This document shows positions 1-64,000 of a stretch of 64,000 nucleotides of DNA, piece after piece. The notes under the pieces were generated by a model. That model did no database searches. It saw nothing but the letters and a program-made list of their open reading frames with translations, and was not told the DNA's origin. Every line of letters starts with the position of its first letter. The first letter of the stretch is position 1. Made by a program: the position numbers and the translations under genes. Source of the stretch: Algoriphagus sp. TR-M9 (GTDB lineage: Bacteria; Bacteroidota; Bacteroidia; Cytophagales; Cyclobacteriaceae); NCBI RefSeq assembly GCF_027594545.1, contig NZ_CP115160.1:526501-590500 (forward strand), in the 5' to 3' direction.

Positions 1-750
1 CTGTCTGGCCTTAAGGAAAAAGTGACTGATTATGAGATAGAATCCCCGGTAGCAAGTATTCTCGACAGAGGAGCAAGTGGAGGGGGTGGGGGAGTGAACT
101 ATCCGGTGGAAGGAAGGCCGCTGTTTTCTTTCTATAGTCTGCCATGGGCAGGTTTAAATCCGGATACTGGAGCTCCTCGTGGGCTGCTGGATGGAGAGCC
201 TTCCGAGGATTACCGTACCCTGGTCAATGAAGCAAGTCTGGAAAGTATAGTCTATCACGGTCCTGCCAGACCCACCACGTTTGGATCCTTGCGGAATACC
301 TTCAGCTATAAAGGGTTTAGCTTTTCTGCCAATATCAGTTACCGATTTGGGTATTATTTCAGAAGGACTTCAGTTCAATACAGCAGTATCCAGATGGGAA
401 GGGGCGGTCATTCGGATTATGAGTTGAGATGGCAGAATCCGGGCGACGAGCTGGTAACCCAGATCCCTTCCCAGCCTGCCTCCATAGATAACCTGAGGGA
501 TACCTTCTACCGCAACAGCAGTGTCCTAGTTGAGAAAGGCGATCATATACGGCTTCAGGATGTCCGCTTAGGCTATAGCATTCCCAAACAGGGAACCGGG
601 CTTTTCTCCAAAATGGAGCGGGCAGAACTCTTTCTTTATGCCAATAACCTGGGGATGATCTGGAAAGCTACCGATACAGACTGGGACCCGGATTTTGGAA
701 GGCAGGTACCCAGAAAAAGTATAGCCGTAGGTATCCAACTTGATTTTTAA
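1..750 (+). CDS. SusC/RagA-family TonB-dependent receptor, C-terminal part
   Basis: The reading frame is open from the first base, so the gene starts upstream of the window; about 249 C-terminal residues are visible. The sequence shows alternating aromatic/hydrophobic outer-membrane barrel strands and ends in the typical barrel terminus (KSIAVGIQLDF, aromatic last residue). A SusD-like lipoprotein follows at 879, which identifies it as the transporter half of a SusCD glycan importer. Known role: TonB-energised import of oligosaccharides or peptides across the outer membrane. Substrate cannot be told because no enzyme lies next to it in the window. Confidence 0.9.
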   Translation: MSGLKEKVTDYEIESPVASILDRGASGGGGGVNYPVEGRPLFSFYSLPWAGLNPDTGAPRGLLDGEPSEDYRTLVNEASLESIVYHGPARPTTFGSLRNTFSYKGFSFSANISYRFGYYFRRTSVQYSSIQMGRGGHSDYELRWQNPGDELVTQIPSQPASIDNLRDTFYRNSSVLVEKGDHIRLQDVRLGYSIPKQGTGLFSKMERAELFLYANNLGMIWKATDTDWDPDFGRQVPRKSIAVGIQLDF

Positions 751-827
751 CAACAACTAAAGGTAGCCGGAGACTTTCTTCATAAAGGGGAGGGGTGATT
801 ACCTCCAAAATCTAAAATTCCGGCTTA

Positions 828-853
828 GCTGTGGAGCCAACTGGCTCCACAGC
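828..853 (+). other. Intercistronic hairpin between susC and susD
   Basis: Arms GCTGTGGAGCCA (828-839) and TGGCTCCACAGC (842-853) are perfect complements with only two bases between them. A short T-run follows (857-860). It sits in the 128-bp gap between the SusC stop and the SusD start, so it may be a partial terminator or an RNA-stability element. Function is inference. Confidence 0.6.
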
Positions 854-878
854 ACCTTTTAACTTAAACTAAAATACT

Positions 879-2228
879 ATGAACAGAATAAACATAAGAT
901 TTGCAATCCTCGGGTTCAGCCTGCTTTTATGGGGCTGTGAGGGATATCTGGACGAGAAGCCCAATCAGAATCTGGTGGTGGTGAATACCCTGGCTGATGT
1001 GCGGAGTCTTCTTGATAATTCAAGTGTTTTTAACGAGCAGCCCGTGCTGGGGGTGTTGGCAGCAGATAACTATTACCTGGCTGATGCCGGGGTGGCAGAT
1101 TTATCTGTTTACCAGATAGGTTCCTATTTCTGGATGGACGATCCTTTTCAGGGAGACTATGTAGGCGATTGGATTTCTCCCTATGAGCAGGTGTTCTATG
1201 CCAATGTGGCACTGGATGCATTGGATAAATTGGATGATAATGAAGGTTTAGGATCCGCTGAACTCAGGGGAGAGGCCTTGTTTCACCGTGCTTATGCCTA
1301 TTATCAGTTGCTTCAGTACTTTGCCCCTCCTTACAAGATGGCTGGTGGAAATGATCAGTTGCTGGGTATTGTGCTGAAGGATAGCCCTGATGTCAATGAA
1401 GAGGCATTTCGATCCAATCTAGAGGAATGTTACCGGAAAGTTCTGGATGATCTGAATGAAGCGGTGACTCTTTTACCGGATTTTCAGCTTCCTAAAACCA
1501 GACCAAGTAAAGTTTCTGCGCTAGGAATGCTGTCCCGTCTGCATTTGACCCTATTTGACTATCAGGCGGCTGCAGCTACGGCAAGAGAAGCATTGGAGCT
1601 ATATCCTGATCGGCTTGATTTTAGGGAAGCGGATGAGAATGCCCGCTTTCCCTTTGAGCGGATGGGAAAGGAGGTCATGTATTATTCCGCTTTGTTGACT
1701 GTTTCATTCAATAGATCTTCCGAAGTATATGTAGATACTTTGCTGGCTGCTTCCTATTGGGAGAATGACCTTCGTCTTCCGGTTTATTTTGACTCAGTGG
1801 GTCCAAATAGGCTCTCCTATACAGGAAGGCTGTCCGGTACCACTGGCATGTTTGGAGGTCTCAGTGTGGGAGAATTGGAGTTGAACCTGGCAGAAGGACT
1901 GGCCAGAACTGGGGATGAGGCTGGGGCAAAGGCGGTGTTGGAGGAGTTCTTTTCCAGAAGGATCGCTGGTGATGAAATTCCAGCGGTGGATTTCGAAGGA
2001 AAAGAATTGATTCAATTTATCCTGGATGAAAGGAGAAGGGAGTTGATAGGTAGGGGGCTCCGTTGGACTGATTTGAGGAGAATAAATCAGGAAGCGGATT
2101 ATGAAATAACCTTGGAAAAATCTTTGAATGGAGAGTCCTATGTGTTGGAGCCTAATTCGGTGAGGTACACCTATCCTATACCTGATGACGAGATTGTATT
2201 ATCCGGTATCCGGCAGAATGAAAGGTGA
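879..2228 (+). CDS. RagB/SusD-family outer-membrane lipoprotein
   Basis: 449 residues with a lipoprotein signal peptide; the lipobox cysteine is C20 (LLLWGC). The mature start (DEKPNQNLVV) and the C-terminal FILDERRRELIGRGLRWTDLRR-type region are typical of SusD proteins, as are the TPR-like helices between them. SusD forms the surface lid of the SusC channel at 1-750 and binds the incoming ligand. It is the last gene of its operon, since a strong terminator follows at once. The ligand is unknown. Family assignment is firm. Confidence 0.92.
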   Translation: MNRINIRFAILGFSLLLWGCEGYLDEKPNQNLVVVNTLADVRSLLDNSSVFNEQPVLGVLAADNYYLADAGVADLSVYQIGSYFWMDDPFQGDYVGDWISPYEQVFYANVALDALDKLDDNEGLGSAELRGEALFHRAYAYYQLLQYFAPPYKMAGGNDQLLGIVLKDSPDVNEEAFRSNLEECYRKVLDDLNEAVTLLPDFQLPKTRPSKVSALGMLSRLHLTLFDYQAAAATAREALELYPDRLDFREADENARFPFERMGKEVMYYSALLTVSFNRSSEVYVDTLLAASYWENDLRLPVYFDSVGPNRLSYTGRLSGTTGMFGGLSVGELELNLAEGLARTGDEAGAKAVLEEFFSRRIAGDEIPAVDFEGKELIQFILDERRRELIGRGLRWTDLRRINQEADYEITLEKSLNGESYVLEPNSVRYTYPIPDDEIVLSGIRQNER

Positions 2229-2231
2229 AAA

Positions 2232-2264
2232 AATTCCCAGGGAAGAATTACCCTGGGAATTAAC
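2232..2264 (+). terminator. Terminator between susD and the convergent DUF6520 gene
   Basis: Perfect 11-bp stem AATTCCCAGGG (2232-2242) / CCCTGGGAATT (2251-2261) with an 8-base loop, starting four bases after the SusD stop. It can serve both convergent genes because A-rich and T-rich bases flank the two sides. Confidence 0.85.
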
Positions 2265-2270
2265 CTTTTA

Positions 2271-2564
2271 TCATAAGGCTACATATGTGCCTTCTTCCAG
2301 ATTCTCTATGGTGCCAAATGGATTGTCATTGACAAATTCCACTGCACATTCCTGAGAACTTTCATCGCATTCATAATCCACAAGGATTTCCTCATTGGTT
2401 ATCTCACGATAGCCGTTGGTCATCGCATAGTCGGGATGAGAATCTGGGGTCCAGACTTTGGTGGCAGTTTTTTCCGCCATCATAGTCGGTACATTCATGG
2501 CCATGGCCATGGTTGCTCCGAGCACTAATCCCAGTGCTGGAAGCATTTTAGATAGTTTATTCAT
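2271..2564 (-). CDS. DUF6520 family small exported protein
   Basis: 97 residues with an N-terminal hydrophobic segment (residues 8-24, LPALGLVLGATMAMAM) and a short acidic mature part carrying two cysteines (DYECDESSQEC). This is the pattern of DUF6520, a Bacteroidota family of small secreted proteins of unknown function. From memory these are often encoded beside MauE/DoxX membrane proteins; such a gene lies upstream on the same strand at 4270-4665, separated by repeats. Function unknown; a redox link is inferred from context only. Confidence 0.75.
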   Translation of the reverse strand: MNKLSKMLPALGLVLGATMAMAMNVPTMMAEKTATKVWTPDSHPDYAMTNGYREITNEEILVDYECDESSQECAVEFVNDNPFGTIENLEEGTYVAL

Positions 2565-2725
2565 GGTATTGTCCTGTTTTTTAACAGATCAAAAACAGGA
2601 AAACCGTTTCAGGTTGTTTGCCTACTCTAAAAAAGGGTTTTCGGCATCTCCCTTTCAGAGACTCATCGGGTACTAGCCAGTCTCTTACCCCAGGCTATCA
2701 AGAGAAATGAGTCTCTTTTTTAGCT

Positions 2726-2756
2726 AACCTTTGAGGTCTTCAAGACCTCGAAGGTT
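2726..2756. repeat. REP-like palindrome, AACCTT-GAGGT family, compact copy
   Basis: A 15-bp inverted repeat (2726-2740 against 2742-2756) with one G:T wobble; outer arms AACCTTTGAGGT and ACCTCGAAGGTT. Two looser copies with the same outer arms but long different interiors lie at 2797-2854 and 11668-11725. The T-rich flank would allow terminator function for the DUF6520/MauE strand or the other strand. Confidence 0.75.
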
Positions 2757-2796
2757 TTATTAAATGGCAAGTCTTCACAGACCATTTACCATCATT

Positions 2797-2854
2797 AACC
2801 TTTGAGGTGTCATCCCGAAACTCCATAGGCGAGTGAGGGATCTCCTCGAAGGTT
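2797..2854. repeat. REP-like palindrome, AACCTT-GAGGT family, long copy
   Basis: Same arms as 2726-2756 (AACCTTTGAGGT at 2797-2808, CCTCGAAGGTT at 2844-2854), but the interior is replaced by about 35 unrelated bases containing a CATCCCGA / GAGGGATC motif. The T-run after it (2864-2872) makes a bidirectional terminator possible. Confidence 0.65.
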
Positions 2855-3106
2855 TCTTATTCCTTTTTTTTGTGTGGTGATGCTTTTCCAGTCTGCTCCA
2901 ACTTCATCATTCTACATTTGGTATTCATTATTCGAACTTACCGACTTATGTTGTGCTGCTTCTCCAGAAGCAGCACTTTCATCCAAAACCTCACATCCAA
3001 CATCGGACACCTAACCTCCAACTTCCCTGCTTCCAAACCTCCAATCTTGATAATTGGTCAAGCGGACTATTATCAACCAACTTCCCGTTTCTTTTGTCCG
3101 TGGTCT

Positions 3107-4180
3107 GCACCGTGGTCTGTGTCTCCACAGACCACTATTGTTTTCGTTGATGGTAATTTGTTGATCGGGGTTTGTAATCCCGTTTCCATCTTGCTGGCAA
3201 TTATTTCCCGTCTCCGAATCACAATCCCGGGCCAGCGCTGGTGAAATGCCATTACTTTTTTACCCAGGGTTGCGTCGTGCCTCCTTACCCTGGGCTATTA
3301 CTATTGCATGCCTTCAGCCTGCTTCCAGACTTTTTAGGTTGTGCTGCTTCTCCAGAAGCTGCACGCTGAGACATCAAGCTGTTCGATATTTGCAATGTCC
3401 GCTCCGTGGTCTGAGTCTCCATAGACTACTAGCAATGATTTCCAATCCGTTTTTCGTTTCCATCTTGCTGGCAATTATTTCCCGTCTCCGAATCACAATC
3501 CCGGGCCAGTGCTCGGGAGGATTTTAATGCCCGTTTTGCGCCGGGTTGAAACCCGCCGCTACCCAGATTTCGTCCCTATGGGACTTTGCGTTCGATAGTT
3601 TCTACCTTGACTCCCGCACCGTGGTCTGTGTCTCCACAGACCACTATTGTTTTCGCTGATGGTAATTTGTTGATCGGGGTTTGTAATCCCGTTTCCATCT
3701 TGCTGGCAAATCGCCTCCGTCTCCGATTCACAATCCCGGGCCAGCGCTGGGGAAGATTTTAATGCTCGTTTTGCGGCGGGTTAAAACCCACCGCTACCCA
3801 GATTTCGTCCCTATGGGACTTTGCGTTCGATAGTTTCTACCTGACTCCAATTTTATCATTTGACATTCATCCTAACGCCCCAAATACCCTTTTTCCCTGC
3901 ACCGTGGTCTGTGTCTCCACAGACCACTATTGTTTTCGCTGATGGTAATTTGTTGATCGGGGTTTGTAATCCCGTTTCCATCTTGCTGGCAATTATTTCC
4001 CGTCTCCGAATCACAATCCCGGGCCAGCGCTGGGGAAGATTTTAATGCTCGTTTTGCGGCGGGTTAAAACCCACCGCTACCCAGATTTCGTCCCTATGGG
4101 ACTTTGCGTTCGATAGTTTCTACCTGACTCCAATTTTATCATTTGACATTCATCCTAACGCCCCAAATACCCTTTTTCCT
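3107..4180 (+). repeat. Tandem array of about 280-bp composite repeat units
   Basis: Units begin with GCACCGTGGTCTGTG. The two full units, 3616-3898 and 3899 to about 4180, are almost identical over their length (period 283). They differ mainly inside the 52-bp element that each contains. A 5'-part unit starts at 3107 and a degenerate unit covers about 3400-3615. Each unit runs: TCTCCA hairpin, ATGGTAATTTGTTGATC stretch, 52-bp element, GGGTT palindrome, GTCCCTATGGGAC palindrome. Confidence 0.85.
3190..4033 (+). repeat. Four copies of a 52-bp CTTGCTGGC...GCCAGCGCTGG element
   Basis: Copies at 3190-3241, 3464-3515, 3699-3750 and 3982-4033. Each starts with CTTGCTGGCAA and ends with GCCAGCGCTGG (GCCAGTGCTCG in the second copy), so GCTGGC and GCCAGC can pair. 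Every copy is exactly 52 bp although the interior differs. Three more copies occur at 7.9-9.04 kb. Confidence 0.85.
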
Positions 4181-4269
4181 TTAGGGGTCGGGGGCTATTG
4201 CCTGTCGCCATTTTCAATTATTCATTTTTAATTCTTTTTTCAAATGATACGACCGTCACTTTAAACTTT

Positions 4270-4665
4270 TCACTTTAACCTTTCCAATCGAAGTGCTACC
4301 ACCGCTATTCCAATACAAATCATATTCAACACAAAATGCTCTGCCCATCCCAGATTCTCCAAGATCCCTGCACAATTACAGGGCACCCTCGGAAAAGCTC
4401 CTACCCAAATCAACCCCACATAAGTGGTGAAAACCGTCAGTAGTATTATACTTCCCAGATATCCCCACCATCGGGTTACTGAAAAGAGCAGGAGCAGGGC
4501 AATCAGCAACTCAGTGATCGGTACCGTATAAGCCAGTACCTCCGCTAGTTCTGCCGGGAAGGTCTGGTTATGGAAAGCCTTTCTACTCGCATCCCAGCGG
4601 ATCAGTTTATCCAATCCGGTATAGGTCCAGAGGATGATTAGTGGGATGCTGAGAATTCGGTTCAT
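4270..4665 (-). CDS. MauE/DoxX-family redox-associated membrane protein
   Basis: 131 residues with four predicted membrane helices (about 1-20, 45-65, 70-92, 108-126). A Cys-x-Cys motif (VPCNCAG, about residue 95) lies in the loop before the last helix. Members of the MauE/DoxX group are associated with thiol-disulphide processes at the membrane. The DUF6520 gene lies downstream on the same strand, beyond a repeat block. The family call is good; the reaction in this organism is unknown. Confidence 0.8.
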   Translation of the reverse strand: MNRILSIPLIILWTYTGLDKLIRWDASRKAFHNQTFPAELAEVLAYTVPITELLIALLLLFSVTRWWGYLGSIILLTVFTTYVGLIWVGAFPRVPCNCAGILENLGWAEHFVLNMICIGIAVVALRLERLK

Positions 4666-4808
4666 AATCGAAATATTTTGGTTAGCAGTTATAGTCTCCC
4701 TCTGCCCCGGAGCCTTTCTAGCAGGATTGCGGGTAGAGGGGTATGGCGAGGCAGTTTATGCTGCTGATAGCTGAAAGAAATTTAGATGTCTGATTATCAA
4801 AGTGCTAC

Positions 4809-4866
4809 CTCAAATGAGGGAGAAGGCCTTCTAGATCAAGAAAAACCTTCATTTGAGGGTTTTTTA
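4809..4866 (+). promoter_or_regulatory. Attenuator-like leader with two alternative hairpins
   Basis: A terminator hairpin (stem 4841-4849 / 4856-4864, loop CATTTG, then a T-run) overlaps the right arm of a second hairpin (CTCAAATGA 4809-4817 with TCATTTGAG 4849-4857). The two cannot form together. The second hairpin encloses a small palindrome, AGAAGGCCTTCT (4821-4832). It lies about 150 bp before the Crp/terpene synthase operon on the same strand, and no other plus-strand gene precedes it. Regulatory function is inference. Confidence 0.5.
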
Positions 4867-5017
4867 TAAAAAAAAGCAGGGATTCTTAGTTGTTTATTTG
4901 GATCAAATCCGCCTTAACAATAAATTAACATTGAATAATTAGTTGGTTTTTCATAAGATTCTTTCGAAAAGCTTTTCACCCTACATTTTGAATTAGTACA
5001 ATTTTACTACTAGAGAT

Positions 5018-5620
5018 ATGGAAAAGCGTGAGTACATGAATCAGCTGATTGCTGATAACAACAGGATCAGGAAGTTTTCTGATGAGGCCTATGAGGCAGT
5101 ATTTCAGAAACTCACATTGCGAAGGGTATCCAGAGGCGAGATACTCAAAAAGGTGGATACGGTGGATGTCAAAAGCCGCTATATCTGTGAAGGTTTCTTG
5201 GGACTTTTTCAGGAAGGGAAAAAAGGGCTTCAGTTGTTCAGGATTTTTGGCAAGTCGGATACAGCATTTGATGAGCAGTCATTCAGGAGCAACGCTCCTT
5301 CCAAGACCATGATCAGGGCTTTGTCAGATACCGTGTTTCTGGGGTTTACCCTAGAGGCGGAAACAGAGATACTTTCCAGAAAGCCGGAGTTCTATTCCCT
5401 GGCATTGGAAGTAGCCCACCGCATTAATAAGCGGCATGTAGAACAGGAAGCTATCAAAACCAGAAAGTTTATGGATGGTTTTCCGCTCCTGCTCAAGAAG
5501 TATCCTGGGATAGGTCAGCACCTCAAAAATCAGGATTTGGCAGATTTTTTCAATTGCAGTATCAGCACCGTAGAGCGACATAAATACCCAATCATGAATG
5601 AGTATGAAGGCAGTCTTTGA
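5018..5620 (+). CDS. Crp/Fnr-like transcriptional regulator
   Basis: 200 residues. The N-terminal two thirds resemble a cyclic-nucleotide-binding beta-barrel (about 20-120), followed by a long helix. A helix-turn-helix follows at about 169-190 (LKNQDLADFFNCSISTVERHK). The cNMP phosphate-binding cassette is not recognisable, so the ligand is unknown. The 3' end overlaps the terpene synthase start by 17-23 bp, which implies translational coupling and suggests it controls its own operon. An attenuator-like leader lies upstream. The start ATG at 5018 is the first in-frame one; GTG or TTG starts were not needed. Confidence 0.82.
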   Translation: MEKREYMNQLIADNNRIRKFSDEAYEAVFQKLTLRRVSRGEILKKVDTVDVKSRYICEGFLGLFQEGKKGLQLFRIFGKSDTAFDEQSFRSNAPSKTMIRALSDTVFLGFTLEAETEILSRKPEFYSLALEVAHRINKRHVEQEAIKTRKFMDGFPLLLKKYPGIGQHLKNQDLADFFNCSISTVERHKYPIMNEYEGSL

Positions 5621-6500
5621 ATTTCCAGTAGCCATGAACAGACATTGTATTGCCCTGGACGTGGAGGTGCTCCGATGGGCCTGGGCTGCTGGTCTGTTTG
5701 AAAGCCCCGCCGAATTGGAACGTTGCAGAACTCAAAAGATCAATTGGTTTGCCGCCTATCTTTTCCCAGAGGAATTACCCTTGAAACTGGAGCTGATCAT
5801 GAAGTTCTTTTTGTGCCTGTTTCTGTTGGATGATCTCCTGGATATATACCTGGATAGAGATATGGAGCATTACCTCATTCATCTCCGGTCCGGAAAAGCT
5901 TCTCATCCCGTCCCCAGATTGGAAAAGCTGGGCGCTAGCCTTCTGCAATTCAATCAGGAAATAGTTCAAGCTAATGGAGTGTCGGGACTAGGAAAGCAAT
6001 GGGAGCAAACCTGGCAAGATCATCTGGAGGCCTTGCAGTGGGAACTGAGGAGTAAAAGATCAGCTGTTCCTCCTGTCTTGGAAGCGTATAGAAGGTATAG
6101 ACCCATAGCCTCCGGAGCCTACCTGGCCATGGGTTTTCTGAGGACAGACAACACTTTTCTTGATTGCTTTAGTGAACTACTGGAATCCCAGTTGGCCAGG
6201 TTTATCTGCCTCTCCAATGATCTGGCTTCCCATACCAAAGAGCTAAAAATCGGAGACTTTCATAATGAAGTACTCATCCTCAGGGAGGAAATAGGTGATA
6301 TAGCGATTGGCTGGGTACAAAATGAAATTGTAAGGCTTAGGAAAAGCATTTGGATGCTGGCCGAGCAGGTCGGCTCCCAGTCAGAGCAATGCGATAGATG
6401 GGCCCGCAGCCTTTTGTTACAGGCTGGGGGATGTACTGCCTGGACGGCTGAGACCTCCAGATATCAGGTTTATATCAACGGTAATTCTGCTACACACTAA
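5598..6500 (+). CDS. Class I terpene synthase (bacterial type)
   Basis: 300 residues, close to the usual 300-350 of single-domain bacterial terpene cyclases. Residues below count from the ATG at 5598. The aspartate-rich metal motif is DDLLD (78-82) in the context FLCLFLLDDLLD. The NSE triad is intact in NDLASHTKE (N207, S211, E215). The pyrophosphate-sensing arginine is probably R168 (YRRYRPIASG), and the C-terminal RY pair is R288-Y289. These indicate Mg-dependent ionisation and cyclisation of a prenyl diphosphate; chain length and product cannot be told. FEFP near the N-terminus matches the family start, so 5598 or 5604 is favoured over 5634. No methyltransferase or P450 is adjacent. Confidence 0.88.
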   Translation: MSMKAVFEFPVAMNRHCIALDVEVLRWAWAAGLFESPAELERCRTQKINWFAAYLFPEELPLKLELIMKFFLCLFLLDDLLDIYLDRDMEHYLIHLRSGKASHPVPRLEKLGASLLQFNQEIVQANGVSGLGKQWEQTWQDHLEALQWELRSKRSAVPPVLEAYRRYRPIASGAYLAMGFLRTDNTFLDCFSELLESQLARFICLSNDLASHTKELKIGDFHNEVLILREEIGDIAIGWVQNEIVRLRKSIWMLAEQVGSQSEQCDRWARSLLLQAGGCTAWTAETSRYQVYINGNSATH

Positions 6501-6516
6501 AAATCTGAGGAGGTGT

Positions 6517-6714
6517 ATGATGATTAATAAACGTGCTGTAATCTATCCAAAAGACATTGTCTGCCTGACGGGAAGAAGTGAGCGATATGCCCAGATCATG
6601 ATGCATAAAGCCCGTGCTTATGTCAACAAAGAACCCCATCAGTTTGTGACCGTATCCGACTTTGCCCTTTTTTCGGGGATTCCAGAGGAGGTCATCCGGA
6701 AGTACATGCTCTAA
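6517..6714 (+). CDS. Small putative helix-turn-helix protein
   Basis: 65 residues, starting 16 bp after the terpene synthase stop with a good ribosome-binding site (GAGGAGG at about 6506-6512). It has the pattern IYPKDIVCLTGRSERYAQ ... HQFVTVSDFALFSGIP, which I recall from many small Bacteroidota proteins of unknown function. The two short helical segments look like a compact DNA-binding fold (inference). It may be the third gene of the Crp/terpene synthase transcript, or the first gene of the following small-gene region. An antisense frame at 6490-6885 is only its shadow. Confidence 0.65.
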   Translation: MMINKRAVIYPKDIVCLTGRSERYAQIMMHKARAYVNKEPHQFVTVSDFALFSGIPEEVIRKYML

Positions 6715-6969
6715 AGCCCAGTAAGGCATGAGCAGTGCTGAGCCAGGCCATAATGCTTGTTTTACTATAGTGCCGCTTTGCTGCAGTGGGCAAGCAGCTC
6801 GAGTCCCATACCAAAAAAGCCTATCCTTATGAGGTTCAAGTTGAGGCTTCCTTGAACCGCCTTCATCATTCGGGTTTGGAATCAAAACTGCTCAGCTCAT
6901 CCTTGTAAAGTAAGTAAAAATACGTAAAGGAGAACCCTGCTCGGATCTTTGGAAAAAGGGGGATTTCTC

Positions 6970-7024
6970 CGATGCTTCTTCGATGCTACCCCGATGCAGC
7001 TTCGATAATTCATCGAAGGAGAAA
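6970..7024 (+). repeat. 11-bp phased CGATG direct repeats
   Basis: CGATGC begins at 6970, 6981 and 6992, CGATAA at 7003 and CGAAGG at 7014: five units at exactly 11-bp spacing, one helical turn. They lie about 115-170 bp upstream of the DUF6266 gene. The rest of the gap 6715-7137 shows no gene. The phasing suggests a multimeric protein-binding site or iteron-like array (inference). Confidence 0.7.
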
Positions 7025-7137
7025 GGTAAATGCATAGAGGGATACTAGTGTGAAATACGTAGTTGGTGTTTCCGGGATCATCCTGGGGAATCCCAGCTCT
7101 TTAAATACGAACAGTTTGCAAGAAATCTTTAAAAATC

Positions 7138-7785
7138 ATGGGAAAAGTCACAGATGGTTTATTGGGAGGAATCTCCGGAAAGGTGGGGAATTTGGTTTTT
7201 TATCAGGTCAATGGAGAGACCCTGGTCAGGTCCAATTCCGGCAATAGAAGTGGTACTACCGCGCTTCAGAGTTATAATCAGCAGGCTTTTGCCTTGGTGC
7301 AGGAGTTTTTGTCACCTATGAAAAGAGAGCTGGCCATTGGGTTTGCCAGCTTTAAAAAGGGGACCAAGCGAGGCATTGACCGGGCCAAGAGTTTGATGCT
7401 CAAGAACGGGATTTATCCTCAGGACGGCATCCCCCTGCTACAGCCTATGAAGGCCTTGGTCTCCTCAGGAGATCTGACTGGGGTAAAGGATGGGGTGCTG
7501 GGAGTTTTTGAGGATTCAAGTTTCAGCATTGAGTGGACACCTAATAGTTGGGATGGTTCGGCCCGGGATTCTGACCAAACCTTTGTGGTGGTATATGATA
7601 CCGGGAAGCAGCGGGTATTCAGTAAGCAGGGAGCTTGCTATCGCAAAGATGGCTTTCAGGAAATAGAGTTGCCTTGGAGCAACATAGATAGATCCTCTGG
7701 GCTGTATGTTTACTTTTCTTTTTATTCCGAGCGTGGCAGCAAAGTCGAATTTTCAGATTCAGTATGTCTGGGGAAAATTGAATAG
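7138..7785 (+). CDS. DUF6266 family protein
   Basis: 215 residues without signal peptide or membrane segment. The N-terminus (GKVGNLVFYQVNGETLVRS) is the hallmark of DUF6266, a Bacteroidota family of unknown function usually lying in repeat-rich accessory DNA. The C-terminal half is predicted beta-rich (TFVVVYDTGKQRVFSKQ and later strands). The N-terminal GxVGxLxFY...R pattern recurs in the protein at 9918, so both share a module. The region upstream carries an 11-bp phased repeat. Function unknown. Confidence 0.72.
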   Translation: MGKVTDGLLGGISGKVGNLVFYQVNGETLVRSNSGNRSGTTALQSYNQQAFALVQEFLSPMKRELAIGFASFKKGTKRGIDRAKSLMLKNGIYPQDGIPLLQPMKALVSSGDLTGVKDGVLGVFEDSSFSIEWTPNSWDGSARDSDQTFVVVYDTGKQRVFSKQGACYRKDGFQEIELPWSNIDRSSGLYVYFSFYSERGSKVEFSDSVCLGKIE

Positions 7786-7970
7786 AAAAGTATTAAGATT
7801 GGAATCAAGACAAAAGATAGAGCTGGTCTGGTCACCTTGGGTAATGAAGTCTTCAGACTGCCGATAGATTACCGTCCCTACAGGTCTTCATATCTCCATC
7901 TTGCTGGCAAATCGCCTCCGTCTTTGAATCACAATCCCGAGCCAGCGCTGGGGGAATGGTTCTATATTGA

Positions 7971-8619
7971 ACCCATGGTTGCGTCGTGCCTCCTTACTCT
8001 GGGCTATTACTATTGCATGCCTTCAGCCTGCTTTCAGACTTCCATCTCTGCCACCCTAGCGAATAAGGACTAATACGCTTCGACTCCGCTCAGCGTGACA
8101 GGCTTCCTACCCTTTGGTAAACAGGTATGCCGTTCGGAAGGAAAGGGGAACGTGATTTTAGTAACCACGGTCATTTCGAAGGAGCTCCTAAATTGATGAA
8201 AGAAGCTAATTCTGATTATGCGACTGAGAAATCTCAATCGTAATTCTTAACAGTAACATTGGGGGAGATTTCTCCTCGCATCAGCATTTTCGAGTAGTAA
8301 AACATACACGTTTGCTCGTCGAAATGACCCTGTAACGCGATCTCGGTACAGTTAACCTTCCGACTACCGATACCCAGCAACGGTCACCGGTCACCGGACA
8401 CCTAACTTTCTGACTCTACCTACTTTCAGCTTTGACCTTCTCCCACTAAGTCTGAGACTGCCGCGGCTCGTACCTCACCTCGCAGTGACGGTCACCAACA
8501 CCAAACACCCAACTTCCCGACCTCCCGACTTCCCGACCTCCAAAATATTGAATACCGAATGTCAAAATACCGAAAACGGCAACTTTAAACTTTTCATTTT
8601 AAACTCTCAACTCTTCCAT
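7971..8619 (+). repeat. 650-bp direct repeat, copy 1
   Basis: Nearly identical to 9062-9717. Contains a CCCAGGGTT/CTGGG hairpin remnant, the CTTCGACTCCGCTCAGCGTGACA motif, a GAGAAATCTC...GAGATTTCTC inverted pair and CTTCCCGACCTCCCGAC runs. No gene: the longest frames are interrupted and start without a ribosome-binding site. Confidence 0.9.
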
Positions 8620-8671
8620 CTTGCTGGCATCACGTCTCCGACTCCGAATCAGGATCACGGGCCAGCGCTGG

Positions 8672-8989
8672 TTAACCATTAAATCCTTAATCCCAGGGTT
8701 GAAACCCTAGGCAATAATATGAACCGCCCCTATGGGGCTGATTATTAAAATCTAGTCGTTACTTGGACTGCGCGGGGGGAAGTCAAAATAGCGGGCCAGC
8801 CTGTCCCGATAACGAAGTGTATCGGGAGACTGTTGGCCTAGTGCGGCTGAAGCATTATTTTGACAAGACTTTTGGATACTTTTGGTCTCAAAAGTATCGA
8901 GAGAAAACAACTTTCGCATAAGCCATTATGGTAACTAGGGAAGTTGTCGATTGAATAAAAATAGTTGTCCAATCTGGCTTTTCGGTAAT
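8672..8989. other. Non-coding spacer between the direct repeats
   Basis: No gene seen. It holds several short palindromes: CCCAGGGTTGAAACCCT, GCCCCTATGGGGC, CCCGATA...TATCGGG and GATACTTTTG/CAAAAGTATC with a GTCT loop. Confidence 0.6.
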
Positions 8990-9061
8990 CTTGCTGGCAA
9001 TTACTTCCCGTCTCTGAATGGGGATGGTGTGCCAGCGCTGGTGAAATGCCATTACTTTTTT

Positions 9062-9717
9062 ACCCAGGGTTGCGTCGTGCCTCCTTACCCTGGGCTATTA
9101 CTATTGCATGCCTTCAGCATGCTTCCAGACTTCCATCTCTGCCACCCTAGCGAATAAGGACTAATACGCTTCGACTCCGCTCAGCGTGACAGGCTTCCTA
9201 CCCTTTGGTAAACAGGTATGCCGTTCGGAAGGAAAGGGGAACGTGATTTTAGTAACCACGGTCATTTCGAAGGAGCTCCTAAATTGATGAAAGAAGCTAA
9301 TTCTGATTATGCGACTGAGAAATCTCAATCGTAATTCCTAACAGTAACATTGGGGGAGATTTCTCCTCGCATCAGCATTTTCGAATAGTATCACATTCAG
9401 GTTTGCTCGTCGAAATGACCCTGTAACGCGATCTCGGTACAGTTAACCTTCCGACTTCCGATACCCAGCAACAGTCACCGGTCACCGGACACCTAACTTT
9501 CTGACTCTACCTACTTTCAGCTTTCAGCTTTGACCTTCTCCCACTAAGTCTGAGACTGCCGCGGCTTGTACCTCACCTCGCAGTGACGGTCCCCAACACC
9601 AAACACCCAACTTCCCGACCTCCCGACTTCCCGACCTCCAAAATATTGAATACCTAATGTCAAAATACCGAAAACGGCAACTTTAAACTTTTCATTTTAA
9701 ACTCTCAACTCTTCCAT
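9062..9717 (+). repeat. 650-bp direct repeat, copy 2
   Basis: Second copy of 7971-8619. It is 7 bp longer because TCAGCTT is duplicated in tandem (CTTTCAGCTTTCAGCTTTG at about 9521-9540); otherwise only scattered single-base differences are visible. After 9717 the sequence diverges abruptly: copy 1 runs into a 52-bp element, copy 2 into unrelated DNA ahead of the gene at 9918. Confidence 0.9.
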
Positions 9718-9917
9718 TTGCGGAGGTGTCTCATTCTGGCCAAGCGTATGAGGTTCAGTTTTTAGATTTCAAACTTTAGCCTTTTGACTTCCATGTCTGC
9801 CAATCCCAGGCACAAAATAAACTATTCCGAAGCCTGCGAACATAACGCACATTCGATTGATAACCAGTCTAGTAGAGTGGAATTTTCCTGCATGTTTAAC
9901 CTAAAACCCATATACAT

Positions 9918-10664
9918 ATGGCAAAACAAACAGGAATAATTACACTAAAAGGTCCAGTAGGAAGATTGTCTTTTTACAAGACCAAAGATGGCTATCTCGC
10001 ACGGGAAAAGGGCGGAGTGGAAAAGTCCAGGATCATGAATGATCCCCGCTTTGCAAGAACCCGGGAGAACATCCGGGAATTCACCGACAATGCCACCTCC
10101 TCCAAATTGCTAAGGGATGCGCTGAGGCCGGTGATCTCTCAGATCGGAGACAAGCGGCTCAACCTTAGAATCACCCAATCCATGATGCAGGTGCTCAAAT
10201 CAGACCTGCTCAATGTCAGAGGAGAGAGAAGGGTAAAAGACGGGGATTGGAATCTGATCAAGGACATGGAGATGAATGCTTCCTCATCCTTGGGGAGCAC
10301 TCTTTTCTTTGAGCTTGGTCTCAATGATACTGCGGCAGCTTGGGAGGTTTCACTTCCGGCATTTAATGCACAGGATATGATTGCGATCCCAAGTGGTGCA
10401 AGCCATTACAAGATCACAGCCACAGGAGTGGGAGTGGATTTTGATTTGGGCAGCCGTACTGTAGTCAGTTCAGGTACAGGGTCAATTTCTATTCTGGCAC
10501 CTGTTCTTCCCCAAACACTGACAGTGGACAAAACCCAATTGAGTGGAACCCACTTTGTGTTTGTATTGAGTGTGGAGTTTGTGCAGATGGTGAACGGTAG
10601 CGAGTACTCCATTAACAACGGAGCGCACAATGCCGCCAAGATCGTGGGCGTAGAACAGGCCTAA
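9918..10664 (+). CDS. Conserved Bacteroidota protein of unknown function, DUF6266-like N-terminus
   Basis: 248 residues, no signal peptide. It starts MAKQTGIITLKGPVGRLSFY, then a charged helical part (DPRFARTRENIREF...) to about residue 120 and a beta-rich C-terminal half. I recall many Bacteroidota homologues lacking a named function. The GPVGRLSFYK...YLAREK segment matches GKVGNLVFYQ...LVRS in the DUF6266 protein at 7138. It is the first of four tightly packed genes, one base before the DUF5675 gene, which suggests one transcript and a joint task. Confidence 0.7.
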   Translation: MAKQTGIITLKGPVGRLSFYKTKDGYLAREKGGVEKSRIMNDPRFARTRENIREFTDNATSSKLLRDALRPVISQIGDKRLNLRITQSMMQVLKSDLLNVRGERRVKDGDWNLIKDMEMNASSSLGSTLFFELGLNDTAAAWEVSLPAFNAQDMIAIPSGASHYKITATGVGVDFDLGSRTVVSSGTGSISILAPVLPQTLTVDKTQLSGTHFVFVLSVEFVQMVNGSEYSINNGAHNAAKIVGVEQA

Positions 10665-10665
10665 G

Positions 10666-11094
10666 ATGCGACTGGTACTGCATAGAAAGTACCGGGCAGG
10701 GATTACCCTTGGGAGATTATTCCTGGGAGAGCAGCAGCTCTGCTTTACCCGGGAGCCTCCCAAGGCTTGCTTTGGTACGGGCACTCTCTGTGTGGAGGAA
10801 GGGGTCTATGAACTGGAGCCCATCCACTCAGAGGAGAAAGGCTGGGAGATAGGAGTTGCGGATAAAGGGAAGATTTCCGCTTATCCCTGGGAGGAGCCTA
10901 TGGTTTCCAACTGTATCTATCCCCTGACCTGCTACCGGGCTGACGGTACCCCTTTGTTTACCAAACTGGCATTTCTGAAACTTCTGGAAAGGCTGGAGCG
11001 GGAATGGGAGCGGGGAGAAGTGGTAGAGCTGCAGATTATATCCGAAGGAGTTCCTTACCTACTGGAATCATGTCTGGAGCAGAGCTACTCTTGA
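10666..11094 (+). CDS. DUF5675 family protein
   Basis: 142 residues. RLVLHRKYRAGITLGRLFL near the start and the LCVEEGVYELEPIHSEEKGW segment are typical of DUF5675, a small domain common in Bacteroidota chromosomes and phage-like loci, of unknown activity. The gene starts two bases after the upstream stop and overlaps the next gene by 25 bp. A phage lysis or packaging origin is a guess from context. Confidence 0.75.
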   Translation: MRLVLHRKYRAGITLGRLFLGEQQLCFTREPPKACFGTGTLCVEEGVYELEPIHSEEKGWEIGVADKGKISAYPWEEPMVSNCIYPLTCYRADGTPLFTKLAFLKLLERLEREWERGEVVELQIISEGVPYLLESCLEQSYS

Positions 11095-11279
11095 GTCTGG
11101 CGGGGGCGGTGACCATGATGCTGCTATCGGTGATCGCCTATTTCCTGAAGCTGCTGATCGAAGATACCCGTCAGTTGAGCGGGGAACTGGCCAAGCTGAA
11201 GGAGCTCTTTATCCGCCTGGAAGCTGAGCAGGCACTGCTGAAGAATGTACTGCAGCGTACCCGTAGCCCCCCGGTTTAG
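11070..11279 (+). CDS. Small single-pass membrane protein with coiled coil (holin-like in shape)
   Basis: 69 residues from the ATG at 11070 (MSGAELLLSLAG). One hydrophobic helix spans about residues 4-28. A charged amphipathic helix follows (LKELFIRLEAEQALLKNVL), probably a coiled coil. I prefer this start over the in-frame ATG at 11004 because the extra residues are just the read-through of DUF5675 in another frame. Size and topology resemble small phage holins or spanin-like proteins, but no sequence motif proves this. Confidence 0.6.
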   Translation: MSGAELLLSLAGAVTMMLLSVIAYFLKLLIEDTRQLSGELAKLKELFIRLEAEQALLKNVLQRTRSPPV

Positions 11280-11401
11280 AATCAGTGATCTGTCAACCGT
11301 GGACAGTCGACCGTGGACCGTCGACCCCTGACACTTGTACTGAGCGAAGTCGAAGTATAGGTTTCCAGAACACTTAACATTTAACACTTAACATTTCAAC
11401 A

Positions 11402-11650
11402 ATGAATATACTATCAGAAATAAAACAAAGGGCCTCTGCGCCCACACCTCCTTTTTTCCAAATGCTTAAAAAGGCAGGTTTGCTGATAGCTGCCGTAGGA
11501 ACGGCCGTGCTTACAGCACCGGGAATGGTGCCTGAACTTCTGCTGGAATATGCAGGCTATGCGATTACTGCCGGCACAGTGCTGGTCAGCATCTCCCAGC
11601 TCACCGTGGATGAGGGCTTGGAAGAGAAGCTGATGGCATCGGTGAAGTAA
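11402..11650 (+). CDS. Small two-helix membrane protein of the DUF5675 cassette
   Basis: 82 residues. A short polar start (SEIKQRASAPTPPFFQMLKK) is followed by two hydrophobic segments (about 27-43 and 50-68). I recall similar SPTPPFF-type proteins beside DUF5675 genes in other Bacteroidota, without assigned function. It is separated from the preceding gene by 122 bp containing GTCGACCGTGGACC-type repeat words and a GAGCGAAGTCGAAGT motif. Last gene of the cassette; an AACCTT palindrome follows at 11668. Confidence 0.6.
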   Translation: MNILSEIKQRASAPTPPFFQMLKKAGLLIAAVGTAVLTAPGMVPELLLEYAGYAITAGTVLVSISQLTVDEGLEEKLMASVK

Positions 11651-11667
11651 TCAATTGAACCTTCATT

Positions 11668-11725
11668 AACCTTTGGGGTGTGGTTCCGATCTGTCGCAGG
11701 CAAGAGCGGAACCTCCCCGAAGGTT
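11668..11725. repeat. REP-like palindrome, AACCTT family, third copy
   Basis: Outer arms AACCTTTGGGGT (11668-11679) and CCCCGAAGGTT (11715-11725). The inner arm change from GAGGT to GGGGT is matched on the other side (CCTC to CCCC), a compensatory change. The interior includes GGTTCCG...CGGAACC, a second nested stem. Confidence 0.7.
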
Positions 11726-11838
11726 TCTGGATTCTTGGAGGGAATGACCAGTCAAAAAAGTGTATGCTGGACTTTTGCTCCTTATTAACCTATTGTTGCT
11801 CTTTTAGTAAAGAGGGTTGGTATTGGTTAGAAGAGCTT

Positions 11839-12465
11839 TTACACTGCTAATGACCGGAATCTTGCCGTGCTGGCTATGGTCTGTCTGGAAACCCCAATCA
11901 GATCTCCCAGGTCCTTTTGAGTAAGTAAATCCAGCAAGATGTAGGATTTGCCCTTATGGTCATGTACCTGAAGATCAAAGAAGGAGTCTATGAATGTCAG
12001 CTTTTCTAGCGCTTTCTTTTCATGTATTTTTTTAAGCTTTTTCTCTGCGCTACACCACCTTTTGACCAGATAGGAGATGAACCATTCTGATGTTTCAGGA
12101 GATTGAATCACCATTTTCTTGAAAAAATCCCGACTATACACCCTCAGCTTGGTGTCGATTAGCGATTTAGAAAATTCAAAAAATTGATTGTTCAGGTATC
12201 GCAGATCTCCGAAGAAATCACCTTTCAACAGCACATCAAAGGTGAACTCCTCTCCATCTTCTGTATAGCTGCCCAGTTTGATGGCTCCTTCTAGAATCTC
12301 ATAGATATAAAGATGCTCAGAGCTAGGGTCGTAGATATACTCGTTTTTTTTTATCACACATTCCTTGACCATTCCAGACATTTGATCACCATGAGTAAGG
12401 GAAAGCTTATCATAGAATCTGAAACTGCTGTAGGATTCGTTATTTGGACGTACGGGGGTTGCCAT
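11839..12465 (-). CDS. Crp/Fnr-family transcriptional regulator, short C-terminus
   Basis: 208 residues. The N-terminal part has the cNMP-binding-like fold (YEILEGAIKLGSYTEDGEEF, then LLKGDFFGDLRYL), followed by a dimerisation helix. The helix-turn-helix is LTQKDLGDLIGVSRQTIAS. The protein ends only about nine residues after the recognition helix and so lacks the usual wing; this may be natural or a late frameshift. It lies downstream of the phosphodiesterase/TonB operon on the same strand but is separated by a strong terminator. Target genes unknown. Confidence 0.82.
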   Translation of the reverse strand: MATPVRPNNESYSSFRFYDKLSLTHGDQMSGMVKECVIKKNEYIYDPSSEHLYIYEILEGAIKLGSYTEDGEEFTFDVLLKGDFFGDLRYLNNQFFEFSKSLIDTKLRVYSRDFFKKMVIQSPETSEWFISYLVKRWCSAEKKLKKIHEKKALEKLTFIDSFFDLQVHDHKGKSYILLDLLTQKDLGDLIGVSRQTIASTARFRSLAV

Positions 12466-12561
12466 TATTTTGGTTGATTGCTCACCAAATTTACCCTATA
12501 GAATCCATGCTTAGGTTATGCGTGGTTTAAGTATTGATTATTCGAAGATTACCCCCAAAGC

Positions 12562-12600
12562 ATTTTCAGGAGAGTAAATAAAACTAACTCTCCTGAAAAT
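12562..12600 (-). terminator. Terminator of the phosphodiesterase/TonB receptor operon
   Basis: Perfect 14-bp stem (ATTTTCAGGAGAGT 12562-12575, ACTCTCCTGAAAAT 12587-12600) with an 11-base A-rich loop, 50 bp past the phosphodiesterase stop. Confidence 0.8.
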
Positions 12601-12650
12601 GAATGGGAAGAAGCATGGATATGGGGGCACACCATATTCATGGCTTGCTG

Positions 12651-14009
12651 TTACTTTTTAATGCCTGGGTAAAAGGTGCTTTCCGGCAGTTCTATGGAAA
12701 GATTGAGTAGGTACTTGACTACAGGAGCCACATCTACCAGTCCCATTTCTTGTATTTCTACATTTTCTTTGATTCCTGCGCCCCAGGCTATAAAGCCCGT
12801 TTCTATCTCGTCAAAATCAGGGAAATACCCGTGAGTCCCCCCTCTAGCGGCTTTTAATACACTGCCACTAGTAGATCCGGAGAATGAAATGCCCTGAATA
12901 GGCGCCAGGGCAAGAACTGCATTTGGATCGGCTCCTATCAGGTCCAGTTCTTCCCGCTTAACTACTCTAAATAGCTTTTTGATGTTTTTAGGTAGCTCGT
13001 TTAACAATTGCTTAACCTGAGCTAGGGTCTCTTCATCATTGGGATCCTTCAGGTGAAGGAATGCAGAGGCTCCACTCGTATGAAATGCAGCCTTCCAGTC
13101 GCCCCGGTCTGATTTATTTTCCATCAGGCCTGCTTCCACCAGCCAGATATTTGGACTAATGGAACTGTGTATATTGACAAACCCGTGATCCCCGGTAATT
13201 ATAAATGCAGTTTTGTCCAGAATCCCTGCGCGCTCAGCAGCTTCCATGATTTTACCTATGGCCCGGTCTGTAGCGGCGATGGATTTGTAAACCATAGGTC
13301 CATCTCTTCCTTCTTCATGTTGAAAATGGTCAGTAGCGATCAAGTGCAGAGTAATCAAGTTGGGGCGATATGTTTCCAGTACATATCCTGCCATTTCACC
13401 TATACGGTCCTCCCTGTTCAGGTAATCACCATTAAAGGTTTTTTCGTTTAGCTTACCCAATACATTTAATTCCATTTCTGCTAATAGTCCCTTAGGGGTT
13501 TCCATTTCTCGCATGGGCTCTATTCTTCCATAACCTTCCAGACTCCAAAATTCGGGTAGGTTGTAATCAATGGGGGCATTTACCGAAACCGGCCATAGAA
13601 AACTGGCACTGGTCATGCCATCTGCTTTTACAGCGTCCCAAAGTGTAGGTACCTGGATCAATTCTGACTCCCAATACCAGCGGCCGGTTTGACCATTCGG
13701 TTCAAATGGCGCATTGTAGTAGATTCCATGTTGGGCAGGAAGGTGGCCTGTGATTACTGTAGTATGTGAGGGGTAGGTGACGGAAGGGAATACTCCCGTG
13801 ACCCCAAGAGAGCGAGCACCTTCCCTCGCCATAGTTTGTAGATTAGGTGCTGGCCATTTTTCCTCCAGATAGAAATTGGGTCTGAAGCCATCAATGGAAA
13901 TCAAAATCACATGCTCGGCTGGGCTGCTTTCCTGAGCCCTTGCTAAGCTCGAAATAGATAAACCCAGCGAGAATGCTATTAGTGTTTTATGATAAATTTT
14001 GGAGAACAT
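12651..14009 (-). CDS. Ectonucleotide pyrophosphatase/phosphodiesterase (NPP family)
   Basis: 452 residues from the ATG at 14009; the upstream TTG at 14042 would add residues before a clear signal peptide (MFSKIYHKTLIAFSLGLSIS, cleavage near ARA-Q26). Alkaline phosphatase-superfamily fold: D40 in LISIDGF and nucleophile T78 in FPSVTYPSHTT. Further metal ligands sit in HLIATDHFQHEEG, ITGDHGF and GTHGYFP. NPP enzymes split nucleotides or phosphodiesters in the periplasm. The TonB receptor upstream in the same operon may import the product or substrate (inference). Confidence 0.88.
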   Translation of the reverse strand: MFSKIYHKTLIAFSLGLSISSLARAQESSPAEHVILISIDGFRPNFYLEEKWPAPNLQTMAREGARSLGVTGVFPSVTYPSHTTVITGHLPAQHGIYYNAPFEPNGQTGRWYWESELIQVPTLWDAVKADGMTSASFLWPVSVNAPIDYNLPEFWSLEGYGRIEPMREMETPKGLLAEMELNVLGKLNEKTFNGDYLNREDRIGEMAGYVLETYRPNLITLHLIATDHFQHEEGRDGPMVYKSIAATDRAIGKIMEAAERAGILDKTAFIITGDHGFVNIHSSISPNIWLVEAGLMENKSDRGDWKAAFHTSGASAFLHLKDPNDEETLAQVKQLLNELPKNIKKLFRVVKREELDLIGADPNAVLALAPIQGISFSGSTSGSVLKAARGGTHGYFPDFDEIETGFIAWGAGIKENVEIQEMGLVDVAPVVKYLLNLSIELPESTFYPGIKK

Positions 14010-14029
14010 ATTAGTAATGAATTTATAGG

Positions 14030-14060
14030 AATCCACCCTCAATCAAACTGAGGGTGGATT
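14030..14060 (-). other. Intercistronic hairpin between TonB receptor and phosphodiesterase
   Basis: Perfect 12-bp inverted repeat AATCCACCCTCA (14030-14041) / TGAGGGTGGATT (14049-14060), 7-base loop, no T-run. Placed right after the receptor stop, it could stabilise the receptor message or reduce downstream transcription. Confidence 0.6.
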
Positions 14061-14071
14061 ATGAGAAAAGA

Positions 14072-17000
14072 TTAGAAGAAAATTTTGCCAGAAAGCTGGA
14101 GTTGGAAAGGAGTTCCTCCTGGTGTGGTCACACCTACATTTGGATTCACTTCATACTCATAGGCTTTCTTGACCGGATCAAAGCTTCGGATGGTCAATAG
14201 GTTTTGATTGCCTAGGTTCTTGGTGGTTCCCCATTCTTTATTCAGGAGATTGGCTACGTTGAAAATGTCCAGGCCTAGTTCTATTCCAGATTTTCTTTGA
14301 CCTGTGAAGTAGATTTTCTTTGCTGCTCTTAGATCCCAGTTGCCAAAGTATCCGTTCTCTCCACCATTTCTCACGGCCACCTTACCCAGACTTTCTCGGA
14401 TGTAATCCTGAGCGAGGTTATCTGGGTTGGACAAAACAGCATTCATTCCTTCGATTATGGTTTCAGAAAGTCCTGGAGTCTCCGGGTCAAATACAAAGGC
14501 TAAGTCATTTGAACTCACAAAATCACCATTCACATTTCCGTTTACACGCAGGGAATACCGTGTCCCACCTATTCCTGAATACCTAACTCCAACAGTAAAT
14601 CCCTTCCAGGAAGGCAAGGTGCCATATACTACTACCTTACTTCTGTACTGACCATTAGAGTAGCTCATTGCTGATAAATCTCTAGGATCATCTACCACCA
14701 TTTGGAATAAGGTAGCACTGTTTGCTACGTTTCCATTGTAGGAGGTATTGTCCTTACTGTCATTCCAGGTATAGCTGGCAGAGATCTGACCGTCTTTGTA
14801 ATATTGGTAGGTTCCATCAAGTACTATGGTAAAGGTGTTGTTGCGTCCTTCACTGTTCAGTTCCAATACTCTGCCTATTTCATTGGTTTTTCTACCTTGG
14901 GTCCAATCTGCATTACCATTTGATGTGCTGATGGTCTCAGCGGGAACATAAACACCTCTATTCCCTTCCTCAGTAAGCTGGAAATAAGGTTGATCCACCA
15001 TATTTCTGTCCACATACATGTAGTTATTTCTTGCTAGCGAAGCAATGAAGTTCACTCCCAGTCGCAACTTGTTATTGATGATTCTATTGTACATCAGGTT
15101 TGCCTTATACACCGTAGGTACTTTGAGATCCTCACTGTTCATATTGATAGTGGTCACCGGCGAGATGCCAGGTTGGTTCAAAAGGTCTACTCCAGGTGCA
15201 GTGCTCGGATCGTTTCTGTAGGATTCAAAATTTGGTGTAGGTACCAGATCTCCTGTGATATCTACAGCGAATATCTTGGTACCGTCAAATTGAAGGTTGT
15301 TGACATCAGAATAGTTGTTGAGCGCAGAGCCAAAGATACCAGCACCTACTCTTAGAATATCCTGTTGTTTTTCATTGATATCCCAAGTGAACTGGAATCG
15401 AGGCTGAATCTGAAAACCACCGGTTTTCACGTCTGTGCGCAGGCCTAATTCATCATATACAGTCTGGTTGAAGGAGGGACTGTTTTTGTATGTAGTATAA
15501 TCCCCGCGTAAGCCTAACACTAGTTCCATTCCCTGCCCGAAGTCTGTAGCTGCTTGGGCATAAATACCACCTCCAAAAATACTCTGCTCTACAGTAGGAT
15601 CCTCTGTGGCCACCTCTCTTGCATATCGGTAAGGCTGAAGGTTCTCAAAATTGTCCAATCCTGTAAAATAGAACCTGCCGTTGAATTCACTGGTGGCCAA
15701 GGAGGTAAGGTTGTTTAGAAGTAGGTCAGCTCCAAAGGTGTAATTGGTTCTGCCTTTAGTTAAGTAGAGGTTATTCACCAATTGGTATACGTTAGATTCA
15801 AAACGCTCAGGCAGGTATCTTTGTCCACCGAGTTGAATAGTGGTGTTGACATTCCTTCCATCTACTTCGGATTCTACTCTTTGTACTATAGCTCTTGGGA
15901 TATTGGAGCTGGGCAATTGTTCATTGGGTCTGCCATCATCCAAAGTATAGAGGTATTGGAGCTTGAGCTCGTTGGTCAAGTTATTATTGATTTCTGTTCT
16001 TAAAGAGGCCATCAAGCTATTAGCGGTGGATAAGTGATCTCCATAGACCTCATAAAGGTTGATGGAACTATTGTCTGAAACACCTTGGCTATTAAGGTCT
16101 CGGGAAAAATTATTTCGAATGCTGAGCAGGTTGGCCTGGTTGATTTGATAATCTATTCTTGCAAAAGCAGTGTGAGAATATCTCTTTTTTTCAAAGCTTC
16201 CTGTTTGTGGGGATTCGGCAACCCCATATTCTTCTCTGGCGATTTCTAGGTAGCGGTCCAAAGATGCTTGGGATAAATTGTACCGGTTTTCATCTTCAGG
16301 GGTTCTGATATCTGCGATATAAAGTGGTCTTGCATCCCGCTGTCCATCATAGGCTAAGAAGAAATGCAACTTATCTTTAATAAAAGGTCCTCCTAGAGTA
16401 AAGCCATATTGCTGGATTGAAAACTCATCTTCTCTCTCATTGCCCCTGGTATCATATTTACTGGCCAGCCAGTCAGCTCTGTTGTAAAGGAAGGCTGATC
16501 CATGCAGGGTGTTGGTGCCGGTTTTTGTCACAGCACTTATTATACCTCCTCCACTTCGGCCATTGGTTACATCATAATCATTGGTTACCACCTCAAATTC
16601 CCGGATGGCTTCCATGGATATAGAGAATGGGCCCCTGTTGGTAGATCCACTCGATAGGGGACTTCTGTTGGTCATACCGTCTATGGTGTAGTTGGTGGAC
16701 GAGTACAATTGGCCTAGTAAATTACTGCCTCTGGATACCGGTGAAAGATCAACCAGTGAGTTGAAATTCCTACCGTTTACAGGTAGAGTTTCCATGTCTT
16801 TGGCAGTTACGGCGGTTGAACTCCCAAATCTATCTATACTGTTGTTTAGAGAATTGGCGACAACACTGACCTCACTTAAGGTCTGGGTGTTTTCATCCAG
16901 TTGTATATCCAGCTTGATGCGTTCACCTTGATTCACTGCGTAACCAGTAAAGGTCTTGGTGCCATAGCCTAAATAAGTACAGGTCACCGTGTAGTCATTG

Positions 17001-17242
17001 GCTAGCGGAAGCTGGTTAATAATGTAATTCCCCGTCAAATTCGTTACAGCAGATGCGGTAAAGCCTGTTAATTCATTTTTAACCAGAATAGCAGCACCGA
17101 TCAGGGGTTCTCCGCTTTGGTCTGACACCTTTCCGGAAATCGAAGCATTGGTAGCCTGGGAATAGGACTCTATGCTTACTCCGAGCAGCAAGAGGAATAA
17201 CCAGAATCCAGCCTTTAAGTGGGTAAAAGTTTTTGAATTCAT
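14072..17242 (-). CDS. Oar-like TonB-dependent receptor with carboxypeptidase-regulatory-like N-terminal domain
   Basis: 1056 residues. Signal peptide about 1-29, then a CarboxypepD_reg-like domain (ATNASISGKVSDQSGEPLIG, about 30-115). A plug domain follows (SSTAVTAKDMETLPVNGRNF, about 140-240), then a long barrel ending in an aromatic residue (QLQLSGKIFF). The lack of a SusD partner and the GRNFNSLVDLSP plug motif point to the OmpA-related (Oar) group. Cargo is unknown; the phosphodiesterase downstream suggests phosphate- or nucleotide-containing compounds (inference). A palindrome at 17298-17318 lies in its promoter region. Confidence 0.88.
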   Translation of the reverse strand: MNSKTFTHLKAGFWLFLLLLGVSIESYSQATNASISGKVSDQSGEPLIGAAILVKNELTGFTASAVTNLTGNYIINQLPLANDYTVTCTYLGYGTKTFTGYAVNQGERIKLDIQLDENTQTLSEVSVVANSLNNSIDRFGSSTAVTAKDMETLPVNGRNFNSLVDLSPVSRGSNLLGQLYSSTNYTIDGMTNRSPLSSGSTNRGPFSISMEAIREFEVVTNDYDVTNGRSGGGIISAVTKTGTNTLHGSAFLYNRADWLASKYDTRGNEREDEFSIQQYGFTLGGPFIKDKLHFFLAYDGQRDARPLYIADIRTPEDENRYNLSQASLDRYLEIAREEYGVAESPQTGSFEKKRYSHTAFARIDYQINQANLLSIRNNFSRDLNSQGVSDNSSINLYEVYGDHLSTANSLMASLRTEINNNLTNELKLQYLYTLDDGRPNEQLPSSNIPRAIVQRVESEVDGRNVNTTIQLGGQRYLPERFESNVYQLVNNLYLTKGRTNYTFGADLLLNNLTSLATSEFNGRFYFTGLDNFENLQPYRYAREVATEDPTVEQSIFGGGIYAQAATDFGQGMELVLGLRGDYTTYKNSPSFNQTVYDELGLRTDVKTGGFQIQPRFQFTWDINEKQQDILRVGAGIFGSALNNYSDVNNLQFDGTKIFAVDITGDLVPTPNFESYRNDPSTAPGVDLLNQPGISPVTTINMNSEDLKVPTVYKANLMYNRIINNKLRLGVNFIASLARNNYMYVDRNMVDQPYFQLTEEGNRGVYVPAETISTSNGNADWTQGRKTNEIGRVLELNSEGRNNTFTIVLDGTYQYYKDGQISASYTWNDSKDNTSYNGNVANSATLFQMVVDDPRDLSAMSYSNGQYRSKVVVYGTLPSWKGFTVGVRYSGIGGTRYSLRVNGNVNGDFVSSNDLAFVFDPETPGLSETIIEGMNAVLSNPDNLAQDYIRESLGKVAVRNGGENGYFGNWDLRAAKKIYFTGQRKSGIELGLDIFNVANLLNKEWGTTKNLGNQNLLTIRSFDPVKKAYEYEVNPNVGVTTPGGTPFQLQLSGKIFF

Positions 17243-17297
17243 ATTGAATAGTTTAGGGTTGATTTTTGCCCAAAACTAGATTCAACTGCCCCGCCGG

Positions 17298-17318
17298 GAA
17301 TGTTAATTTTTAACATTC
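17298..17318. promoter_or_regulatory. Palindromic operator candidate upstream of the TonB receptor
   Basis: GAATGTTAA-TTT-TTAACATTC, a perfect 9-bp inverted repeat 56 bp before the receptor start. Placement suits a dimeric regulator. The rest of 17243-17889 has no gene; 17435-17520 holds a decayed copy of the GCCAGTGCTGG and CCCAGGGTTGCG repeat words. Confidence 0.45.
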
Positions 17319-17889
17319 AAAAGGGGGTTAACAAAATGATAAAATGGGTAACATGAGGTAAATATGAAGTTTTGGTAAACTGGATAAGTGAATAGCATCA
17401 AGGTCATATGGCCTGTGAATTCTGGCTCTAGCCAGTGCTGGGACTAAACATTGATTCTTTTACCCAGGGTTGCGCCGTGCATCCGTACTTTGGCCTGCTC
17501 AGCGTGGATTCCCTTATTAGGCTCACATTTTTGATGACCTGTCCCCGATACCTGAGGAGAATCAGATGTCAGGCTTGCATAACATTATATTCCCCTAAAA
17601 TCAGTTTATCACCTTGGTCGATTGACTTGGACTGGGGTGCCATGGAGTGAGTATATGCGGTTTTGGTTTACTTTTGCCCGTCTTCCACAGGAAGGGCAGA
17701 AAAAAAGAAGGATAATATATTCCAAGGCTAATAAAAATGAATTAAAGACTAGAGATGTTAGTTGAGATTTTTAGGATTGGTAGAGTCTTTAGTCGAAAGG
17801 AAATTTTATTTCTGACATGTAGCCACTCTAATTAAAATGAGAGCCATCTTTTAACCTAACAGAAGGTTAACATTCCCTTAGCCGATACT

Positions 17890-19458
17890 TTGATGGATGG
17901 ATTTACATTCGAGCTAATGAAATCCCTCAAACTTGAATCCTGGTTTCTCTTGGCCTTTGGCCTATTCACTGCCTTTTGGGGCTTGGATTCCTTTAGTATT
18001 TACATTCTGGATGAAGCCAAAAATGCTGAGGCAGCCAGAGAAATGTGGGAAAATGCTTCCTGGTTTTTTCCTACCTTCAATGGGGAACCACGATACGATA
18101 AGCCACCTTTGCACTATTTTTTCTTTGGCATTGCTTACAAGGTATTGGGGGTGAATGCTTTTGCTGCCCGGTTTTTTCCTGCATTGGCAGGGTGGGTCTG
18201 TGGCCTTTTGATTTTCTTCCGAGTTCGGGAGCGATTTGGGGAAAAGGAAGCGGGTTGGGCTTATGTGGGCTTGATTGCCTCTTTGCAATGGGGCATTCAG
18301 TTTAGACTGGCTGTTCCGGATCCTTTTTTGATTTTATTTCTTACCGCTTGTATTTTGAAACTGGAGGCTTTTTTCCATGACGAGCAACATCCCAAAAAGC
18401 ACCTGCGTCTGGCATCTGTTTTTCTGGCATTGGCTTTTCTAAGTAAAGGGCCTGTAGCATTGGTGTTAGTAGCAGGGACAGGTCTGGGGTACCTACTTTT
18501 GCAGCGCAAATCCCCACAATCCCTTTGGAAAAGGATGCTGGATCCTATGTCGGTTTTGATATTCTGTGGGATTGCCTTGCCCTGGTATTTTTTGGTGTAC
18601 TATCATTATGGGGGTGAGTGGCTCAGTCAGTTTGTTTTTAAACATAATATTTCCAGATTTTCCCAACCTATGGAGGGACATGGAGGGCCTTTTTATTTGC
18701 CTTTTTTGTTCGCACTTGCGGGTTTTTTTCCTGCCTCCCTGCTGTTGTTTCTGCCTTGGAAAAATCGCTTTCGGAATTTGAGATCTCGACCACTGCTGTT
18801 GATTTCCCTTATTTATATAGGAATCACCGTATGCTTTTTCTCTATATCCAGCACCAAACTGCCAGGTTATATAGCACCTGCATTTCCATTTATGGCAGTG
18901 CTGTTTGGATGGCAGATTAAAGGAATCAACAGGCTTAAGGGAATTTTCCTAACCAATCTACTCATAGGGATTATACTGGTGGCTTTTCCCTTTGTGATCT
19001 TTTTTACCAGTGATTTACAGTTGGTCTATTTGGGAGAGGAACTTTCGGTGTCCCATTTTGCTCTACTTTTGGTTTTTGTTTTAGGGGCATTTCTTTGGCG
19101 TCAAAAGCCTGGGTTTAGTTTCCTTTTTTTAGGGGTAGGCTTCGGGTTGTTTAAGGTGATGCTGATTTCCCAAGTACTTCCATTGCTAGACCAACAGAAT
19201 CCAGTCGTTCTCTCCATGCCTTTTTTGGAAAAAACCGAAGAGGTGGTTTACTGGAAAAGTTTCAATCCCGCCTTTCCTTTTCATCTGCAGAAAACAATCC
19301 CCGCCTGGGTTCCAGATGAAAATAGAGACGCTATCATCATCACGGATGCGAAGCATTTAGAATCATTTCCTGTTCCTTATCAGGAGATTTTCAGGGCGAA
19401 GGATACTTTTGAAAACAAGGAAACTGTCCTGATCAGGCAGATGCCCGTTTTGCCGTAA
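17890..19458 (+). CDS. Glycosyltransferase family 39 (ArnT/PMT-like) membrane protein
   Basis: Up to 522 residues; the ATG at 17917 (MKSLKLESW) is the likeliest start because the frame otherwise begins with TTG. About 11 membrane helices. The first periplasmic loop carries the family motif ILDEAKNAEAAREM with the catalytic-type acidic residue, followed by YDKPPLHYF. Such enzymes move a sugar from a polyprenyl-phosphate donor to lipid A, protein or another acceptor at the outer face of the inner membrane. The acceptor is not evident. Convergent with, and overlapping by 26 bp, a PAP2 phosphatase. Confidence 0.85.
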   Translation: MMDGFTFELMKSLKLESWFLLAFGLFTAFWGLDSFSIYILDEAKNAEAAREMWENASWFFPTFNGEPRYDKPPLHYFFFGIAYKVLGVNAFAARFFPALAGWVCGLLIFFRVRERFGEKEAGWAYVGLIASLQWGIQFRLAVPDPFLILFLTACILKLEAFFHDEQHPKKHLRLASVFLALAFLSKGPVALVLVAGTGLGYLLLQRKSPQSLWKRMLDPMSVLIFCGIALPWYFLVYYHYGGEWLSQFVFKHNISRFSQPMEGHGGPFYLPFLFALAGFFPASLLLFLPWKNRFRNLRSRPLLLISLIYIGITVCFFSISSTKLPGYIAPAFPFMAVLFGWQIKGINRLKGIFLTNLLIGIILVAFPFVIFFTSDLQLVYLGEELSVSHFALLLVFVLGAFLWRQKPGFSFLFLGVGFGLFKVMLISQVLPLLDQQNPVVLSMPFLEKTEEVVYWKSFNPAFPFHLQKTIPAWVPDENRDAIIITDAKHLESFPVPYQEIFRAKDTFENKETVLIRQMPVLP

Positions 19459-20137
19459 TTTGTTGTTTGATTTTTCGTGTCCGGGTTTTGGAGGGCTTTG
19501 TTTTGAATAGGGATTTCCGGAAGATTTTTTTAGAAAAATACCTTAGTGTAAGTTCTCTCGCTACCCAGGTACAACTTATTCCAACCAGAGATCCAACTAA
19601 AATATCAATATAAAAGTGTTGCATCAAATAAACTCTACTGAATGCAACCAGAAGTCCGGTGAGCAAAAATGCATGTTTGAGCCTGCGGTCTTTGTAATAA
19701 ATGATCATTAACCCCGCTGCAATCCCCATAGCAGTGGCTGTATGTCCTGAAGGAAAAGAGTTCCAATGGTGTAGGTTTAACCCAGGAACCTGGTAAAAGT
19801 CTATTCCTTGGAGGTATTCAATTGGCCTTGGCATGCCTTTGAATAGTCCCTGTTTACAAATACTTATAACTATCCCTTGCAGGAGTGCGCTGATGCACAT
19901 AAAGATTCCATAGGACAATCGCTTCAAGGTTAAGATGGGAATCAGCCATAAAAACAAGATTCCATCGCCTAGATTAGTCCAGTATAGAAAGAAAAAATCA
20001 AGAACGGGATGGTGGAACTGGTTGGTCCATAGTTCCAGGTTTCCTTTGGGTATAAGCGAAACAAGCAAAGAAATAGGGATCAGGCTGTAAACCAGAATTC
20101 TTTGTGCTTGACAAATCCTATTTTTTTTCCTTTTCAT
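19433..20137 (-). CDS. PAP2-family membrane phosphatase
   Basis: 234 residues, about six membrane helices. All three parts of the PAP2 signature are present: KQGLFKGMPRP, FPSGHTATAMG and SRVYLMQHFYIDILVG (catalytic histidines in SGH and QHFYID). Family members dephosphorylate phosphatidic acid, PGP or undecaprenyl diphosphate. The neighbouring GT39 enzyme hints at lipid-carrier recycling (inference). The C-terminal tail is strongly basic, and its last codons overlap the GT39 3' end on the opposite strand. Confidence 0.88.
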   Translation of the reverse strand: MKRKKNRICQAQRILVYSLIPISLLVSLIPKGNLELWTNQFHHPVLDFFFLYWTNLGDGILFLWLIPILTLKRLSYGIFMCISALLQGIVISICKQGLFKGMPRPIEYLQGIDFYQVPGLNLHHWNSFPSGHTATAMGIAAGLMIIYYKDRRLKHAFLLTGLLVAFSRVYLMQHFYIDILVGSLVGISCTWVARELTLRYFSKKIFRKSLFKTKPSKTRTRKIKQQITAKRASA

Positions 20138-20392
20138 CGTAAGGCAAGATAGAATCCCTCTATTTCCTTAGGAATTACAGCATATCAATTGATTTTTATG
20201 TTTTGGGGTTGAATGTTAGGCAGAAATTAAAGTTTCTGGTCTGTTGAAATTTTTCTTTACTCCTCAGAAATTCAGACTTAACAGGTTTTTCATCTGTTTA
20301 TAATTTGTTTTTATAAGGTCAGATGGAATCTCGCATGGTTGATAATCATGCCAGTGTGTGACTTTGTAGTCATGCTCGAATTCTGATTACCA

Positions 20393-23300
20393 CTATTCTT
20401 TCTTTTTCTCGTACATTTCAGTTTCATGGATTTCTGACGGCAGATGTCCGAATTGCTCCTTGAAAAGCTTTCTGAAATATTTCACGCTGGTAAAACCGAC
20501 TTCGTAAGCTGCCTGAGCTACACCAAGTTTTTCTTCTTTGATGAGGGCAGCAGCCTTCTTTAATTTGACCGAGCGGGTGTACTGGTTGATGTTCTGGCCA
20601 GTGAGTGCTTTAAGTTTTCTGAAGAGAGAAGTTCTGCTCATCCCCATAGCCTGAGAGATCGTGTCCACATCAGTGACTTGCTCTGCTATTCCGCTTAGAA
20701 TATGTGTTTCCAATTCTCTCAAAAAGGACTTTTCCCTACCAACAGCACTCTTTTCAGAGGGTGAAAGCTCCTCTTGCTGGGTGTTTTTTTCCAGAAAATA
20801 GGTGCGAAGGCGGATTTTTGCGTTTAGAAGGTTTCTGATTCTGGATTTTAGAATTTTACCTTCAAATGGCTTGGTAATATAATCATCTGCGCCCTTTCCA
20901 TATCCAGAAGTGATGCTCTCGGTATTGCTTTTGGCAGAAAGCAAGATCACAGGAATATGGGTGGTTCCCGGATTTTCCTTTAGGACTCCGCAGAGGTCAA
21001 TGCCGTTTTTTTCTGGCATCATGATGTCCGAAATGATCAGATCAGGAATATACTGCTTTGCTTTTTCCAAGCCTTGATTTCCGTTCTCTGCAAAAATCAG
21101 ATCATAATCATCTGCAAGTAGTGTTTCCATATACTCCAGAATTTGCGGATTGTCATCTATGACCAATACCACCTCACGGTTTCCCTCCAGATCGAAACTG
21201 ATGTTTGCATGCAACTTAGCAGGCTGTGGATCCGGAAGCCATTCACTAGTAGGCTCGACATGAAGTGAGCTCTGCTGATTTTCAGGCGCTTTCACGGGAA
21301 TTCTGATCGTAAAGCAACATCCTTTTCCTGGCTGACTTTGAAGTTCTATAGAACCTTGATGGTCTTCAACAAGTCTTTTGGTGAGCGCCAAACCAATTCC
21401 TGTACCTTTTTCCTCAGTATTTACACCGCTTTGGTAGTACCAGTTAAACACGTGTTGCTGATGCTCGTAGGGAATTCCAGGTCCATTATCGCAGATACAG
21501 AGCTCAAACTCTCCGCTTAGTTCTTTGACTAGCACGGTTATCTGATTATTTGTCCGGCAGTACTTTAAGGCGTTGGAAAGCAGGTTGTTGAAAATGATAT
21601 GAAGCTTTTGGATATCAACTGCTGCTATAAAATCAGGTTGAGGTAATTCGCTCTTGAGCCTGATGCCTTTGTGACGGGCTAGTGGCTGATACTGCTCTAT
21701 CCATTGTTTGACAGGTTTCACGATTGGCTGGGATTTTATATTCAGCTCGTTGACATTGAGTTCTGCATTTCTGAACTCAAGAAGTTTGGAAATCATTTCA
21801 TGCAGGTAGGTGGCATTTTTCTGGATTAGCTTCAGGACTTTGAGATGCTTTGCATTTTTAGTTTCAAGTAATAAATCTTCCACAGGAGCGATGATCAGCG
21901 TTAGGGGAGTTTTAAGCTCATGGGAAAATCCGGTGAAAAACTGTACGCGTTCTTCGTTGAGCTCATGTTCCAGATGCCTTTGTTTTTTTTCAAATAGAAG
22001 CGAGTTTTTCAACTTCAACCGTTCGGCATAGTAGCGCATTCCCGTCACCACCAAGGTCAGCAATAAAATAAGATATAGTAGATATGCTGGCCAGGTTTTC
22101 CAAAATGGAGGATGGATTGTGATTGCTATTTCATTTTCTGCTATGGTTTTGGTACCAGAACTTGCTCGGGCCATGAGTGTATATTCCCCCGGCGGAATGT
22201 TACTGAGATTAGCAGTTCCCGTTTGATTGGTTTCTATCCATTGACTATGGAATGGCTCCAATTTATAAGCGTAGTTTACATCTTTTCCTATGGGAAGTTT
22301 TAAGGCTACAAAATCTACAGATATCAAAGATTGATCGTGGGCTAAGTCGAGCTCAGGCAGGTAAGGAAGTGCCTGAGAGAGCCTGAAGCCATCTGCATCA
22401 TTTATTACAGATGCTTTTTTATTCATCAATCGAAGGTCTGTGAAAATCAAGGGGTAGTTATTGGCTTGACTGTCCAGGGTTTTAGGATTGAAGGCATTGA
22501 TGCCCTTATTTCCACCCATGTACACTTCGCCAGATTGGGTGACCAGCGCTGCTCCGATGTTGAATTCTGCAAGTTGGATGTTATTGATCGAGTTGAGATT
22601 GCCCACCTCATTGGTCTTTGGATCGAAAAAACTGATGCCTCTATAGGTGCCAAGCCAGATTTTTCCGTCTTTACCTTTGGCCATGCTGTTGATGGAATTG
22701 TTGCTGAGCCCGCTTTCATCGGTAAAAAGAGTGAATGCTTTGGTTTCTGGGTTTAATCGGATCAGTCCCTCATAGCGACTGCCGGCGATTACCTCGCCAT
22801 TTTCCAGCACTTCTATGGCAAACACTACTTCGACAGGAAAACCTGGGATGGTGTTTTCATTGAAGAGCTCTTGTTCTCCTGTTAGATAGTTGTACCGGAT
22901 AATCCCGTCACCGAAGGTAGCCAGCCAGAGATTTCCCAGGTTATCTTCGGCTATGTCACGGATGTCTATTTTTCCCAGCTGTCTGACGTAATCAAAATCG
23001 TCGATGGGTGGATGGTAGCGATACAGTCCACCTCTGTTCGTACCCACCCATATCTGTCCATTTTTTCCTTCAAAGATTTTACGCACATCATGTCCGTTTT
23101 CTTGGCTTCCCTGGAGGTAATGCTTGGATTTGCCTGTTTCCGTATCCAATAAATTCAACCCACCCTGGTAAGTCCCTACCCAAAGTCGGTCTTTACTGTC
23201 TTCCAAAAGGGAAATTATGTAATTATTGGAGAGGCTGTTGGGATCTTCGGGATTATGCGCATAATGGCTGATTCGCTCGGTTCGTGGGTCAAAGTAATCC

Positions 23301-24487
23301 AAACCTCCGCCGTCTGTACCGATCCAGATTTTGCCGTTGTTTCCCTCTGCGAGCGATCCGATTCTATCGTGGGAAATCGTTTCTGTTTTGGAAAGGTGGC
23401 GTTGGATAAGTTGTACAGGTTCGCCCTGAGGATTTACAAAATTTATTCCCGTACTGGTTCCAATCCACATGTATCCATCCTTGCTAAGCTTCAGGCTGGA
23501 GACAGTCCGGTTGAATACACTACTTCCATCTTGTTCGGGCTTAAACCATTTCAGTTCGATCGTTTGATCTTTCAAAAACCGGGCTGAATTCAGGATATTC
23601 AATCCACCATTTCTGGTGCCGATCCAGAGATTTCCAAAAGGCCCTTTTTCAAAGCAAAGTACATTTCCATCACTCAAGCCTAGCTTGGGCTGCTCGGAAG
23701 CCTGTAGCTTGAGCGTATCTCCTTGGGTAGTGATCACGCGAATTCCAGTATTTGAACCTACCCACAGATTGCCTAAATCATCGGTGAAAAGCGAATTGAT
23801 GTTTGCAGGAAAGGAGGAGGCTGAATCCTCCAGAGCCGTTAGTTTGTTTAGTCGCAAATCTATTTTGTCCAGTCCTCGGTCAAAATGCCCTACCCAAAGG
23901 ATGGAATCTCCCTGCATAGCTAGCGCTGAAATGCGTGTGGATGAAAGGGCATTTGAACCTGAAAGTTGATGAGTAAATGAGGCGATTACGCTGTCGGCAT
24001 CCAGCACCTTTATGTCTCCTTCGAAGCTGGTAATGATTTTATGACCCTGGGGTCCGTCGATGATATTGCTGATTGAGTTTGGATTTAACCCTCTGAATAA
24101 GTCTGAATGAATGAAAGAATCAGATTTTGGGTCATAGGTACTTAATCCTTTATTGGTGGCTAGTAGTAGGTGCTGGTTCTGATCTATTATCAACTGCTCT
24201 ATGTAGTTTGCCATGGGGCCTCCGGCTGGATTCCTGTTGCTTTTTCTATAAATCTGGAAGCCATGCCCATCGTATCGATTGAGTCCGTCTATGGTTGCGA
24301 TCCAGATGAATCCCAGGGAGTCCTGTTCAATTTGATTGATGTAATTATTGGACAAGCCGTTTTGCACGTCAAGAAGGTAAAACGTCAGTTGATCCTGTCT
24401 GGTGAAAATTGAGCTAGAATCAAAATTTTGACCACTGCCGATCCGGCAAAAGCAAAGTAATAGCAAGGTTATAATAGTAGGCTTCAT
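20393..24487 (-). CDS. Hybrid two-component regulator (HTCS): propeller sensor, histidine kinase, receiver, AraC
   Basis: 1364 residues from the ATG at 24487, which gives a clean signal peptide (MKPTIITLLLLCFCRIGSG); an ATG at 24547 would put 20 odd residues in front. Order: about 14 two-component propeller repeats (NLWVGSNTGI-type), Y_Y_Y domain, one membrane helix (AYLLYLILLLTLVV), kinase with FSHELKTPLT, FNNLLSNALKY, CDNGPGIP and GTGIGLAL. Then comes a receiver (VIDDN..., phospho-acceptor D in LIISDIMMP) and a C-terminal AraC HTH pair. It senses a glycan fragment in the periplasm and activates the divergent SusC/SusD/GH30 genes (family knowledge plus position). Confidence 0.93.
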   Translation of the reverse strand: MKPTIITLLLLCFCRIGSGQNFDSSSIFTRQDQLTFYLLDVQNGLSNNYINQIEQDSLGFIWIATIDGLNRYDGHGFQIYRKSNRNPAGGPMANYIEQLIIDQNQHLLLATNKGLSTYDPKSDSFIHSDLFRGLNPNSISNIIDGPQGHKIITSFEGDIKVLDADSVIASFTHQLSGSNALSSTRISALAMQGDSILWVGHFDRGLDKIDLRLNKLTALEDSASSFPANINSLFTDDLGNLWVGSNTGIRVITTQGDTLKLQASEQPKLGLSDGNVLCFEKGPFGNLWIGTRNGGLNILNSARFLKDQTIELKWFKPEQDGSSVFNRTVSSLKLSKDGYMWIGTSTGINFVNPQGEPVQLIQRHLSKTETISHDRIGSLAEGNNGKIWIGTDGGGLDYFDPRTERISHYAHNPEDPNSLSNNYIISLLEDSKDRLWVGTYQGGLNLLDTETGKSKHYLQGSQENGHDVRKIFEGKNGQIWVGTNRGGLYRYHPPIDDFDYVRQLGKIDIRDIAEDNLGNLWLATFGDGIIRYNYLTGEQELFNENTIPGFPVEVVFAIEVLENGEVIAGSRYEGLIRLNPETKAFTLFTDESGLSNNSINSMAKGKDGKIWLGTYRGISFFDPKTNEVGNLNSINNIQLAEFNIGAALVTQSGEVYMGGNKGINAFNPKTLDSQANNYPLIFTDLRLMNKKASVINDADGFRLSQALPYLPELDLAHDQSLISVDFVALKLPIGKDVNYAYKLEPFHSQWIETNQTGTANLSNIPPGEYTLMARASSGTKTIAENEIAITIHPPFWKTWPAYLLYLILLLTLVVTGMRYYAERLKLKNSLLFEKKQRHLEHELNEERVQFFTGFSHELKTPLTLIIAPVEDLLLETKNAKHLKVLKLIQKNATYLHEMISKLLEFRNAELNVNELNIKSQPIVKPVKQWIEQYQPLARHKGIRLKSELPQPDFIAAVDIQKLHIIFNNLLSNALKYCRTNNQITVLVKELSGEFELCICDNGPGIPYEHQQHVFNWYYQSGVNTEEKGTGIGLALTKRLVEDHQGSIELQSQPGKGCCFTIRIPVKAPENQQSSLHVEPTSEWLPDPQPAKLHANISFDLEGNREVVLVIDDNPQILEYMETLLADDYDLIFAENGNQGLEKAKQYIPDLIISDIMMPEKNGIDLCGVLKENPGTTHIPVILLSAKSNTESITSGYGKGADDYITKPFEGKILKSRIRNLLNAKIRLRTYFLEKNTQQEELSPSEKSAVGREKSFLRELETHILSGIAEQVTDVDTISQAMGMSRTSLFRKLKALTGQNINQYTRSVKLKKAAALIKEEKLGVAQAAYEVGFTSVKYFRKLFKEQFGHLPSEIHETEMYEKKKE

Positions 24488-24684
24488 CTGTGCACAATCA
24501 ATATAAAAGTCCTGAATAAAACCAGTTTTAATCCCGGGAATAGGCATTTGATCAATTTATACCCCCTTATTTGCTGATTTGTGTCCCCTATCTCTTTCGG
24601 ATTTTCCAGAACATTGTTTTGAAGACTCAGGAGTTTTTCTTCTTGCCTTCGGCTTTAATTAATTAACAAATAAACCTAAAAAAC

Positions 24685-27600
24685 ATGCTAACACAATTAC
24701 CAGCCAGGGCATGGCTGTATTGTATGTCATTGTTACTTGCAATGATGTGCACTGTGCCCAATGTATTTGGTCAGGAAAAAATCTCAGGCCAAATTCTGGA
24801 TGAAACCGGCACGGGACTCCCAGGAGCTTCCGTTTTATTAAAAGGTACTACTACAGGTGCTGTCACGGATTTGGATGGCAATTTTACCTTGTCATTTGCC
24901 CCAACTGAAAATGCTACTTTAAGTATATCTTTTATTGGGTATGTAACTCAGGAGCGTGTTATCCAAAGCGGGGAAAGTAGAATCACTGTGCAACTGGTCC
25001 CTGACGAGCAATCACTCAATGAAGTAGTGGTTGTAGGATATGGTGAGCAAAAGAAAGCCACCCTCACAGGATCTGTATCCCAAGTGGAAGGCAGGGATTT
25101 GAAAAACAGTCCACAACCCAATATTTCTAATTCACTTTCTGGTAGATTCTCAGGGATCATCGCCAACAACAGAGGAGGCGAACCTGGATACGATGGATCC
25201 AGTATCAGTATCCGGGGCTTGGCTACTACAGGAAACAATGACGTGCTTGTTGTAGTAGATGGTGTCCCAGGTCAGATTGGAGGGTTGGAGCGACTCAATC
25301 CAAATGACATAGAAAGTATTTCAGTTTTAAAGGATGCTTCTGCAGCGATCTATGGTTCCAGAGCTGCTAACGGTGTGATTCTAGTGACCACCAAGCGTGG
25401 TAAATCTGGTAAACCGGTGATTTCCTACAGCTTTAATCAAGGTTTTTCCTCCCCGACAAGATTACCGGAGATGGCTGATGCGGGTACTTATGGTCAGATT
25501 AGAAATGAAATTGCTTATTACAATAATCCGCAGGGTGGATTGAATCAGGTTTATTCTGAGGATGAGCTGGGGATGTTCAGAGACGGTTCCGATCCCCTCA
25601 ACTATCCGAACACGGATTGGGCGGCTGCAGCTTTGGAGAATTTTGCTTTGCAAAGCCAACATGACCTGAGCATCAGAGGGGGATCAGACAATGTGACCTA
25701 TTTCTTGTCATTAGGAAAAACAGGTCAGGATGGATTGTATAAAGATGGCGCTACTCGCTACGATCAATACAGCTTCCGCTCCAATGTGGACGCTGATATC
25801 ACTGATAAACTGACTGTGGGACTATCCCTTTCCGGCAGGAAAGAAGATAGACAATACCCAACTTCAAGTGCCGGAAATATATTCCGTTCGATCTACAGAG
25901 CTTATCCTACAGTAGCGGCAGTGTATCCTAATGGCCTTCCGTCTTCAGGAATCGAAAATTCAAATCCAGTGGTGATGGCCACAGAGCAAGGTGGTTTGAA
26001 CCAGAATCCCCGCTATATCTTTAACGGTATCCTAAGAGGTAAATATGAGTTTGGCTTCCTGGATGGACTTTCTGCAGAAGGATTCTTCTCAGTGGATGAA
26101 AGCTCTGACAGATCCAGAAACTTTAGTACTCCCTACACTTTGTACAATTATGACCGCACCTCAGGTGCTTACAATCCTGTGGTAGTAGGAGGAGGACCGG
26201 ATCAGGAGCCTTCGCTTTCTGAGACCCACTATTCTCAATCCATGATCGTATCCAATATCCGTTTGAACTTCAAGCATTATTTTGGAGACCATTTTATAGA
26301 TGCTTTTGCAGGCTATGAGCAGAGTGAAAATAGATCGCATACGCTGGGAGCTTCCAGACTTCATTTCCCTACGGCAGAAACTCCTGAATTGTCTCAAGGT
26401 GGAGCAGCTGCCTCCGATTACGACAACTGGGGAAGTAGCTACAACTACACCAGGAAAAGTTACCTGAGTAGAATTGCCTACAACTACAATGAAAAGTACC
26501 TGGCTGAGCTCCAGATGAGAGTGGACGGCTCGTCCAATTTCCCGGCGGATAGCCGATATGGATTTTTCCCTTCTCTTTCTGTAGGTTATAGGATTTCTGA
26601 AGAAGATTGGTTCAGAGAGAAGTTAGGCTTCTTTGATGACCTGAAATTCAGAGCTTCTTACGGTAAACTTGGAAATGATAATGTGGGACAGTTCCAGTAT
26701 TTTGACAACTATTCTTTCAATAACCGCTATATCCTTGGTGATGAGGTAAACACGGGCATCGATCTCACTAGATTGGCCAATCCGAATATTACCTGGGAAG
26801 TTGCAACCAAAACAGATGTGGGCTTTAACGCCATCTGGCTTCAGAAATTCACTACTGAGTTCATTTATTTCCAGCAGGACAGAAGTAAAATTTTGACCAT
26901 CCGAAACGCCTCCATTCCGGGTACTTCAGGAATTGTAAATCCCTATGACGGTCAGTCCCTGGTGCCTGCCGAGAATATAGGCGAAGTGAAAAGCCATGGT
27001 TTTGAGTCCACGGTAGGCTATCGTCACGAAGGTAACTTCAGCTTTGGCGTAGCAGGAAACTTTACCTATGCCAAAAATGAAATTGTTTACATCGATGAGG
27101 CGGCTGGGGTTCTAGACTATCAGCGTCAGACAGGCAATCCAATGAACACTTACCTGCTCTACAATGCAATCGGTATTTTCAGAAGCCAGGAAGAATTGGA
27201 CAGTACGCCACATGTACCCGGTGCAATAGTAGGAGACTTGATTTATGAAGATTTCAACGGAGACGGAGAGATCAATGCTGATGACATGACCCGGACGAAG
27301 TATGGTAATATTCCTCAGATTACGTTTGGAATGACTTTGAATGCAGCCTGGAAAAACTGGGATTTCTCAGCGGTGATTTCTGGACAGACGCAGGTGAACC
27401 AATACGTATTGCCGGAGTCTGGTACTGTGGGTAATTTCTACAGCAGCTGGGCGGACAACCGCTATTCTCCTACCAATCCAGAGGGAACTTTCCCAAGAGT
27501 AAGCGAGCGTGCTTCTTCCGCAGTAAGTGGTGGTTTGTATAGAAATAACTTCTGGTTGAACGATGCTTCCTTTGCCCGATTGAAGAATGTACAGATTGGT

Positions 27601-27783
27601 TACAATGTGCCTCAGCCGGTGTTGGATAAGCTCTCAATCAGCAGCTTGAAGATTTATGCCAATGCATTCAACCTATTTACACTTACCGGAGTGAAAGATT
27701 ATGACCCGGAAGGTTCTAGTGAAAGCGGACAGTTCTACCCGCAGCAGAAGATCATCAACCTTGGTGTAAACATTCAATTCTAA
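24685..27783 (+). CDS. SusC/RagA-family TonB-dependent receptor
   Basis: 1032 residues. Signal peptide about 1-29 (cleaved at FGQ-E), CarboxypepD_reg-like domain (ISGQILDETGTGLPGASVLL), plug (VVVGYGEQKKATLTGSVSQV) and 22-strand-type barrel ending in NLGVNIQF. With the SusD gene 11 bp downstream it forms the outer-membrane glycan importer of this PUL. Divergent from the HTCS gene, whose AraC domain probably binds the intervening 197 bp. Confidence 0.95.
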   Translation: MLTQLPARAWLYCMSLLLAMMCTVPNVFGQEKISGQILDETGTGLPGASVLLKGTTTGAVTDLDGNFTLSFAPTENATLSISFIGYVTQERVIQSGESRITVQLVPDEQSLNEVVVVGYGEQKKATLTGSVSQVEGRDLKNSPQPNISNSLSGRFSGIIANNRGGEPGYDGSSISIRGLATTGNNDVLVVVDGVPGQIGGLERLNPNDIESISVLKDASAAIYGSRAANGVILVTTKRGKSGKPVISYSFNQGFSSPTRLPEMADAGTYGQIRNEIAYYNNPQGGLNQVYSEDELGMFRDGSDPLNYPNTDWAAAALENFALQSQHDLSIRGGSDNVTYFLSLGKTGQDGLYKDGATRYDQYSFRSNVDADITDKLTVGLSLSGRKEDRQYPTSSAGNIFRSIYRAYPTVAAVYPNGLPSSGIENSNPVVMATEQGGLNQNPRYIFNGILRGKYEFGFLDGLSAEGFFSVDESSDRSRNFSTPYTLYNYDRTSGAYNPVVVGGGPDQEPSLSETHYSQSMIVSNIRLNFKHYFGDHFIDAFAGYEQSENRSHTLGASRLHFPTAETPELSQGGAAASDYDNWGSSYNYTRKSYLSRIAYNYNEKYLAELQMRVDGSSNFPADSRYGFFPSLSVGYRISEEDWFREKLGFFDDLKFRASYGKLGNDNVGQFQYFDNYSFNNRYILGDEVNTGIDLTRLANPNITWEVATKTDVGFNAIWLQKFTTEFIYFQQDRSKILTIRNASIPGTSGIVNPYDGQSLVPAENIGEVKSHGFESTVGYRHEGNFSFGVAGNFTYAKNEIVYIDEAAGVLDYQRQTGNPMNTYLLYNAIGIFRSQEELDSTPHVPGAIVGDLIYEDFNGDGEINADDMTRTKYGNIPQITFGMTLNAAWKNWDFSAVISGQTQVNQYVLPESGTVGNFYSSWADNRYSPTNPEGTFPRVSERASSAVSGGLYRNNFWLNDASFARLKNVQIGYNVPQPVLDKLSISSLKIYANAFNLFTLTGVKDYDPEGSSESGQFYPQQKIINLGVNIQF

Positions 27784-27794
27784 ATCCGACCAAA

Positions 27795-29492
27795 ATGACT
27801 ACTAAAAATATATTTAAACCATTCCTGGGAATAGCGCTGAGTGGCCTGTTGCTGGGAGGATGTAATGAGGATTTTCTTGATGTGGTTCCCACAGACAGAG
27901 TTTCGGATGCATCAATTCTTTCCGATTCCACGCTTTTTGAAGCTTATGTGATCAATCGATACCTAGGGGTAAGATTGACCAATAAAGAGGGGGACGGTAA
28001 CGTTCCGGGCTTTGGGCGTGGATTTGAATACGCCATGTGGAGCTCGCTTACAGATGAGTCCATTTACAATAACGATGACAATACCTGGTTCATACAGCAA
28101 GGCCAGCTTTCACCGCAAAATACGGGGATAGCAGGGACTTTCTGGGGAAGGTCGTACAGAAGTATTCGTGAGGTAAACTATGCTTTGGCAAATATCGGCG
28201 AACTGGAAATGAGCCAGTCTGGAAAGGATTTGCTGATCGCAGAACTCAAATTTATCCGTGCATTCCGCTACTTTGATCTGATCAAAAATTATGGGGATGT
28301 GGTATTGATGGGAGACAATGTAGCCCAGCTGGGGGATGATTTCACAGACCCATCCTTCTATGAGCGCGCACCCAAAGAAGAAGCCATTGCTTATGTAATT
28401 CAGGAACTGGATGCCGCAGCAGCAGTTTTACCACAGACCAACAGTGGGGCTTGGCTGGAAGGACGTGCGACCAAAGGAGCTGCACTGGCGCTGAAGTCAC
28501 GCTTGTTACTTTATGCTGCAAGTCCTCTGTACAACGATGGAGGTAGTAATGCACAGAAATGGCAAGAGGCTGCTCAGGCTGCCCAGGCTGTGATTGATCT
28601 GGGTCAGTATTCTCTTTATCAGCAAGGCTATGGAGAGTTGTTCTTGACTCCGCAAAGCAATTCGGAAATCATTTTCGCCAGGTATTACAATATCAATTCA
28701 AGACATACTGCCTTGGAAATTGCCAATGGTCCAAATGGCTATGATGGTTGGGGAGGGAATGTTCCACTTCAGAATCTAGTTGACGATTATGAGATGATGG
28801 ACGGGACTCCATTTGATTGGGAAGATGAGACCCATGCAGCTGCTCCTTATGATAACCGTGACCCGAGATTTTATGAGACTATTCTCTACAACGGAGCCCC
28901 ATATAGAAACAGGGAGGTAGAGACATTCCTGCCTAATGGACGCGATAGTCAAGGTGGCCCTTCCAACTGGAATACCAGCAAGACTGGGTATTACTTAAGA
29001 AAATTCATAAATGAAGAGCTTCCGATTCAAAATCCTTGGGAAGTGGCAGGTACGCAAAACTGGATTTATTTCAGATATGCTGAAATCCTGCTCAACTATG
29101 CAGAAGCACAGAACGAAGCCGTAGGCCCGGATGCCAGTGTATATGATGCAATCAATTCGATTAGAAGTAGATCAGGTGTAGAAATGCCTGCCTTGCCTGC
29201 TGGTTTGAGTCAGGATGAAATGCGCGAAAGAATCCACCATGAGCGAAGAATCGAACTAGCCTTCGAGGAACATAGATACTATGATGTAAGAAGGTGGATG
29301 ACCGCAGATGAAGTGGAAAATACACCTGCTTATGGGATGGAGATTGTAAAAGAAGCAGATGGTAGCTTGACCTACAACAGGAAGATTTCCCTGACTGGGA
29401 AGAAATTTGAAACACAAAATTACTGGTTGCCTATTCCGAGGTCAGAAATTTTGGCCTCAAACAATCAACTGGAACAGAATCCTGGTTATTAA
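27795..29492 (+). CDS. RagB/SusD-family lipoprotein
   Basis: 565 residues with lipobox cysteine C23 (LLLGGC) followed by NEDFLDVVPTDRVSD, a typical SusD mature start. The C-terminal ERIHHERRIELAFEEHRYYD motif and final LPIPRSEILASNNQLEQNPGY are diagnostic. It caps the SusC channel at 24685 and sets ligand choice. A strong hairpin with T-run follows its stop, before the GH30 gene. Confidence 0.95.
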   Translation: MTTKNIFKPFLGIALSGLLLGGCNEDFLDVVPTDRVSDASILSDSTLFEAYVINRYLGVRLTNKEGDGNVPGFGRGFEYAMWSSLTDESIYNNDDNTWFIQQGQLSPQNTGIAGTFWGRSYRSIREVNYALANIGELEMSQSGKDLLIAELKFIRAFRYFDLIKNYGDVVLMGDNVAQLGDDFTDPSFYERAPKEEAIAYVIQELDAAAAVLPQTNSGAWLEGRATKGAALALKSRLLLYAASPLYNDGGSNAQKWQEAAQAAQAVIDLGQYSLYQQGYGELFLTPQSNSEIIFARYYNINSRHTALEIANGPNGYDGWGGNVPLQNLVDDYEMMDGTPFDWEDETHAAAPYDNRDPRFYETILYNGAPYRNREVETFLPNGRDSQGGPSNWNTSKTGYYLRKFINEELPIQNPWEVAGTQNWIYFRYAEILLNYAEAQNEAVGPDASVYDAINSIRSRSGVEMPALPAGLSQDEMRERIHHERRIELAFEEHRYYDVRRWMTADEVENTPAYGMEIVKEADGSLTYNRKISLTGKKFETQNYWLPIPRSEILASNNQLEQNPGY

Positions 29493-29498
29493 TATAGA

Positions 29499-29530
29499 AA
29501 GAGGGAAACTATGAGGTTTCCCTCTTTTTT
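29499..29530 (+). terminator. Intra-operon terminator between susD and GH30
   Basis: Perfect 11-bp stem AAGAGGGAAAC (29499-29509) / GTTTCCCTCTT (29516-29526), then a T-run to 29530. The GH30 start codon is only 15 bp beyond. If the GH30 gene has no promoter of its own, this would lower its expression relative to susCD. Confidence 0.8.
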
Positions 29531-29544
29531 AAAAACCTAACAAA

Positions 29545-31128
29545 ATGAAAAAATGCTTATACAACCTGGTTAAGCCCATGTTAAAACCATGTGTTTTTGC
29601 TGTATCAGGATTGCTAATAGCTTGCCAGAGCTCAGGTCAGGATCAGCAGCAGGATCTGCCCGAAGAGGAAATAGTAGTGATAAACGCGCTGAAGAATGAA
29701 ACCTATCAATCCATCGAACACTTCGGTGCGTCAGATGCTTGGTCGGGACAGTTTGTTGGGCTTTGGCCCGATCAAAAGAAAAATGCAATAGCGGAGCTCT
29801 TGTTCAGCAAGGAGAATGATACCGATGGAAATCCCAAAGGAATTGGTCTTTCTATGTGGAGATTTAATGTTGGGGCTGGGAGTGCACAGCAAGGCGAGGA
29901 AAGTGGAATCCGGGATGAGTGGAGAAGGGCAGAATCTTTTCTGGAAACAGATGGGACCTATAATTGGGATCGTCAGGCGGGTCAGGTGTGGTTTGCCAGA
30001 GCCGCTCAGGAGTTTGGGGTAGGAAAGTTGCTGATTTTTCCAAACAGTCCTCCAGTTTCAATGACTAAAACAGGAAAGGCTTATGCCAAAGATGGTCAGT
30101 CAAATCTGGCTGAAGAAAACTTTCAGGCTTTTGGTGAATACCTAACTCAGGTGATCATGGGACTTCAGCAAAAAGGGTTGAAGGTGGATTATGTCAGCCC
30201 TGTGAATGAACCCCAGTGGGATTGGTCAGACGGAGGTCAAGAAGGAACGCCTTTTTGGAACAATGAAATCTCCGGCATTGTAAAAGCGCTGGACAAGGCG
30301 CTGTCAGATGAAAACTTGACTACGAAAATAGATATAGCCGAAGCTGGGAAAATCAATTACCTCTATGAGCAGGCAGATAAAGAAGGGAGAGGGAATCAGG
30401 TAGCAGATTTCTTTCAACCCGAATCATCTAACTATATAGGTGATTTGACTCAGGTCAGCCAGACGGTTTCTGCACACAGCTATTTTACTACTTCTCCCTT
30501 TGAGTCGGCTGTTAATCAGCGCGAAAGGGTTGCTGCTGCTGTGAGTTCGGTACAGGGTTTGAGCTACTGGATGAGCGAGTACTGCATCCTGGGTGACAAT
30601 GGAGGAGAAATCAACGGAAATGGAAGGGATCTGGGGATAGATCCTGCGCTGTATATAGCACGGGTGATCCACAATGACCTGACTGTTTCCAATGCTAGTG
30701 CCTGGCATTGGTGGCTGGCTATTTCTCCCTATGACTACAAGGACGGATTGGTTTACATAGACAAACAGAAAGAAGATGGCAACTACTACGAAAGCAAAAT
30801 GCTGTGGGCATTGGGTAACTACAGCAGATTTGTAAAGCCTGGTTATCTGCGGATTGGTGTTCAAGTAAACAAAGAAAACCAGCAGAATCCGGAGCTGTTG
30901 GTGTCAGCTTACCAATCCAATTCCAACGGGGAGATAGTTTTTGTTGTGGTGAATTCAGGCATTAAGGATGTCACTTTGAACTTAATGGTCGATGACAAAT
31001 TAACTTCTGTGAAGGGATTGTATGTCACTTCGAAAGATAGTAATCTTGAGTCTTTGGATATTGGATATTCGGATGATAAGATAGTCATACCTTCAAGATC
31101 TATAGTTACCGTTGTGTCAAATCCTTGA
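29545..31128 (+). CDS. Glycoside hydrolase family 30 lipoprotein (Glyco_hydr_30_2 type)
   Basis: 527 residues; lipobox LLIAC27 places it on the cell surface or outer membrane. GH30-type (beta/alpha)8 barrel: IEHFGASDAWSG start, acid/base E222 in SPVNEPQWDW, nucleophile E345 in YWMSEYCIL, and a C-terminal beta-sandwich (about 430-527). The Pfam 30_2 group, as I recall it, includes endo-beta-1,6-galactanase-like enzymes, so a beta-1,6-galactan or related glycan is the likely PUL target, but specificity is inference. It is the only hydrolase of this PUL. Confidence 0.85.
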   Translation: MKKCLYNLVKPMLKPCVFAVSGLLIACQSSGQDQQQDLPEEEIVVINALKNETYQSIEHFGASDAWSGQFVGLWPDQKKNAIAELLFSKENDTDGNPKGIGLSMWRFNVGAGSAQQGEESGIRDEWRRAESFLETDGTYNWDRQAGQVWFARAAQEFGVGKLLIFPNSPPVSMTKTGKAYAKDGQSNLAEENFQAFGEYLTQVIMGLQQKGLKVDYVSPVNEPQWDWSDGGQEGTPFWNNEISGIVKALDKALSDENLTTKIDIAEAGKINYLYEQADKEGRGNQVADFFQPESSNYIGDLTQVSQTVSAHSYFTTSPFESAVNQRERVAAAVSSVQGLSYWMSEYCILGDNGGEINGNGRDLGIDPALYIARVIHNDLTVSNASAWHWWLAISPYDYKDGLVYIDKQKEDGNYYESKMLWALGNYSRFVKPGYLRIGVQVNKENQQNPELLVSAYQSNSNGEIVFVVVNSGIKDVTLNLMVDDKLTSVKGLYVTSKDSNLESLDIGYSDDKIVIPSRSIVTVVSNP

Positions 31129-31472
31129 GTTTTTAAAAATGCATGATTACTGAAAATTACTCTTCTTCACAGAAATGTTCTATAGACTCTATCTAAACCT
31201 TCGAATGGTGAACATTTAATGGTAAGAGATATGTCTGGTTTTTAAGCTCCAAAGTCTTTCAGCTATGGGCTTTTTATTACTCTTCAAAACTATCTGGCTA
31301 TCGAATAGACCTAGCTTAGAATGGCTAAAGGGAATAATTTAAAAATTAAAAGGCATCTATAGCTTAGTCGATCATCAAATTGATCGACACTTAAATTTTA
31401 AAATCGGTTCTTAGCTGCCTATTATTTCTGGAAATAGGCTGTAAACTTTCCCTGGTCCAAGACGCACACATA
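31129..31472. other. Intergenic region after GH30
   Basis: No gene seen. AT-rich, with a TCGATCA/TGATCGA palindrome near 31368-31387 of unknown role. Confidence 0.4.
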
Positions 31473-31503
31473 AAAAAAGCCCTTTCTTTCTAGAATGGGC
31501 TTT
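31473..31503 (-). terminator. Terminator of the small membrane protein gene
   Basis: Stem AAAGCCC (31476-31482) / GGGCTTT (31497-31503). Read on the minus strand it is followed by a run of seven T, 75 bp past the stop of the gene at 31578-31778. Confidence 0.7.
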
Positions 31504-31577
31504 ACATTGGTAAGCGTTAGTTCGATATTCTTTTTTCTGTTGGGATCTTTTGCTTCCTTAAAATTCTTTTTTGGGTT

Positions 31578-31778
31578 CTAAAGCTTATCCAGGATTTCTC
31601 TGATAAGTTGCTCTTTGTCCAGTTCCTTTTCTCTTCTTGGACGCAAACTGACGATAAAAATGATCCAGATCCCCCAGGCAACAGCAAAAAGAGGAAAAGG
31701 ATTTTCTGCTCCCAATGCCCCGATCATGGCGATAAAGCTGATGAAAAGTGTGCCTAAAAATTTTATGGTTGCCCACAT
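31578..31778 (-). CDS. Small two-helix membrane protein, unknown function
   Basis: 66 residues: hydrophobic helices about 4-22 and 28-44, then a charged cytoplasmic tail (RPRREKELDKEQLIREILDKL). Start ATG at 31778 with a terminator downstream supports a real monocistronic gene. No known family recognised. Confidence 0.55.
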   Translation of the reverse strand: MWATIKFLGTLFISFIAMIGALGAENPFPLFAVAWGIWIIFIVSLRPRREKELDKEQLIREILDKL

Positions 31779-32097
31779 AATCAGGTGGATTTGTGAATAT
31801 CTAATATAGCCATTTACGGGTAGGGGTCAAAGTTGTTGGGTTTAAAAGTGTAAATAAGTAAAGTTGTTTTTATGTAAATATATTTTTTGTATTCAACGAT
31901 AAGGTTTTCTTGCAAAGTCAGTTTATGACAAAAACTTAATTTGCAATAATGATGTCGAAAAAATAAAAGGAGACATGGGTTGAAAAATATTACCATGAGC
32001 ATAAAAAAATTGGCATTACTCTAACACATTTTAAAAAGTTTCGAAGGATTCGTACATCTTTATTCACTCAAGTTTTCTGCAATATAAATTCCTAGAT

Positions 32098-32113
32098 TGT
32101 GCGAATACGCACA
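32098..32113. promoter_or_regulatory. Palindrome upstream of the FtsX permease
   Basis: TGTGCG-AATA-CGCACA, perfect 6-bp arms, 118-133 bp before the permease start. A plausible activator site, together with the sigma-54-like element at 32183. Confidence 0.5.
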
Positions 32114-32182
32114 CTATTGTTCGGGGAATAATTGAAATAATAGAATAATATTCAATTAATGCACCTCTCAGCTTGTTTTGTT

Positions 32183-32198
32183 TGGCATGAAAGTAGAA
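32183..32198 (+). promoter_or_regulatory. Weak sigma-54-like promoter candidate
   Basis: TGGCAT-N5-TAGAA compares with the -24/-12 consensus TGGCAC-N5-TTGCA. The -24 half fits well, the -12 half poorly. It lies 33 bp upstream of the permease start. Otherwise 31779-32230 is AT-rich and gene-free. Confidence 0.3.
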
Positions 32199-32230
32199 AT
32201 TTTATTATCTCTTTTATCAATCTGTGAAAT

Positions 32231-34693
32231 ATGATGTGGAAAAACTATCTTCTAGTTGCTTATCGGAATCTTTTAAAGCATAAGGTTTTTAGCGCCATAA
32301 ATTTATTTGGCCTTGCATTGGGGATGACTGCCTCCCTCATCATCATTCAATATGTTTGTTTTGAGTTTAGCTACGACCGTTTTCACGAAAATTCAGACCG
32401 CATATATCGAGTTCAGCATGACCGCTATATTGATGGTGAACTCCAATACCAAAAAGCCCAATCATTTATTCCTACTGGTGAAGCCATGATGAATGAATAT
32501 TCTGAAGTGGAAGATTATACAACCATGTTCAGGATTAGCAATGAATCAGACATAGTGGTGACTCATTTGGCTGATGATGGAGAAATGCTACGGTTTTCAG
32601 AAAAAGAAGTATATCATGTAAAAGGTGGTTTTTTTGAAGTGTTTTCTTTTCCCTTCATAGAAGGCAATGATGAAATAAAACAGCTCGAACCTCAGACTGC
32701 AATGATTTCCCAGTCTACTGCTAAGAAGTACTTTGGAAATGAGTCGGCAATCGGAAAGGTCATCAGTCATAATTACGCAAAAGACTATACGGTTGTAGGC
32801 GTTTTTGAGGACATTCCTGAGAATGCCCATATGAAGTTTGACTTCCTCTTTGCTTGGCAAGAGGTGACAAGTCAGGATGATGGAGGTGATGATGAAAACT
32901 GGAGGTGGGATGGGTTTTACACTTATTTACTATTGACTCCTGATGCGGACATACCATCGTTGGAGTCAAAGTTCCCAGCATTTGCCGAGAAATATATTGC
33001 GGGCACAGCAAACAATAATGTCAAATCAGCTTTCACTCTTCAGCCATTGACATCAATCCACCTAAACTCCGATTTACTAGCTGAAGCTGAGGCAAACAAC
33101 GAATTGAAAATAGTTTATGCGTTATTGACTGTAGCCATTTTTGTAATGCTTATTGCATGGATCAACTTCATCAATTTATCAATATCCCGTTCTTTGGAAA
33201 GGTCTAAAGAAGTTGGTGTCCGAAAAGTGACAGGTTCTGGAAGATCCCAGCTTATCAAACAGTTTCTAACCGAATCGCTGGTTATGAACCTATTGGCTTT
33301 CAGCATTTCTTGCATTTTTTTGTATTTGCTAGCTCCTTATATTTCTTACTTTATTGGGGGACAATCGACACTTTCTCTCTTTTCCAACTCTAGTTTTATA
33401 CTAGGAACTGTCCTCACAATCACGATAGGCAGTGCATTAGCTGGGTTATACCCTGCATTTATCACATCTTCTTTGAAACCTATCCTTGCATTGAAAGGCA
33501 ACTATTCTAACCAGAACAAGGGATCGTTTTTTAGTCTGAAGCATAGCCTGATTGTGTTCCAATTTGTGTTATCCATAACCTTGATCGCTGCATCTACAGT
33601 CGCTTATAGGCAACTCAGTTTAATGAAAACCAGCAATCTTGGAATTGATATAGAAAGCACCATCGTAGTCAATACCCAAGCTACTTTTGGACCGCCTGGT
33701 TCAGACTCCGTTTTCACCAGAAGGCTTACCACCTTTAGAGACAAGCTAAATGCAAATGAAAAAATACAAGGGATTACAGCTTCGCACGATATCCCCGGAA
33801 AAGAACACCTGTCATTGATGCCCAATTTTAGGCATTCTAAAAATATAGATGAGCTTGTCACGCTTTATTTTACCCGTATGGATTTCGACTTTATCCCAAC
33901 CTTTGGGGTTGATCTGGTGGCCGGGAGAAATTTTATTGAGGGAGTGGATAATCAATATGCTATGATTTTAAATAAGGAGGCTGTTCAAATCCTTGGTTAT
34001 GAAAATCCCGAAGATGCCATAGGCCGGGAAGTAAATTGGGGGAATAGGACGCTTGCGAAAGCTGAAATTGTAGGAGTGGTAGACTTCAGGGCAGTATCCT
34101 ACAAAGAGTCCAACTACCCAATAGCTTACACATCTACTTTCTTTCCCTACAAATATGTCTCTGTCAAGTTTGATGAAATCAACGGCGCAAATGCAGAAGA
34201 ACATGTGGCATTAATCCAAAATACCTGGAACACAGTATTTCCAGATAAGCCATTCGAATACTTTTTTCTAGATGATTTCTTCAATGCTCAATATAAAGCT
34301 GATCAGAAATTCGGACAGCTCTTAGGAGCCTTCACGTTACTTGCTCTTGTTGTAGCCGGTTTGGGACTTTATGGCATCACGCTTCTTACGGTAACTCAGA
34401 GAATCAAGGAAGTAGGCCTTCGAAAAATAATGGGGGCTTCTGTAAGTCAAATAATCGTATTGCTCTCGAAGCAGTTCTTGTTTATGGTCATCATTGCCGG
34501 ACTTATCTCAATTCCGGTTATTAAGTTATCAATGGAAAAGTGGCTAGAAAATTATCCATACAGAATTGAAATGTATTGGTGGATATACCTGCTTCCTATC
34601 GCATTGATCTTAGTAATCACCTGCTTCACCGTAGGGTTTCAGATAATTAAAGCATCCCTGATTAACCCAGCCAAGTTGCTTAGATACGAATAG
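32231..34693 (+). CDS. MacB/FtsX-type ABC transporter permease, orphan
   Basis: 820 residues. Starts at ATG ATG (32231 or 32234). N-terminal helix after NYLLVAYRNLLKHKVFSAIN, a large periplasmic MacB-PCD-like domain, three helices of the first FtsX domain (about 285-400). A second periplasmic part follows, then a second FtsX domain near the end (VTQRIKEVGLRKIMGASVSQ). Bacteroidota carry many such double-FtsX permeases without an adjacent ATPase, as here; they are thought to act in mechanotransmission or export with a separately encoded ATPase. Cargo unknown. Confidence 0.85.
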   Translation: MMWKNYLLVAYRNLLKHKVFSAINLFGLALGMTASLIIIQYVCFEFSYDRFHENSDRIYRVQHDRYIDGELQYQKAQSFIPTGEAMMNEYSEVEDYTTMFRISNESDIVVTHLADDGEMLRFSEKEVYHVKGGFFEVFSFPFIEGNDEIKQLEPQTAMISQSTAKKYFGNESAIGKVISHNYAKDYTVVGVFEDIPENAHMKFDFLFAWQEVTSQDDGGDDENWRWDGFYTYLLLTPDADIPSLESKFPAFAEKYIAGTANNNVKSAFTLQPLTSIHLNSDLLAEAEANNELKIVYALLTVAIFVMLIAWINFINLSISRSLERSKEVGVRKVTGSGRSQLIKQFLTESLVMNLLAFSISCIFLYLLAPYISYFIGGQSTLSLFSNSSFILGTVLTITIGSALAGLYPAFITSSLKPILALKGNYSNQNKGSFFSLKHSLIVFQFVLSITLIAASTVAYRQLSLMKTSNLGIDIESTIVVNTQATFGPPGSDSVFTRRLTTFRDKLNANEKIQGITASHDIPGKEHLSLMPNFRHSKNIDELVTLYFTRMDFDFIPTFGVDLVAGRNFIEGVDNQYAMILNKEAVQILGYENPEDAIGREVNWGNRTLAKAEIVGVVDFRAVSYKESNYPIAYTSTFFPYKYVSVKFDEINGANAEEHVALIQNTWNTVFPDKPFEYFFLDDFFNAQYKADQKFGQLLGAFTLLALVVAGLGLYGITLLTVTQRIKEVGLRKIMGASVSQIIVLLSKQFLFMVIIAGLISIPVIKLSMEKWLENYPYRIEMYWWIYLLPIALILVITCFTVGFQIIKASLINPAKLLRYE

Positions 34694-34944
34694 AGACAAA
34701 AGGAATTTCTAACTATAAATTCGTACGTTTCGAACGAGTCGTACATCTCGTACCGTACGAATTATACGAGCTTTGAAATTAGGTTTATTATTGGATATGC
34801 TTTAGCGAATCGGATTAGCGAAGACAACTCTGTCGATTTATGGAAGATCTCTAAAATTTCATATAAATATGATGCCTCATTTAATCCGATGAATTCCAAT
34901 AATAAAACCAAATCGCTACTAATTTCGCTACTGATCTAAAAATA

Positions 34945-34983
34945 AAAACCCTAACTATCAGTATTTCAGATAGTTAGGGTTTT
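34945..34983 (-). terminator. Terminator after tRNA-Ser
   Basis: Perfect 15-bp stem (34945-34959 / 34969-34983) with core CCCTAACTATC/GATAGTTAGGG; minus-strand T-run follows. It lies six bases past the tRNA 3' end and can also stop plus-strand transcripts from the permease. The stretch 34694-34944 has no gene, only an AATTCGTAC/GTACGAATT inverted repeat at about 34720-34770. Confidence 0.88.
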
Positions 34984-34989
34984 GCTATG

Positions 34990-35074
34990 CAGAGGAGGAG
35001 GGATTCGAACCCCCGGTACCTCGCGGTACAACGGTTTTCAAGACCGCCGCATTCGACCACTCTGCCACTCCTCT
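34990..35074 (-). tRNA. tRNA-Ser (anticodon TGA)
   Basis: Read on the minus strand: acceptor AGAGGAG pairs with CTCCTCT, discriminator G (as expected for Ser). The anticodon loop CTTGAAA contains TGA, a long variable arm (TACCGCGAGGTA) marks a class II tRNA, and the T-loop is TTCGAAT. The 3' CCA is not encoded. Confidence 0.95.
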
Positions 35075-35293
35075 AGTTCCAAATCAGTTTTGTTTCCGAT
35101 TGGGATTGCAAAAGTAGCGGAAAACTCCTCTTTTGCAAAAGGCTTTTTTACATTTTATCCTAAGTGTCTGATTATTTTGAGATTATTTTTTAAGAAATTC
35201 TCTTTTTGTTAATGATGTGCCTAGCTAACTTATGCTTCCTTTGTTCCCGAAATCAGAAAACTGCGGAGGACCAATTACTCTTTGCAAGCCGGC

Positions 35294-36280
35294 TCAATCC
35301 TTCAAGCTCTTTTCTTCCTCCTCTATCAGGCTCTCTATATTGCGCTCGCTGCGCCGTCTTTTTCTGTCTTCCACCAGATCCAAACTGACATTGACTTCAA
35401 AACAGACTATAATTATGATTGAGGTGATCAGGAGCCAAAGCATCAAGGCTATCAAAGTACCTATAGATCCATACAGTTTGTTGTAACTCGCAAAATTGTT
35501 CAGGTAAAAGGTGAAGCCATGAAAACCAAGGGTGATCAGCAAGCCTGCAAGTTTTGCCCCTGTGGAAAAAAACTTCCACTTATCATGAACAGCCGGTGCA
35601 AAACGAAATATGAATGCAGTGGTGATGTAGAACATCAGCAGGAGAATTAGAAACTTCAAACTGGAAAAAAGAAACAGCATAAACCCAGAGTTAAAAACCT
35701 GCATCTCGTCCAGTCTGCGAATTACTATGCCTCCGAAAATCATCACCAAACTGGCGGTAATGACCGTAAATGCCAATACTAATACTATGCTGATCGCTAT
35801 TCCTCTGGTCTGTAGGAATCCTCTGTTTTCCTTAGTCTGGTACACCGAGTTGAAGGAGTTCATCATGGATATCACGCCCTGGGTGGAAGCGAAAAGTGCA
35901 AAGAAAAAACCCAGGGAAAGCATGCTTTGCCGGGGTTTGGATACTATATCCATGATAGTGCTCTCAGACTGGGCATATACCTCTGTAGGCAGCATCTCCT
36001 GAATAAATGTCAATATATTCTGTGTAGTGACGTAAGGAAAGATGTTTTGCAGGTAGGGGATCAGGTTCAGCAGAAAAAGGATCAGGGGAAACAGCGCTAT
36101 GGTGTAGCTGAAAGCCATGGATCCTGCACGTTCGAGAATATCATCTTTGCGAAGCTGAATCAAAAATACCCTGCCTACATCGTAGAGGTTTTTGTCCGGA
36201 TCCCCAAAATGGATTTTCTTGAGCTTTTGTACCTGCCTGAGCAGTCTGACCTGCAACCTAAGGATTTTTGTCTTGATCAC
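35294..36280 (-). CDS. YihY/virulence factor BrkB family membrane protein
   Basis: 328 residues with six membrane helices and the family motif ERAGSMAFSYTIALFPLILFL near residue 50; C-terminal charged tail. Often mislabelled ribonuclease BN; actual function is unknown. The start is GTG at 36280, since no in-frame ATG lies before the first conserved part. It follows the thioesterase gene by 12 bp and probably ends the mltG operon. Confidence 0.85.
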   Translation of the reverse strand: MIKTKILRLQVRLLRQVQKLKKIHFGDPDKNLYDVGRVFLIQLRKDDILERAGSMAFSYTIALFPLILFLLNLIPYLQNIFPYVTTQNILTFIQEMLPTEVYAQSESTIMDIVSKPRQSMLSLGFFFALFASTQGVISMMNSFNSVYQTKENRGFLQTRGIAISIVLVLAFTVITASLVMIFGGIVIRRLDEMQVFNSGFMLFLFSSLKFLILLLMFYITTAFIFRFAPAVHDKWKFFSTGAKLAGLLITLGFHGFTFYLNNFASYNKLYGSIGTLIALMLWLLITSIIIIVCFEVNVSLDLVEDRKRRRSERNIESLIEEEEKSLKD

Positions 36281-36292
36281 TTATCCTTCTTA

Positions 36293-36697
36293 TTAAAAGT
36301 ACCCTTTCAATAAAGCTAACAAATTCTCTGGAGGTCTAGTGGGGCGATGGCTTTCTTTTTTGAGGAAAGTCAGTGTGGTCCAGCCTTCAGTGATCAGTTC
36401 GTTTTCTTCGTTGAACACGCAGTAATCAAAGCGGATTCTTATTCCTGGCAGGGAAGGGATGGTGGTTTTGATGGTGAGTAATTCATCGTATTTCCCAGGC
36501 TTCAGATAGCGATAGTGGCTTTCCAACACGGGCATCATGATTCCATTTTCTTCCATTTCCCTGTAGGAAAAACCCAGACTCCGCATCGCTTCCACTCGGG
36601 CTACTTCGAAATACATGGCATAGTTGCCATAATAGACATAACTCATCTGGTCTGTCTCGGCATATCGCACCCGGATTTGAGTTTCAGCGTTGAACAT
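36293..36697 (-). CDS. Acyl-CoA thioesterase, YbgC/4HBT hotdog family
   Basis: 134 residues, the usual length. RVRYAETDQMSYVYYGNY is the family signature; the aspartate of AETD is the catalytic residue of the YbgC type, and the Y-x-x-Y-F-E helix follows. It hydrolyses acyl-CoA or acyl-ACP thioesters in the cytoplasm; chain length unknown. The start codon lies two bases after the mltG stop. Confidence 0.88.
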   Translation of the reverse strand: MFNAETQIRVRYAETDQMSYVYYGNYAMYFEVARVEAMRSLGFSYREMEENGIMMPVLESHYRYLKPGKYDELLTIKTTIPSLPGIRIRFDYCVFNEENELITEGWTTLTFLKKESHRPTRPPENLLALLKGYF

Positions 36698-36699
36698 GT

Positions 36700-37743
36700 C
36701 TAATAAATTTTGGCTGCATTCAAAGCAGCTTGATACCGTCTTGCATTTGCATTATGCTGCGCCAGGTTGGTGGCAAAAGCATGGTAGCCGGAGAAATCGG
36801 CTTTGGCACAAAAGTACAAGTACTTATGTTCTTCGGCATTCAGTACTGCATCCAGGGAATTAATATCAGGCAGATTGATGGGGCCAGGAGGGAGTCCCGC
36901 ATACATGTAAGTATTATAGGGGCTATCCACTTCCTTGTGGACATTGAGTACTCGCTTTAGTTCAAAATTACCAAGGGCAAACACCAAAGTAGGGTCAGCT
37001 TGCAATGGCATGTTGAGTCTAAGCCGGTTCAGGTACACGCCCGCTATTCGAGGTCGCTCATCCGCCTTCTGGCTCTCAGCTTGTACTATGCTGGCCAAAG
37101 TGCTCACTTCCCGCTCGTTGAGTCCCAGCTGACTGGCTTTGGACTTTCGCTCTTCAGTCCAAAAGCTTTGGTACTCCTTGTACATTCTGTCAAAAAGCCC
37201 TTCTGCGCTGGTGTTCCACCAAAGTTCATAAGTGTTTGGGATAAACATACTCATGACGGTCTCCTCATCGAAGTCGAATTTGCGGATATAGACCGAATCT
37301 TGGATTAAATCCAAAAACTGCTGCTCGTTGATTTCTAGATTGGCTGTAATTTTCTCTGCCAGGTCTTCCTTGGTCCGCACATTATTAAAAGTGACCCGCA
37401 CTGGAGTTTGCCTTCCGGCCCGGAGCAGGCGGACCAGTTCTAGATTGGTCATTTTAGGCTGAAGCACATAGAGTCCAGGTTTTACATTTTCCTGGTATTC
37501 CATCACTTTGGCAAGAAATGAAAAGCTCACAATATCATTGACCACTTCATCTTCATAAAGTTGGTTTGATACAGTTTTGAACGTAGAATTAGATTTGATT
37601 TTCAGCGTGTAAGCCTGCTCAGAATCAATGAGCACATTTGGGCTGAAAAAAACCTGATAGAAATAGAAAGAAAGGCTGATCATCAGTACCGAACTGGTAA
37701 TGACTAATATCAGGTATAGGTTTTTGCGTTTATCACTTTTCAT
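36700..37743 (-). CDS. mltG: Endolytic murein transglycosylase MltG
   Basis: 347 residues. One N-terminal membrane helix (about 9-30), a LysM-like part, then the YceG domain. Its catalytic glutamate lies in SIVQAESQKADERPRIAGVY, and YMYAGLPPGPINLPDINSL is the conserved C-terminal motif. The enzyme cuts nascent glycan strands and sets their length. First gene of an operon with the thioesterase and YihY genes; divergent from the Nudix gene. Confidence 0.93.
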   Translation of the reverse strand: MKSDKRKNLYLILVITSSVLMISLSFYFYQVFFSPNVLIDSEQAYTLKIKSNSTFKTVSNQLYEDEVVNDIVSFSFLAKVMEYQENVKPGLYVLQPKMTNLELVRLLRAGRQTPVRVTFNNVRTKEDLAEKITANLEINEQQFLDLIQDSVYIRKFDFDEETVMSMFIPNTYELWWNTSAEGLFDRMYKEYQSFWTEERKSKASQLGLNEREVSTLASIVQAESQKADERPRIAGVYLNRLRLNMPLQADPTLVFALGNFELKRVLNVHKEVDSPYNTYMYAGLPPGPINLPDINSLDAVLNAEEHKYLYFCAKADFSGYHAFATNLAQHNANARRYQAALNAAKIY

Positions 37744-37828
37744 ACTGGGCCAAAATTAAGGAAAAATCTAAGTTGGAGTTTGTTCTGCTCACATTGCTGT
37801 GATACCTTTCTTTACGAATTGGTTTTGG

Positions 37829-38251
37829 ATGAAAGAAATTCTGGTCACATGTGCATTGATTTTGAAAGTGGGGAAGGTACTTTGTACCCAGCGATCTGAG
37901 TACATGCGTCTCCCCGGAAAGTGGGAGTTTCCAGGTGGTAAAGTGGAGCAAGGAGAAAGTCCAGAAGCCTGTCTGAGGCGGGAAATAGCAGAAGAGCTGG
38001 ACATAGCAATCAAGATCTTAGGAAGCCTGAGCCCTATACAGCATTCTTATGATGGAAAGGTAAGAATCAGATTATTGCCTTATCTATGTGAATGGCAAAG
38101 TGGGGTTCTAAATTTACAGGAACATCAAAGGTACTGCTGGCGGGGAGAAAAAGACTTAAAGGAGCTAGATTGGGCAGAGGCAGACCAGCCCATAGTCGAG
38201 GAGCTCTTGGAGAAATGGAACCCAATCTTCCAAAAATACATTAAATTATAG
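37829..38251 (+). CDS. Nudix hydrolase, MutT/8-oxo-dGTP diphosphatase type
   Basis: 140 residues from the ATG at 37829 (MKEILVTCALIL); the in-frame ATG at 37799 adds residues unlike the family. The Nudix box is complete (GKVEQGESPEACLRREIAEEL, with the REIAEEL metal-binding core), preceded by LPGKWEFPGG, the pattern of MutT-like (d)CTP/8-oxo-dGTP pyrophosphohydrolases. Likely removes oxidised nucleotides. Confidence 0.85.
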   Translation: MKEILVTCALILKVGKVLCTQRSEYMRLPGKWEFPGGKVEQGESPEACLRREIAEELDIAIKILGSLSPIQHSYDGKVRIRLLPYLCEWQSGVLNLQEHQRYCWRGEKDLKELDWAEADQPIVEELLEKWNPIFQKYIKL

Positions 38252-38267
38252 TTCAAACGACTAAGCC

Positions 38268-38897
38268 ATGCCAGCCGAATTTATCAAGCTATACGAAGAA
38301 AATCCTGACCCTGTCAAAATCAGGCAGATTGTAAAAAGTCTGCGGGATGGTGCTGTGGTCATCTACCCAACAGACACAGTCTATGGTATGGGCTGCGATA
38401 TTACCAATCAGCGGGCAGTGGAGCGGATTTGCAAAATCAAGGGCATTAATCCCCGCAAGCATAATTTCTCCATTATATGTGCGGACTTGAGCAATATTTC
38501 TCAATTTACCCGGGTAATCAGCAAGCAGGTTTTCAAGATGATGAAAAAAGCCTTGCCAGGCCCCTTCACCTTTATCTTACCGGCCAGCAATCAGGTGCCG
38601 AAAATTTTGCACAGCAAGAAAAAAACACTGGGTATTCGAGTGCCCAATCACAATGTCCCAAGAATGCTCGTGGAGGAATTGGGCTATCCCATTCTTACTA
38701 CTTCCATACATGATGAAGACGAGGTGGTGGAGTATAGCACCGATCCAGAGTTGATTTTTGAAAAATACCAGCATCTCGTAGATGTAGTGATCGACGGGGG
38801 CTATGGTCAGAATGTGGCATCCACGGTTCTGGACTGTACAGGTGATGAGGTGGAAGTACTGCGAGAGGGCTTGGGACAACTAGAAGAATTAGAATAA
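38268..38897 (+). CDS. YrdC-domain protein, YciO/Sua5 group
   Basis: 209 residues, only a YrdC domain without the C-terminal Sua5 domain. GAVVIYPTDTVYGMGCD, NFSIICADLS, PGPFTFILPA and LGIRVPNH are the conserved blocks that bind ATP/threonine in threonylcarbamoyl-AMP synthases. Spacing and wording match the E. coli YciO branch better than TsaC, so a tRNA t6A role is possible but not certain. Its stop is directly followed by the start of the WbqC gene. Confidence 0.8.
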   Translation: MPAEFIKLYEENPDPVKIRQIVKSLRDGAVVIYPTDTVYGMGCDITNQRAVERICKIKGINPRKHNFSIICADLSNISQFTRVISKQVFKMMKKALPGPFTFILPASNQVPKILHSKKKTLGIRVPNHNVPRMLVEELGYPILTTSIHDEDEVVEYSTDPELIFEKYQHLVDVVIDGGYGQNVASTVLDCTGDEVEVLREGLGQLEELE

Positions 38898-39524
38898 ATG
38901 AGTAGAAAATTGGCGGTAGATCTGCCTTACTTTCCTAACCTAGAGTATTTTGCCGCCTTGGCGGAGGCAGATGAAATCTTGCTTTGTTCGGGGGATTTAT
39001 ACCAGCGCCAGTCCTATTTTAATAGGACAAAAATCCGCTTGGCCAATAAAATAGAAACCCTCTCTGTGCCCATTCAAGGGAGGAGGCCCAGGATTCCGCT
39101 CAGCCAAATCAAAATCGATAATCAGCAAAAATGGTTGAATACCCACTTGAGAGGTATTCAGAGTGCTTACGGCAAGGCACCGTTTTACGAGTTTTATTTC
39201 CCCTATTTTGAGCAAGTTTTTCTAGGTGAGCAAGAAAGTTTGTGGGATCTGAATCTGGAAGTCCTGACAATCTGTCTTAAATTATTGGGGTTTCCTGTCA
39301 AGATGAGCGTGGTCCATACTTTAGAAAATAAGAAGGGGTTAATAGACATAAGGGGGCAGATGCTGCCTTCAAAGCCATTTATGCACAGAGATTACTATAG
39401 CCCAGTGCCTTATTTTCAACTTTTTGGCTTAGACTTTGAGCCAAACCTTTCGGTGCTGGATTTGTTGTTTTGTGAAGGACCCACTGCGAAAAGCATCTTA
39501 TTAAAGTCTGTAAAAAAACACTGA
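38898..39524 (+). CDS. WbqC-family protein
   Basis: 208 residues. DLPYFPNLEYFAALAEADEI, QRQSYFNRTKIR and the APFYEFYFPYFEQVF block are typical of WbqC-like proteins. They are sometimes found in O-antigen clusters but are of unclear activity, possibly glycine-transfer related. It starts at the base following the YrdC-gene stop (TAAATG), so the two are co-transcribed. Confidence 0.82.
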   Translation: MSRKLAVDLPYFPNLEYFAALAEADEILLCSGDLYQRQSYFNRTKIRLANKIETLSVPIQGRRPRIPLSQIKIDNQQKWLNTHLRGIQSAYGKAPFYEFYFPYFEQVFLGEQESLWDLNLEVLTICLKLLGFPVKMSVVHTLENKKGLIDIRGQMLPSKPFMHRDYYSPVPYFQLFGLDFEPNLSVLDLLFCEGPTAKSILLKSVKKH

Positions 39525-39605
39525 ACAATCTCTAAAAGGATTGTGTTTTTAAAACAAATTCGGTAACATACGTACAGGAATATTAATCATTCAGAAAGGA
39601 ATTAA

Positions 39606-42134
39606 ATGGAAGCAAAATTTTCGAACAGAGTCAAAGAGGTGATCTCTCTAAGCCGCGAAGAAGCTCTTCGCCTGGGGCATGATTACATTGGCACAGAGCA
39701 CCTCTTACTGGGGATGATTCGCGAAGGTGAAGGTGTTGCTGTTTCCATTCTTAAGAAATTGGGAGTGCCAATGGATGAACTTCGCAATGCGATAGAGCGG
39801 GCCGTCAAAGGAACCGCCAACCACAATGTGAAGAACATGGCAAATATCCCTTTGACCAGACAGTCAGAGAAGGTATTGAAAATAACATATCTAGAAGCCA
39901 AAATCTTCAAAAGCCAATTGATAGGTACGGAGCATTTACTCCTCTCCATTCTGCGGGATGAAGACAATATAGCAACTCAAATTCTCAACAAATTTGACGT
40001 CAATTACGATTCCGTCAAGGAAATGCTGGAAATGTCCTCAGACTCTCCGCCTAGAGCAAGAGCTGAAGCCGAAGATGGAGATGACGATGGTTCCAAATTA
40101 TTTGGTTCTACCGGAAGTGGCTCAGGATCCTCTAAGCCTGGTGCAGAAAAGTCCAGAACACCCGTCCTGGATAATTTCGGCCGTGACCTGACCAAAATGG
40201 CTGAGGATGATAAGTTAGATCCCATCATCGGTAGAGAAAAGGAAATAGAGCGCGTAGCGCAAATACTATCCAGAAGAAAGAAAAACAACCCTATCCTTAT
40301 AGGTGAGCCAGGTGTGGGTAAAACCGCAATAGCTGAGGGTTTGGCCTTAAGGATCGTACAGAAAAAAGTTTCCCGCGTGTTGTTCAACAAGCGCGTGGTG
40401 ACCTTGGATCTGGCCTCTTTGGTAGCTGGTACCAAATATAGGGGTCAGTTTGAGGAGCGTATGAAAGCCGTGATGAACGAGTTGGAGAAATCTCCAAATG
40501 TCATCTTGTTTATCGATGAGCTGCATACCATTGTTGGAGCAGGTGGAGCTTCAGGTTCCCTAGATGCATCCAATATGTTCAAACCGGCTTTGGCACGTGG
40601 AGAAATCCAATGCATAGGTGCTACTACACTAGATGAGTATCGCCAGTATATTGAAAAAGATGGAGCTTTGGCCCGACGGTTTCAGATGGTCATGGTAGAT
40701 GCTACCACGCCTGAGGAGACTGTGCAGATCCTGAATAACATCAAGGATAAGTATGAAGATCATCACAATGTAAATTATACCGAAGAGGCGATTGACGCTT
40801 GTGTGAAACTATCTGACCGATACATTTCTGATCGATATCTTCCGGATAAGGCTATAGATATACTAGACGAAGCAGGAGCAAGAGTGCATATTAATAACAT
40901 TCATGTGCCTGAAGAAATCCTGAAGCTGGAAGCGGAAGTAGAGGATATCAAATCAGAGAAAAACCGAGTGGTCAAATCTCAGAAATATGAAGAGGCAGCT
41001 CAGTTGAGAGATAAGGAAAAGAAGCTTCTCGAACAACTGGAAACTGCGAAGAATAAGTGGGAAGAAGAAAGCAAGTCCCGTAGATACACGGTAAACGAGG
41101 ATCATGTAGCGGAAGTAATTGCTATGATGACAGGAGTTCCTGCCAAGCGGATCGCCCAGAACGAAGGAGCGAAATTGCTAGGCATGAATGAAGAACTCTC
41201 CGGTAAAGTAATCGGACAGGATGAAGCAATCAAGAAACTCACCAAGGCAATACAGCGAACCAGAGTAGGATTGAAAGATCCCAAAAAACCCATAGGGTCC
41301 TTCATTTTCCTAGGTCCTACCGGTGTAGGTAAGACAGAACTAGCCAAGATGCTGGCTACTTACCTCTTTGACAAAGAGGATTCACTGATCCGAATCGATA
41401 TGTCGGAATACATGGAGAAGTTCTCCGTGTCCAGGTTGGTAGGAGCACCTCCAGGCTATGTGGGATATGAAGAAGGTGGACAGTTGACAGAAAAGGTCCG
41501 AAGAAAGCCTTACTCCGTGGTGCTGCTGGATGAAATTGAAAAAGCCCACCCTGATGTATTCAATATTTTACTTCAGGTTCTGGACGATGGTATACTTACC
41601 GATGGTCTGGGGAGAAAAGTGGATTTTAGAAATACCATCATCATCATGACTTCCAATATTGGCGTTCGTGATCTGAAGGATTTCGGAGCTGGAATTGGGT
41701 TTGCAAACAAAGCCAAAACTGATAATATGGATGAGGTGATGAAATCAACCATCCAGACTGCCCTGAAAAAAGCCTTCAGTCCTGAATTCTTGAATAGATT
41801 GGATGATGTGGTGGTGTTCAATTCTCTGAGCAAGGAACATATCTTCAAAATCATCGATATCAGCTTAGGAAAGTTGTTCTCCAGAATCACAGACCTGGGA
41901 TATAAGATTGAGTTGACTGAAAAAGCCAAGGAATTCTTAGCAGAAAAAGGCTATGATCAGCAATATGGTGCAAGACCTCTAAACAGGGCCATTCAGAAAT
42001 ATCTGGAAGATGCCATAGCTGAGGAAATCCTGAAAGGGGATCTTTCTGAAGGTGATGTGATTACCGCAGATTATTCCGGAGAGGGAACCGAACTGAGCAT
42101 TGCCGTTAAGAAGAAAGAAAAAGCAGAAGAGTAA
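39606..42134 (+). CDS. clpC: ATP-dependent Clp protease ATP-binding subunit ClpC
   Basis: 842 residues. Two Clp-N repeats (FSNRVKEVISLSREEALRLG, about 1-145), an acidic/serine linker (about 147-180), first AAA+ module (Walker A GEPGVGKTAIAEG near 233). A middle helical domain with a UVR-like part (EEAAQLRDKEKKL) follows, then the second AAA+ (Walker A GPTGVGKTELAK near 572) and ClpB-D2-small domain. It unfolds proteins for ClpP and is a stress-response ATPase. Followed by a strong terminator; monocistronic. Confidence 0.95.
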   Translation: MEAKFSNRVKEVISLSREEALRLGHDYIGTEHLLLGMIREGEGVAVSILKKLGVPMDELRNAIERAVKGTANHNVKNMANIPLTRQSEKVLKITYLEAKIFKSQLIGTEHLLLSILRDEDNIATQILNKFDVNYDSVKEMLEMSSDSPPRARAEAEDGDDDGSKLFGSTGSGSGSSKPGAEKSRTPVLDNFGRDLTKMAEDDKLDPIIGREKEIERVAQILSRRKKNNPILIGEPGVGKTAIAEGLALRIVQKKVSRVLFNKRVVTLDLASLVAGTKYRGQFEERMKAVMNELEKSPNVILFIDELHTIVGAGGASGSLDASNMFKPALARGEIQCIGATTLDEYRQYIEKDGALARRFQMVMVDATTPEETVQILNNIKDKYEDHHNVNYTEEAIDACVKLSDRYISDRYLPDKAIDILDEAGARVHINNIHVPEEILKLEAEVEDIKSEKNRVVKSQKYEEAAQLRDKEKKLLEQLETAKNKWEEESKSRRYTVNEDHVAEVIAMMTGVPAKRIAQNEGAKLLGMNEELSGKVIGQDEAIKKLTKAIQRTRVGLKDPKKPIGSFIFLGPTGVGKTELAKMLATYLFDKEDSLIRIDMSEYMEKFSVSRLVGAPPGYVGYEEGGQLTEKVRRKPYSVVLLDEIEKAHPDVFNILLQVLDDGILTDGLGRKVDFRNTIIIMTSNIGVRDLKDFGAGIGFANKAKTDNMDEVMKSTIQTALKKAFSPEFLNRLDDVVVFNSLSKEHIFKIIDISLGKLFSRITDLGYKIELTEKAKEFLAEKGYDQQYGARPLNRAIQKYLEDAIAEEILKGDLSEGDVITADYSGEGTELSIAVKKKEKAEE

Positions 42135-42154
42135 GAGTATTTGCTGATAAGCGT

Positions 42155-42191
42155 AAAGCCCCGGGACTATACCAGTTTCGGGGCTTTTTGC
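42155..42191 (+). terminator. clpC terminator
   Basis: Stem AAAGCCCCG (42155-42163) / CGGGGCTTT (42179-42187) with trailing T-run, 20 bp after the clpC stop. The following gap to 42443 carries interspersed-repeat words (AACACAGAGGTTTCGCAGAG near 42210, CCGTTGACTGTCGTCGGTGG near 42262) and no gene. Confidence 0.88.
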
Positions 42192-42443
42192 TTTTCAAAC
42201 CGTAGTGAACACAGAGGTTTCGCAGAGAGAAATTATGGGTTAAGGTTTCTTACTACCTGCCGTTGACTGTCGTCGGTGGACGATTATCCGCTACTATCTA
42301 GCTACATTTTTTAACTACTTGCATCATTGCGAATAACCCTATTAATTCTTATCCTTTTTAAATTTTTATTTTCAAGCCTGTGATTTTTTTGAAAGAGCTG
42401 CGAATAATAGTTTGAAAGAGTTTTACTGCTAATCCTAGAGTCC

Positions 42444-42935
42444 TTGTCCATCGAAAAAGAACATTTCCTGTCCTGTATTGAATCCAACAAAGGGATCATA
42501 TACAAAGTGGCAAACTCCTATTGCAAGGATGTGGACGATCGCGAAGATCTAATCCAGGAAATCATCCTCCAGCTTTGGAAAGCTTATCCCAGCTATAATC
42601 CAGCCTATAAACTGAGTACCTGGATGTATAGAATTGCCTTGAATGTAGCGATTTCAGCTTACCGAAAAGCAAGTAAGCGGAGCCAGATTTATCAACCGCT
42701 CTCAGAAACTGCCATATACCTGGAAGAGGATAAAATCGAGTCAAATGAAAACAGAGCTCTATTACAGGCCTTAATCAGAGAACTTAAAGAGATAGACCGT
42801 GCACTAATACTTCTTTACCTAGATGGCTATTTGTACCCTGAGATTAGCAAAGTATTAGGCTTGTCAGAAAGTAATGTGGCGACCAAACTCTCTCGCATCA
42901 AACAACAATTGAAACAGAAATTCACAGCACAATAA
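42444..42935 (+). CDS. ECF-type RNA polymerase sigma factor
   Basis: 163 residues from a TTG start at 42444; no ATG lies nearby in frame. Region 2 is seen in KVANSYCKDVDDREDLIQE and LSTWMYRIALNVA, region 4 in ELKEIDRALILLYLDGYLYP and SEISKVLGLSESNVATKLSR-like text near the end. The next gene, eight bases on, codes a membrane protein that may be its regulator. Stimulus and regulon unknown. Confidence 0.88.
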   Translation: MSIEKEHFLSCIESNKGIIYKVANSYCKDVDDREDLIQEIILQLWKAYPSYNPAYKLSTWMYRIALNVAISAYRKASKRSQIYQPLSETAIYLEEDKIESNENRALLQALIRELKEIDRALILLYLDGYLYPEISKVLGLSESNVATKLSRIKQQLKQKFTAQ

Positions 42936-42942
42936 GAAAATC

Positions 42943-43593
42943 ATGCAAGACATAGAACTACAACAAATTTGGAAATCGTATGACGAAAGACTCCAGGAGC
43001 AATTGGTATTCAATCGAAAAAATGCTTCAGCTATTACCAAAATAAAGGTAAAGAGTACCCTTTCGGCTATGCGCCCAATCAAGATTTTCACCCTGCTGGT
43101 AGGGGTTATCTGGGTTCTTTTTTTGGATGTACTGTTAGTAAATCTTTATCCTGCCGGAAATCTTTTCTTTCTGATTTCTTTTGGATTTATCTCTTTGGTC
43201 AACAAAATAGCTATTGGGATTTATGCTTACCAGTTAATTCTCCTATCGGTGGTTAGCATTAATGCTCCTGTGATCAGCACACAGAAAAAGATAGCAGGAA
43301 TGGTCAATTCTACCTTGTGGGTCACACGCATTCTTATGTTACAACTGCCGTTTTGGACTACGTTCTTCTTAAGTTCTTCTTGGATTGGAACAGGAAATCC
43401 TGTCTTTTGGGTGATTCAAGTATTGATTACGTTAGGCTTTGCAGGGCTGGCTGTGTGGCTGTTTATCAATATCCGCTATGAAAATCGTGAAAAACGCTGG
43501 TTCAAATTCCTATTTGGAAGCTACGAATGGACGCCGATTATGAAAGCGCAGGAAATGCTGGGACAGATCAAAGAATATGATAACCCTGAGTAA
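42943..43593 (+). CDS. Four-helix membrane protein paired with the sigma factor
   Basis: 216 residues. A polar cytoplasmic N-terminus of about 40 residues (IELQQIWKSYDERLQEQLVF) precedes four membrane helices (about 45-68, 74-104, 123-142, 152-172). The N-terminal region before the first helix is where anti-sigma factors bind their sigma. With the tight 7-bp spacing this suggests an anti-sigma role (inference); no anti-sigma Pfam motif is visible. Confidence 0.6.
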   Translation: MQDIELQQIWKSYDERLQEQLVFNRKNASAITKIKVKSTLSAMRPIKIFTLLVGVIWVLFLDVLLVNLYPAGNLFFLISFGFISLVNKIAIGIYAYQLILLSVVSINAPVISTQKKIAGMVNSTLWVTRILMLQLPFWTTFFLSSSWIGTGNPVFWVIQVLITLGFAGLAVWLFINIRYENREKRWFKFLFGSYEWTPIMKAQEMLGQIKEYDNPE

Positions 43594-43681
43594 ATAGGCA
43601 GTTTGATGATCTTCATGTTCATCAAGTAGAAATTTAGCGCTTGCTGTTGGTTTCAAAGGTTAACGTTCAGTTTTCCTTCTA

Positions 43682-43969
43682 TTACAAAGTCAGAATAAAA
43701 AACAACAAACCCACAGCAAGGATAAGAATCATCTTCTGGGCTCTTTCTTTAATCTCAGGTGCTAGTTTTCTTTTTCTGATCACCAGTACTGCTAAGCTCA
43801 AACCAACCAATTGCAAAGCCATGCCAACGCCATTGAGCGGACCCATAGGAGCTTCTAGAAACATGAAGTAAGTATTCAAAAGTGAAAGTACACACAGTAC
43901 AATACCTGTAATCCCAAACAAAAATGAGCGTTGAAGCAAAATTTTTGGAGGTTGTTCAGTCCATTTCAT
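43682..43969 (-). CDS. Small three-helix membrane protein, unknown function
   Basis: 95 residues with helices about 14-34, 46-63 and 77-95 separated by short basic loops (RKRKLAPEIKERAQK). No family recognised. It lies alone between the sigma-factor pair and the PolX gene; start ATG at 43969. Confidence 0.55.
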   Translation of the reverse strand: MKWTEQPPKILLQRSFLFGITGIVLCVLSLLNTYFMFLEAPMGPLNGVGMALQLVGLSLAVLVIRKRKLAPEIKERAQKMILILAVGLLFFILTL

Positions 43970-44031
43970 TTTTTCTGAAACTATAATTGGGGCGCAAGAT
44001 ACAAGACTTTTTTCTACCGACTCTTTATAGG

Positions 44032-45777
44032 TTATTTTTTGACCTTTATCTTTCCCAGTCTTTTGTCAAAATAGTTTCCTAACTCATCTACACTCAATGC
44101 ATTCAGTGTCATCTTTTTAGTCAATCCTCCTTTTCGCCCAACGAGCACTCCATATTTCATGTCTGCATAACCGTCCATTTCGTGAGCATCGGGATTGATG
44201 GAGAGCATTACGCCCTGTTCCAGCGCATAGCTTACCCATCTCCAGTCCAGATCCAGTCTCCAGGGATTGGCGTTGATTTCTATGACTACATGGTTTGCTG
44301 CACAGGCATCAATAATCGCTTTATGATCTATTGGATAGCCTTGACGCCGTAGGAGTAACCTCCCGGTTGGATGGCCTAGAATAGTAGTATATGGATTTTC
44401 TATAGCGGTGATTAGTCTACTGGTCGCGCGCTTAACATCCATATTCAAAATAGAATGCACCGAGGATACGATGAAGTCAAAACTTGCCAAAACCTCATTT
44501 TCATAATCCAGCTTCCCATCAGAAAGTATGTCGCTTTCTATGCCTTTGAAGATCCTGAATGGCGCCAATTCCTTATTGAGGGAATCAATCTCCTCGTGCT
44601 GTTTCTGGATTTTTTCCACGTCCAGCCCTCCTGCGTAAAAGGCAGTCTGACTATGATCTGAAATCCCCAAATATTCATAACCCAGGTCTCTGCAGTGCTC
44701 GGCCATCTGTCTTAGACTGTGTTTGCCGTCACTGTAGGTAGAGTGATTGTGCAGGATTCCTTTTAGGTTCTCATCTTTCAGTAATTCAGGGATTTTGTTC
44801 TCCTTGGCCAAGGCGATTTCCCCAAAGCCCTCTCTGAGTTCTGCAGGGATAAACTGCAGTTCATTGACAGAGAAAAATTCAGGTTCTGTGGAGAAATTTC
44901 CTTTTCTAAGCTTCTGGGCTACCGTTTCTTTTTCGTCCACTTTGGTTTGGAGATGCAAGGCCGAGGCAGTAAAGGCCAGTTTTTTCCAGCAGAAGTCTGC
45001 TTGCTCACAGAAGTGAACCCAGACTTGTAGGTCTAGCTCCTGCAGTTGGCCGCGAAGGGTTTTGGGACCGGATTGTGCAAGGTTCCATTCAAAAGATCCG
45101 TCGGCGGTTAGAGCTGAACTGATGGAAGCCGGATTGTCTGTAGCAATGAGGAATTCAGCCTGATGGATGATTTCCATTTTCCTAGCAAAGTCACCGACCA
45201 CGGCGACTTCAGCATCTTTTGCCAGAGATTCAAACTTTGCCTGAAGACCCTCAATGGTCTCCTCAATATCTGCGAAAAGCCATTTGCCCGCATTGGAAGC
45301 TGTAAATTCCAAATTAGCAATAATGGTGTTTTGGGTTTTCTCACCAAAACCTTTGATTTTGGCGACTTTTCCGGACTGGCAGGCCTCCATCAGCTCGTGG
45401 GTGGAGGTGATTCCCAGTTCTTTCCAAAGTGTTTTCACCTTTTTAGGTCCTAATCCTTTGATCTGCAAAACTTCCAAAATCCCCTCGGGAGTTTTGGCGA
45501 TCAGTTCATCTAGAAGCGTAAAAGAATCCGTTTCTTTCAGTTGTCGTATAGCCTCCAGAATACTTTTTCCCACTCCGTTTATTTTGGATAATTCGCTTTC
45601 GCTAAGGGTCATAATGTCCTGATCTCCCCGCTCTAGCGCAATCAGCGCGCTTTGATAGCTGCGGATTTTAAAAGAGTTTTCATCGTGGAGTTCCATCAGC
45701 TGAATGCTGAGTTTAAGTTTTTTCAGAAGAGTCTTATGGTCCAAAATTTCCGGGTTTGAATGAATATATTCTGACAA
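44032..45777 (-). CDS. PolX-family protein with PHP domain; polymerase site degenerate
   Basis: 581 residues: N-terminal 8-kDa-like and HhH modules (ELSKINGVGKSILEAI, LQIKGLGPKKVKTLW, IKGFGEKTQNTI), a nucleotidyltransferase-like middle part, and a C-terminal PHP phosphoesterase domain (about 330-570). In the middle part the canonical GSxRR...DxD reads GDFARK...QAEF: Q206 and E208 stand where the catalytic aspartates belong. The PHP metal motifs are intact (HNHSTYSDG, GISDHS, SSVHS, GHPTGR, NPDAHEMDG). Probably a 3'-5' exonuclease or phosphoesterase in DNA repair rather than a polymerase (inference). Confidence 0.88.
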   Translation of the reverse strand: MSEYIHSNPEILDHKTLLKKLKLSIQLMELHDENSFKIRSYQSALIALERGDQDIMTLSESELSKINGVGKSILEAIRQLKETDSFTLLDELIAKTPEGILEVLQIKGLGPKKVKTLWKELGITSTHELMEACQSGKVAKIKGFGEKTQNTIIANLEFTASNAGKWLFADIEETIEGLQAKFESLAKDAEVAVVGDFARKMEIIHQAEFLIATDNPASISSALTADGSFEWNLAQSGPKTLRGQLQELDLQVWVHFCEQADFCWKKLAFTASALHLQTKVDEKETVAQKLRKGNFSTEPEFFSVNELQFIPAELREGFGEIALAKENKIPELLKDENLKGILHNHSTYSDGKHSLRQMAEHCRDLGYEYLGISDHSQTAFYAGGLDVEKIQKQHEEIDSLNKELAPFRIFKGIESDILSDGKLDYENEVLASFDFIVSSVHSILNMDVKRATSRLITAIENPYTTILGHPTGRLLLRRQGYPIDHKAIIDACAANHVVIEINANPWRLDLDWRWVSYALEQGVMLSINPDAHEMDGYADMKYGVLVGRKGGLTKKMTLNALSVDELGNYFDKRLGKIKVKK

Positions 45778-45938
45778 ATGTCTTGAAATAATGTTTCAAT
45801 TTAGTGTGCGAAGGTTTAACTTAAAATTGAAATGTGAAAATATGGCAAGGAAAACAGGATTATCATCCGGAAAGGATGATCTGGATTCTTGCCCGGGTAG
45901 AGGTCAAAAACTTTTAACCAGAAAACCGTTATTAAAAT

Positions 45939-46337
45939 ATGAACTATTGGTTGGTCAAATCAGAGCCAAGATCTTACTCCTGGGATGATTTTGTAGCTGT
46001 ACAAGAAGAAGTCTGGGATGGGGTGCGGAATTACCAGGCCCGCAATTTCCTGAAGGAAATGAAGCTGGGAGATCAGGTGTTTTTCTATCACAGTGGCAAA
46101 GAGAAAGCCATAGTGGGATTGGCAGAAGTCAGTGAGGAGCAGTTTCCTGACCCTACCCATCAGGACTGGGTGGCGGTGAAATTGAAAGTGCTGCAACCTT
46201 TGGCCAGCCCAGTTAGTTTGGCTGCTATCAAGGCTGAGGACAGGCTTGCCGAGCTTCCTATGCTGAAGCAGTCCAGGTTATCGGTGCTTCCAATGAGTAA
46301 AAGTGAATTTGACATACTATATCAAATGGGTTCATGA
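45939..46337 (+). CDS. EVE domain protein (thymocyte nuclear protein 1-like)
   Basis: 132 residues. MNYWLVKSEPRSYSWDDF, WDGVRNYQARNFLKEMKLGD and FFYHSGKEKAIVGLAEV are the standard EVE/THYN1 blocks. The PUA-like fold is thought to bind modified bases (5-methylcytosine derivatives or modified RNA). The stop overlaps the next start (ATGA), so it is coupled to the gene at 46334. No restriction-modification genes lie nearby. Confidence 0.9.
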   Translation: MNYWLVKSEPRSYSWDDFVAVQEEVWDGVRNYQARNFLKEMKLGDQVFFYHSGKEKAIVGLAEVSEEQFPDPTHQDWVAVKLKVLQPLASPVSLAAIKAEDRLAELPMLKQSRLSVLPMSKSEFDILYQMGS

Positions 46338-47953
46338 AAAGATACCTTCTATTTTGTTTGCTTTTTGCCCTGGCCATTCAGGCTCAGGCACAGTTGAAAT
46401 TCCTGTCCAGACACGAAGTGCCTTCAGAACTCTATGATCCTGTTTTTGAAATGGTGGGGACAGAAGAAGGCGTTGTTTCTTTTCGTACTGTTCCCGAAAA
46501 GGGCCTGAATTTCAAGCAAAAGTTTCAATACTTCATTTCTGACCTAGAGCTGAAATCAGAGTCTGGCTTGATTGAGTTTCCGGTCAAGGATGGCTATCAG
46601 ATGATAGGTTATGATTATTTTGAAGGGATGCTGTATGTGCTTTTTGCCAAGGGATACAACAGCATAGGAGACAAATATGTGCTTCAAATCGAACTGCATA
46701 CCAAAAAGGGGCTGGAGTTTGATGTCAGTAATGTGCTTGAGATGGAGCTCACCGAGTTTTTGGTTCAGGAAAGGAAGGTGATTTTTATGGGTACTTCAGA
46801 TTCCCGACCGGTATTGCAGATTTTGGATTTGGATACCAAGAGCGTACATACCTTGCAGGGGATTTATGGCAATGACACCCAAATCATGCAAATCAGGAAA
46901 ATGCCAGAATCCAAGTCCCTGGAAGTCGTGCTCAGCAGAAAGGGCGTGTATAAAAACCGGGATATCCTGATCAATACCTATGACCTGAACGGGAATTTGC
47001 TTCGGGAAGTAAAAGTGGACCAGTTTGGTGAGCAAGGGCAGGGAATCATGGATGGGATGTTGGTCTCCACAGGCCAGTATCAAGAGGCTATGATCGGGGC
47101 TTTTGGGCTGGAGCGTAGAAATACCTACCAAGGCATGTACATTATGGACCTGAACGAGTTTGGGGAATACAATTTCAAGCTGTACACTCTAGAGGACTTT
47201 CCTAACTTTTACAATTACCTGGAAGGGAAATCCAGAGAAAAAAGAGAAGCGGATGTGCTGAAAGATCTGGACAAGGAGAAAACCCCGGAGATTATAAATA
47301 AATACGCCATCCGGGATATCAGACAAAAAGAAGATGCCTATTACATCTATTTTGATCAGTTTACGGTAAGCAATAACCGCTCAGGATATATACCCGGAGT
47401 AAGTTCATCTAATGGAGGATATCGCTATGACAGATGGAGCCGAATGGGTAATACCGTCATGAACGACCCTATCATGGGCACCAGGTTTCCGAGTCAGAGC
47501 TATCAGGTGGTGCCAGAATTCCGTTATCAATCCGCCCATTTTGTAAAAGTGTCCAAAGCAGGTCCTGTTCTTTGGGATAATGCCAGTACCTATAATGAGA
47601 TGGTCACTACTTATCCTGAGGCTTTTGGAGAAATAGCCGTGGTTGGTGAGGAGTTTTATCACATGTTTGTAGAAAATCTCATTCTCAAACTCAGCTATTT
47701 CAACAAGGGAGAAAAGATCTTTGAAAACCTGGAATTTGAAATCAAACTCATCAATGAAAACGAAAGGATTCAGGATACCAACGTAGAAAGCCTGCGTCTC
47801 ATCCATTGGTATGATAGGTATTACTTAATGTCCGGAACCCAAAAAATCCGGTATCAAGCAAACGATAGAACTGAGCAGGTTCGGGAGGTGTTTTTCCTGA
47901 CCAAAATCCTCGTAGATGGGGATTTGTATCAGCCGGAAGAGCTCCCGGACTAG
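46334..47953 (+). CDS. Exported protein of unknown function
   Basis: 539 residues with a signal peptide (MKRYLLFCLLFALAIQAQA). The body has recurring beta-type stretches (e.g. KYVLQIELHTKKGLEFDVSN, LLREVKVDQFGEQGQGIMDG), which suggests a propeller-like periplasmic domain. A lysine/glutamate-rich helix lies near 300-320. No family recognised. Translationally coupled to the EVE gene. Confidence 0.6.
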   Translation: MKRYLLFCLLFALAIQAQAQLKFLSRHEVPSELYDPVFEMVGTEEGVVSFRTVPEKGLNFKQKFQYFISDLELKSESGLIEFPVKDGYQMIGYDYFEGMLYVLFAKGYNSIGDKYVLQIELHTKKGLEFDVSNVLEMELTEFLVQERKVIFMGTSDSRPVLQILDLDTKSVHTLQGIYGNDTQIMQIRKMPESKSLEVVLSRKGVYKNRDILINTYDLNGNLLREVKVDQFGEQGQGIMDGMLVSTGQYQEAMIGAFGLERRNTYQGMYIMDLNEFGEYNFKLYTLEDFPNFYNYLEGKSREKREADVLKDLDKEKTPEIINKYAIRDIRQKEDAYYIYFDQFTVSNNRSGYIPGVSSSNGGYRYDRWSRMGNTVMNDPIMGTRFPSQSYQVVPEFRYQSAHFVKVSKAGPVLWDNASTYNEMVTTYPEAFGEIAVVGEEFYHMFVENLILKLSYFNKGEKIFENLEFEIKLINENERIQDTNVESLRLIHWYDRYYLMSGTQKIRYQANDRTEQVREVFFLTKILVDGDLYQPEELPD

Positions 47954-47987
47954 ATTTTATTTTTATATTTACCCGCAAATCTACCCC

Positions 47988-48536
47988 ATGCAAAAAAGGC
48001 TAGTCTTAGACGAAGGACAGATTGAGATCATACTCAGACGATTCTGTCATCAATTGATCGAAAATCATGATGATTTTGACAATACGGTGCTTCTGGGATT
48101 GCAACCTAGAGGACCCATATTGCTGGATAAAATTGTGACACTTTTAGAAGAAATATCCGGAGTGAAAGTACCTTCCGGATATTTGGATGCGACTTTTCAC
48201 AGAGATGATTTCCGCAGACGTGATTTTCCGCTGAAAGCAAACGAAACCAAAATCAATTTTCTTGTAGAAGGAAAAAAAGTGATCTTGGTAGATGATGTGC
48301 TGTACAAAGGAAGGTCTGTGCGAGCCGCTATGGATGCCATGATCGCCTTTGGGAGACCCCAAAAAGTGGAATTGATGGTGCTAGTAGATCGAAAGCTCAC
48401 CCGAGACTACCCCATCATGCCGGATTATTATGGCGTAAGAGTACATACGCTGGAAAGTCAGTATGTGGTGGTGGAATGGCAAAACCAAGGCCACGAAAAG
48501 GATGCAATTTGGATCACAGAGAAAGTTAAACCCTAA
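47988..48536 (+). CDS. pyrR: Bifunctional pyr operon regulator/uracil phosphoribosyltransferase PyrR
   Basis: 182 residues from the ATG at 47988 (MQKRLVLDEGQIEIILRRF); an upstream in-frame start at 47916 lies in the previous gene. The PRPP loop is VILVDDVLYKGRSVRAAM (about residues 96-113). It converts uracil and PRPP to UMP and can bind pyr mRNA. Two bases separate it from pyrB, so both form one operon. Confidence 0.92.
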   Translation: MQKRLVLDEGQIEIILRRFCHQLIENHDDFDNTVLLGLQPRGPILLDKIVTLLEEISGVKVPSGYLDATFHRDDFRRRDFPLKANETKINFLVEGKKVILVDDVLYKGRSVRAAMDAMIAFGRPQKVELMVLVDRKLTRDYPIMPDYYGVRVHTLESQYVVVEWQNQGHEKDAIWITEKVKP

Positions 48537-48538
48537 TC

Positions 48539-49465
48539 ATGTCGCAACTAAGTACCAAACACCTACTTGGAATCAAAAATCTCACCGAAGGAGATATACA
48601 GTTAATTCTTGATACTGCGGCTAATTTCAAAGAAGTGATCAATCGGCCGATCAAAAAAGTGCCCTCACTCCGGGATATAACCATTGCCAATGTCTTCTTT
48701 GAAAACTCTACCCGAACCCGCCTCTCATTTGAGCTGGCCGAGAAGAGGCTTTCCGCAGATGTGATCAATTTCTCCTCCGGAAATAGTTCGGTGAAAAAAG
48801 GAGAGACCCTGGTGGATACTGTCAATAATATCCTATCCATGAAAGTGGACATGGTGGTGATGCGCCATTCCAGTCCAGGTGCTCCTCATTTCCTTTCCAA
48901 AAATGTAAATGCCAATATCGTCAATGCCGGAGATGGGACACATGAGCATCCTACCCAAGCCTTGCTTGATGCATTTTCGATCAAAGAAAAACTAGGAGAT
49001 GTGGCAGGGAAAAAGGTGGCAATCATAGGTGATATACTCCACTCCAGGGTGGCTTTGTCCAATATATTCTGCCTTCAGAAATTGGGCGCTGAAGTTATGG
49101 TTTGTGGACCTATCACCCTTTTGCCCAAGCATATAGAAAGTCTGGGTGTGAAAGTGGAACTTGATGTCAAAAAAGCCCTGCAATGGTGCGATGTGGCTAA
49201 TGTACTCAGGATCCAACTAGAGCGGCAGCAGATCAAATACTTCCCCAGCCTGAGGGAATATTCACTTTATTACGGAATCAACAAAAAGCTTCTAAACGAG
49301 TTGGATAAGGAAATCGTAGTGATGCACCCGGGGCCTATCAATCGAGGAGTGGAACTTAGCTCAGATGTAGCGGATTCCAAGCAGGCTATTATTTTGGAGC
49401 AGGTGCAAAATGGGGTGGCGGTTCGCATGGCTGTACTTTATTTGCTAGCCGGAGCCAAAGGGTAA
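48539..49465 (+). CDS. pyrB: Aspartate carbamoyltransferase catalytic subunit
   Basis: 308 residues, the standard length. The carbamoyl-phosphate site is FENSTRTRLSF (S57-T58-R59-T60-R61); HEHPTQALLDAFSI and MHPGPINRGVEL complete the signature. It makes N-carbamoyl-aspartate in pyrimidine synthesis. No regulatory subunit (pyrI) follows, which fits the PyrR-linked type. Confidence 0.95.
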   Translation: MSQLSTKHLLGIKNLTEGDIQLILDTAANFKEVINRPIKKVPSLRDITIANVFFENSTRTRLSFELAEKRLSADVINFSSGNSSVKKGETLVDTVNNILSMKVDMVVMRHSSPGAPHFLSKNVNANIVNAGDGTHEHPTQALLDAFSIKEKLGDVAGKKVAIIGDILHSRVALSNIFCLQKLGAEVMVCGPITLLPKHIESLGVKVELDVKKALQWCDVANVLRIQLERQQIKYFPSLREYSLYYGINKKLLNELDKEIVVMHPGPINRGVELSSDVADSKQAIILEQVQNGVAVRMAVLYLLAGAKG

Positions 49466-49522
49466 TTACTTTGAAATTTCTACTTTGGGATTTCTGATCC
49501 ACTCACTATCAATCTCACGTCT

Positions 49523-50239
49523 ATGCTTAGCGTAACCAACTTGGTAAAAACTTATGGCAAGCAGAATGCTGTCAACGACATTTCATTTGAATTGCAAGGC
49601 GGAGAGGTAGTAGGACTGCTAGGTCCAAATGGCGCAGGGAAAAGCACCACGATGAAATGTATCGTGGGATTGCTTCGCAAGACATCCGGGGAAATCTTGA
49701 TTGGAGGTGAGGATCACCTGAGTGTGGAGGCCAAGCGGCTTTTCAGTTATATCCCGGAGACACCCTATGTGTACGACCTCCTTACCGTACAGGAACACAT
49801 GCAGTTTATAGCACAGGCCTATGGCATCAAAGAATGGAAAGATAAGGCCAGGGAACTGCTGGAAATCTATGAGTTGGATGATAAAGCAGACAAGCTCGGT
49901 AGGGATCTCTCCAAGGGAATGCGGCAGAAAGTATCTATTTGCTGTGCTCTATTGACCGATCCCAAAGTCTTGTTTTTTGACGAGCCTATGATAGGTCTAG
50001 ATCCCAAGGCCATCAAGAATACCAAACGTATTTTCCGGGAATTAAAAGAGGCGGGCAAGACCATTTTGGTCAGTACCCACCTGATCGATAGTGTGGAGTC
50101 CATTGCGGACCGCATTATGATCTTGAAGGATGGAAATATTGTAGGAAATGACACCATAGCCAATCTGAAAATTCAGGTGGCACAGGAAGAAGGGGGCACC
50201 CTGGAAGATCTATTTTTAGAACTGACCAAAGATGAATGA
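49523..50239 (+). CDS. ABC transporter ATP-binding protein
   Basis: 238 residues. Walker A GLLGPNGAGKSTTMK, signature LSKGMRQKVSICCALL, Walker B VLFFDEPMIGLDP and the H-loop STHLIDSVE are complete. Its 3' end overlaps the permease gene by 8 bp, so they form one exporter. The motif order matches the drug/antibiotic-export (ABC-2) branch. Confidence 0.92.
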   Translation: MLSVTNLVKTYGKQNAVNDISFELQGGEVVGLLGPNGAGKSTTMKCIVGLLRKTSGEILIGGEDHLSVEAKRLFSYIPETPYVYDLLTVQEHMQFIAQAYGIKEWKDKARELLEIYELDDKADKLGRDLSKGMRQKVSICCALLTDPKVLFFDEPMIGLDPKAIKNTKRIFRELKEAGKTILVSTHLIDSVESIADRIMILKDGNIVGNDTIANLKIQVAQEEGGTLEDLFLELTKDE

Positions 50240-51863
50240 AATCTCTCTGCTTTTCCGCAAGGATATACTCATCCTGATCAATAATATTAAGTTGATTTTG
50301 AAAAATCCGCTGAGGCTACTGCCGTATGCTGGGATTTTGGGGTACTTTTTCTTTATTTATTACCTCAGATTAAAGGGCAGAGATGAGGATGAAGCTCCTC
50401 AGGAAATGCCGGATATGGATGGGGTTCCCCAAGTGGATTTTGCCGTGCAGAATATAGTCGGTGCAGTGACTTTGCTAGCTTTGGTTTTGTTGATATACCA
50501 GCTTTTCCGGGCAACCAAAAACAATGTCAGCTTTTTCAAAATGGCTGATGTAAATCTGCTCTTCACCGCCCCGGTGAAGCCTGAGAATATCCTGATTTAT
50601 TATATGGGAAGGTCGATTTTGCCTGCTCTGGGGGGAAGTATTCTGTTTATGGCTTACGGAGCCAGCCAGATGGCCGAGCAGTGGGAATTGACCTTTGGCA
50701 ATGCCCTGTTTCTAATTCTTGGTTTTGCCTTATTCTTCTTTATGATTTCCCCGATTAAGTTTCTGGTGTACACCCTTCATACCAAATACGGTATCATGGA
50801 GTATATCCGAAATGGAGTGGTGGTTCTAGCCGTTTTACTGGGAGCTATGGTGATTATCCCAGGGATGATGGCCGATAAGTTTTGGCAAGGCATGTTTGCC
50901 TGGATCAGTTCGCCTTGGTTTGATTTCTTTCCCATGGTGGGCTGGAGCAGGGGCATTATCAGTTACCTCTCGCATGGCAATGTCATCCTTTCTTTGGCTT
51001 TTATAGTCCTGTATGGAGTAGCATATTTCATAGTGCTGAAATTGGTGATCCGCTTTGCAGGATATTACTATGAAGATGTACTGGAAGCGACTAAGTCCAA
51101 CGAGGAGAAGATTGAGAAGGTACGCGGCAAAAAGCAGAGCGAAAGCTCCTTTAGCCTCAATACCAAAAAGCAGCTTGCCTTACCGGACTTTGGCACTGGT
51201 GCCAAAGCTTTTTACTGGAGAAATTACGTACACAGTTCCCGCCAGGATTACCATCCTTTATTTGGGATTTACTCCCTGATCATGGTAGGGGTGGGGGTAA
51301 TTCTGGCTGGATTATCCATTTTTGATTGGTTTTCTCATTGGGTGTTTTATGGATATTTATTGATTTTGTTTTTCATCTATTTTATGGCCGGAATCGGCCG
51401 GGCAAATGTAGGAGACCTGAAGAAACCTTTTTTCATTTTGGTGCCTGCCAGTTGGTCTTCCAAGTTTTGGAATATGATCAAGCTGGATTTAGTGCAAATC
51501 AGCTTATTTGCGGCAGCACTGATTGTTCCTTCTGTGCTATTGGCGCAGCTGAATCTCATGGTCATTCCTTTGTTTCTGATTGCCGTTCCTGCGGTTTATC
51601 TGGTGGGATTTGGGATTAATTTGATCCCCCAAGTGGCTTTGGACGAGGGCTGGGACAGGAAATTGATCAAGCCTTTTATGATTGGGGGCGTATTGCTTTT
51701 TGGATTACTTCCCACCTTGGCTTTTACCATTATTGCTATAGTGGTGTCCAAGCAGTTTGTGTGGGCATTAGGGGTTGCGACCATGGGGATGTGCTTTGTG
51801 GCGGCCATTTTGCTTCACGTTAGTCTGGATGTCTTGAAGCGATTAGAGTTTAAAGAGGTTTAG
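50232..51863 (+). CDS. ABC exporter membrane subunit
   Basis: 543 residues, about 12 hydrophobic helices with a charged cytoplasmic loop near 290-330 (SNEEKIEKVRGKKQSESS). It resembles the large putative ABC exporter permeases of Firmicutes and Bacteroidota that pair with a single ATPase. The ATPase is encoded just upstream with an 8-bp overlap. Substrate unknown. Confidence 0.75.
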   Translation: MNEISLLFRKDILILINNIKLILKNPLRLLPYAGILGYFFFIYYLRLKGRDEDEAPQEMPDMDGVPQVDFAVQNIVGAVTLLALVLLIYQLFRATKNNVSFFKMADVNLLFTAPVKPENILIYYMGRSILPALGGSILFMAYGASQMAEQWELTFGNALFLILGFALFFFMISPIKFLVYTLHTKYGIMEYIRNGVVVLAVLLGAMVIIPGMMADKFWQGMFAWISSPWFDFFPMVGWSRGIISYLSHGNVILSLAFIVLYGVAYFIVLKLVIRFAGYYYEDVLEATKSNEEKIEKVRGKKQSESSFSLNTKKQLALPDFGTGAKAFYWRNYVHSSRQDYHPLFGIYSLIMVGVGVILAGLSIFDWFSHWVFYGYLLILFFIYFMAGIGRANVGDLKKPFFILVPASWSSKFWNMIKLDLVQISLFAAALIVPSVLLAQLNLMVIPLFLIAVPAVYLVGFGINLIPQVALDEGWDRKLIKPFMIGGVLLFGLLPTLAFTIIAIVVSKQFVWALGVATMGMCFVAAILLHVSLDVLKRLEFKEV

Positions 51864-52052
51864 GATAGCCTGCGCATTCAGAAATTGCTGGGAGGGAAAC
51901 CGAATTTTATTCCGCATTAACTTTCCCAAACTCGCTTAGCCGGGAAAATTCCTTTATTTTTAAGCTGGGTTATGAACAAGTCCTTTTATCCTAAAGGCAT
52001 ACAGGCTTTACTCCTGCATAATTCAGGTTTCAGTTACCAAATAAGACCAACT

Positions 52053-53420
52053 ATGATCTACAATTCCATCATTGACACCATCGGAAACACGCCGATGATC
52101 CGTTTGAATAAACTCGCCAAACACATCAAAGGAGAGGTTTTGGTGAAAGTAGAATACTTCAATCCGGGAAATTCTATGAAGGATAGAATGGCCATCAAAA
52201 TGGTGGAGGATGCGGAAAAAGCCGGAATCCTCAAGCCAGGTGGTACCATCATAGAAGGGACTTCCGGTAATACGGGGATGGGCCTGGCGCTAGCTGCCGT
52301 GGCCAAAGGGTACAAGTGCATTTTCACTATGGCGGATAAGCAGTCCAAAGAGAAAATCGATATTCTAAAAGCAGTAGGTGCTGAGGTAATTGTCTGCCCT
52401 ACCAATGTTTCGCCAGAGGATCCTCGTTCCTATTATTCCATTGCCAGAAAGCTAAATCAGGATATTCCGAATTCTTTTTACCCCAACCAATACGATAACT
52501 TATCCAACACCGCGGCGCATTATGAAACCACCGGGCCTGAGATTTGGGCTGATACACAAGGTAAGATCACGCATTATGCAGCAGGGGTAGGCACAGGGGG
52601 CTCTATGTGCGGGACTTCCCAATATCTCAAAGAACAAAACCCAGCCATAGTGACTGTGGGGATAGATACTTACGGATCGGTTTTCAAGAAGTACAAGGAA
52701 ACAGGGGTTTTTGATGAGAAGGAGGTTTACCCATACCTCACTGAGGGGATTGGTGAGGATATACTCCCAAAGAATGTCAATTTTGACATGATAGATCACT
52801 TCGTGAAAGTAACGGACAAGGATTCTGCTGTGATGACCCGAAGACTTGCCAGAGAGGAAGGTCTATTCGTGGGCTGGTCATGTGGCTCAGCCGTTCATGG
52901 TGCTTTGGAGTGGGCCAAGGATAACCTGAAAGAAGGTGACCAGATGGTGATCATTTTGCCGGATCATGGGACCCGTTATTTGGGAAAAGTCTATAACGAC
53001 GAATGGATGAGAAATCATGGTTTCCTTGAAGATAGGACCTTCTCTACCGCCAGAGATATTATTGCACAGCGCAATGGGGCCTATACATTGGTTTCTTCGC
53101 TTAAAACTGATTCTGTACGGGATGCGATTGCGCTGATGAACAAAACCAGTGTGTCTCAGATTCCTGTGATGGAAAATGACGAGGTAGTTGGCTGTCTGAC
53201 AGATAATAAGCTCCTGGCAAAGATCATTGATAATCCAACTTTGAAAGACGCAAAAGTCTCTGATGTAATGGAGGATTCCATGCACTTTGTGGCCTTGGAC
53301 AGTACTTTGGATGTGCTTTCTTCTATGGTGGAAAAGGAAAAGGCCGTTCTGGTACGAGATGCACAAAACCAGATTCATATCATCACCAAGCACGATATTT
53401 TAGAGGCTTTCACCAAGTAA
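52053..53420 (+). CDS. Cystathionine beta-synthase (PLP enzyme with CBS domains)
   Basis: 455 residues from the ATG at 52053 (MIYNSIIDTIGNTPMIRLNK); the in-frame start at 51972 adds 27 residues unlike the family. PLP lysine K43 in NPGNSMKDRMA, phosphate loop EGTSGNTGMGLA and GVGTGGSMCG. Two C-terminal CBS domains (about 335-455) may bind an adenosyl ligand. It condenses serine or O-acetylserine with homocysteine or sulphide; the CBS tail favours cystathionine synthesis. Monocistronic or leading the small membrane gene. Confidence 0.9.
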   Translation: MIYNSIIDTIGNTPMIRLNKLAKHIKGEVLVKVEYFNPGNSMKDRMAIKMVEDAEKAGILKPGGTIIEGTSGNTGMGLALAAVAKGYKCIFTMADKQSKEKIDILKAVGAEVIVCPTNVSPEDPRSYYSIARKLNQDIPNSFYPNQYDNLSNTAAHYETTGPEIWADTQGKITHYAAGVGTGGSMCGTSQYLKEQNPAIVTVGIDTYGSVFKKYKETGVFDEKEVYPYLTEGIGEDILPKNVNFDMIDHFVKVTDKDSAVMTRRLAREEGLFVGWSCGSAVHGALEWAKDNLKEGDQMVIILPDHGTRYLGKVYNDEWMRNHGFLEDRTFSTARDIIAQRNGAYTLVSSLKTDSVRDAIALMNKTSVSQIPVMENDEVVGCLTDNKLLAKIIDNPTLKDAKVSDVMEDSMHFVALDSTLDVLSSMVEKEKAVLVRDAQNQIHIITKHDILEAFTK

Positions 53421-53429
53421 ATTGAATTA

Positions 53430-54083
53430 ATGGATCAGCATAAAATTCACCGGATCATCGAGTCCGGAGTAGATTTTAATATCAATCAAATACTCTCCAA
53501 AGCCTGGGAGATGTTTAAAGAAAAGGCGCTTTTTCACATAGGTTTCATGGTGATTATCGTGTGTGTGCAGGCGGCTTTTGCTGAATATGCAGAAAGTTTT
53601 ACACCTATTTATACCATCTTTATTTCCCCACCGCTGATCTGTGGCTTTTATATGGTAGCCAATAGGCAAAGCCAAAAGGAATACCTGGAGTTTCAGAATT
53701 TCTTTGATGGATTCAAGTATTGGTGGAATCTGGTGATTGCAAACCTGATCAGCTCGATACTGGCTGTACTTGGAATTATTCTTTTGATTGTTCCAGGTGT
53801 TTACCTGCTAGTAGGGTATATGTTCTGTTTGTTGTTTGTGATTTTTGGTGGGTTTGATTTTTGGACTTCCATGGAGCTGAGCAGAAAGCTGGTGACCACC
53901 AACTGGTGGAAATTTTTCACTTTTGGACTGGTGTTATTGGCTATGAACATTGCTGGGGTTTTGTGCCTTATTGTAGGCCTTCTGGTAAGCATTCCCATGA
54001 CTTATTTGGCGGTATATGTGCTTTTCGAGGAATTGACCATTGACGCAGTACCAGAGGAAGAGCATCCTCAGGTTATATCCTGA
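53430..54083 (+). CDS. Conserved membrane protein, unknown function
   Basis: 217 residues. A polar start (NINQILSKAWEMFKEKALFH) is followed by about five helices, with the pair LIVPGVYLLVGYMFCLLFVI and VLCLIVGLLVSIPMTYLAVY. This layout recalls the membrane domain seen in GlpQ-associated or DUF975-like proteins, but the match is not secure. It starts nine bases after the cystathionine synthase stop. Confidence 0.6.
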   Translation: MDQHKIHRIIESGVDFNINQILSKAWEMFKEKALFHIGFMVIIVCVQAAFAEYAESFTPIYTIFISPPLICGFYMVANRQSQKEYLEFQNFFDGFKYWWNLVIANLISSILAVLGIILLIVPGVYLLVGYMFCLLFVIFGGFDFWTSMELSRKLVTTNWWKFFTFGLVLLAMNIAGVLCLIVGLLVSIPMTYLAVYVLFEELTIDAVPEEEHPQVIS

Positions 54084-54195
54084 ACCTAATTATATGAAGG
54101 TGAATAGGTGTTAAATCGAAATTAGTTTTTGATCGAGAACAATTTTTTAAAATCACCCGTATTATGTTAAGGTGTTCAATTTTAAAGGCTTAACT

Positions 54196-54717
54196 ATGGG
54201 GGTTGTATCGAGGATTCTCTGCATTTGTGTATTCTTCATTTCACTTGCAAGTTGTAAATCTTCAGACCAGCTCGCTGTGCAAACCATAGGGAAATCTGAT
54301 GCATTAAAAAACTATAGGACTTTTTACTTTGTAGAAAAAGCATTGCATTCGGATGAGCTTATAGAATTCGATGCATCTTTTAAAGAGAAATTAGAGGGGA
54401 TGGGATTTAAAGAAGAGGCTGAAAACCCGGATTTTTTGGTGCAATCCTTGAAAGTTTCAAAGGACTTCGTGCAGGAAGTAGGTTCCTATATCAGTGATCC
54501 TTCCAGCAGCGGGACCGTTACAACTCCAAGCGTGGGATATAGCGATTTTATTATCAATAGCTTTGAAGCCGGTAGGTTGATTTTTCTCATTCAGGACACA
54601 AAATCAAATGACATAGTATGGATGGGGGTCGGGTCAGGGATTTTTCCTAAAAAAGAGCGTGAAAAGCAGTTGCTGACGGCCCAAGCCATAGAAGCGATGC
54701 TAGCTGACTTTAAGTGA
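54196..54717 (+). CDS. DUF4136-like lipoprotein
   Basis: 173 residues from the ATG at 54196; a GTG at 54172 is possible. The lipobox is at SLASCKSS. Features such as KNYRTFYF near the start of the mature part, NPDFLVQSLKVS in the middle, and DIVWMGVGSG near the end match the DUF4136 outline. This is a family of outer-membrane lipoproteins of unknown role. Convergent with plsC, with three bases between the stops. Confidence 0.7.
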   Translation: MGVVSRILCICVFFISLASCKSSDQLAVQTIGKSDALKNYRTFYFVEKALHSDELIEFDASFKEKLEGMGFKEEAENPDFLVQSLKVSKDFVQEVGSYISDPSSSGTVTTPSVGYSDFIINSFEAGRLIFLIQDTKSNDIVWMGVGSGIFPKKEREKQLLTAQAIEAMLADFK

Positions 54718-54720
54718 TTT

Positions 54721-55449
54721 TTATTGAAATGTTAGAATCATCCCTTCCAGTCTGGATCTGCATTTTTCCGCCAAATTTGGCACAGCGCTGCCTGATGGCC
54801 CTGGGGGATAAATGGGAGTAGAAAAATGAATATGCACTTTGCCTGGACGGAGTAGTAAAGACCCTCTTTTCATAATTTTATCCGCTCCCAATATTGCCAT
54901 AGGCAGGATAGGTATCCCTGTTTCTACAGCAAGACGGAATGCCCCGGTTTTGAATGGTAGCAGAATAGCATCACTGTCATTTCGGGTTCCCTCCGGAGCT
55001 ACCGCAGCGGAGATTCCCTGGTTTAAGAAGGTGACGAGTTTAGCTATGCTTTTTCTTCGGGATTCTGCGTCGGTTCTATCGACCCAGATTGCCACCTTTC
55101 CGACTACCCATCCAAACAGGGGGATTTTGGCCAGTTCTTTTTTTCCTATGGCTCGAATTTGCTGAGGGGTGGAAATGGGGATAACTGCTGCATCCAGAAA
55201 AGAGCGATGGTTAAATATGTAAATGTAGGGTTTGTGGGGTTCAATGAATTCCTTACCGTGGATCTCATAGCGTATTCCGCTGAGGAATGACCAGGTTTTG
55301 GCCCAGACTCTGATGAAAAAGAAGGAAAGTTTACCGGCAGCAGGGCTAATGCTCACTGGGATGACTATGAACAGTCCCAATAGGAGTAGAAGCGCAAAGA
55401 AGACCAGAATGGAATAAATGGTAAAGATTACTTGTAAGATTTTCATCAT
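54721..55449 (-). CDS. plsC: 1-acyl-sn-glycerol-3-phosphate acyltransferase
   Basis: 242 residues. N-terminal membrane helix, acyltransferase motif NHRSFLDA (HX4D) near residue 80, second motif region RTDAESRRKS, and PEGTRND near 155. It acylates lysophosphatidic acid at the inner membrane. Paralogues in lyso-ornithine lipid synthesis share these motifs, so the acceptor is likely but not proven. Confidence 0.85.
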   Translation of the reverse strand: MMKILQVIFTIYSILVFFALLLLLGLFIVIPVSISPAAGKLSFFFIRVWAKTWSFLSGIRYEIHGKEFIEPHKPYIYIFNHRSFLDAAVIPISTPQQIRAIGKKELAKIPLFGWVVGKVAIWVDRTDAESRRKSIAKLVTFLNQGISAAVAPEGTRNDSDAILLPFKTGAFRLAVETGIPILPMAILGADKIMKRGSLLLRPGKVHIHFSTPIYPPGPSGSAVPNLAEKCRSRLEGMILTFQ

Positions 55450-55503
55450 TCAGTAGAATGCTTAAATTTGGGTATAAATTTAATATTAACTCTTTGCTTG
55501 CAG

Positions 55504-55537
55504 GAGCCTCCGAGCGTTCGGGGGCTCTGTTTTTTTA
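55504..55537 (+). terminator. Orphan terminator hairpin upstream of rpsA
   Basis: Stem GAGCCTCCGA (55504-55513) / TCGGGGGCTC (55518-55527) with one wobble, then seven or eight T. No plus-strand gene precedes it; plsC starts at 55449 and runs the other way. It may end a very short transcript. Confidence 0.65.
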
Positions 55538-55631
55538 TTTGCCCTGATATAGGGTGGGAAATTGAAGTAAAACCAAAAGCCTATTTGAAGGTAATTTTTC
55601 CCAGTAAATTCCTCATTTCCTAATAATTCCA

Positions 55632-55639
55632 TACCTTTG
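55632..55639 (+). promoter_or_regulatory. rpsA promoter -7 element
   Basis: TACCTTTG matches the Bacteroidota -7 consensus TAnnTTTG, about 112 bp before the rpsA start. The -33 region is weak. The leader in between holds a CCGTTC/GAGCGG hairpin (about 55643-55658). Confidence 0.6.
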
Positions 55640-55750
55640 CAGTCCGTTCGAGTGAGCGGAGTGTGCTGGGCTTGCTTAACACATTGATTTACAACTAAAA
55701 ACGGTAGCCTCTTGACCCGAGGGCTATTGCTATTCAGGGTTAGCACTATT

Positions 55751-57526
55751 ATGTCAAAACAAGAAGATTTTAACTGGGACAACTTCGAAACCAAAGGTTT
55801 TGGAGAAGGATATTCCAAAGATCAGCGCGAGCAGATGGCGGCAATGTACGAAGGTACATTGAACGAAATCACTGAGAAGGAAGTAATCAAAGGCACTATA
55901 GTAGGTGTCAATGAAAAGGACGTTATCATCAACATCGGTTTCAAATCTGATGGATTGGTTCCTCTTTCTGAATTCAGAGATCTAGAATCTATCCAGCCAG
56001 GCGATGAAGTAGAAGTATTCATCGAAGAGCAGGAAAACGCGCTGGGTCAGTTGATCCTTTCCCGTAAGAAAGCCAAAATCGTACGTGCATGGCAGGACAT
56101 CGAAGATGCCCTTGAGCATGACAACGTGATCGAAGGTTTGGTAAAAAGAAGGACCAAAGGTGGTCTAATCGTAGATATCTACGGTGTAGAAGCCTTCTTG
56201 CCAGGTTCTCAGATCGACGTGAAGCCTATCAGAGATTTCGATATCTATGTAGGTAAGAAAATGGAAGTGAAAGTGGTGAAAATCAACCACGCTAACGATA
56301 ACGTAGTAGTATCTCACAAAGTGTTGATCGAGAAAGATCTTGAGAAGCAGAAAGCTGAGATCCTAAACAACCTTGAGAAAGGTCAGGTATTGGAAGGTGT
56401 GATCAAGAACATGACCAACTTCGGTGTATTCATCGACCTTGGTGGTGTGGATGGTCTACTTCACATTACAGATATCTCTTGGGGACGTATCAATCATCCA
56501 GAAGAAGTATTGCAGCTTGACCAGAAAGTTCAGATTGTGGTTCTTGACTTTGATGATGACAAGAAGAGAATTTCTTTGGGTATGAAGCAGCTGACTGCTC
56601 ATCCTTGGGATTCTTTGGCATCTAGCCTTGAAATCGGATCTAGAGTGAAAGGTAAGATCGTAAACGTAGCTGACTACGGTGCGTTCCTTGAGCTTGCTCC
56701 AGGTGTGGAAGGTTTGATCCACGTATCTGAAATGAGCTGGTCTCAGCATTTGAGAAACCCTGCTGACTTTGTGAAAGTAGGTGACGAAATCGAAGCTGTA
56801 GTATTGACTTTGGACAAAGATGATAGAAAAATGTCTTTGGGTATCAAGCAATTGACTGAGGATCCTTGGACTAAGAACGATATGGGTACTAAGTACGCTG
56901 TAGGTTCTAAGCACAAAGGAGTGGTAAGAAACTTGACTAACTTCGGCCTATTCCTTGAATTGGAAGAAGGTATCGACGGTTTGGTTCACGTATCTGACCT
57001 TTCTTGGACTAAGAAAATCAAGCACCCATCTGAGTTTGTGAAAGTAGGAGACGAGCTAGAAGTAGCTGTTCTTGAGCTTGACGTAGACAACAGAAGATTG
57101 GCTCTTGGTCATAAGCAGTTGGAAGAGAATCCTTGGGACACTTTCGAAGGTGTATTCCCAATCGGATCTACTCACAAGTGTACTGTAGTTTCTAAAAACG
57201 ACAAAGGAGCAGTTCTTGAATTGCCTTACGGATTGGAAGGATTCGCTACAGTGAAAAACTTGGAAAAAGAAGACGGATCTCAAGTAGAGGTAGGTGAGGC
57301 TTTGGACTTCAAAGTAACCGAATTCTCTAAAGACGATAAGAGAATCGTACTTTCTCATACTGCTATGTTCAGAGAAGATGCTGCCGCTGCTGCTAAGCCG
57401 GCCAAGAAAGATGCGAAGAAGAAGTCTGATTCAGGATCTTCAACTTCTGCTCCAGCTGAGAAGTCTACCCTAGGTGACTTGGATGCCTTGACTCAATTGA
57501 AAGAGCAAATGGAAGGAAAGAAGTAA
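55751..57526 (+). CDS. rpsA: 30S ribosomal protein S1
   Basis: 591 residues from the ATG at 55751 (MSKQEDFNWDNF); an in-frame start at 55712 lies in the leader. Six S1 repeats are visible, each with a GxVxxVxxxGxxVxL pattern (e.g. GTIVGVNEKDVIINIGF, GVIKNMTNFGVFIDLGG, GVVRNLTNFGLFLELEE). The tail is lysine/serine/alanine-rich. S1 binds mRNA on the small subunit. Codon choice becomes visibly biased (CTTGAA, GGTGTA, TCTGAC) compared with neighbours, as expected for high expression. Confidence 0.95.
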   Translation: MSKQEDFNWDNFETKGFGEGYSKDQREQMAAMYEGTLNEITEKEVIKGTIVGVNEKDVIINIGFKSDGLVPLSEFRDLESIQPGDEVEVFIEEQENALGQLILSRKKAKIVRAWQDIEDALEHDNVIEGLVKRRTKGGLIVDIYGVEAFLPGSQIDVKPIRDFDIYVGKKMEVKVVKINHANDNVVVSHKVLIEKDLEKQKAEILNNLEKGQVLEGVIKNMTNFGVFIDLGGVDGLLHITDISWGRINHPEEVLQLDQKVQIVVLDFDDDKKRISLGMKQLTAHPWDSLASSLEIGSRVKGKIVNVADYGAFLELAPGVEGLIHVSEMSWSQHLRNPADFVKVGDEIEAVVLTLDKDDRKMSLGIKQLTEDPWTKNDMGTKYAVGSKHKGVVRNLTNFGLFLELEEGIDGLVHVSDLSWTKKIKHPSEFVKVGDELEVAVLELDVDNRRLALGHKQLEENPWDTFEGVFPIGSTHKCTVVSKNDKGAVLELPYGLEGFATVKNLEKEDGSQVEVGEALDFKVTEFSKDDKRIVLSHTAMFREDAAAAAKPAKKDAKKKSDSGSSTSAPAEKSTLGDLDALTQLKEQMEGKK

Positions 57527-57573
57527 GACCTTAGATTCTAGAAATTAGAATCAATACTTACTTATTATAATGG

Positions 57574-57606
57574 AAACGCCGGCTGAGAAGTCGGCGTTTT
57601 TTTGTT
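57574..57606 (+). terminator. rpsA terminator
   Basis: Stem AAACGCCG (57574-57581) / CGGCGTTT (57592-57599), extended by GCT/AGT pairs, with a T-run to 57606. Confidence 0.88.
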
Positions 57607-57900
57607 TTTAACCACAGAGTACACAGAGGTCACGCAGAGGGCGCTGTCACTATTTGTTGTCCTGCTTCTCCAAAAGCTGGACTTATGTCTTTTTCTTGAT
57701 TGGCAGCTTTTATTACATTATCGTTCCAGAGGAACGACTGGTTGGTAGCCGGAGATTAGCAATATGTAGTTATGGTTCCATCGGAACGTTTGGTAGTTTT
57801 TTGTTAACCGCCGAGATCGTGAAGGTTACGCGGAGAGCGCAGTTGTTGATTAGTTGTCCTGCTTCTCCAGAAGCAGGACTGGTTTTTGAAAAACGTTGAT
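57607..57900. repeat. Interspersed repeat cluster after rpsA
   Basis: No gene. Contains an AACCACAGAGTACACAGAGG element at about 57610, a TCTCCA-loop hairpin (57659-57682), TCGTTCCAGAGGAACGA and GGTTCCATCGGAACG palindromes (about 57720-57790). A second GAGATCGTGAAGGTTACGCGGAGAGC-like element lies near 57810, and a perfect GTCCTGCTTC-TCCA-GAAGCAGGAC hairpin at 57856-57879. Confidence 0.75.
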
Positions 57901-57982
57901 ACGCAACCTTTGAATTTGATTGTAGCATTTCAGTTCTTACTTCCGTCTTGGCTAAACTATTTTTATCATTAATTTCGATCCT

Positions 57983-58075
57983 ATGAAAAATATATTGCTA
58001 CTAGCTTGTTTTTTATCCTCCAGTTTTTCGATTCTAAAGTTGTCCTGCTTCTCCAGAAGCTGGACTTTAGTTTAG
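57983..58075 (+). pseudogene. Relic 5' end of a duplicated outer-membrane protein gene
   Basis: The ATG at 57983 opens a signal-peptide-like start (MKNILLLACFLSSSFS) and runs after about 18 codons into a TCTCCA repeat hairpin (58042-58065), ending at 58075. The 60-70 bp before this ATG closely match those before the intact gene at 58161 (both have TTGTAGCA..., TTTTATCATTAA and ATTTCGAT-type words). This looks like a tandem copy destroyed by deletion and repeat insertion. Confidence 0.55.
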
Positions 58076-58160
58076 GAAGGGAAAGATGGGGCGTGAGTTG
58101 TAGCACTTTCTTCCTTATTCCCGTATTGGCTTAACTAGTTTTATCATTAAATTCGATTGT

Positions 58161-58760
58161 ATGAAAAGTGCACTTTTACTATCATTCATTCTTTTAATAA
58201 GTCTTTCGGTTACCGCACAATCTGGGTTAGAGGTGCGTGGCTATTTTGGCGTTTCTGGAGCACAGATCAATTGGAACAAGGATCTCGATGGAGCCAGTTC
58301 TGCGGATATTGAGAGTTTAATAGAGGTAGGTGTTTTACTGTCGAAAAGTATTACTGAGAAAATCGCACTCACGGGAGGGGTGAATTATGGCTTTGCACAG
58401 GTAAGTTACTATCCTAATATTCCTTCCTGCGTTAATTGTCTCAGCATCGCTTATAATCATAATCCTGATTTTAAAATGCTCTCTATCCCTGTTTACGCTG
58501 AATATAAATTCGGGAAATTATTTTACGCAGCAGCCGGACCCATCGTAGATATTCAGCTATCTGAGGGGAATAATTTTTCTGATCAGAGTGGGCTTGGGTA
58601 TTTGGTCGGAGTTGGGGCCAAATTGCAAACCGAAAAACTTTCCTTCTCCATTTTCCCCAATTACAAAAGGCATAATGTCATTCCTTTTGAGGAGCTGGGC
58701 AATTACAAACAAATTTTGCAAGAGCTGGGCGTTCAGCTTGGTGTAGGATTTAGTTTCTGA
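58161..58760 (+). CDS. Outer-membrane beta-barrel protein
   Basis: 199 residues with signal peptide (MKSALLLSFILLISLSVTAQ). About eight alternating beta strands (GLEVRGYFGVSGAQINW, KIALTGGVNYGFAQVSYY, LSIPVYAEYKFGKLFYAAAG) end with VQLGVGFSF. It matches the porin-like outer-membrane barrel family (OMP_b-brl_2 type). Function unknown. A decayed tandem copy lies just upstream. Confidence 0.75.
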   Translation: MKSALLLSFILLISLSVTAQSGLEVRGYFGVSGAQINWNKDLDGASSADIESLIEVGVLLSKSITEKIALTGGVNYGFAQVSYYPNIPSCVNCLSIAYNHNPDFKMLSIPVYAEYKFGKLFYAAAGPIVDIQLSEGNNFSDQSGLGYLVGVGAKLQTEKLSFSIFPNYKRHNVIPFEELGNYKQILQELGVQLGVGFSF

Positions 58761-58919
58761 AATTCCTTTCCTTGTAACTGTAGGCTATTGAAACCTGCGT
58801 TTCGACTTACTTAATGATATGTTGCTTGGCTGCTTGCTGTAATGCAGTCCTGCGTACCGGACCTGTACACATCAAGGTAAGTCCGAAATCACTAAGAAAT
58901 GAAAGTGGGATAAAAGCAA

Positions 58920-58947
58920 AAAAGCATCCCGTATTCGGGATGCTTTT
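58920..58947 (-). terminator. Terminator of tRNA-Cys
   Basis: Stem GCATCCCG (58924-58931) / CGGGATGC (58936-58943) flanked by AAAA/TTTT, just past the tRNA 3' end on the minus strand. Confidence 0.85.
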
Positions 58948-58951
58948 ATTG

Positions 58952-59022
58952 AGGTCGAGAGCGGATTCGAACCGCTGTACAAGGTTTTGCAGACCTCTGC
59001 CTAGCCACTCGGCCACTCGACC
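58952..59022 (-). tRNA. tRNA-Cys (anticodon GCA)
   Basis: Minus strand: acceptor GGTCGAG pairs with CTCGACC, discriminator U as is typical for Cys, anticodon loop CTGCAAA with GCA, T-loop TTCGAAT. CCA not encoded. Length 71. Confidence 0.95.
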
Positions 59023-59313
59023 AATTCAGAATTGGAATGCAAATGTAGTTATATTCGAATACCAAGCAAAAAAGCAGCCCATTATTTTATGGATTAAATT
59101 ATTTTTTGATCTTAGAATTGAAGTCATTTCAATATTCATCCAGCTTCCATGAAGGGATATTAGCCCCCCTTGCAAAAGGTTGCAAAATACATTCTATTTA
59201 TAAAGGTTCTAAATTAATCAAACCTTGATTTTTTAATTATAATTAACTGAATAGCAATTATATAGGGCTTTAAAGCATTCTAGCTGCGCTCAATGACCAC
59301 CTGTCAAGTCGTG

Positions 59314-59344
59314 TTTGAAAAATAGGCTTCGGGTAGTACCTTTG
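59314..59344 (+). promoter_or_regulatory. Promoter of the alternative complex III operon
   Basis: TTTG (59314-59317), 19 bp, TACCTTTG (59337-59344): an exact match to the Bacteroidota -33/-7 consensus, 45 bp upstream of actA. The remaining part of 59023-59313 is AT-rich without a gene. Confidence 0.75.
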
Positions 59345-59388
59345 CAGGGGTTATATAAAACCGCATAAACTATTTAATTAGCTATAAT

Positions 59389-60651
59389 ATGTTATCCAAA
59401 CGCTCGTTAGTAGGGGTTCGATTGAATTTCCACACACTGGCAGTGCTGTTTTTCATGCTGATCGGGACGCAGGCTTTTGCCGTAGATCCAGAGGTTGATG
59501 GCAGCGACGAAGCAGTAGCAGCAGGTAAGGCTGTGTTCAATGCGAATTGTAAAACATGCCACCAATTAGATTCCAAGTTAGTAGGTCCGGCATTGAGAGG
59601 TGTATCCGATAGAAGAGAAATCTCTTGGATCAAGGCCTTCATCAAGAATTCTACCGTTTTGATTGCTTCAGGAGATAAGCAGGCAAATGAAATCTATGAT
59701 GAATATAATCTTCAGATGCCTCAGCACGAATTTTTGAGTGATGATGAACTGAACAATCTGATTTCTTACATCGAGTATGGAGACGTAGCAGATCCGGCAG
59801 CTGAAGCTGCAGCCGCAGGTGCTGATGGTGCCGCTGCGAGCGGCGCTGGCGGAGGTATTCCTGATGAGTATCTTACAGTAATCCTTGTGGTTTTGGTAGT
59901 GGTTCTTCTACTCATTCTAGTAGTATTGGGATTGATTATCTCTGTACTGAGCAAGTACCTCAACAAGCAGGAGCTGGATGAAGATGACAAGGAGTTTGTT
60001 TCCCAGAAATTCAACCTGGGTAAAATCATAAAAAGTGATGGCTTTGTGCTGATTGTCACTGCCTTAGTAGTGGCTTTGGTGGCCAAGACAGCTTTGGACG
60101 GGCTCTTCTCAGTAGGGGTGCAGCAGGGATATGCTCCTAAGCAGCCTATAGCTTATTCTCACGCATTGCACGCGGGTACACTTGAAATAGAATGTCAGTA
60201 CTGTCATACCGGCGTGGAGATCGGAAGATCTGCTAATATCCCTTCACCAAATATTTGTATGAACTGCCACACGCATGTGCAGAATGTACAGGGTAAAGAA
60301 GGGGTTTCCCCGGAAATCCAGAAAATCTACGATGCGGTAGATAACAATAAGCCGATTGAGTGGGTGAGGGTTCACAACCTTCCTGACCTTGCTTATTTCA
60401 ACCACTCCCAGCACGTGGTAGTGGGTGAGATTGAGTGTCAGACCTGCCACGGCCCTATACAGGAAATGGAAGTAGTTGGTCAGCACAGTGCACTGACCAT
60501 GGGTTGGTGTATTGACTGTCACAGAGAGACAGAGATTACCACCAAGGGTAATGCCTACTACGATAAGCTGGTGCAGATTCACACTGACTCCAAAGATGCC
60601 CTGAAAGTGAAGGACATCGGAGGTTTGGAGTGCGCTAAGTGCCACTATTAA
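59389..60651 (+). CDS. actA: Alternative complex III subunit A: fused monoheme and pentaheme cytochrome c
   Basis: 420 residues. Signal peptide about 1-31, a monoheme cytochrome c domain with CKTCH (C54-H58), an Ala/Gly-rich linker, membrane helices about 160-186 and 211-233. The C-terminal part has five CxxCH sites (CQYCH, CMNCH, CQTCH, CIDCH, CAKCH). The last part is the ActA heme module that passes electrons from the quinol-oxidising complex to cytochrome oxidase. The monoheme part is an added domain. First gene of the act operon; actB follows after 36 bp. Confidence 0.9.
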   Translation: MLSKRSLVGVRLNFHTLAVLFFMLIGTQAFAVDPEVDGSDEAVAAGKAVFNANCKTCHQLDSKLVGPALRGVSDRREISWIKAFIKNSTVLIASGDKQANEIYDEYNLQMPQHEFLSDDELNNLISYIEYGDVADPAAEAAAAGADGAAASGAGGGIPDEYLTVILVVLVVVLLLILVVLGLIISVLSKYLNKQELDEDDKEFVSQKFNLGKIIKSDGFVLIVTALVVALVAKTALDGLFSVGVQQGYAPKQPIAYSHALHAGTLEIECQYCHTGVEIGRSANIPSPNICMNCHTHVQNVQGKEGVSPEIQKIYDAVDNNKPIEWVRVHNLPDLAYFNHSQHVVVGEIECQTCHGPIQEMEVVGQHSALTMGWCIDCHRETEITTKGNAYYDKLVQIHTDSKDALKVKDIGGLECAKCHY

Positions 60652-60687
60652 TTTATTCTTTTCGCAAATTCATTCTTATATCATAAA

Positions 60688-63600
60688 ATGAAGGAAAATA
60701 AAAAAACATACTGGAAAGGGCTTGAGCAGCTCAACAACGATCCAGAGTTTGTAAAGAACGCAGACAGGGAATTCCCTGAGCTTCCTTCCACACTCAATGA
60801 GGACGGCAATGCTTCCAGAAGAGACTTTCTGAAGGTGATGGGATTCAGCTTGGCAGCAGCATCTTTAGCGGCCTGTGAGGCTCCTATCCGAAAAGCTATT
60901 CCATATGTGAATAAGCCGGTGGATGTGAACCCTTCCATTCCTAATTATTACGCTTCCAGTTATTTCTCTGGTGGGGAATACGCTTCTGTAGTGGTGAAAA
61001 CCCGCGAAGGCCGACCTATCAAAGTGGATGGAAACACCCTTTCTCCAGTTACCAAAGGGGGAACCAGCGCAATTGTAGAAGCTTCTGTTCTTTCCTTATA
61101 TGACAAAGAAAGATTAACCGGGCCTTACGTAGGTGGTCAAAAGTCTGATTGGGCTACGCTTGATGCAGAAGTGACCGCTAAGTTAAAGGCAGCAGGAAAT
61201 GTCAAACTGGTAACGAATACTATTCTTTCTCCTTCTACAGAAAAGGCCATTCAGGCACTTTCTGAGTCATTGGGTGGAGTAGAGGTAGTGACTTACGATA
61301 CTTCTTCCGCTTACGGAATCACCCGTGCCAATGAACTTTACTACGGTCAGGCTATCCTTCCTACTTATAGATTTGACAAGGCTGAAACCATCGTGAGTTT
61401 CGGTGCTGACTTCTTGGGGACTTGGATTGCACCGATTGAATATGCCAAGCAATATGGTGTAGGTAGAAAAGTGACCAAGGAAAAACCTGAAATGTCCAGA
61501 CATTATCAGTTTGAATCCAACATGACGCTTTCAGGAGCCAACGCGGATTACCGCACTCCTATTAAAGCTTCTCAGAGTGGTCTGGCCATTTTGGGGCTAT
61601 ATAACTTATTGGCTAAAAAAGCCGGTGCAGCATCGGTAACAGCTTCAGCTGTGGAAGTGGCTCATCTAGCTAAGGCCGCTGATGATCTTTGGGCTAAAAG
61701 AGGCAAGTCACTGGTAGTGTCTGGTTCGAATGACCCAAATGTTCAGATTCTCATCAATGCAATCAATGAGTTGCTAGGAAACACAGGTACTACCATAGAC
61801 CTAGTGAAGTCCAGCAATTATAAAAAAGGGAATGACCGTGCGATGAACCAATTCATCGCAGACCTTGCCGGAGGCAAAGTAGGTGGAGTGATCTTCTACA
61901 ACTGTAACCCGGTATATGATCATGCACAGGGAGTAGCTCTGGGACAGAATATTGCGAAAGCAAAAGTGTCTGTGTCTACTAATCTCACCATGGACGAAAC
62001 TGCTTCCTTGGTACAGTATGTAGCTCCGGACCATCACTACTTGGAGTCTTGGAATGATTTCAATCCTCAAGTAGGAGAGTTCAGCTTATCCCAGCCAGCT
62101 ATTTCTCCATTGTTTGATACCCGTCAGGCTCAGGATTCATTCCTAAGCTGGTCCGGATCAGACACGAATTATTATGATTTCCTTCAGTCCAACTGGCAGC
62201 CTTTCTTCGCTGGACAGACAGAAACTGCTAATTTCCAGGAGTTTTGGGACAAAGCACTTTATAATGGATTCTATTCTTCACCTGTATCTACTGAAAGCAG
62301 CGTAGCTGTAGTCGGGGATGTGAGCAGTGCAGCTGCTGCTGTAAACAAGGCATATTCTGCCACTGGTGAAGGAGCTGAATTGGTGATCTATCAGAAGATA
62401 GGTTTGGGAGACGGAACCTATGCCAATAACCCTTGGCTTCAGGAAATGTCTGACCCTATCACCAAAGCTACTTGGGACAATTACCTGACAGTTTCTCAGA
62501 AATGGGCAAACGATAATGGGGTGAAAATGTCTGAGGAGCATACTACCAAAGCTTCTGTTTCTGTAAATGGCAAGTCTCTGATCGTCCCTATCCTGATCCA
62601 GCCTGGACAGGCAGAAGGTACTTTCGGATTGGCACTAGGCTATGGTAGAACCAAAGCTGGTCGTGTAGGTAATGGTGTGGGAGTAAATGCTTATACTTTA
62701 TTAGACATCACAAAAGGTTATGTGAGCACAGACTTGACTTTTGGAGTAGAAGTTCAGGCTACCGGAGATGCTTACAAAATCGCACGTACGCAAACGCACC
62801 AGACCTTCATGGGACGTGAAAACGTGATCCAGGAAGCTACACTGGGAGAATATAAGGAAGACGCTTCGGCAGGAAGATATAAGCCCGAAATCTATAAGGA
62901 TGGGGAATTTGTAAAACCATCCAAGATTTCGCTTTGGTCAGGACACAAGTATTCTCAGCACCACTGGGGCTTGGCCATCGATATGAACTCCTGTATTGGC
63001 TGTGGAGCCTGTACTGTTGCCTGTCAGGTTGAAAACAACGTGGCAGTAGTAGGAAAGCAGGAAGTGTTGAATAGAAGAGAAATGGCCTGGATCCGAATTG
63101 ACCGCTATTATTCTTCCGATGCTCCAGCAGATGACTTGAGTGGAATGGAAGTAGCGGCTCAGAATCCTGAGGTGACCTTCCAGCCTATGATGTGTCAGCA
63201 GTGTAACAACGCTCCATGTGAGACGGTTTGTCCTGTAGCAGCTACTACCCACTCTTCTGAGGGGCTAAACCAAATGACTTATAACAGATGTATAGGTACC
63301 AGGTATTGTGCCAACAACTGCCCGTATAAAGTACGTAGATTCAACTGGTTTAAATATCACGACAACAAGGATTTTGCCGGAGTTAACGTCGCACAGAACG
63401 ATGATTTGGGCAAGATGGTACTGAATCCAGATGTAACTGTAAGGGCACGTGGTGTAATGGAAAAATGCTCCATGTGTGTGCAGAGAATCCAAGCTGGCAA
63501 ACTAGAGGCTAAGCGTGAGAAGCGTAAAGTGAAGGATGGAGATATCAATGTGGCTTGTGCGGTAGCTTGCTCCACTGACGCTTTGGTATTCGGTGATCTC

Positions 63601-63768
63601 AATGATCCTAACAGTAGAGTTTCTAAGATGCTGAAAATCGAAGAAACCGACTCTGCTACCAAGGAGGTAAATGAGGAAAGAGCTTACCATGTATTGGAAG
63701 AGATCAACGTAAGTCCAAACATTTGGTACTTTACCAAAATCAGAAATAAAGACAAAAACGAAGCGTAA
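60688..63768 (+). CDS. actB: Alternative complex III subunit B: molybdopterin-oxidoreductase-like iron-sulfur protein
   Basis: 1026 residues. Twin-arginine-like leader SRRDFLKVMGFSLAAASLAAC (RR at 44-45) with a lipobox-like C63. A large domain of the molybdopterin oxidoreductase fold follows (about 70-720), then a C-terminal ferredoxin-like domain with four cysteine clusters (CIGCGACTVAC, CQQCNNAPCETVC, CIGTRYCANNC, CSMC). ActB of complex III lacks molybdenum in known members and relays electrons through its Fe-S centres. Located periplasmically with ActA and the ActC membrane subunit. Confidence 0.92.
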   Translation: MKENKKTYWKGLEQLNNDPEFVKNADREFPELPSTLNEDGNASRRDFLKVMGFSLAAASLAACEAPIRKAIPYVNKPVDVNPSIPNYYASSYFSGGEYASVVVKTREGRPIKVDGNTLSPVTKGGTSAIVEASVLSLYDKERLTGPYVGGQKSDWATLDAEVTAKLKAAGNVKLVTNTILSPSTEKAIQALSESLGGVEVVTYDTSSAYGITRANELYYGQAILPTYRFDKAETIVSFGADFLGTWIAPIEYAKQYGVGRKVTKEKPEMSRHYQFESNMTLSGANADYRTPIKASQSGLAILGLYNLLAKKAGAASVTASAVEVAHLAKAADDLWAKRGKSLVVSGSNDPNVQILINAINELLGNTGTTIDLVKSSNYKKGNDRAMNQFIADLAGGKVGGVIFYNCNPVYDHAQGVALGQNIAKAKVSVSTNLTMDETASLVQYVAPDHHYLESWNDFNPQVGEFSLSQPAISPLFDTRQAQDSFLSWSGSDTNYYDFLQSNWQPFFAGQTETANFQEFWDKALYNGFYSSPVSTESSVAVVGDVSSAAAAVNKAYSATGEGAELVIYQKIGLGDGTYANNPWLQEMSDPITKATWDNYLTVSQKWANDNGVKMSEEHTTKASVSVNGKSLIVPILIQPGQAEGTFGLALGYGRTKAGRVGNGVGVNAYTLLDITKGYVSTDLTFGVEVQATGDAYKIARTQTHQTFMGRENVIQEATLGEYKEDASAGRYKPEIYKDGEFVKPSKISLWSGHKYSQHHWGLAIDMNSCIGCGACTVACQVENNVAVVGKQEVLNRREMAWIRIDRYYSSDAPADDLSGMEVAAQNPEVTFQPMMCQQCNNAPCETVCPVAATTHSSEGLNQMTYNRCIGTRYCANNCPYKVRRFNWFKYHDNKDFAGVNVAQNDDLGKMVLNPDVTVRARGVMEKCSMCVQRIQAGKLEAKREKRKVKDGDINVACAVACSTDALVFGDLNDPNSRVSKMLKIEETDSATKEVNEERAYHVLEEINVSPNIWYFTKIRNKDKNEA

Positions 63769-63784
63769 TCAAAAATTATTAAAC

Positions 63785-64000
63785 TATGCAGGTTACTTCA
63801 TCCGTACGCGAGCCGTTAGTTACCGGGGGGAAATCCTACCATGACGTGACACATGACGTGGCACGCCATGTAGAAGCGAAGCCAAATATCAGATGGTTTC
63901 TGGCTTTTCTTACCTCAGCAGGTGTCCTGGCTATTGGATCTATAGCCGTTATTGCCACCGTTTGGGAAGGAATAGGTATGTGGGGTCTGAACAAGACTGT
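63785..64000 (+). CDS. actC: Alternative complex III subunit C (NrfD-like), N-terminal part
   Basis: First 72 codons, cut by the window end. Polar start (MQVTSSVREPLVTGGKSYHD) followed by the first membrane helix (FLAFLTSAGVLAIGSIAVIA). Position 16 bp after actB identifies it as the NrfD/PsrC-like quinol-binding subunit of the complex. Confidence 0.88.

Follow-up and report, generated by a model that had tools for sequence, protein, structure and literature searches.

The window, by which we mean the whole 64,000-nucleotide stretch of the Algoriphagus sp. TR-M9 genome analysed here, carries within its first 8 kb a Crp-like regulator gene that overlaps a class I terpene synthase gene. The following features were assigned around this pair, with positions counted from the first nucleotide of the window.

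1..750, + strand: 3' end of a SusC-like gene, which starts outside the window (ORF and synteny)
879..2228, + strand: SusD-like protein (Pfam PF14322)
2271..2564, − strand: small predicted secreted DUF6520 protein (PF20130, 26.0 bits; cut-off, 25.4)
2619..2654, − strand: DUF805b cis-regulatory RNA upstream of the DUF6520 gene (Rfam RF02914)
4270..4665, − strand: MauE-family membrane protein, divergent from the regulator (PF07291, 100 bits; synteny)
4808..4864, + strand: terminator-like inverted repeat with a T run, upstream of the regulator; similar in five close relatives
4914..5000, + strand: conserved upstream block, a candidate promoter/operator (TTAACATT at 4925, TTAGTT at 4939, TTCACCC at 4975)
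5018..5620, + strand: Crp-like regulator (fold model, structure matches, family profile to CAP)
5604..6500, + strand: class I terpene synthase, previously read from 5598 (PF19086, alignment, junction comparison, PDB relatives)
5604..5620, + strand: 17-nt overlap of the regulator and synthase genes (junction comparison)
6517..6714, + strand: 65-aa small protein, 16 nt past the synthase, whose family weakly matches a Cox-like family
7138..7785, + strand: DUF6266 protein, a recurrent downstream neighbour of split pairs (Pfam PF19781)

The synthase had been credited in a sequence-only reading with every class I hallmark, and this assignment was borne out. Its ORF, first read as 5598–6500 (+) and lying in frame +1 with respect to the regulator gene, matches Terpene_syn_C_2 (PF19086) with 58.4 bits against a cut-off of 23.7 and carries the aspartate-rich DDxxD motif as DDLLD, the metal-binding NDxxSxxxE motif as NDLASHTKE, and the RY pair at the C-terminus. 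In an alignment of 30 sequences D76, D77, N205, D206, S209, K212, E213, R286 and Y287 (counted from the start at 5604) are invariant, and R166, which we take to be the likely diphosphate-sensor Arg, is nearly so. All NCBIfam product-level cut-offs lie far above the score of the synthase (at best 58.4 bits versus 400). The nearest solved structures are those of T-muurolol synthase (9hqi/9hqd) and 1-epi-cubenol synthase (9hq2), which share the catalytic motifs and the fold but are only ~25% identical in the structural match. Unlike the solved bacterial synthases, members of the family described here invariably come with a Crp-fold HTH protein, either linked or fused.

The 200-aa regulator had been called a true HTH-type protein, and its predicted structure agrees. 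The AlphaFold2 model (pLDDT 95.3) places an N-terminal β-barrel of the cNMP-binding fold before a long dimer helix (~residues 125–147) and a C-terminal HTH, the layout common to the Crp/Fnr regulators CAP, MtbCRP, FNR and NtcA. The model matches full-length CRP, FNR and NtcA structures, and its whole length is CRP fold; the barrel also resembles Cytophaga hutchinsonii 3dn7. With its CRP fold and C-terminal HTH the protein belongs to the Crp/Fnr group, and a profile of the regulator family finds CAP with an E-value near 1e-9. It differs from the known members in staying below the curated Pfam scores (cNMP_binding PF00027, 16.5 versus 27.5 bits; Crp PF00325, 12.7 versus 21) and in the replacement, seen in the alignment, of the canonical cAMP-binding residues of CAP; in CRP numbering, these are presumably G71/E72, now F/D, and R82, now S. 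A further difference is its dedication to a terpene synthase, with which in places it forms one polypeptide. We infer that the regulator is a sequence-specific DNA-binding protein.

At the junction, the synthase start had been placed inside the 3' end of the regulator gene. The overlap is real, but the position needs correction: because the nearest relatives (L002–L005) lack the first ATG at 5598, the start is probably 5604, which makes the overlap 17 nt and not 23. The accompanying description of the regulator as fused to the synthase is inaccurate: fused ORFs do occur in a sister clade, but the genes of the window are separate. Compared with the junctions of its relatives, the 17-nt overlap is best read as an ordinary gene overlap.

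Upstream of the regulator, sequence blocks at about −93, −79 and −45 recur at a constant distance among the nearer split loci. They are absent from the fusions and from the more distant split loci and form no clear palindrome; we regard them as candidate control elements, whose function would be regulatory. A separate candidate, a long palindromic operator ahead of the regulator gene (GAAAAGCTTTTC), is palindrome-like in the window and was rejected because it is not kept in relatives.

How general the pair is was judged from three overlapping genome sets. The window synthase found matches in 33 of 194 relatives; a 30-row synthase profile found them in 22 of 390 genomes of the order, 21 of these in the host's family, and in 5 of 395 genomes of the phylum, 3 of these outside that family. 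All 59 distinct synthase places found in the host's family were fetched with their flanks, as was one locus from another family (L124). The regulator and the synthase are adjacent or fused in 59/59 host-family loci, three of which are damaged or loosely spaced. Thirty-six loci are split, and in every one the regulator precedes the synthase on the same strand, overlapping it in 25 and standing 0 to 1427 nt away in 11; the other 23 loci hold a single ORF of 514–554 aa, regulator then synthase. Start codons were set at the first possible place, and the longest overlaps (53–83 nt) are therefore upper limits. The poor split cases are L088, with a synthase interrupted by stops, L101, with a short regulator 380 nt off, and L095, with its regulator 1427 nt off. 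The 59 loci include near-copies and are not an independent sample, since they were found through similarity to the window synthase; pairing nevertheless exceeds chance, because the split loci are paired in 36/36 cases, whereas the whole 4.8-Mb host genome yields only 6 matches to the regulator profile. Pairing with the regulator is the rule in the synthase loci of the host's family. The possibility that the two genes never adjoin in homologous loci, named as a refutation when the overlap was first noticed, is answered by these 59 adjacent or fused loci, and the overlap itself recurs in 25 of the 36 split ones.

Outside the family, no regulator of the window type stands at the synthase of L124 (G149), and no Crp-like ORF of ≥150 aa lies by that of L160 (G735). 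At L159 (G670) a 191-aa Crp-like ORF diverges from the synthase gene at a distance of ~330 nt. Among plasmid records, a fusion query matched 8, by the synthase part only and to ordinary synthases, and the window synthase query matched none.

The regulators paired with synthases form a group of their own. Among the regulator matches in 11 genomes, synthase-linked proteins make up 8 of the 10 best-scoring (119–266 bits), the other two being an orphan of genome G033 (168 bits) and a protein encoded next to a fusion (103 bits); all remaining matches score ≤85 bits. In the regulator tree (85 rows, without the 19-bit L105 match and identical-sequence background rows), a 62-row clade (100/99) contains 58 linked regulators, the G033 orphan and three extra regulators just upstream of fusions, leaving 23 other Crp-like proteins outside. 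The degraded L101 was dropped from both trees, and L088 from the synthase tree. By this topology the regulator clade is dedicated to this terpene synthase family. Extra stand-alone regulators of the same clade were observed just upstream of the fusion at L118, L120 and L121.

Two regulators, G033/L155 and G020/L204, stand among the same neighbours with no trace of a synthase; the regulator can therefore have a different role. Because the G033 regulator sits inside the linked clade beside L080, loss of the synthase is suggested there; the L204 regulator is not a row of the tree. The regulator and synthase trees are incompletely congruent: the L073 and L074 regulators diverge far more than the synthases (dN 0.64 versus 0.23), so that an exchange of partners does at times take place. 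Values of dN/dS were computed on 12 locus pairs, split and fused, some of them undefined; in the split pairs they range over 0.08–0.31, with 0.08–0.23 for the regulator and 0.11–0.31 for the synthase. Purifying selection acts on both halves, and on the HTH as well.

A single branch (100/100) of the 58-row synthase tree sets the 23 fusions apart, and they form one clade in the regulator tree as well (98/90, 85 rows). As far as sequence can show it, the fusion arose once. It has been kept in several genera under constraint (dN/dS 0.10–0.19 in the barrel, 0–0.17 in the HTH and 0.12–0.18 in the synthase), and both the HTH and the catalytic motifs are retained. A fusion model (pLDDT 90.8, pTM 0.71) divides into a CRP part and a synthase part, the latter similar to the 1-epi-cubenol and T-muurolol synthases (TMt 0.82–0.88); the linker is short and mostly helical, with the recognition helix continuing into it.

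The pair also has a constant setting, which the sequence-only reading had overlooked. Upstream of it come SusC and SusD and then DUF6520 and MauE on the opposite strand, with gene order and orientation preserved. Where enough flank was available, L124 being counted in, MauE was present in 56/59 loci, SusD in 52/54, DUF6520 in 46/55 and SusC in 38/45; seven stretches carry a conserved ORF ahead of SusC, presumably TlpA-like. The DUF6520 proteins begin in a signal-peptide-like manner. Variable genes with an adjoining HTH gene stand just ahead of several module copies (L234–L238) and look by eye like defence or mobile cargo. With the MauE profile, 80 rows were obtained from 25 of 97 genomes, and 40 further MauE regions without a known synthase were fetched; L200 (no MauE) and G027:C19 (contig end) stand outside this payload census. 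LanB was found in 28 of the 40, each time together with histidine kinase and LytTR matches, and Pfam scans of example loci bore out these three assignments. Two regions gave synthase matches, a full fusion at L220, the only further fusion that this MauE-seeded survey added, and a 78-aa BLAST match at L223, unconfirmed by profile; one holds a regulator alone (L204), and the remaining 9 run into contig ends or carry other genes. No locus has both payloads: LanB, kinase and LytTR are absent from the 60 synthase loci, and synthase or regulator matches from the 28 LanB loci. In gene content, the regulator–synthase pair is one of two alternative payloads of the SusC–SusD / DUF6520–MauE module. The DUF805b RNA also lies 5' of DUF6520 in 5/12 further loci scanned, in terpene and LanB versions alike. 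One genome carries three module copies with histidine kinase, LytTR regulator and LanB dehydratase (L193, L194, L195).

Direct-repeat families of 74–300 nt (window 3105–4178 and 7894–9717) flank the stretch from MauE through the regulator and synthase to DUF6266. Similar repeats are scattered intergenically at several loci, in terpene-type and LanB-type loci alike, and they were therefore rejected as specific exchange sites and no specific role is claimed for them.

Downstream, excision and transfer regulators often come next after the pair, a second feature missed earlier. RteC is the next gene on the same strand in 18/23 fusions, at a gap of −8 to 105 nt in 17; at L112 the RteC ORF start is too long for the gap to be measured. 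Relaxase, MobC-like or TraG genes lie within ~5 kb of several fusions, and no transfer genes were seen at the window locus. In at least 20 of the 36 split loci the next gene encodes a protein of 63–68 aa (104 aa as read in L067). Members of this family match a Cox-like excisionase family weakly in 15 of 21 cases (best E 1.6e-4); the window's own 65-aa member has no such match. At L100, L102, L105, L114 and L117 a different Crp-like protein (cluster c19) stands before the fusion, and the next gene is not RteC.

The explanation that we favour, and consider somewhat probable, is a dedicated switch-enzyme unit, in which a Crp-fold regulator and a synthase are produced from one operon and the regulator most likely controls its own expression. 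The two would be made together, from overlapping genes in the window and as one polypeptide in the sister clade; the fusion shows that they are able to work as a single unit. Lacking the usual contacts to cAMP, a Crp-fold dimer would control its own operon, including the synthase and often a gene for excision or transfer control (RteC or the Cox-like protein), and the synthase would turn a prenyl diphosphate, most likely farnesyl diphosphate, into a terpene. Direct control of the synthase by the regulator is plausible, and the product may be a plain terpene, as the sequence-only reading proposed; autoregulation, catalytic activity and substrate are predictions. We favour this reading because linkage is universal, the fusion has a single origin, the regulator clade is dedicated and both parts are constrained, and also because of the fold models, the fixed-distance upstream blocks and the position of RteC next to 18/23 fusions. 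It is weakened by the unpalindromic and patchy upstream blocks, the two regulators without a synthase and the exchange of partners.

A conventional regulator responding to an unrelated ligand would explain much of this by ordinary pathway-specific regulation, with a neutral fusion and mobile neighbours that reflect where the module landed. Operon genes commonly overlap, most split loci have no transfer genes nearby and the module adjoins many kinds of variable genes; however, a fusion maintained under constraint in several genera and a tight, same-strand RteC after 18/23 fusions fit poorly, and we hold this account to be possible but on the unlikely side. It is slightly harder to believe that the synthase doubles as a sensor, so that bound prenyl diphosphate or terpene alters DNA binding by the Crp part, the fusion reading isoprenoid supply directly and the split pair doing likewise as a complex. 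The physical fusion, in which the HTH and both halves are conserved, would suit such a trigger enzyme, as would the modelled short helical linker from recognition helix to synthase and the replaced CRP residues for cAMP, which call for another signal, but the split form works as two genes and has exchanged partners. An extension that we put forward tentatively, and rate as rather improbable, is that the unit senses or makes an isoprenoid signal that sets excision and transfer via RteC or the Cox-like protein; it would then, just as tentatively, take the place of the two-component system of CTnDOT and of the LanB version of the module. Any link of the unit to excision is conjectural.

That the Crp-fold protein is no transcription factor at all but a partner that organises or houses the enzyme, as in 2-methylisoborneol (2-MIB) operons, seems quite improbable: strict linkage and fusion would fit, and 2-MIB and geosmin clusters offer a precedent for terpene synthases with nucleotide-binding-domain proteins (PMC5009524), but the HTH is intact and constrained even in fusions, and the 200-aa protein is all CRP fold, with no shell domain. 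Finally, a programmed +1 frameshift making one protein of both window genes has next to no chance and was ruled out: the regulator does end CTT TGA, which we take to be an RF2-like shift site, and a +1 shift would enter the synthase frame, yet 0/22 other split junctions have both the +1 frame and a CTT TGA likewise placed inside the synthase frame, relatives ending their regulators in CGT TGA, CTG TGA, TCA TGA, TTA TAA, GAC TAA or 4-nt ATGA overlaps, and L012, which does end CTT TGA, beginning its synthase past that stop.

To our knowledge, a fusion of a transcription factor to a terpene synthase is not a known form, and our search of the open-access literature found no paper on a Crp–terpene synthase fusion or on DUF6520, a silence that is weak evidence of absence because it covers open-access papers only. 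The component families are known; the dedicated pair, the fusion, the alternative-payload module and the place before RteC were not found there. Within that literature, the switch-enzyme unit points to a terpene-linked mode of gene control undescribed so far. The fusion joins an enzyme of specialised metabolism to a DNA-binding part in a single chain and makes testable the question of whether a terpene synthase is also a sensor, and the family adds a new class of synthases still to be characterised. Should the link to RteC prove functional, horizontal gene transfer in Bacteroidota would have isoprenoid chemistry as an input. The swap between terpene and LanB payloads gives a handle on the role of the SusC–SusD–DUF6520–MauE module.

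Two known systems invite comparison. The 2-MIB partner, as we understand it, has no HTH and carries an encapsulin-like shell domain; the regulator of the window, a 200-aa HTH-bearing CRP-fold protein, does not share this design, in line with the difference first claimed. As described in PMC5009524, 2-MIB and cyanobacterial geosmin clusters combine a terpene synthase with cyclic-nucleotide-binding proteins, and the likeness is that the synthase gene adjoins one for a nucleotide-binding-domain protein. In those clusters the partner lies downstream or together with a methyltransferase, whereas here an HTH regulator is upstream or fused, and a SAM-dependent methyltransferase like that of the 2-MIB cluster in that source is not among the recurrent neighbours of the 60 loci; nor is any other tailoring enzyme conserved among them, as had been noted for the window. 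The other system is CTnDOT, in which, according to PMC1976400, rteC is switched on by RteA and RteB and its product in turn controls genes of excision and transfer. The rteA–rteB–rteC order has a regulator ahead of RteC, as in the fusion loci; a two-component system in CTnDOT stands where the Crp–terpene synthase fusion stands here.
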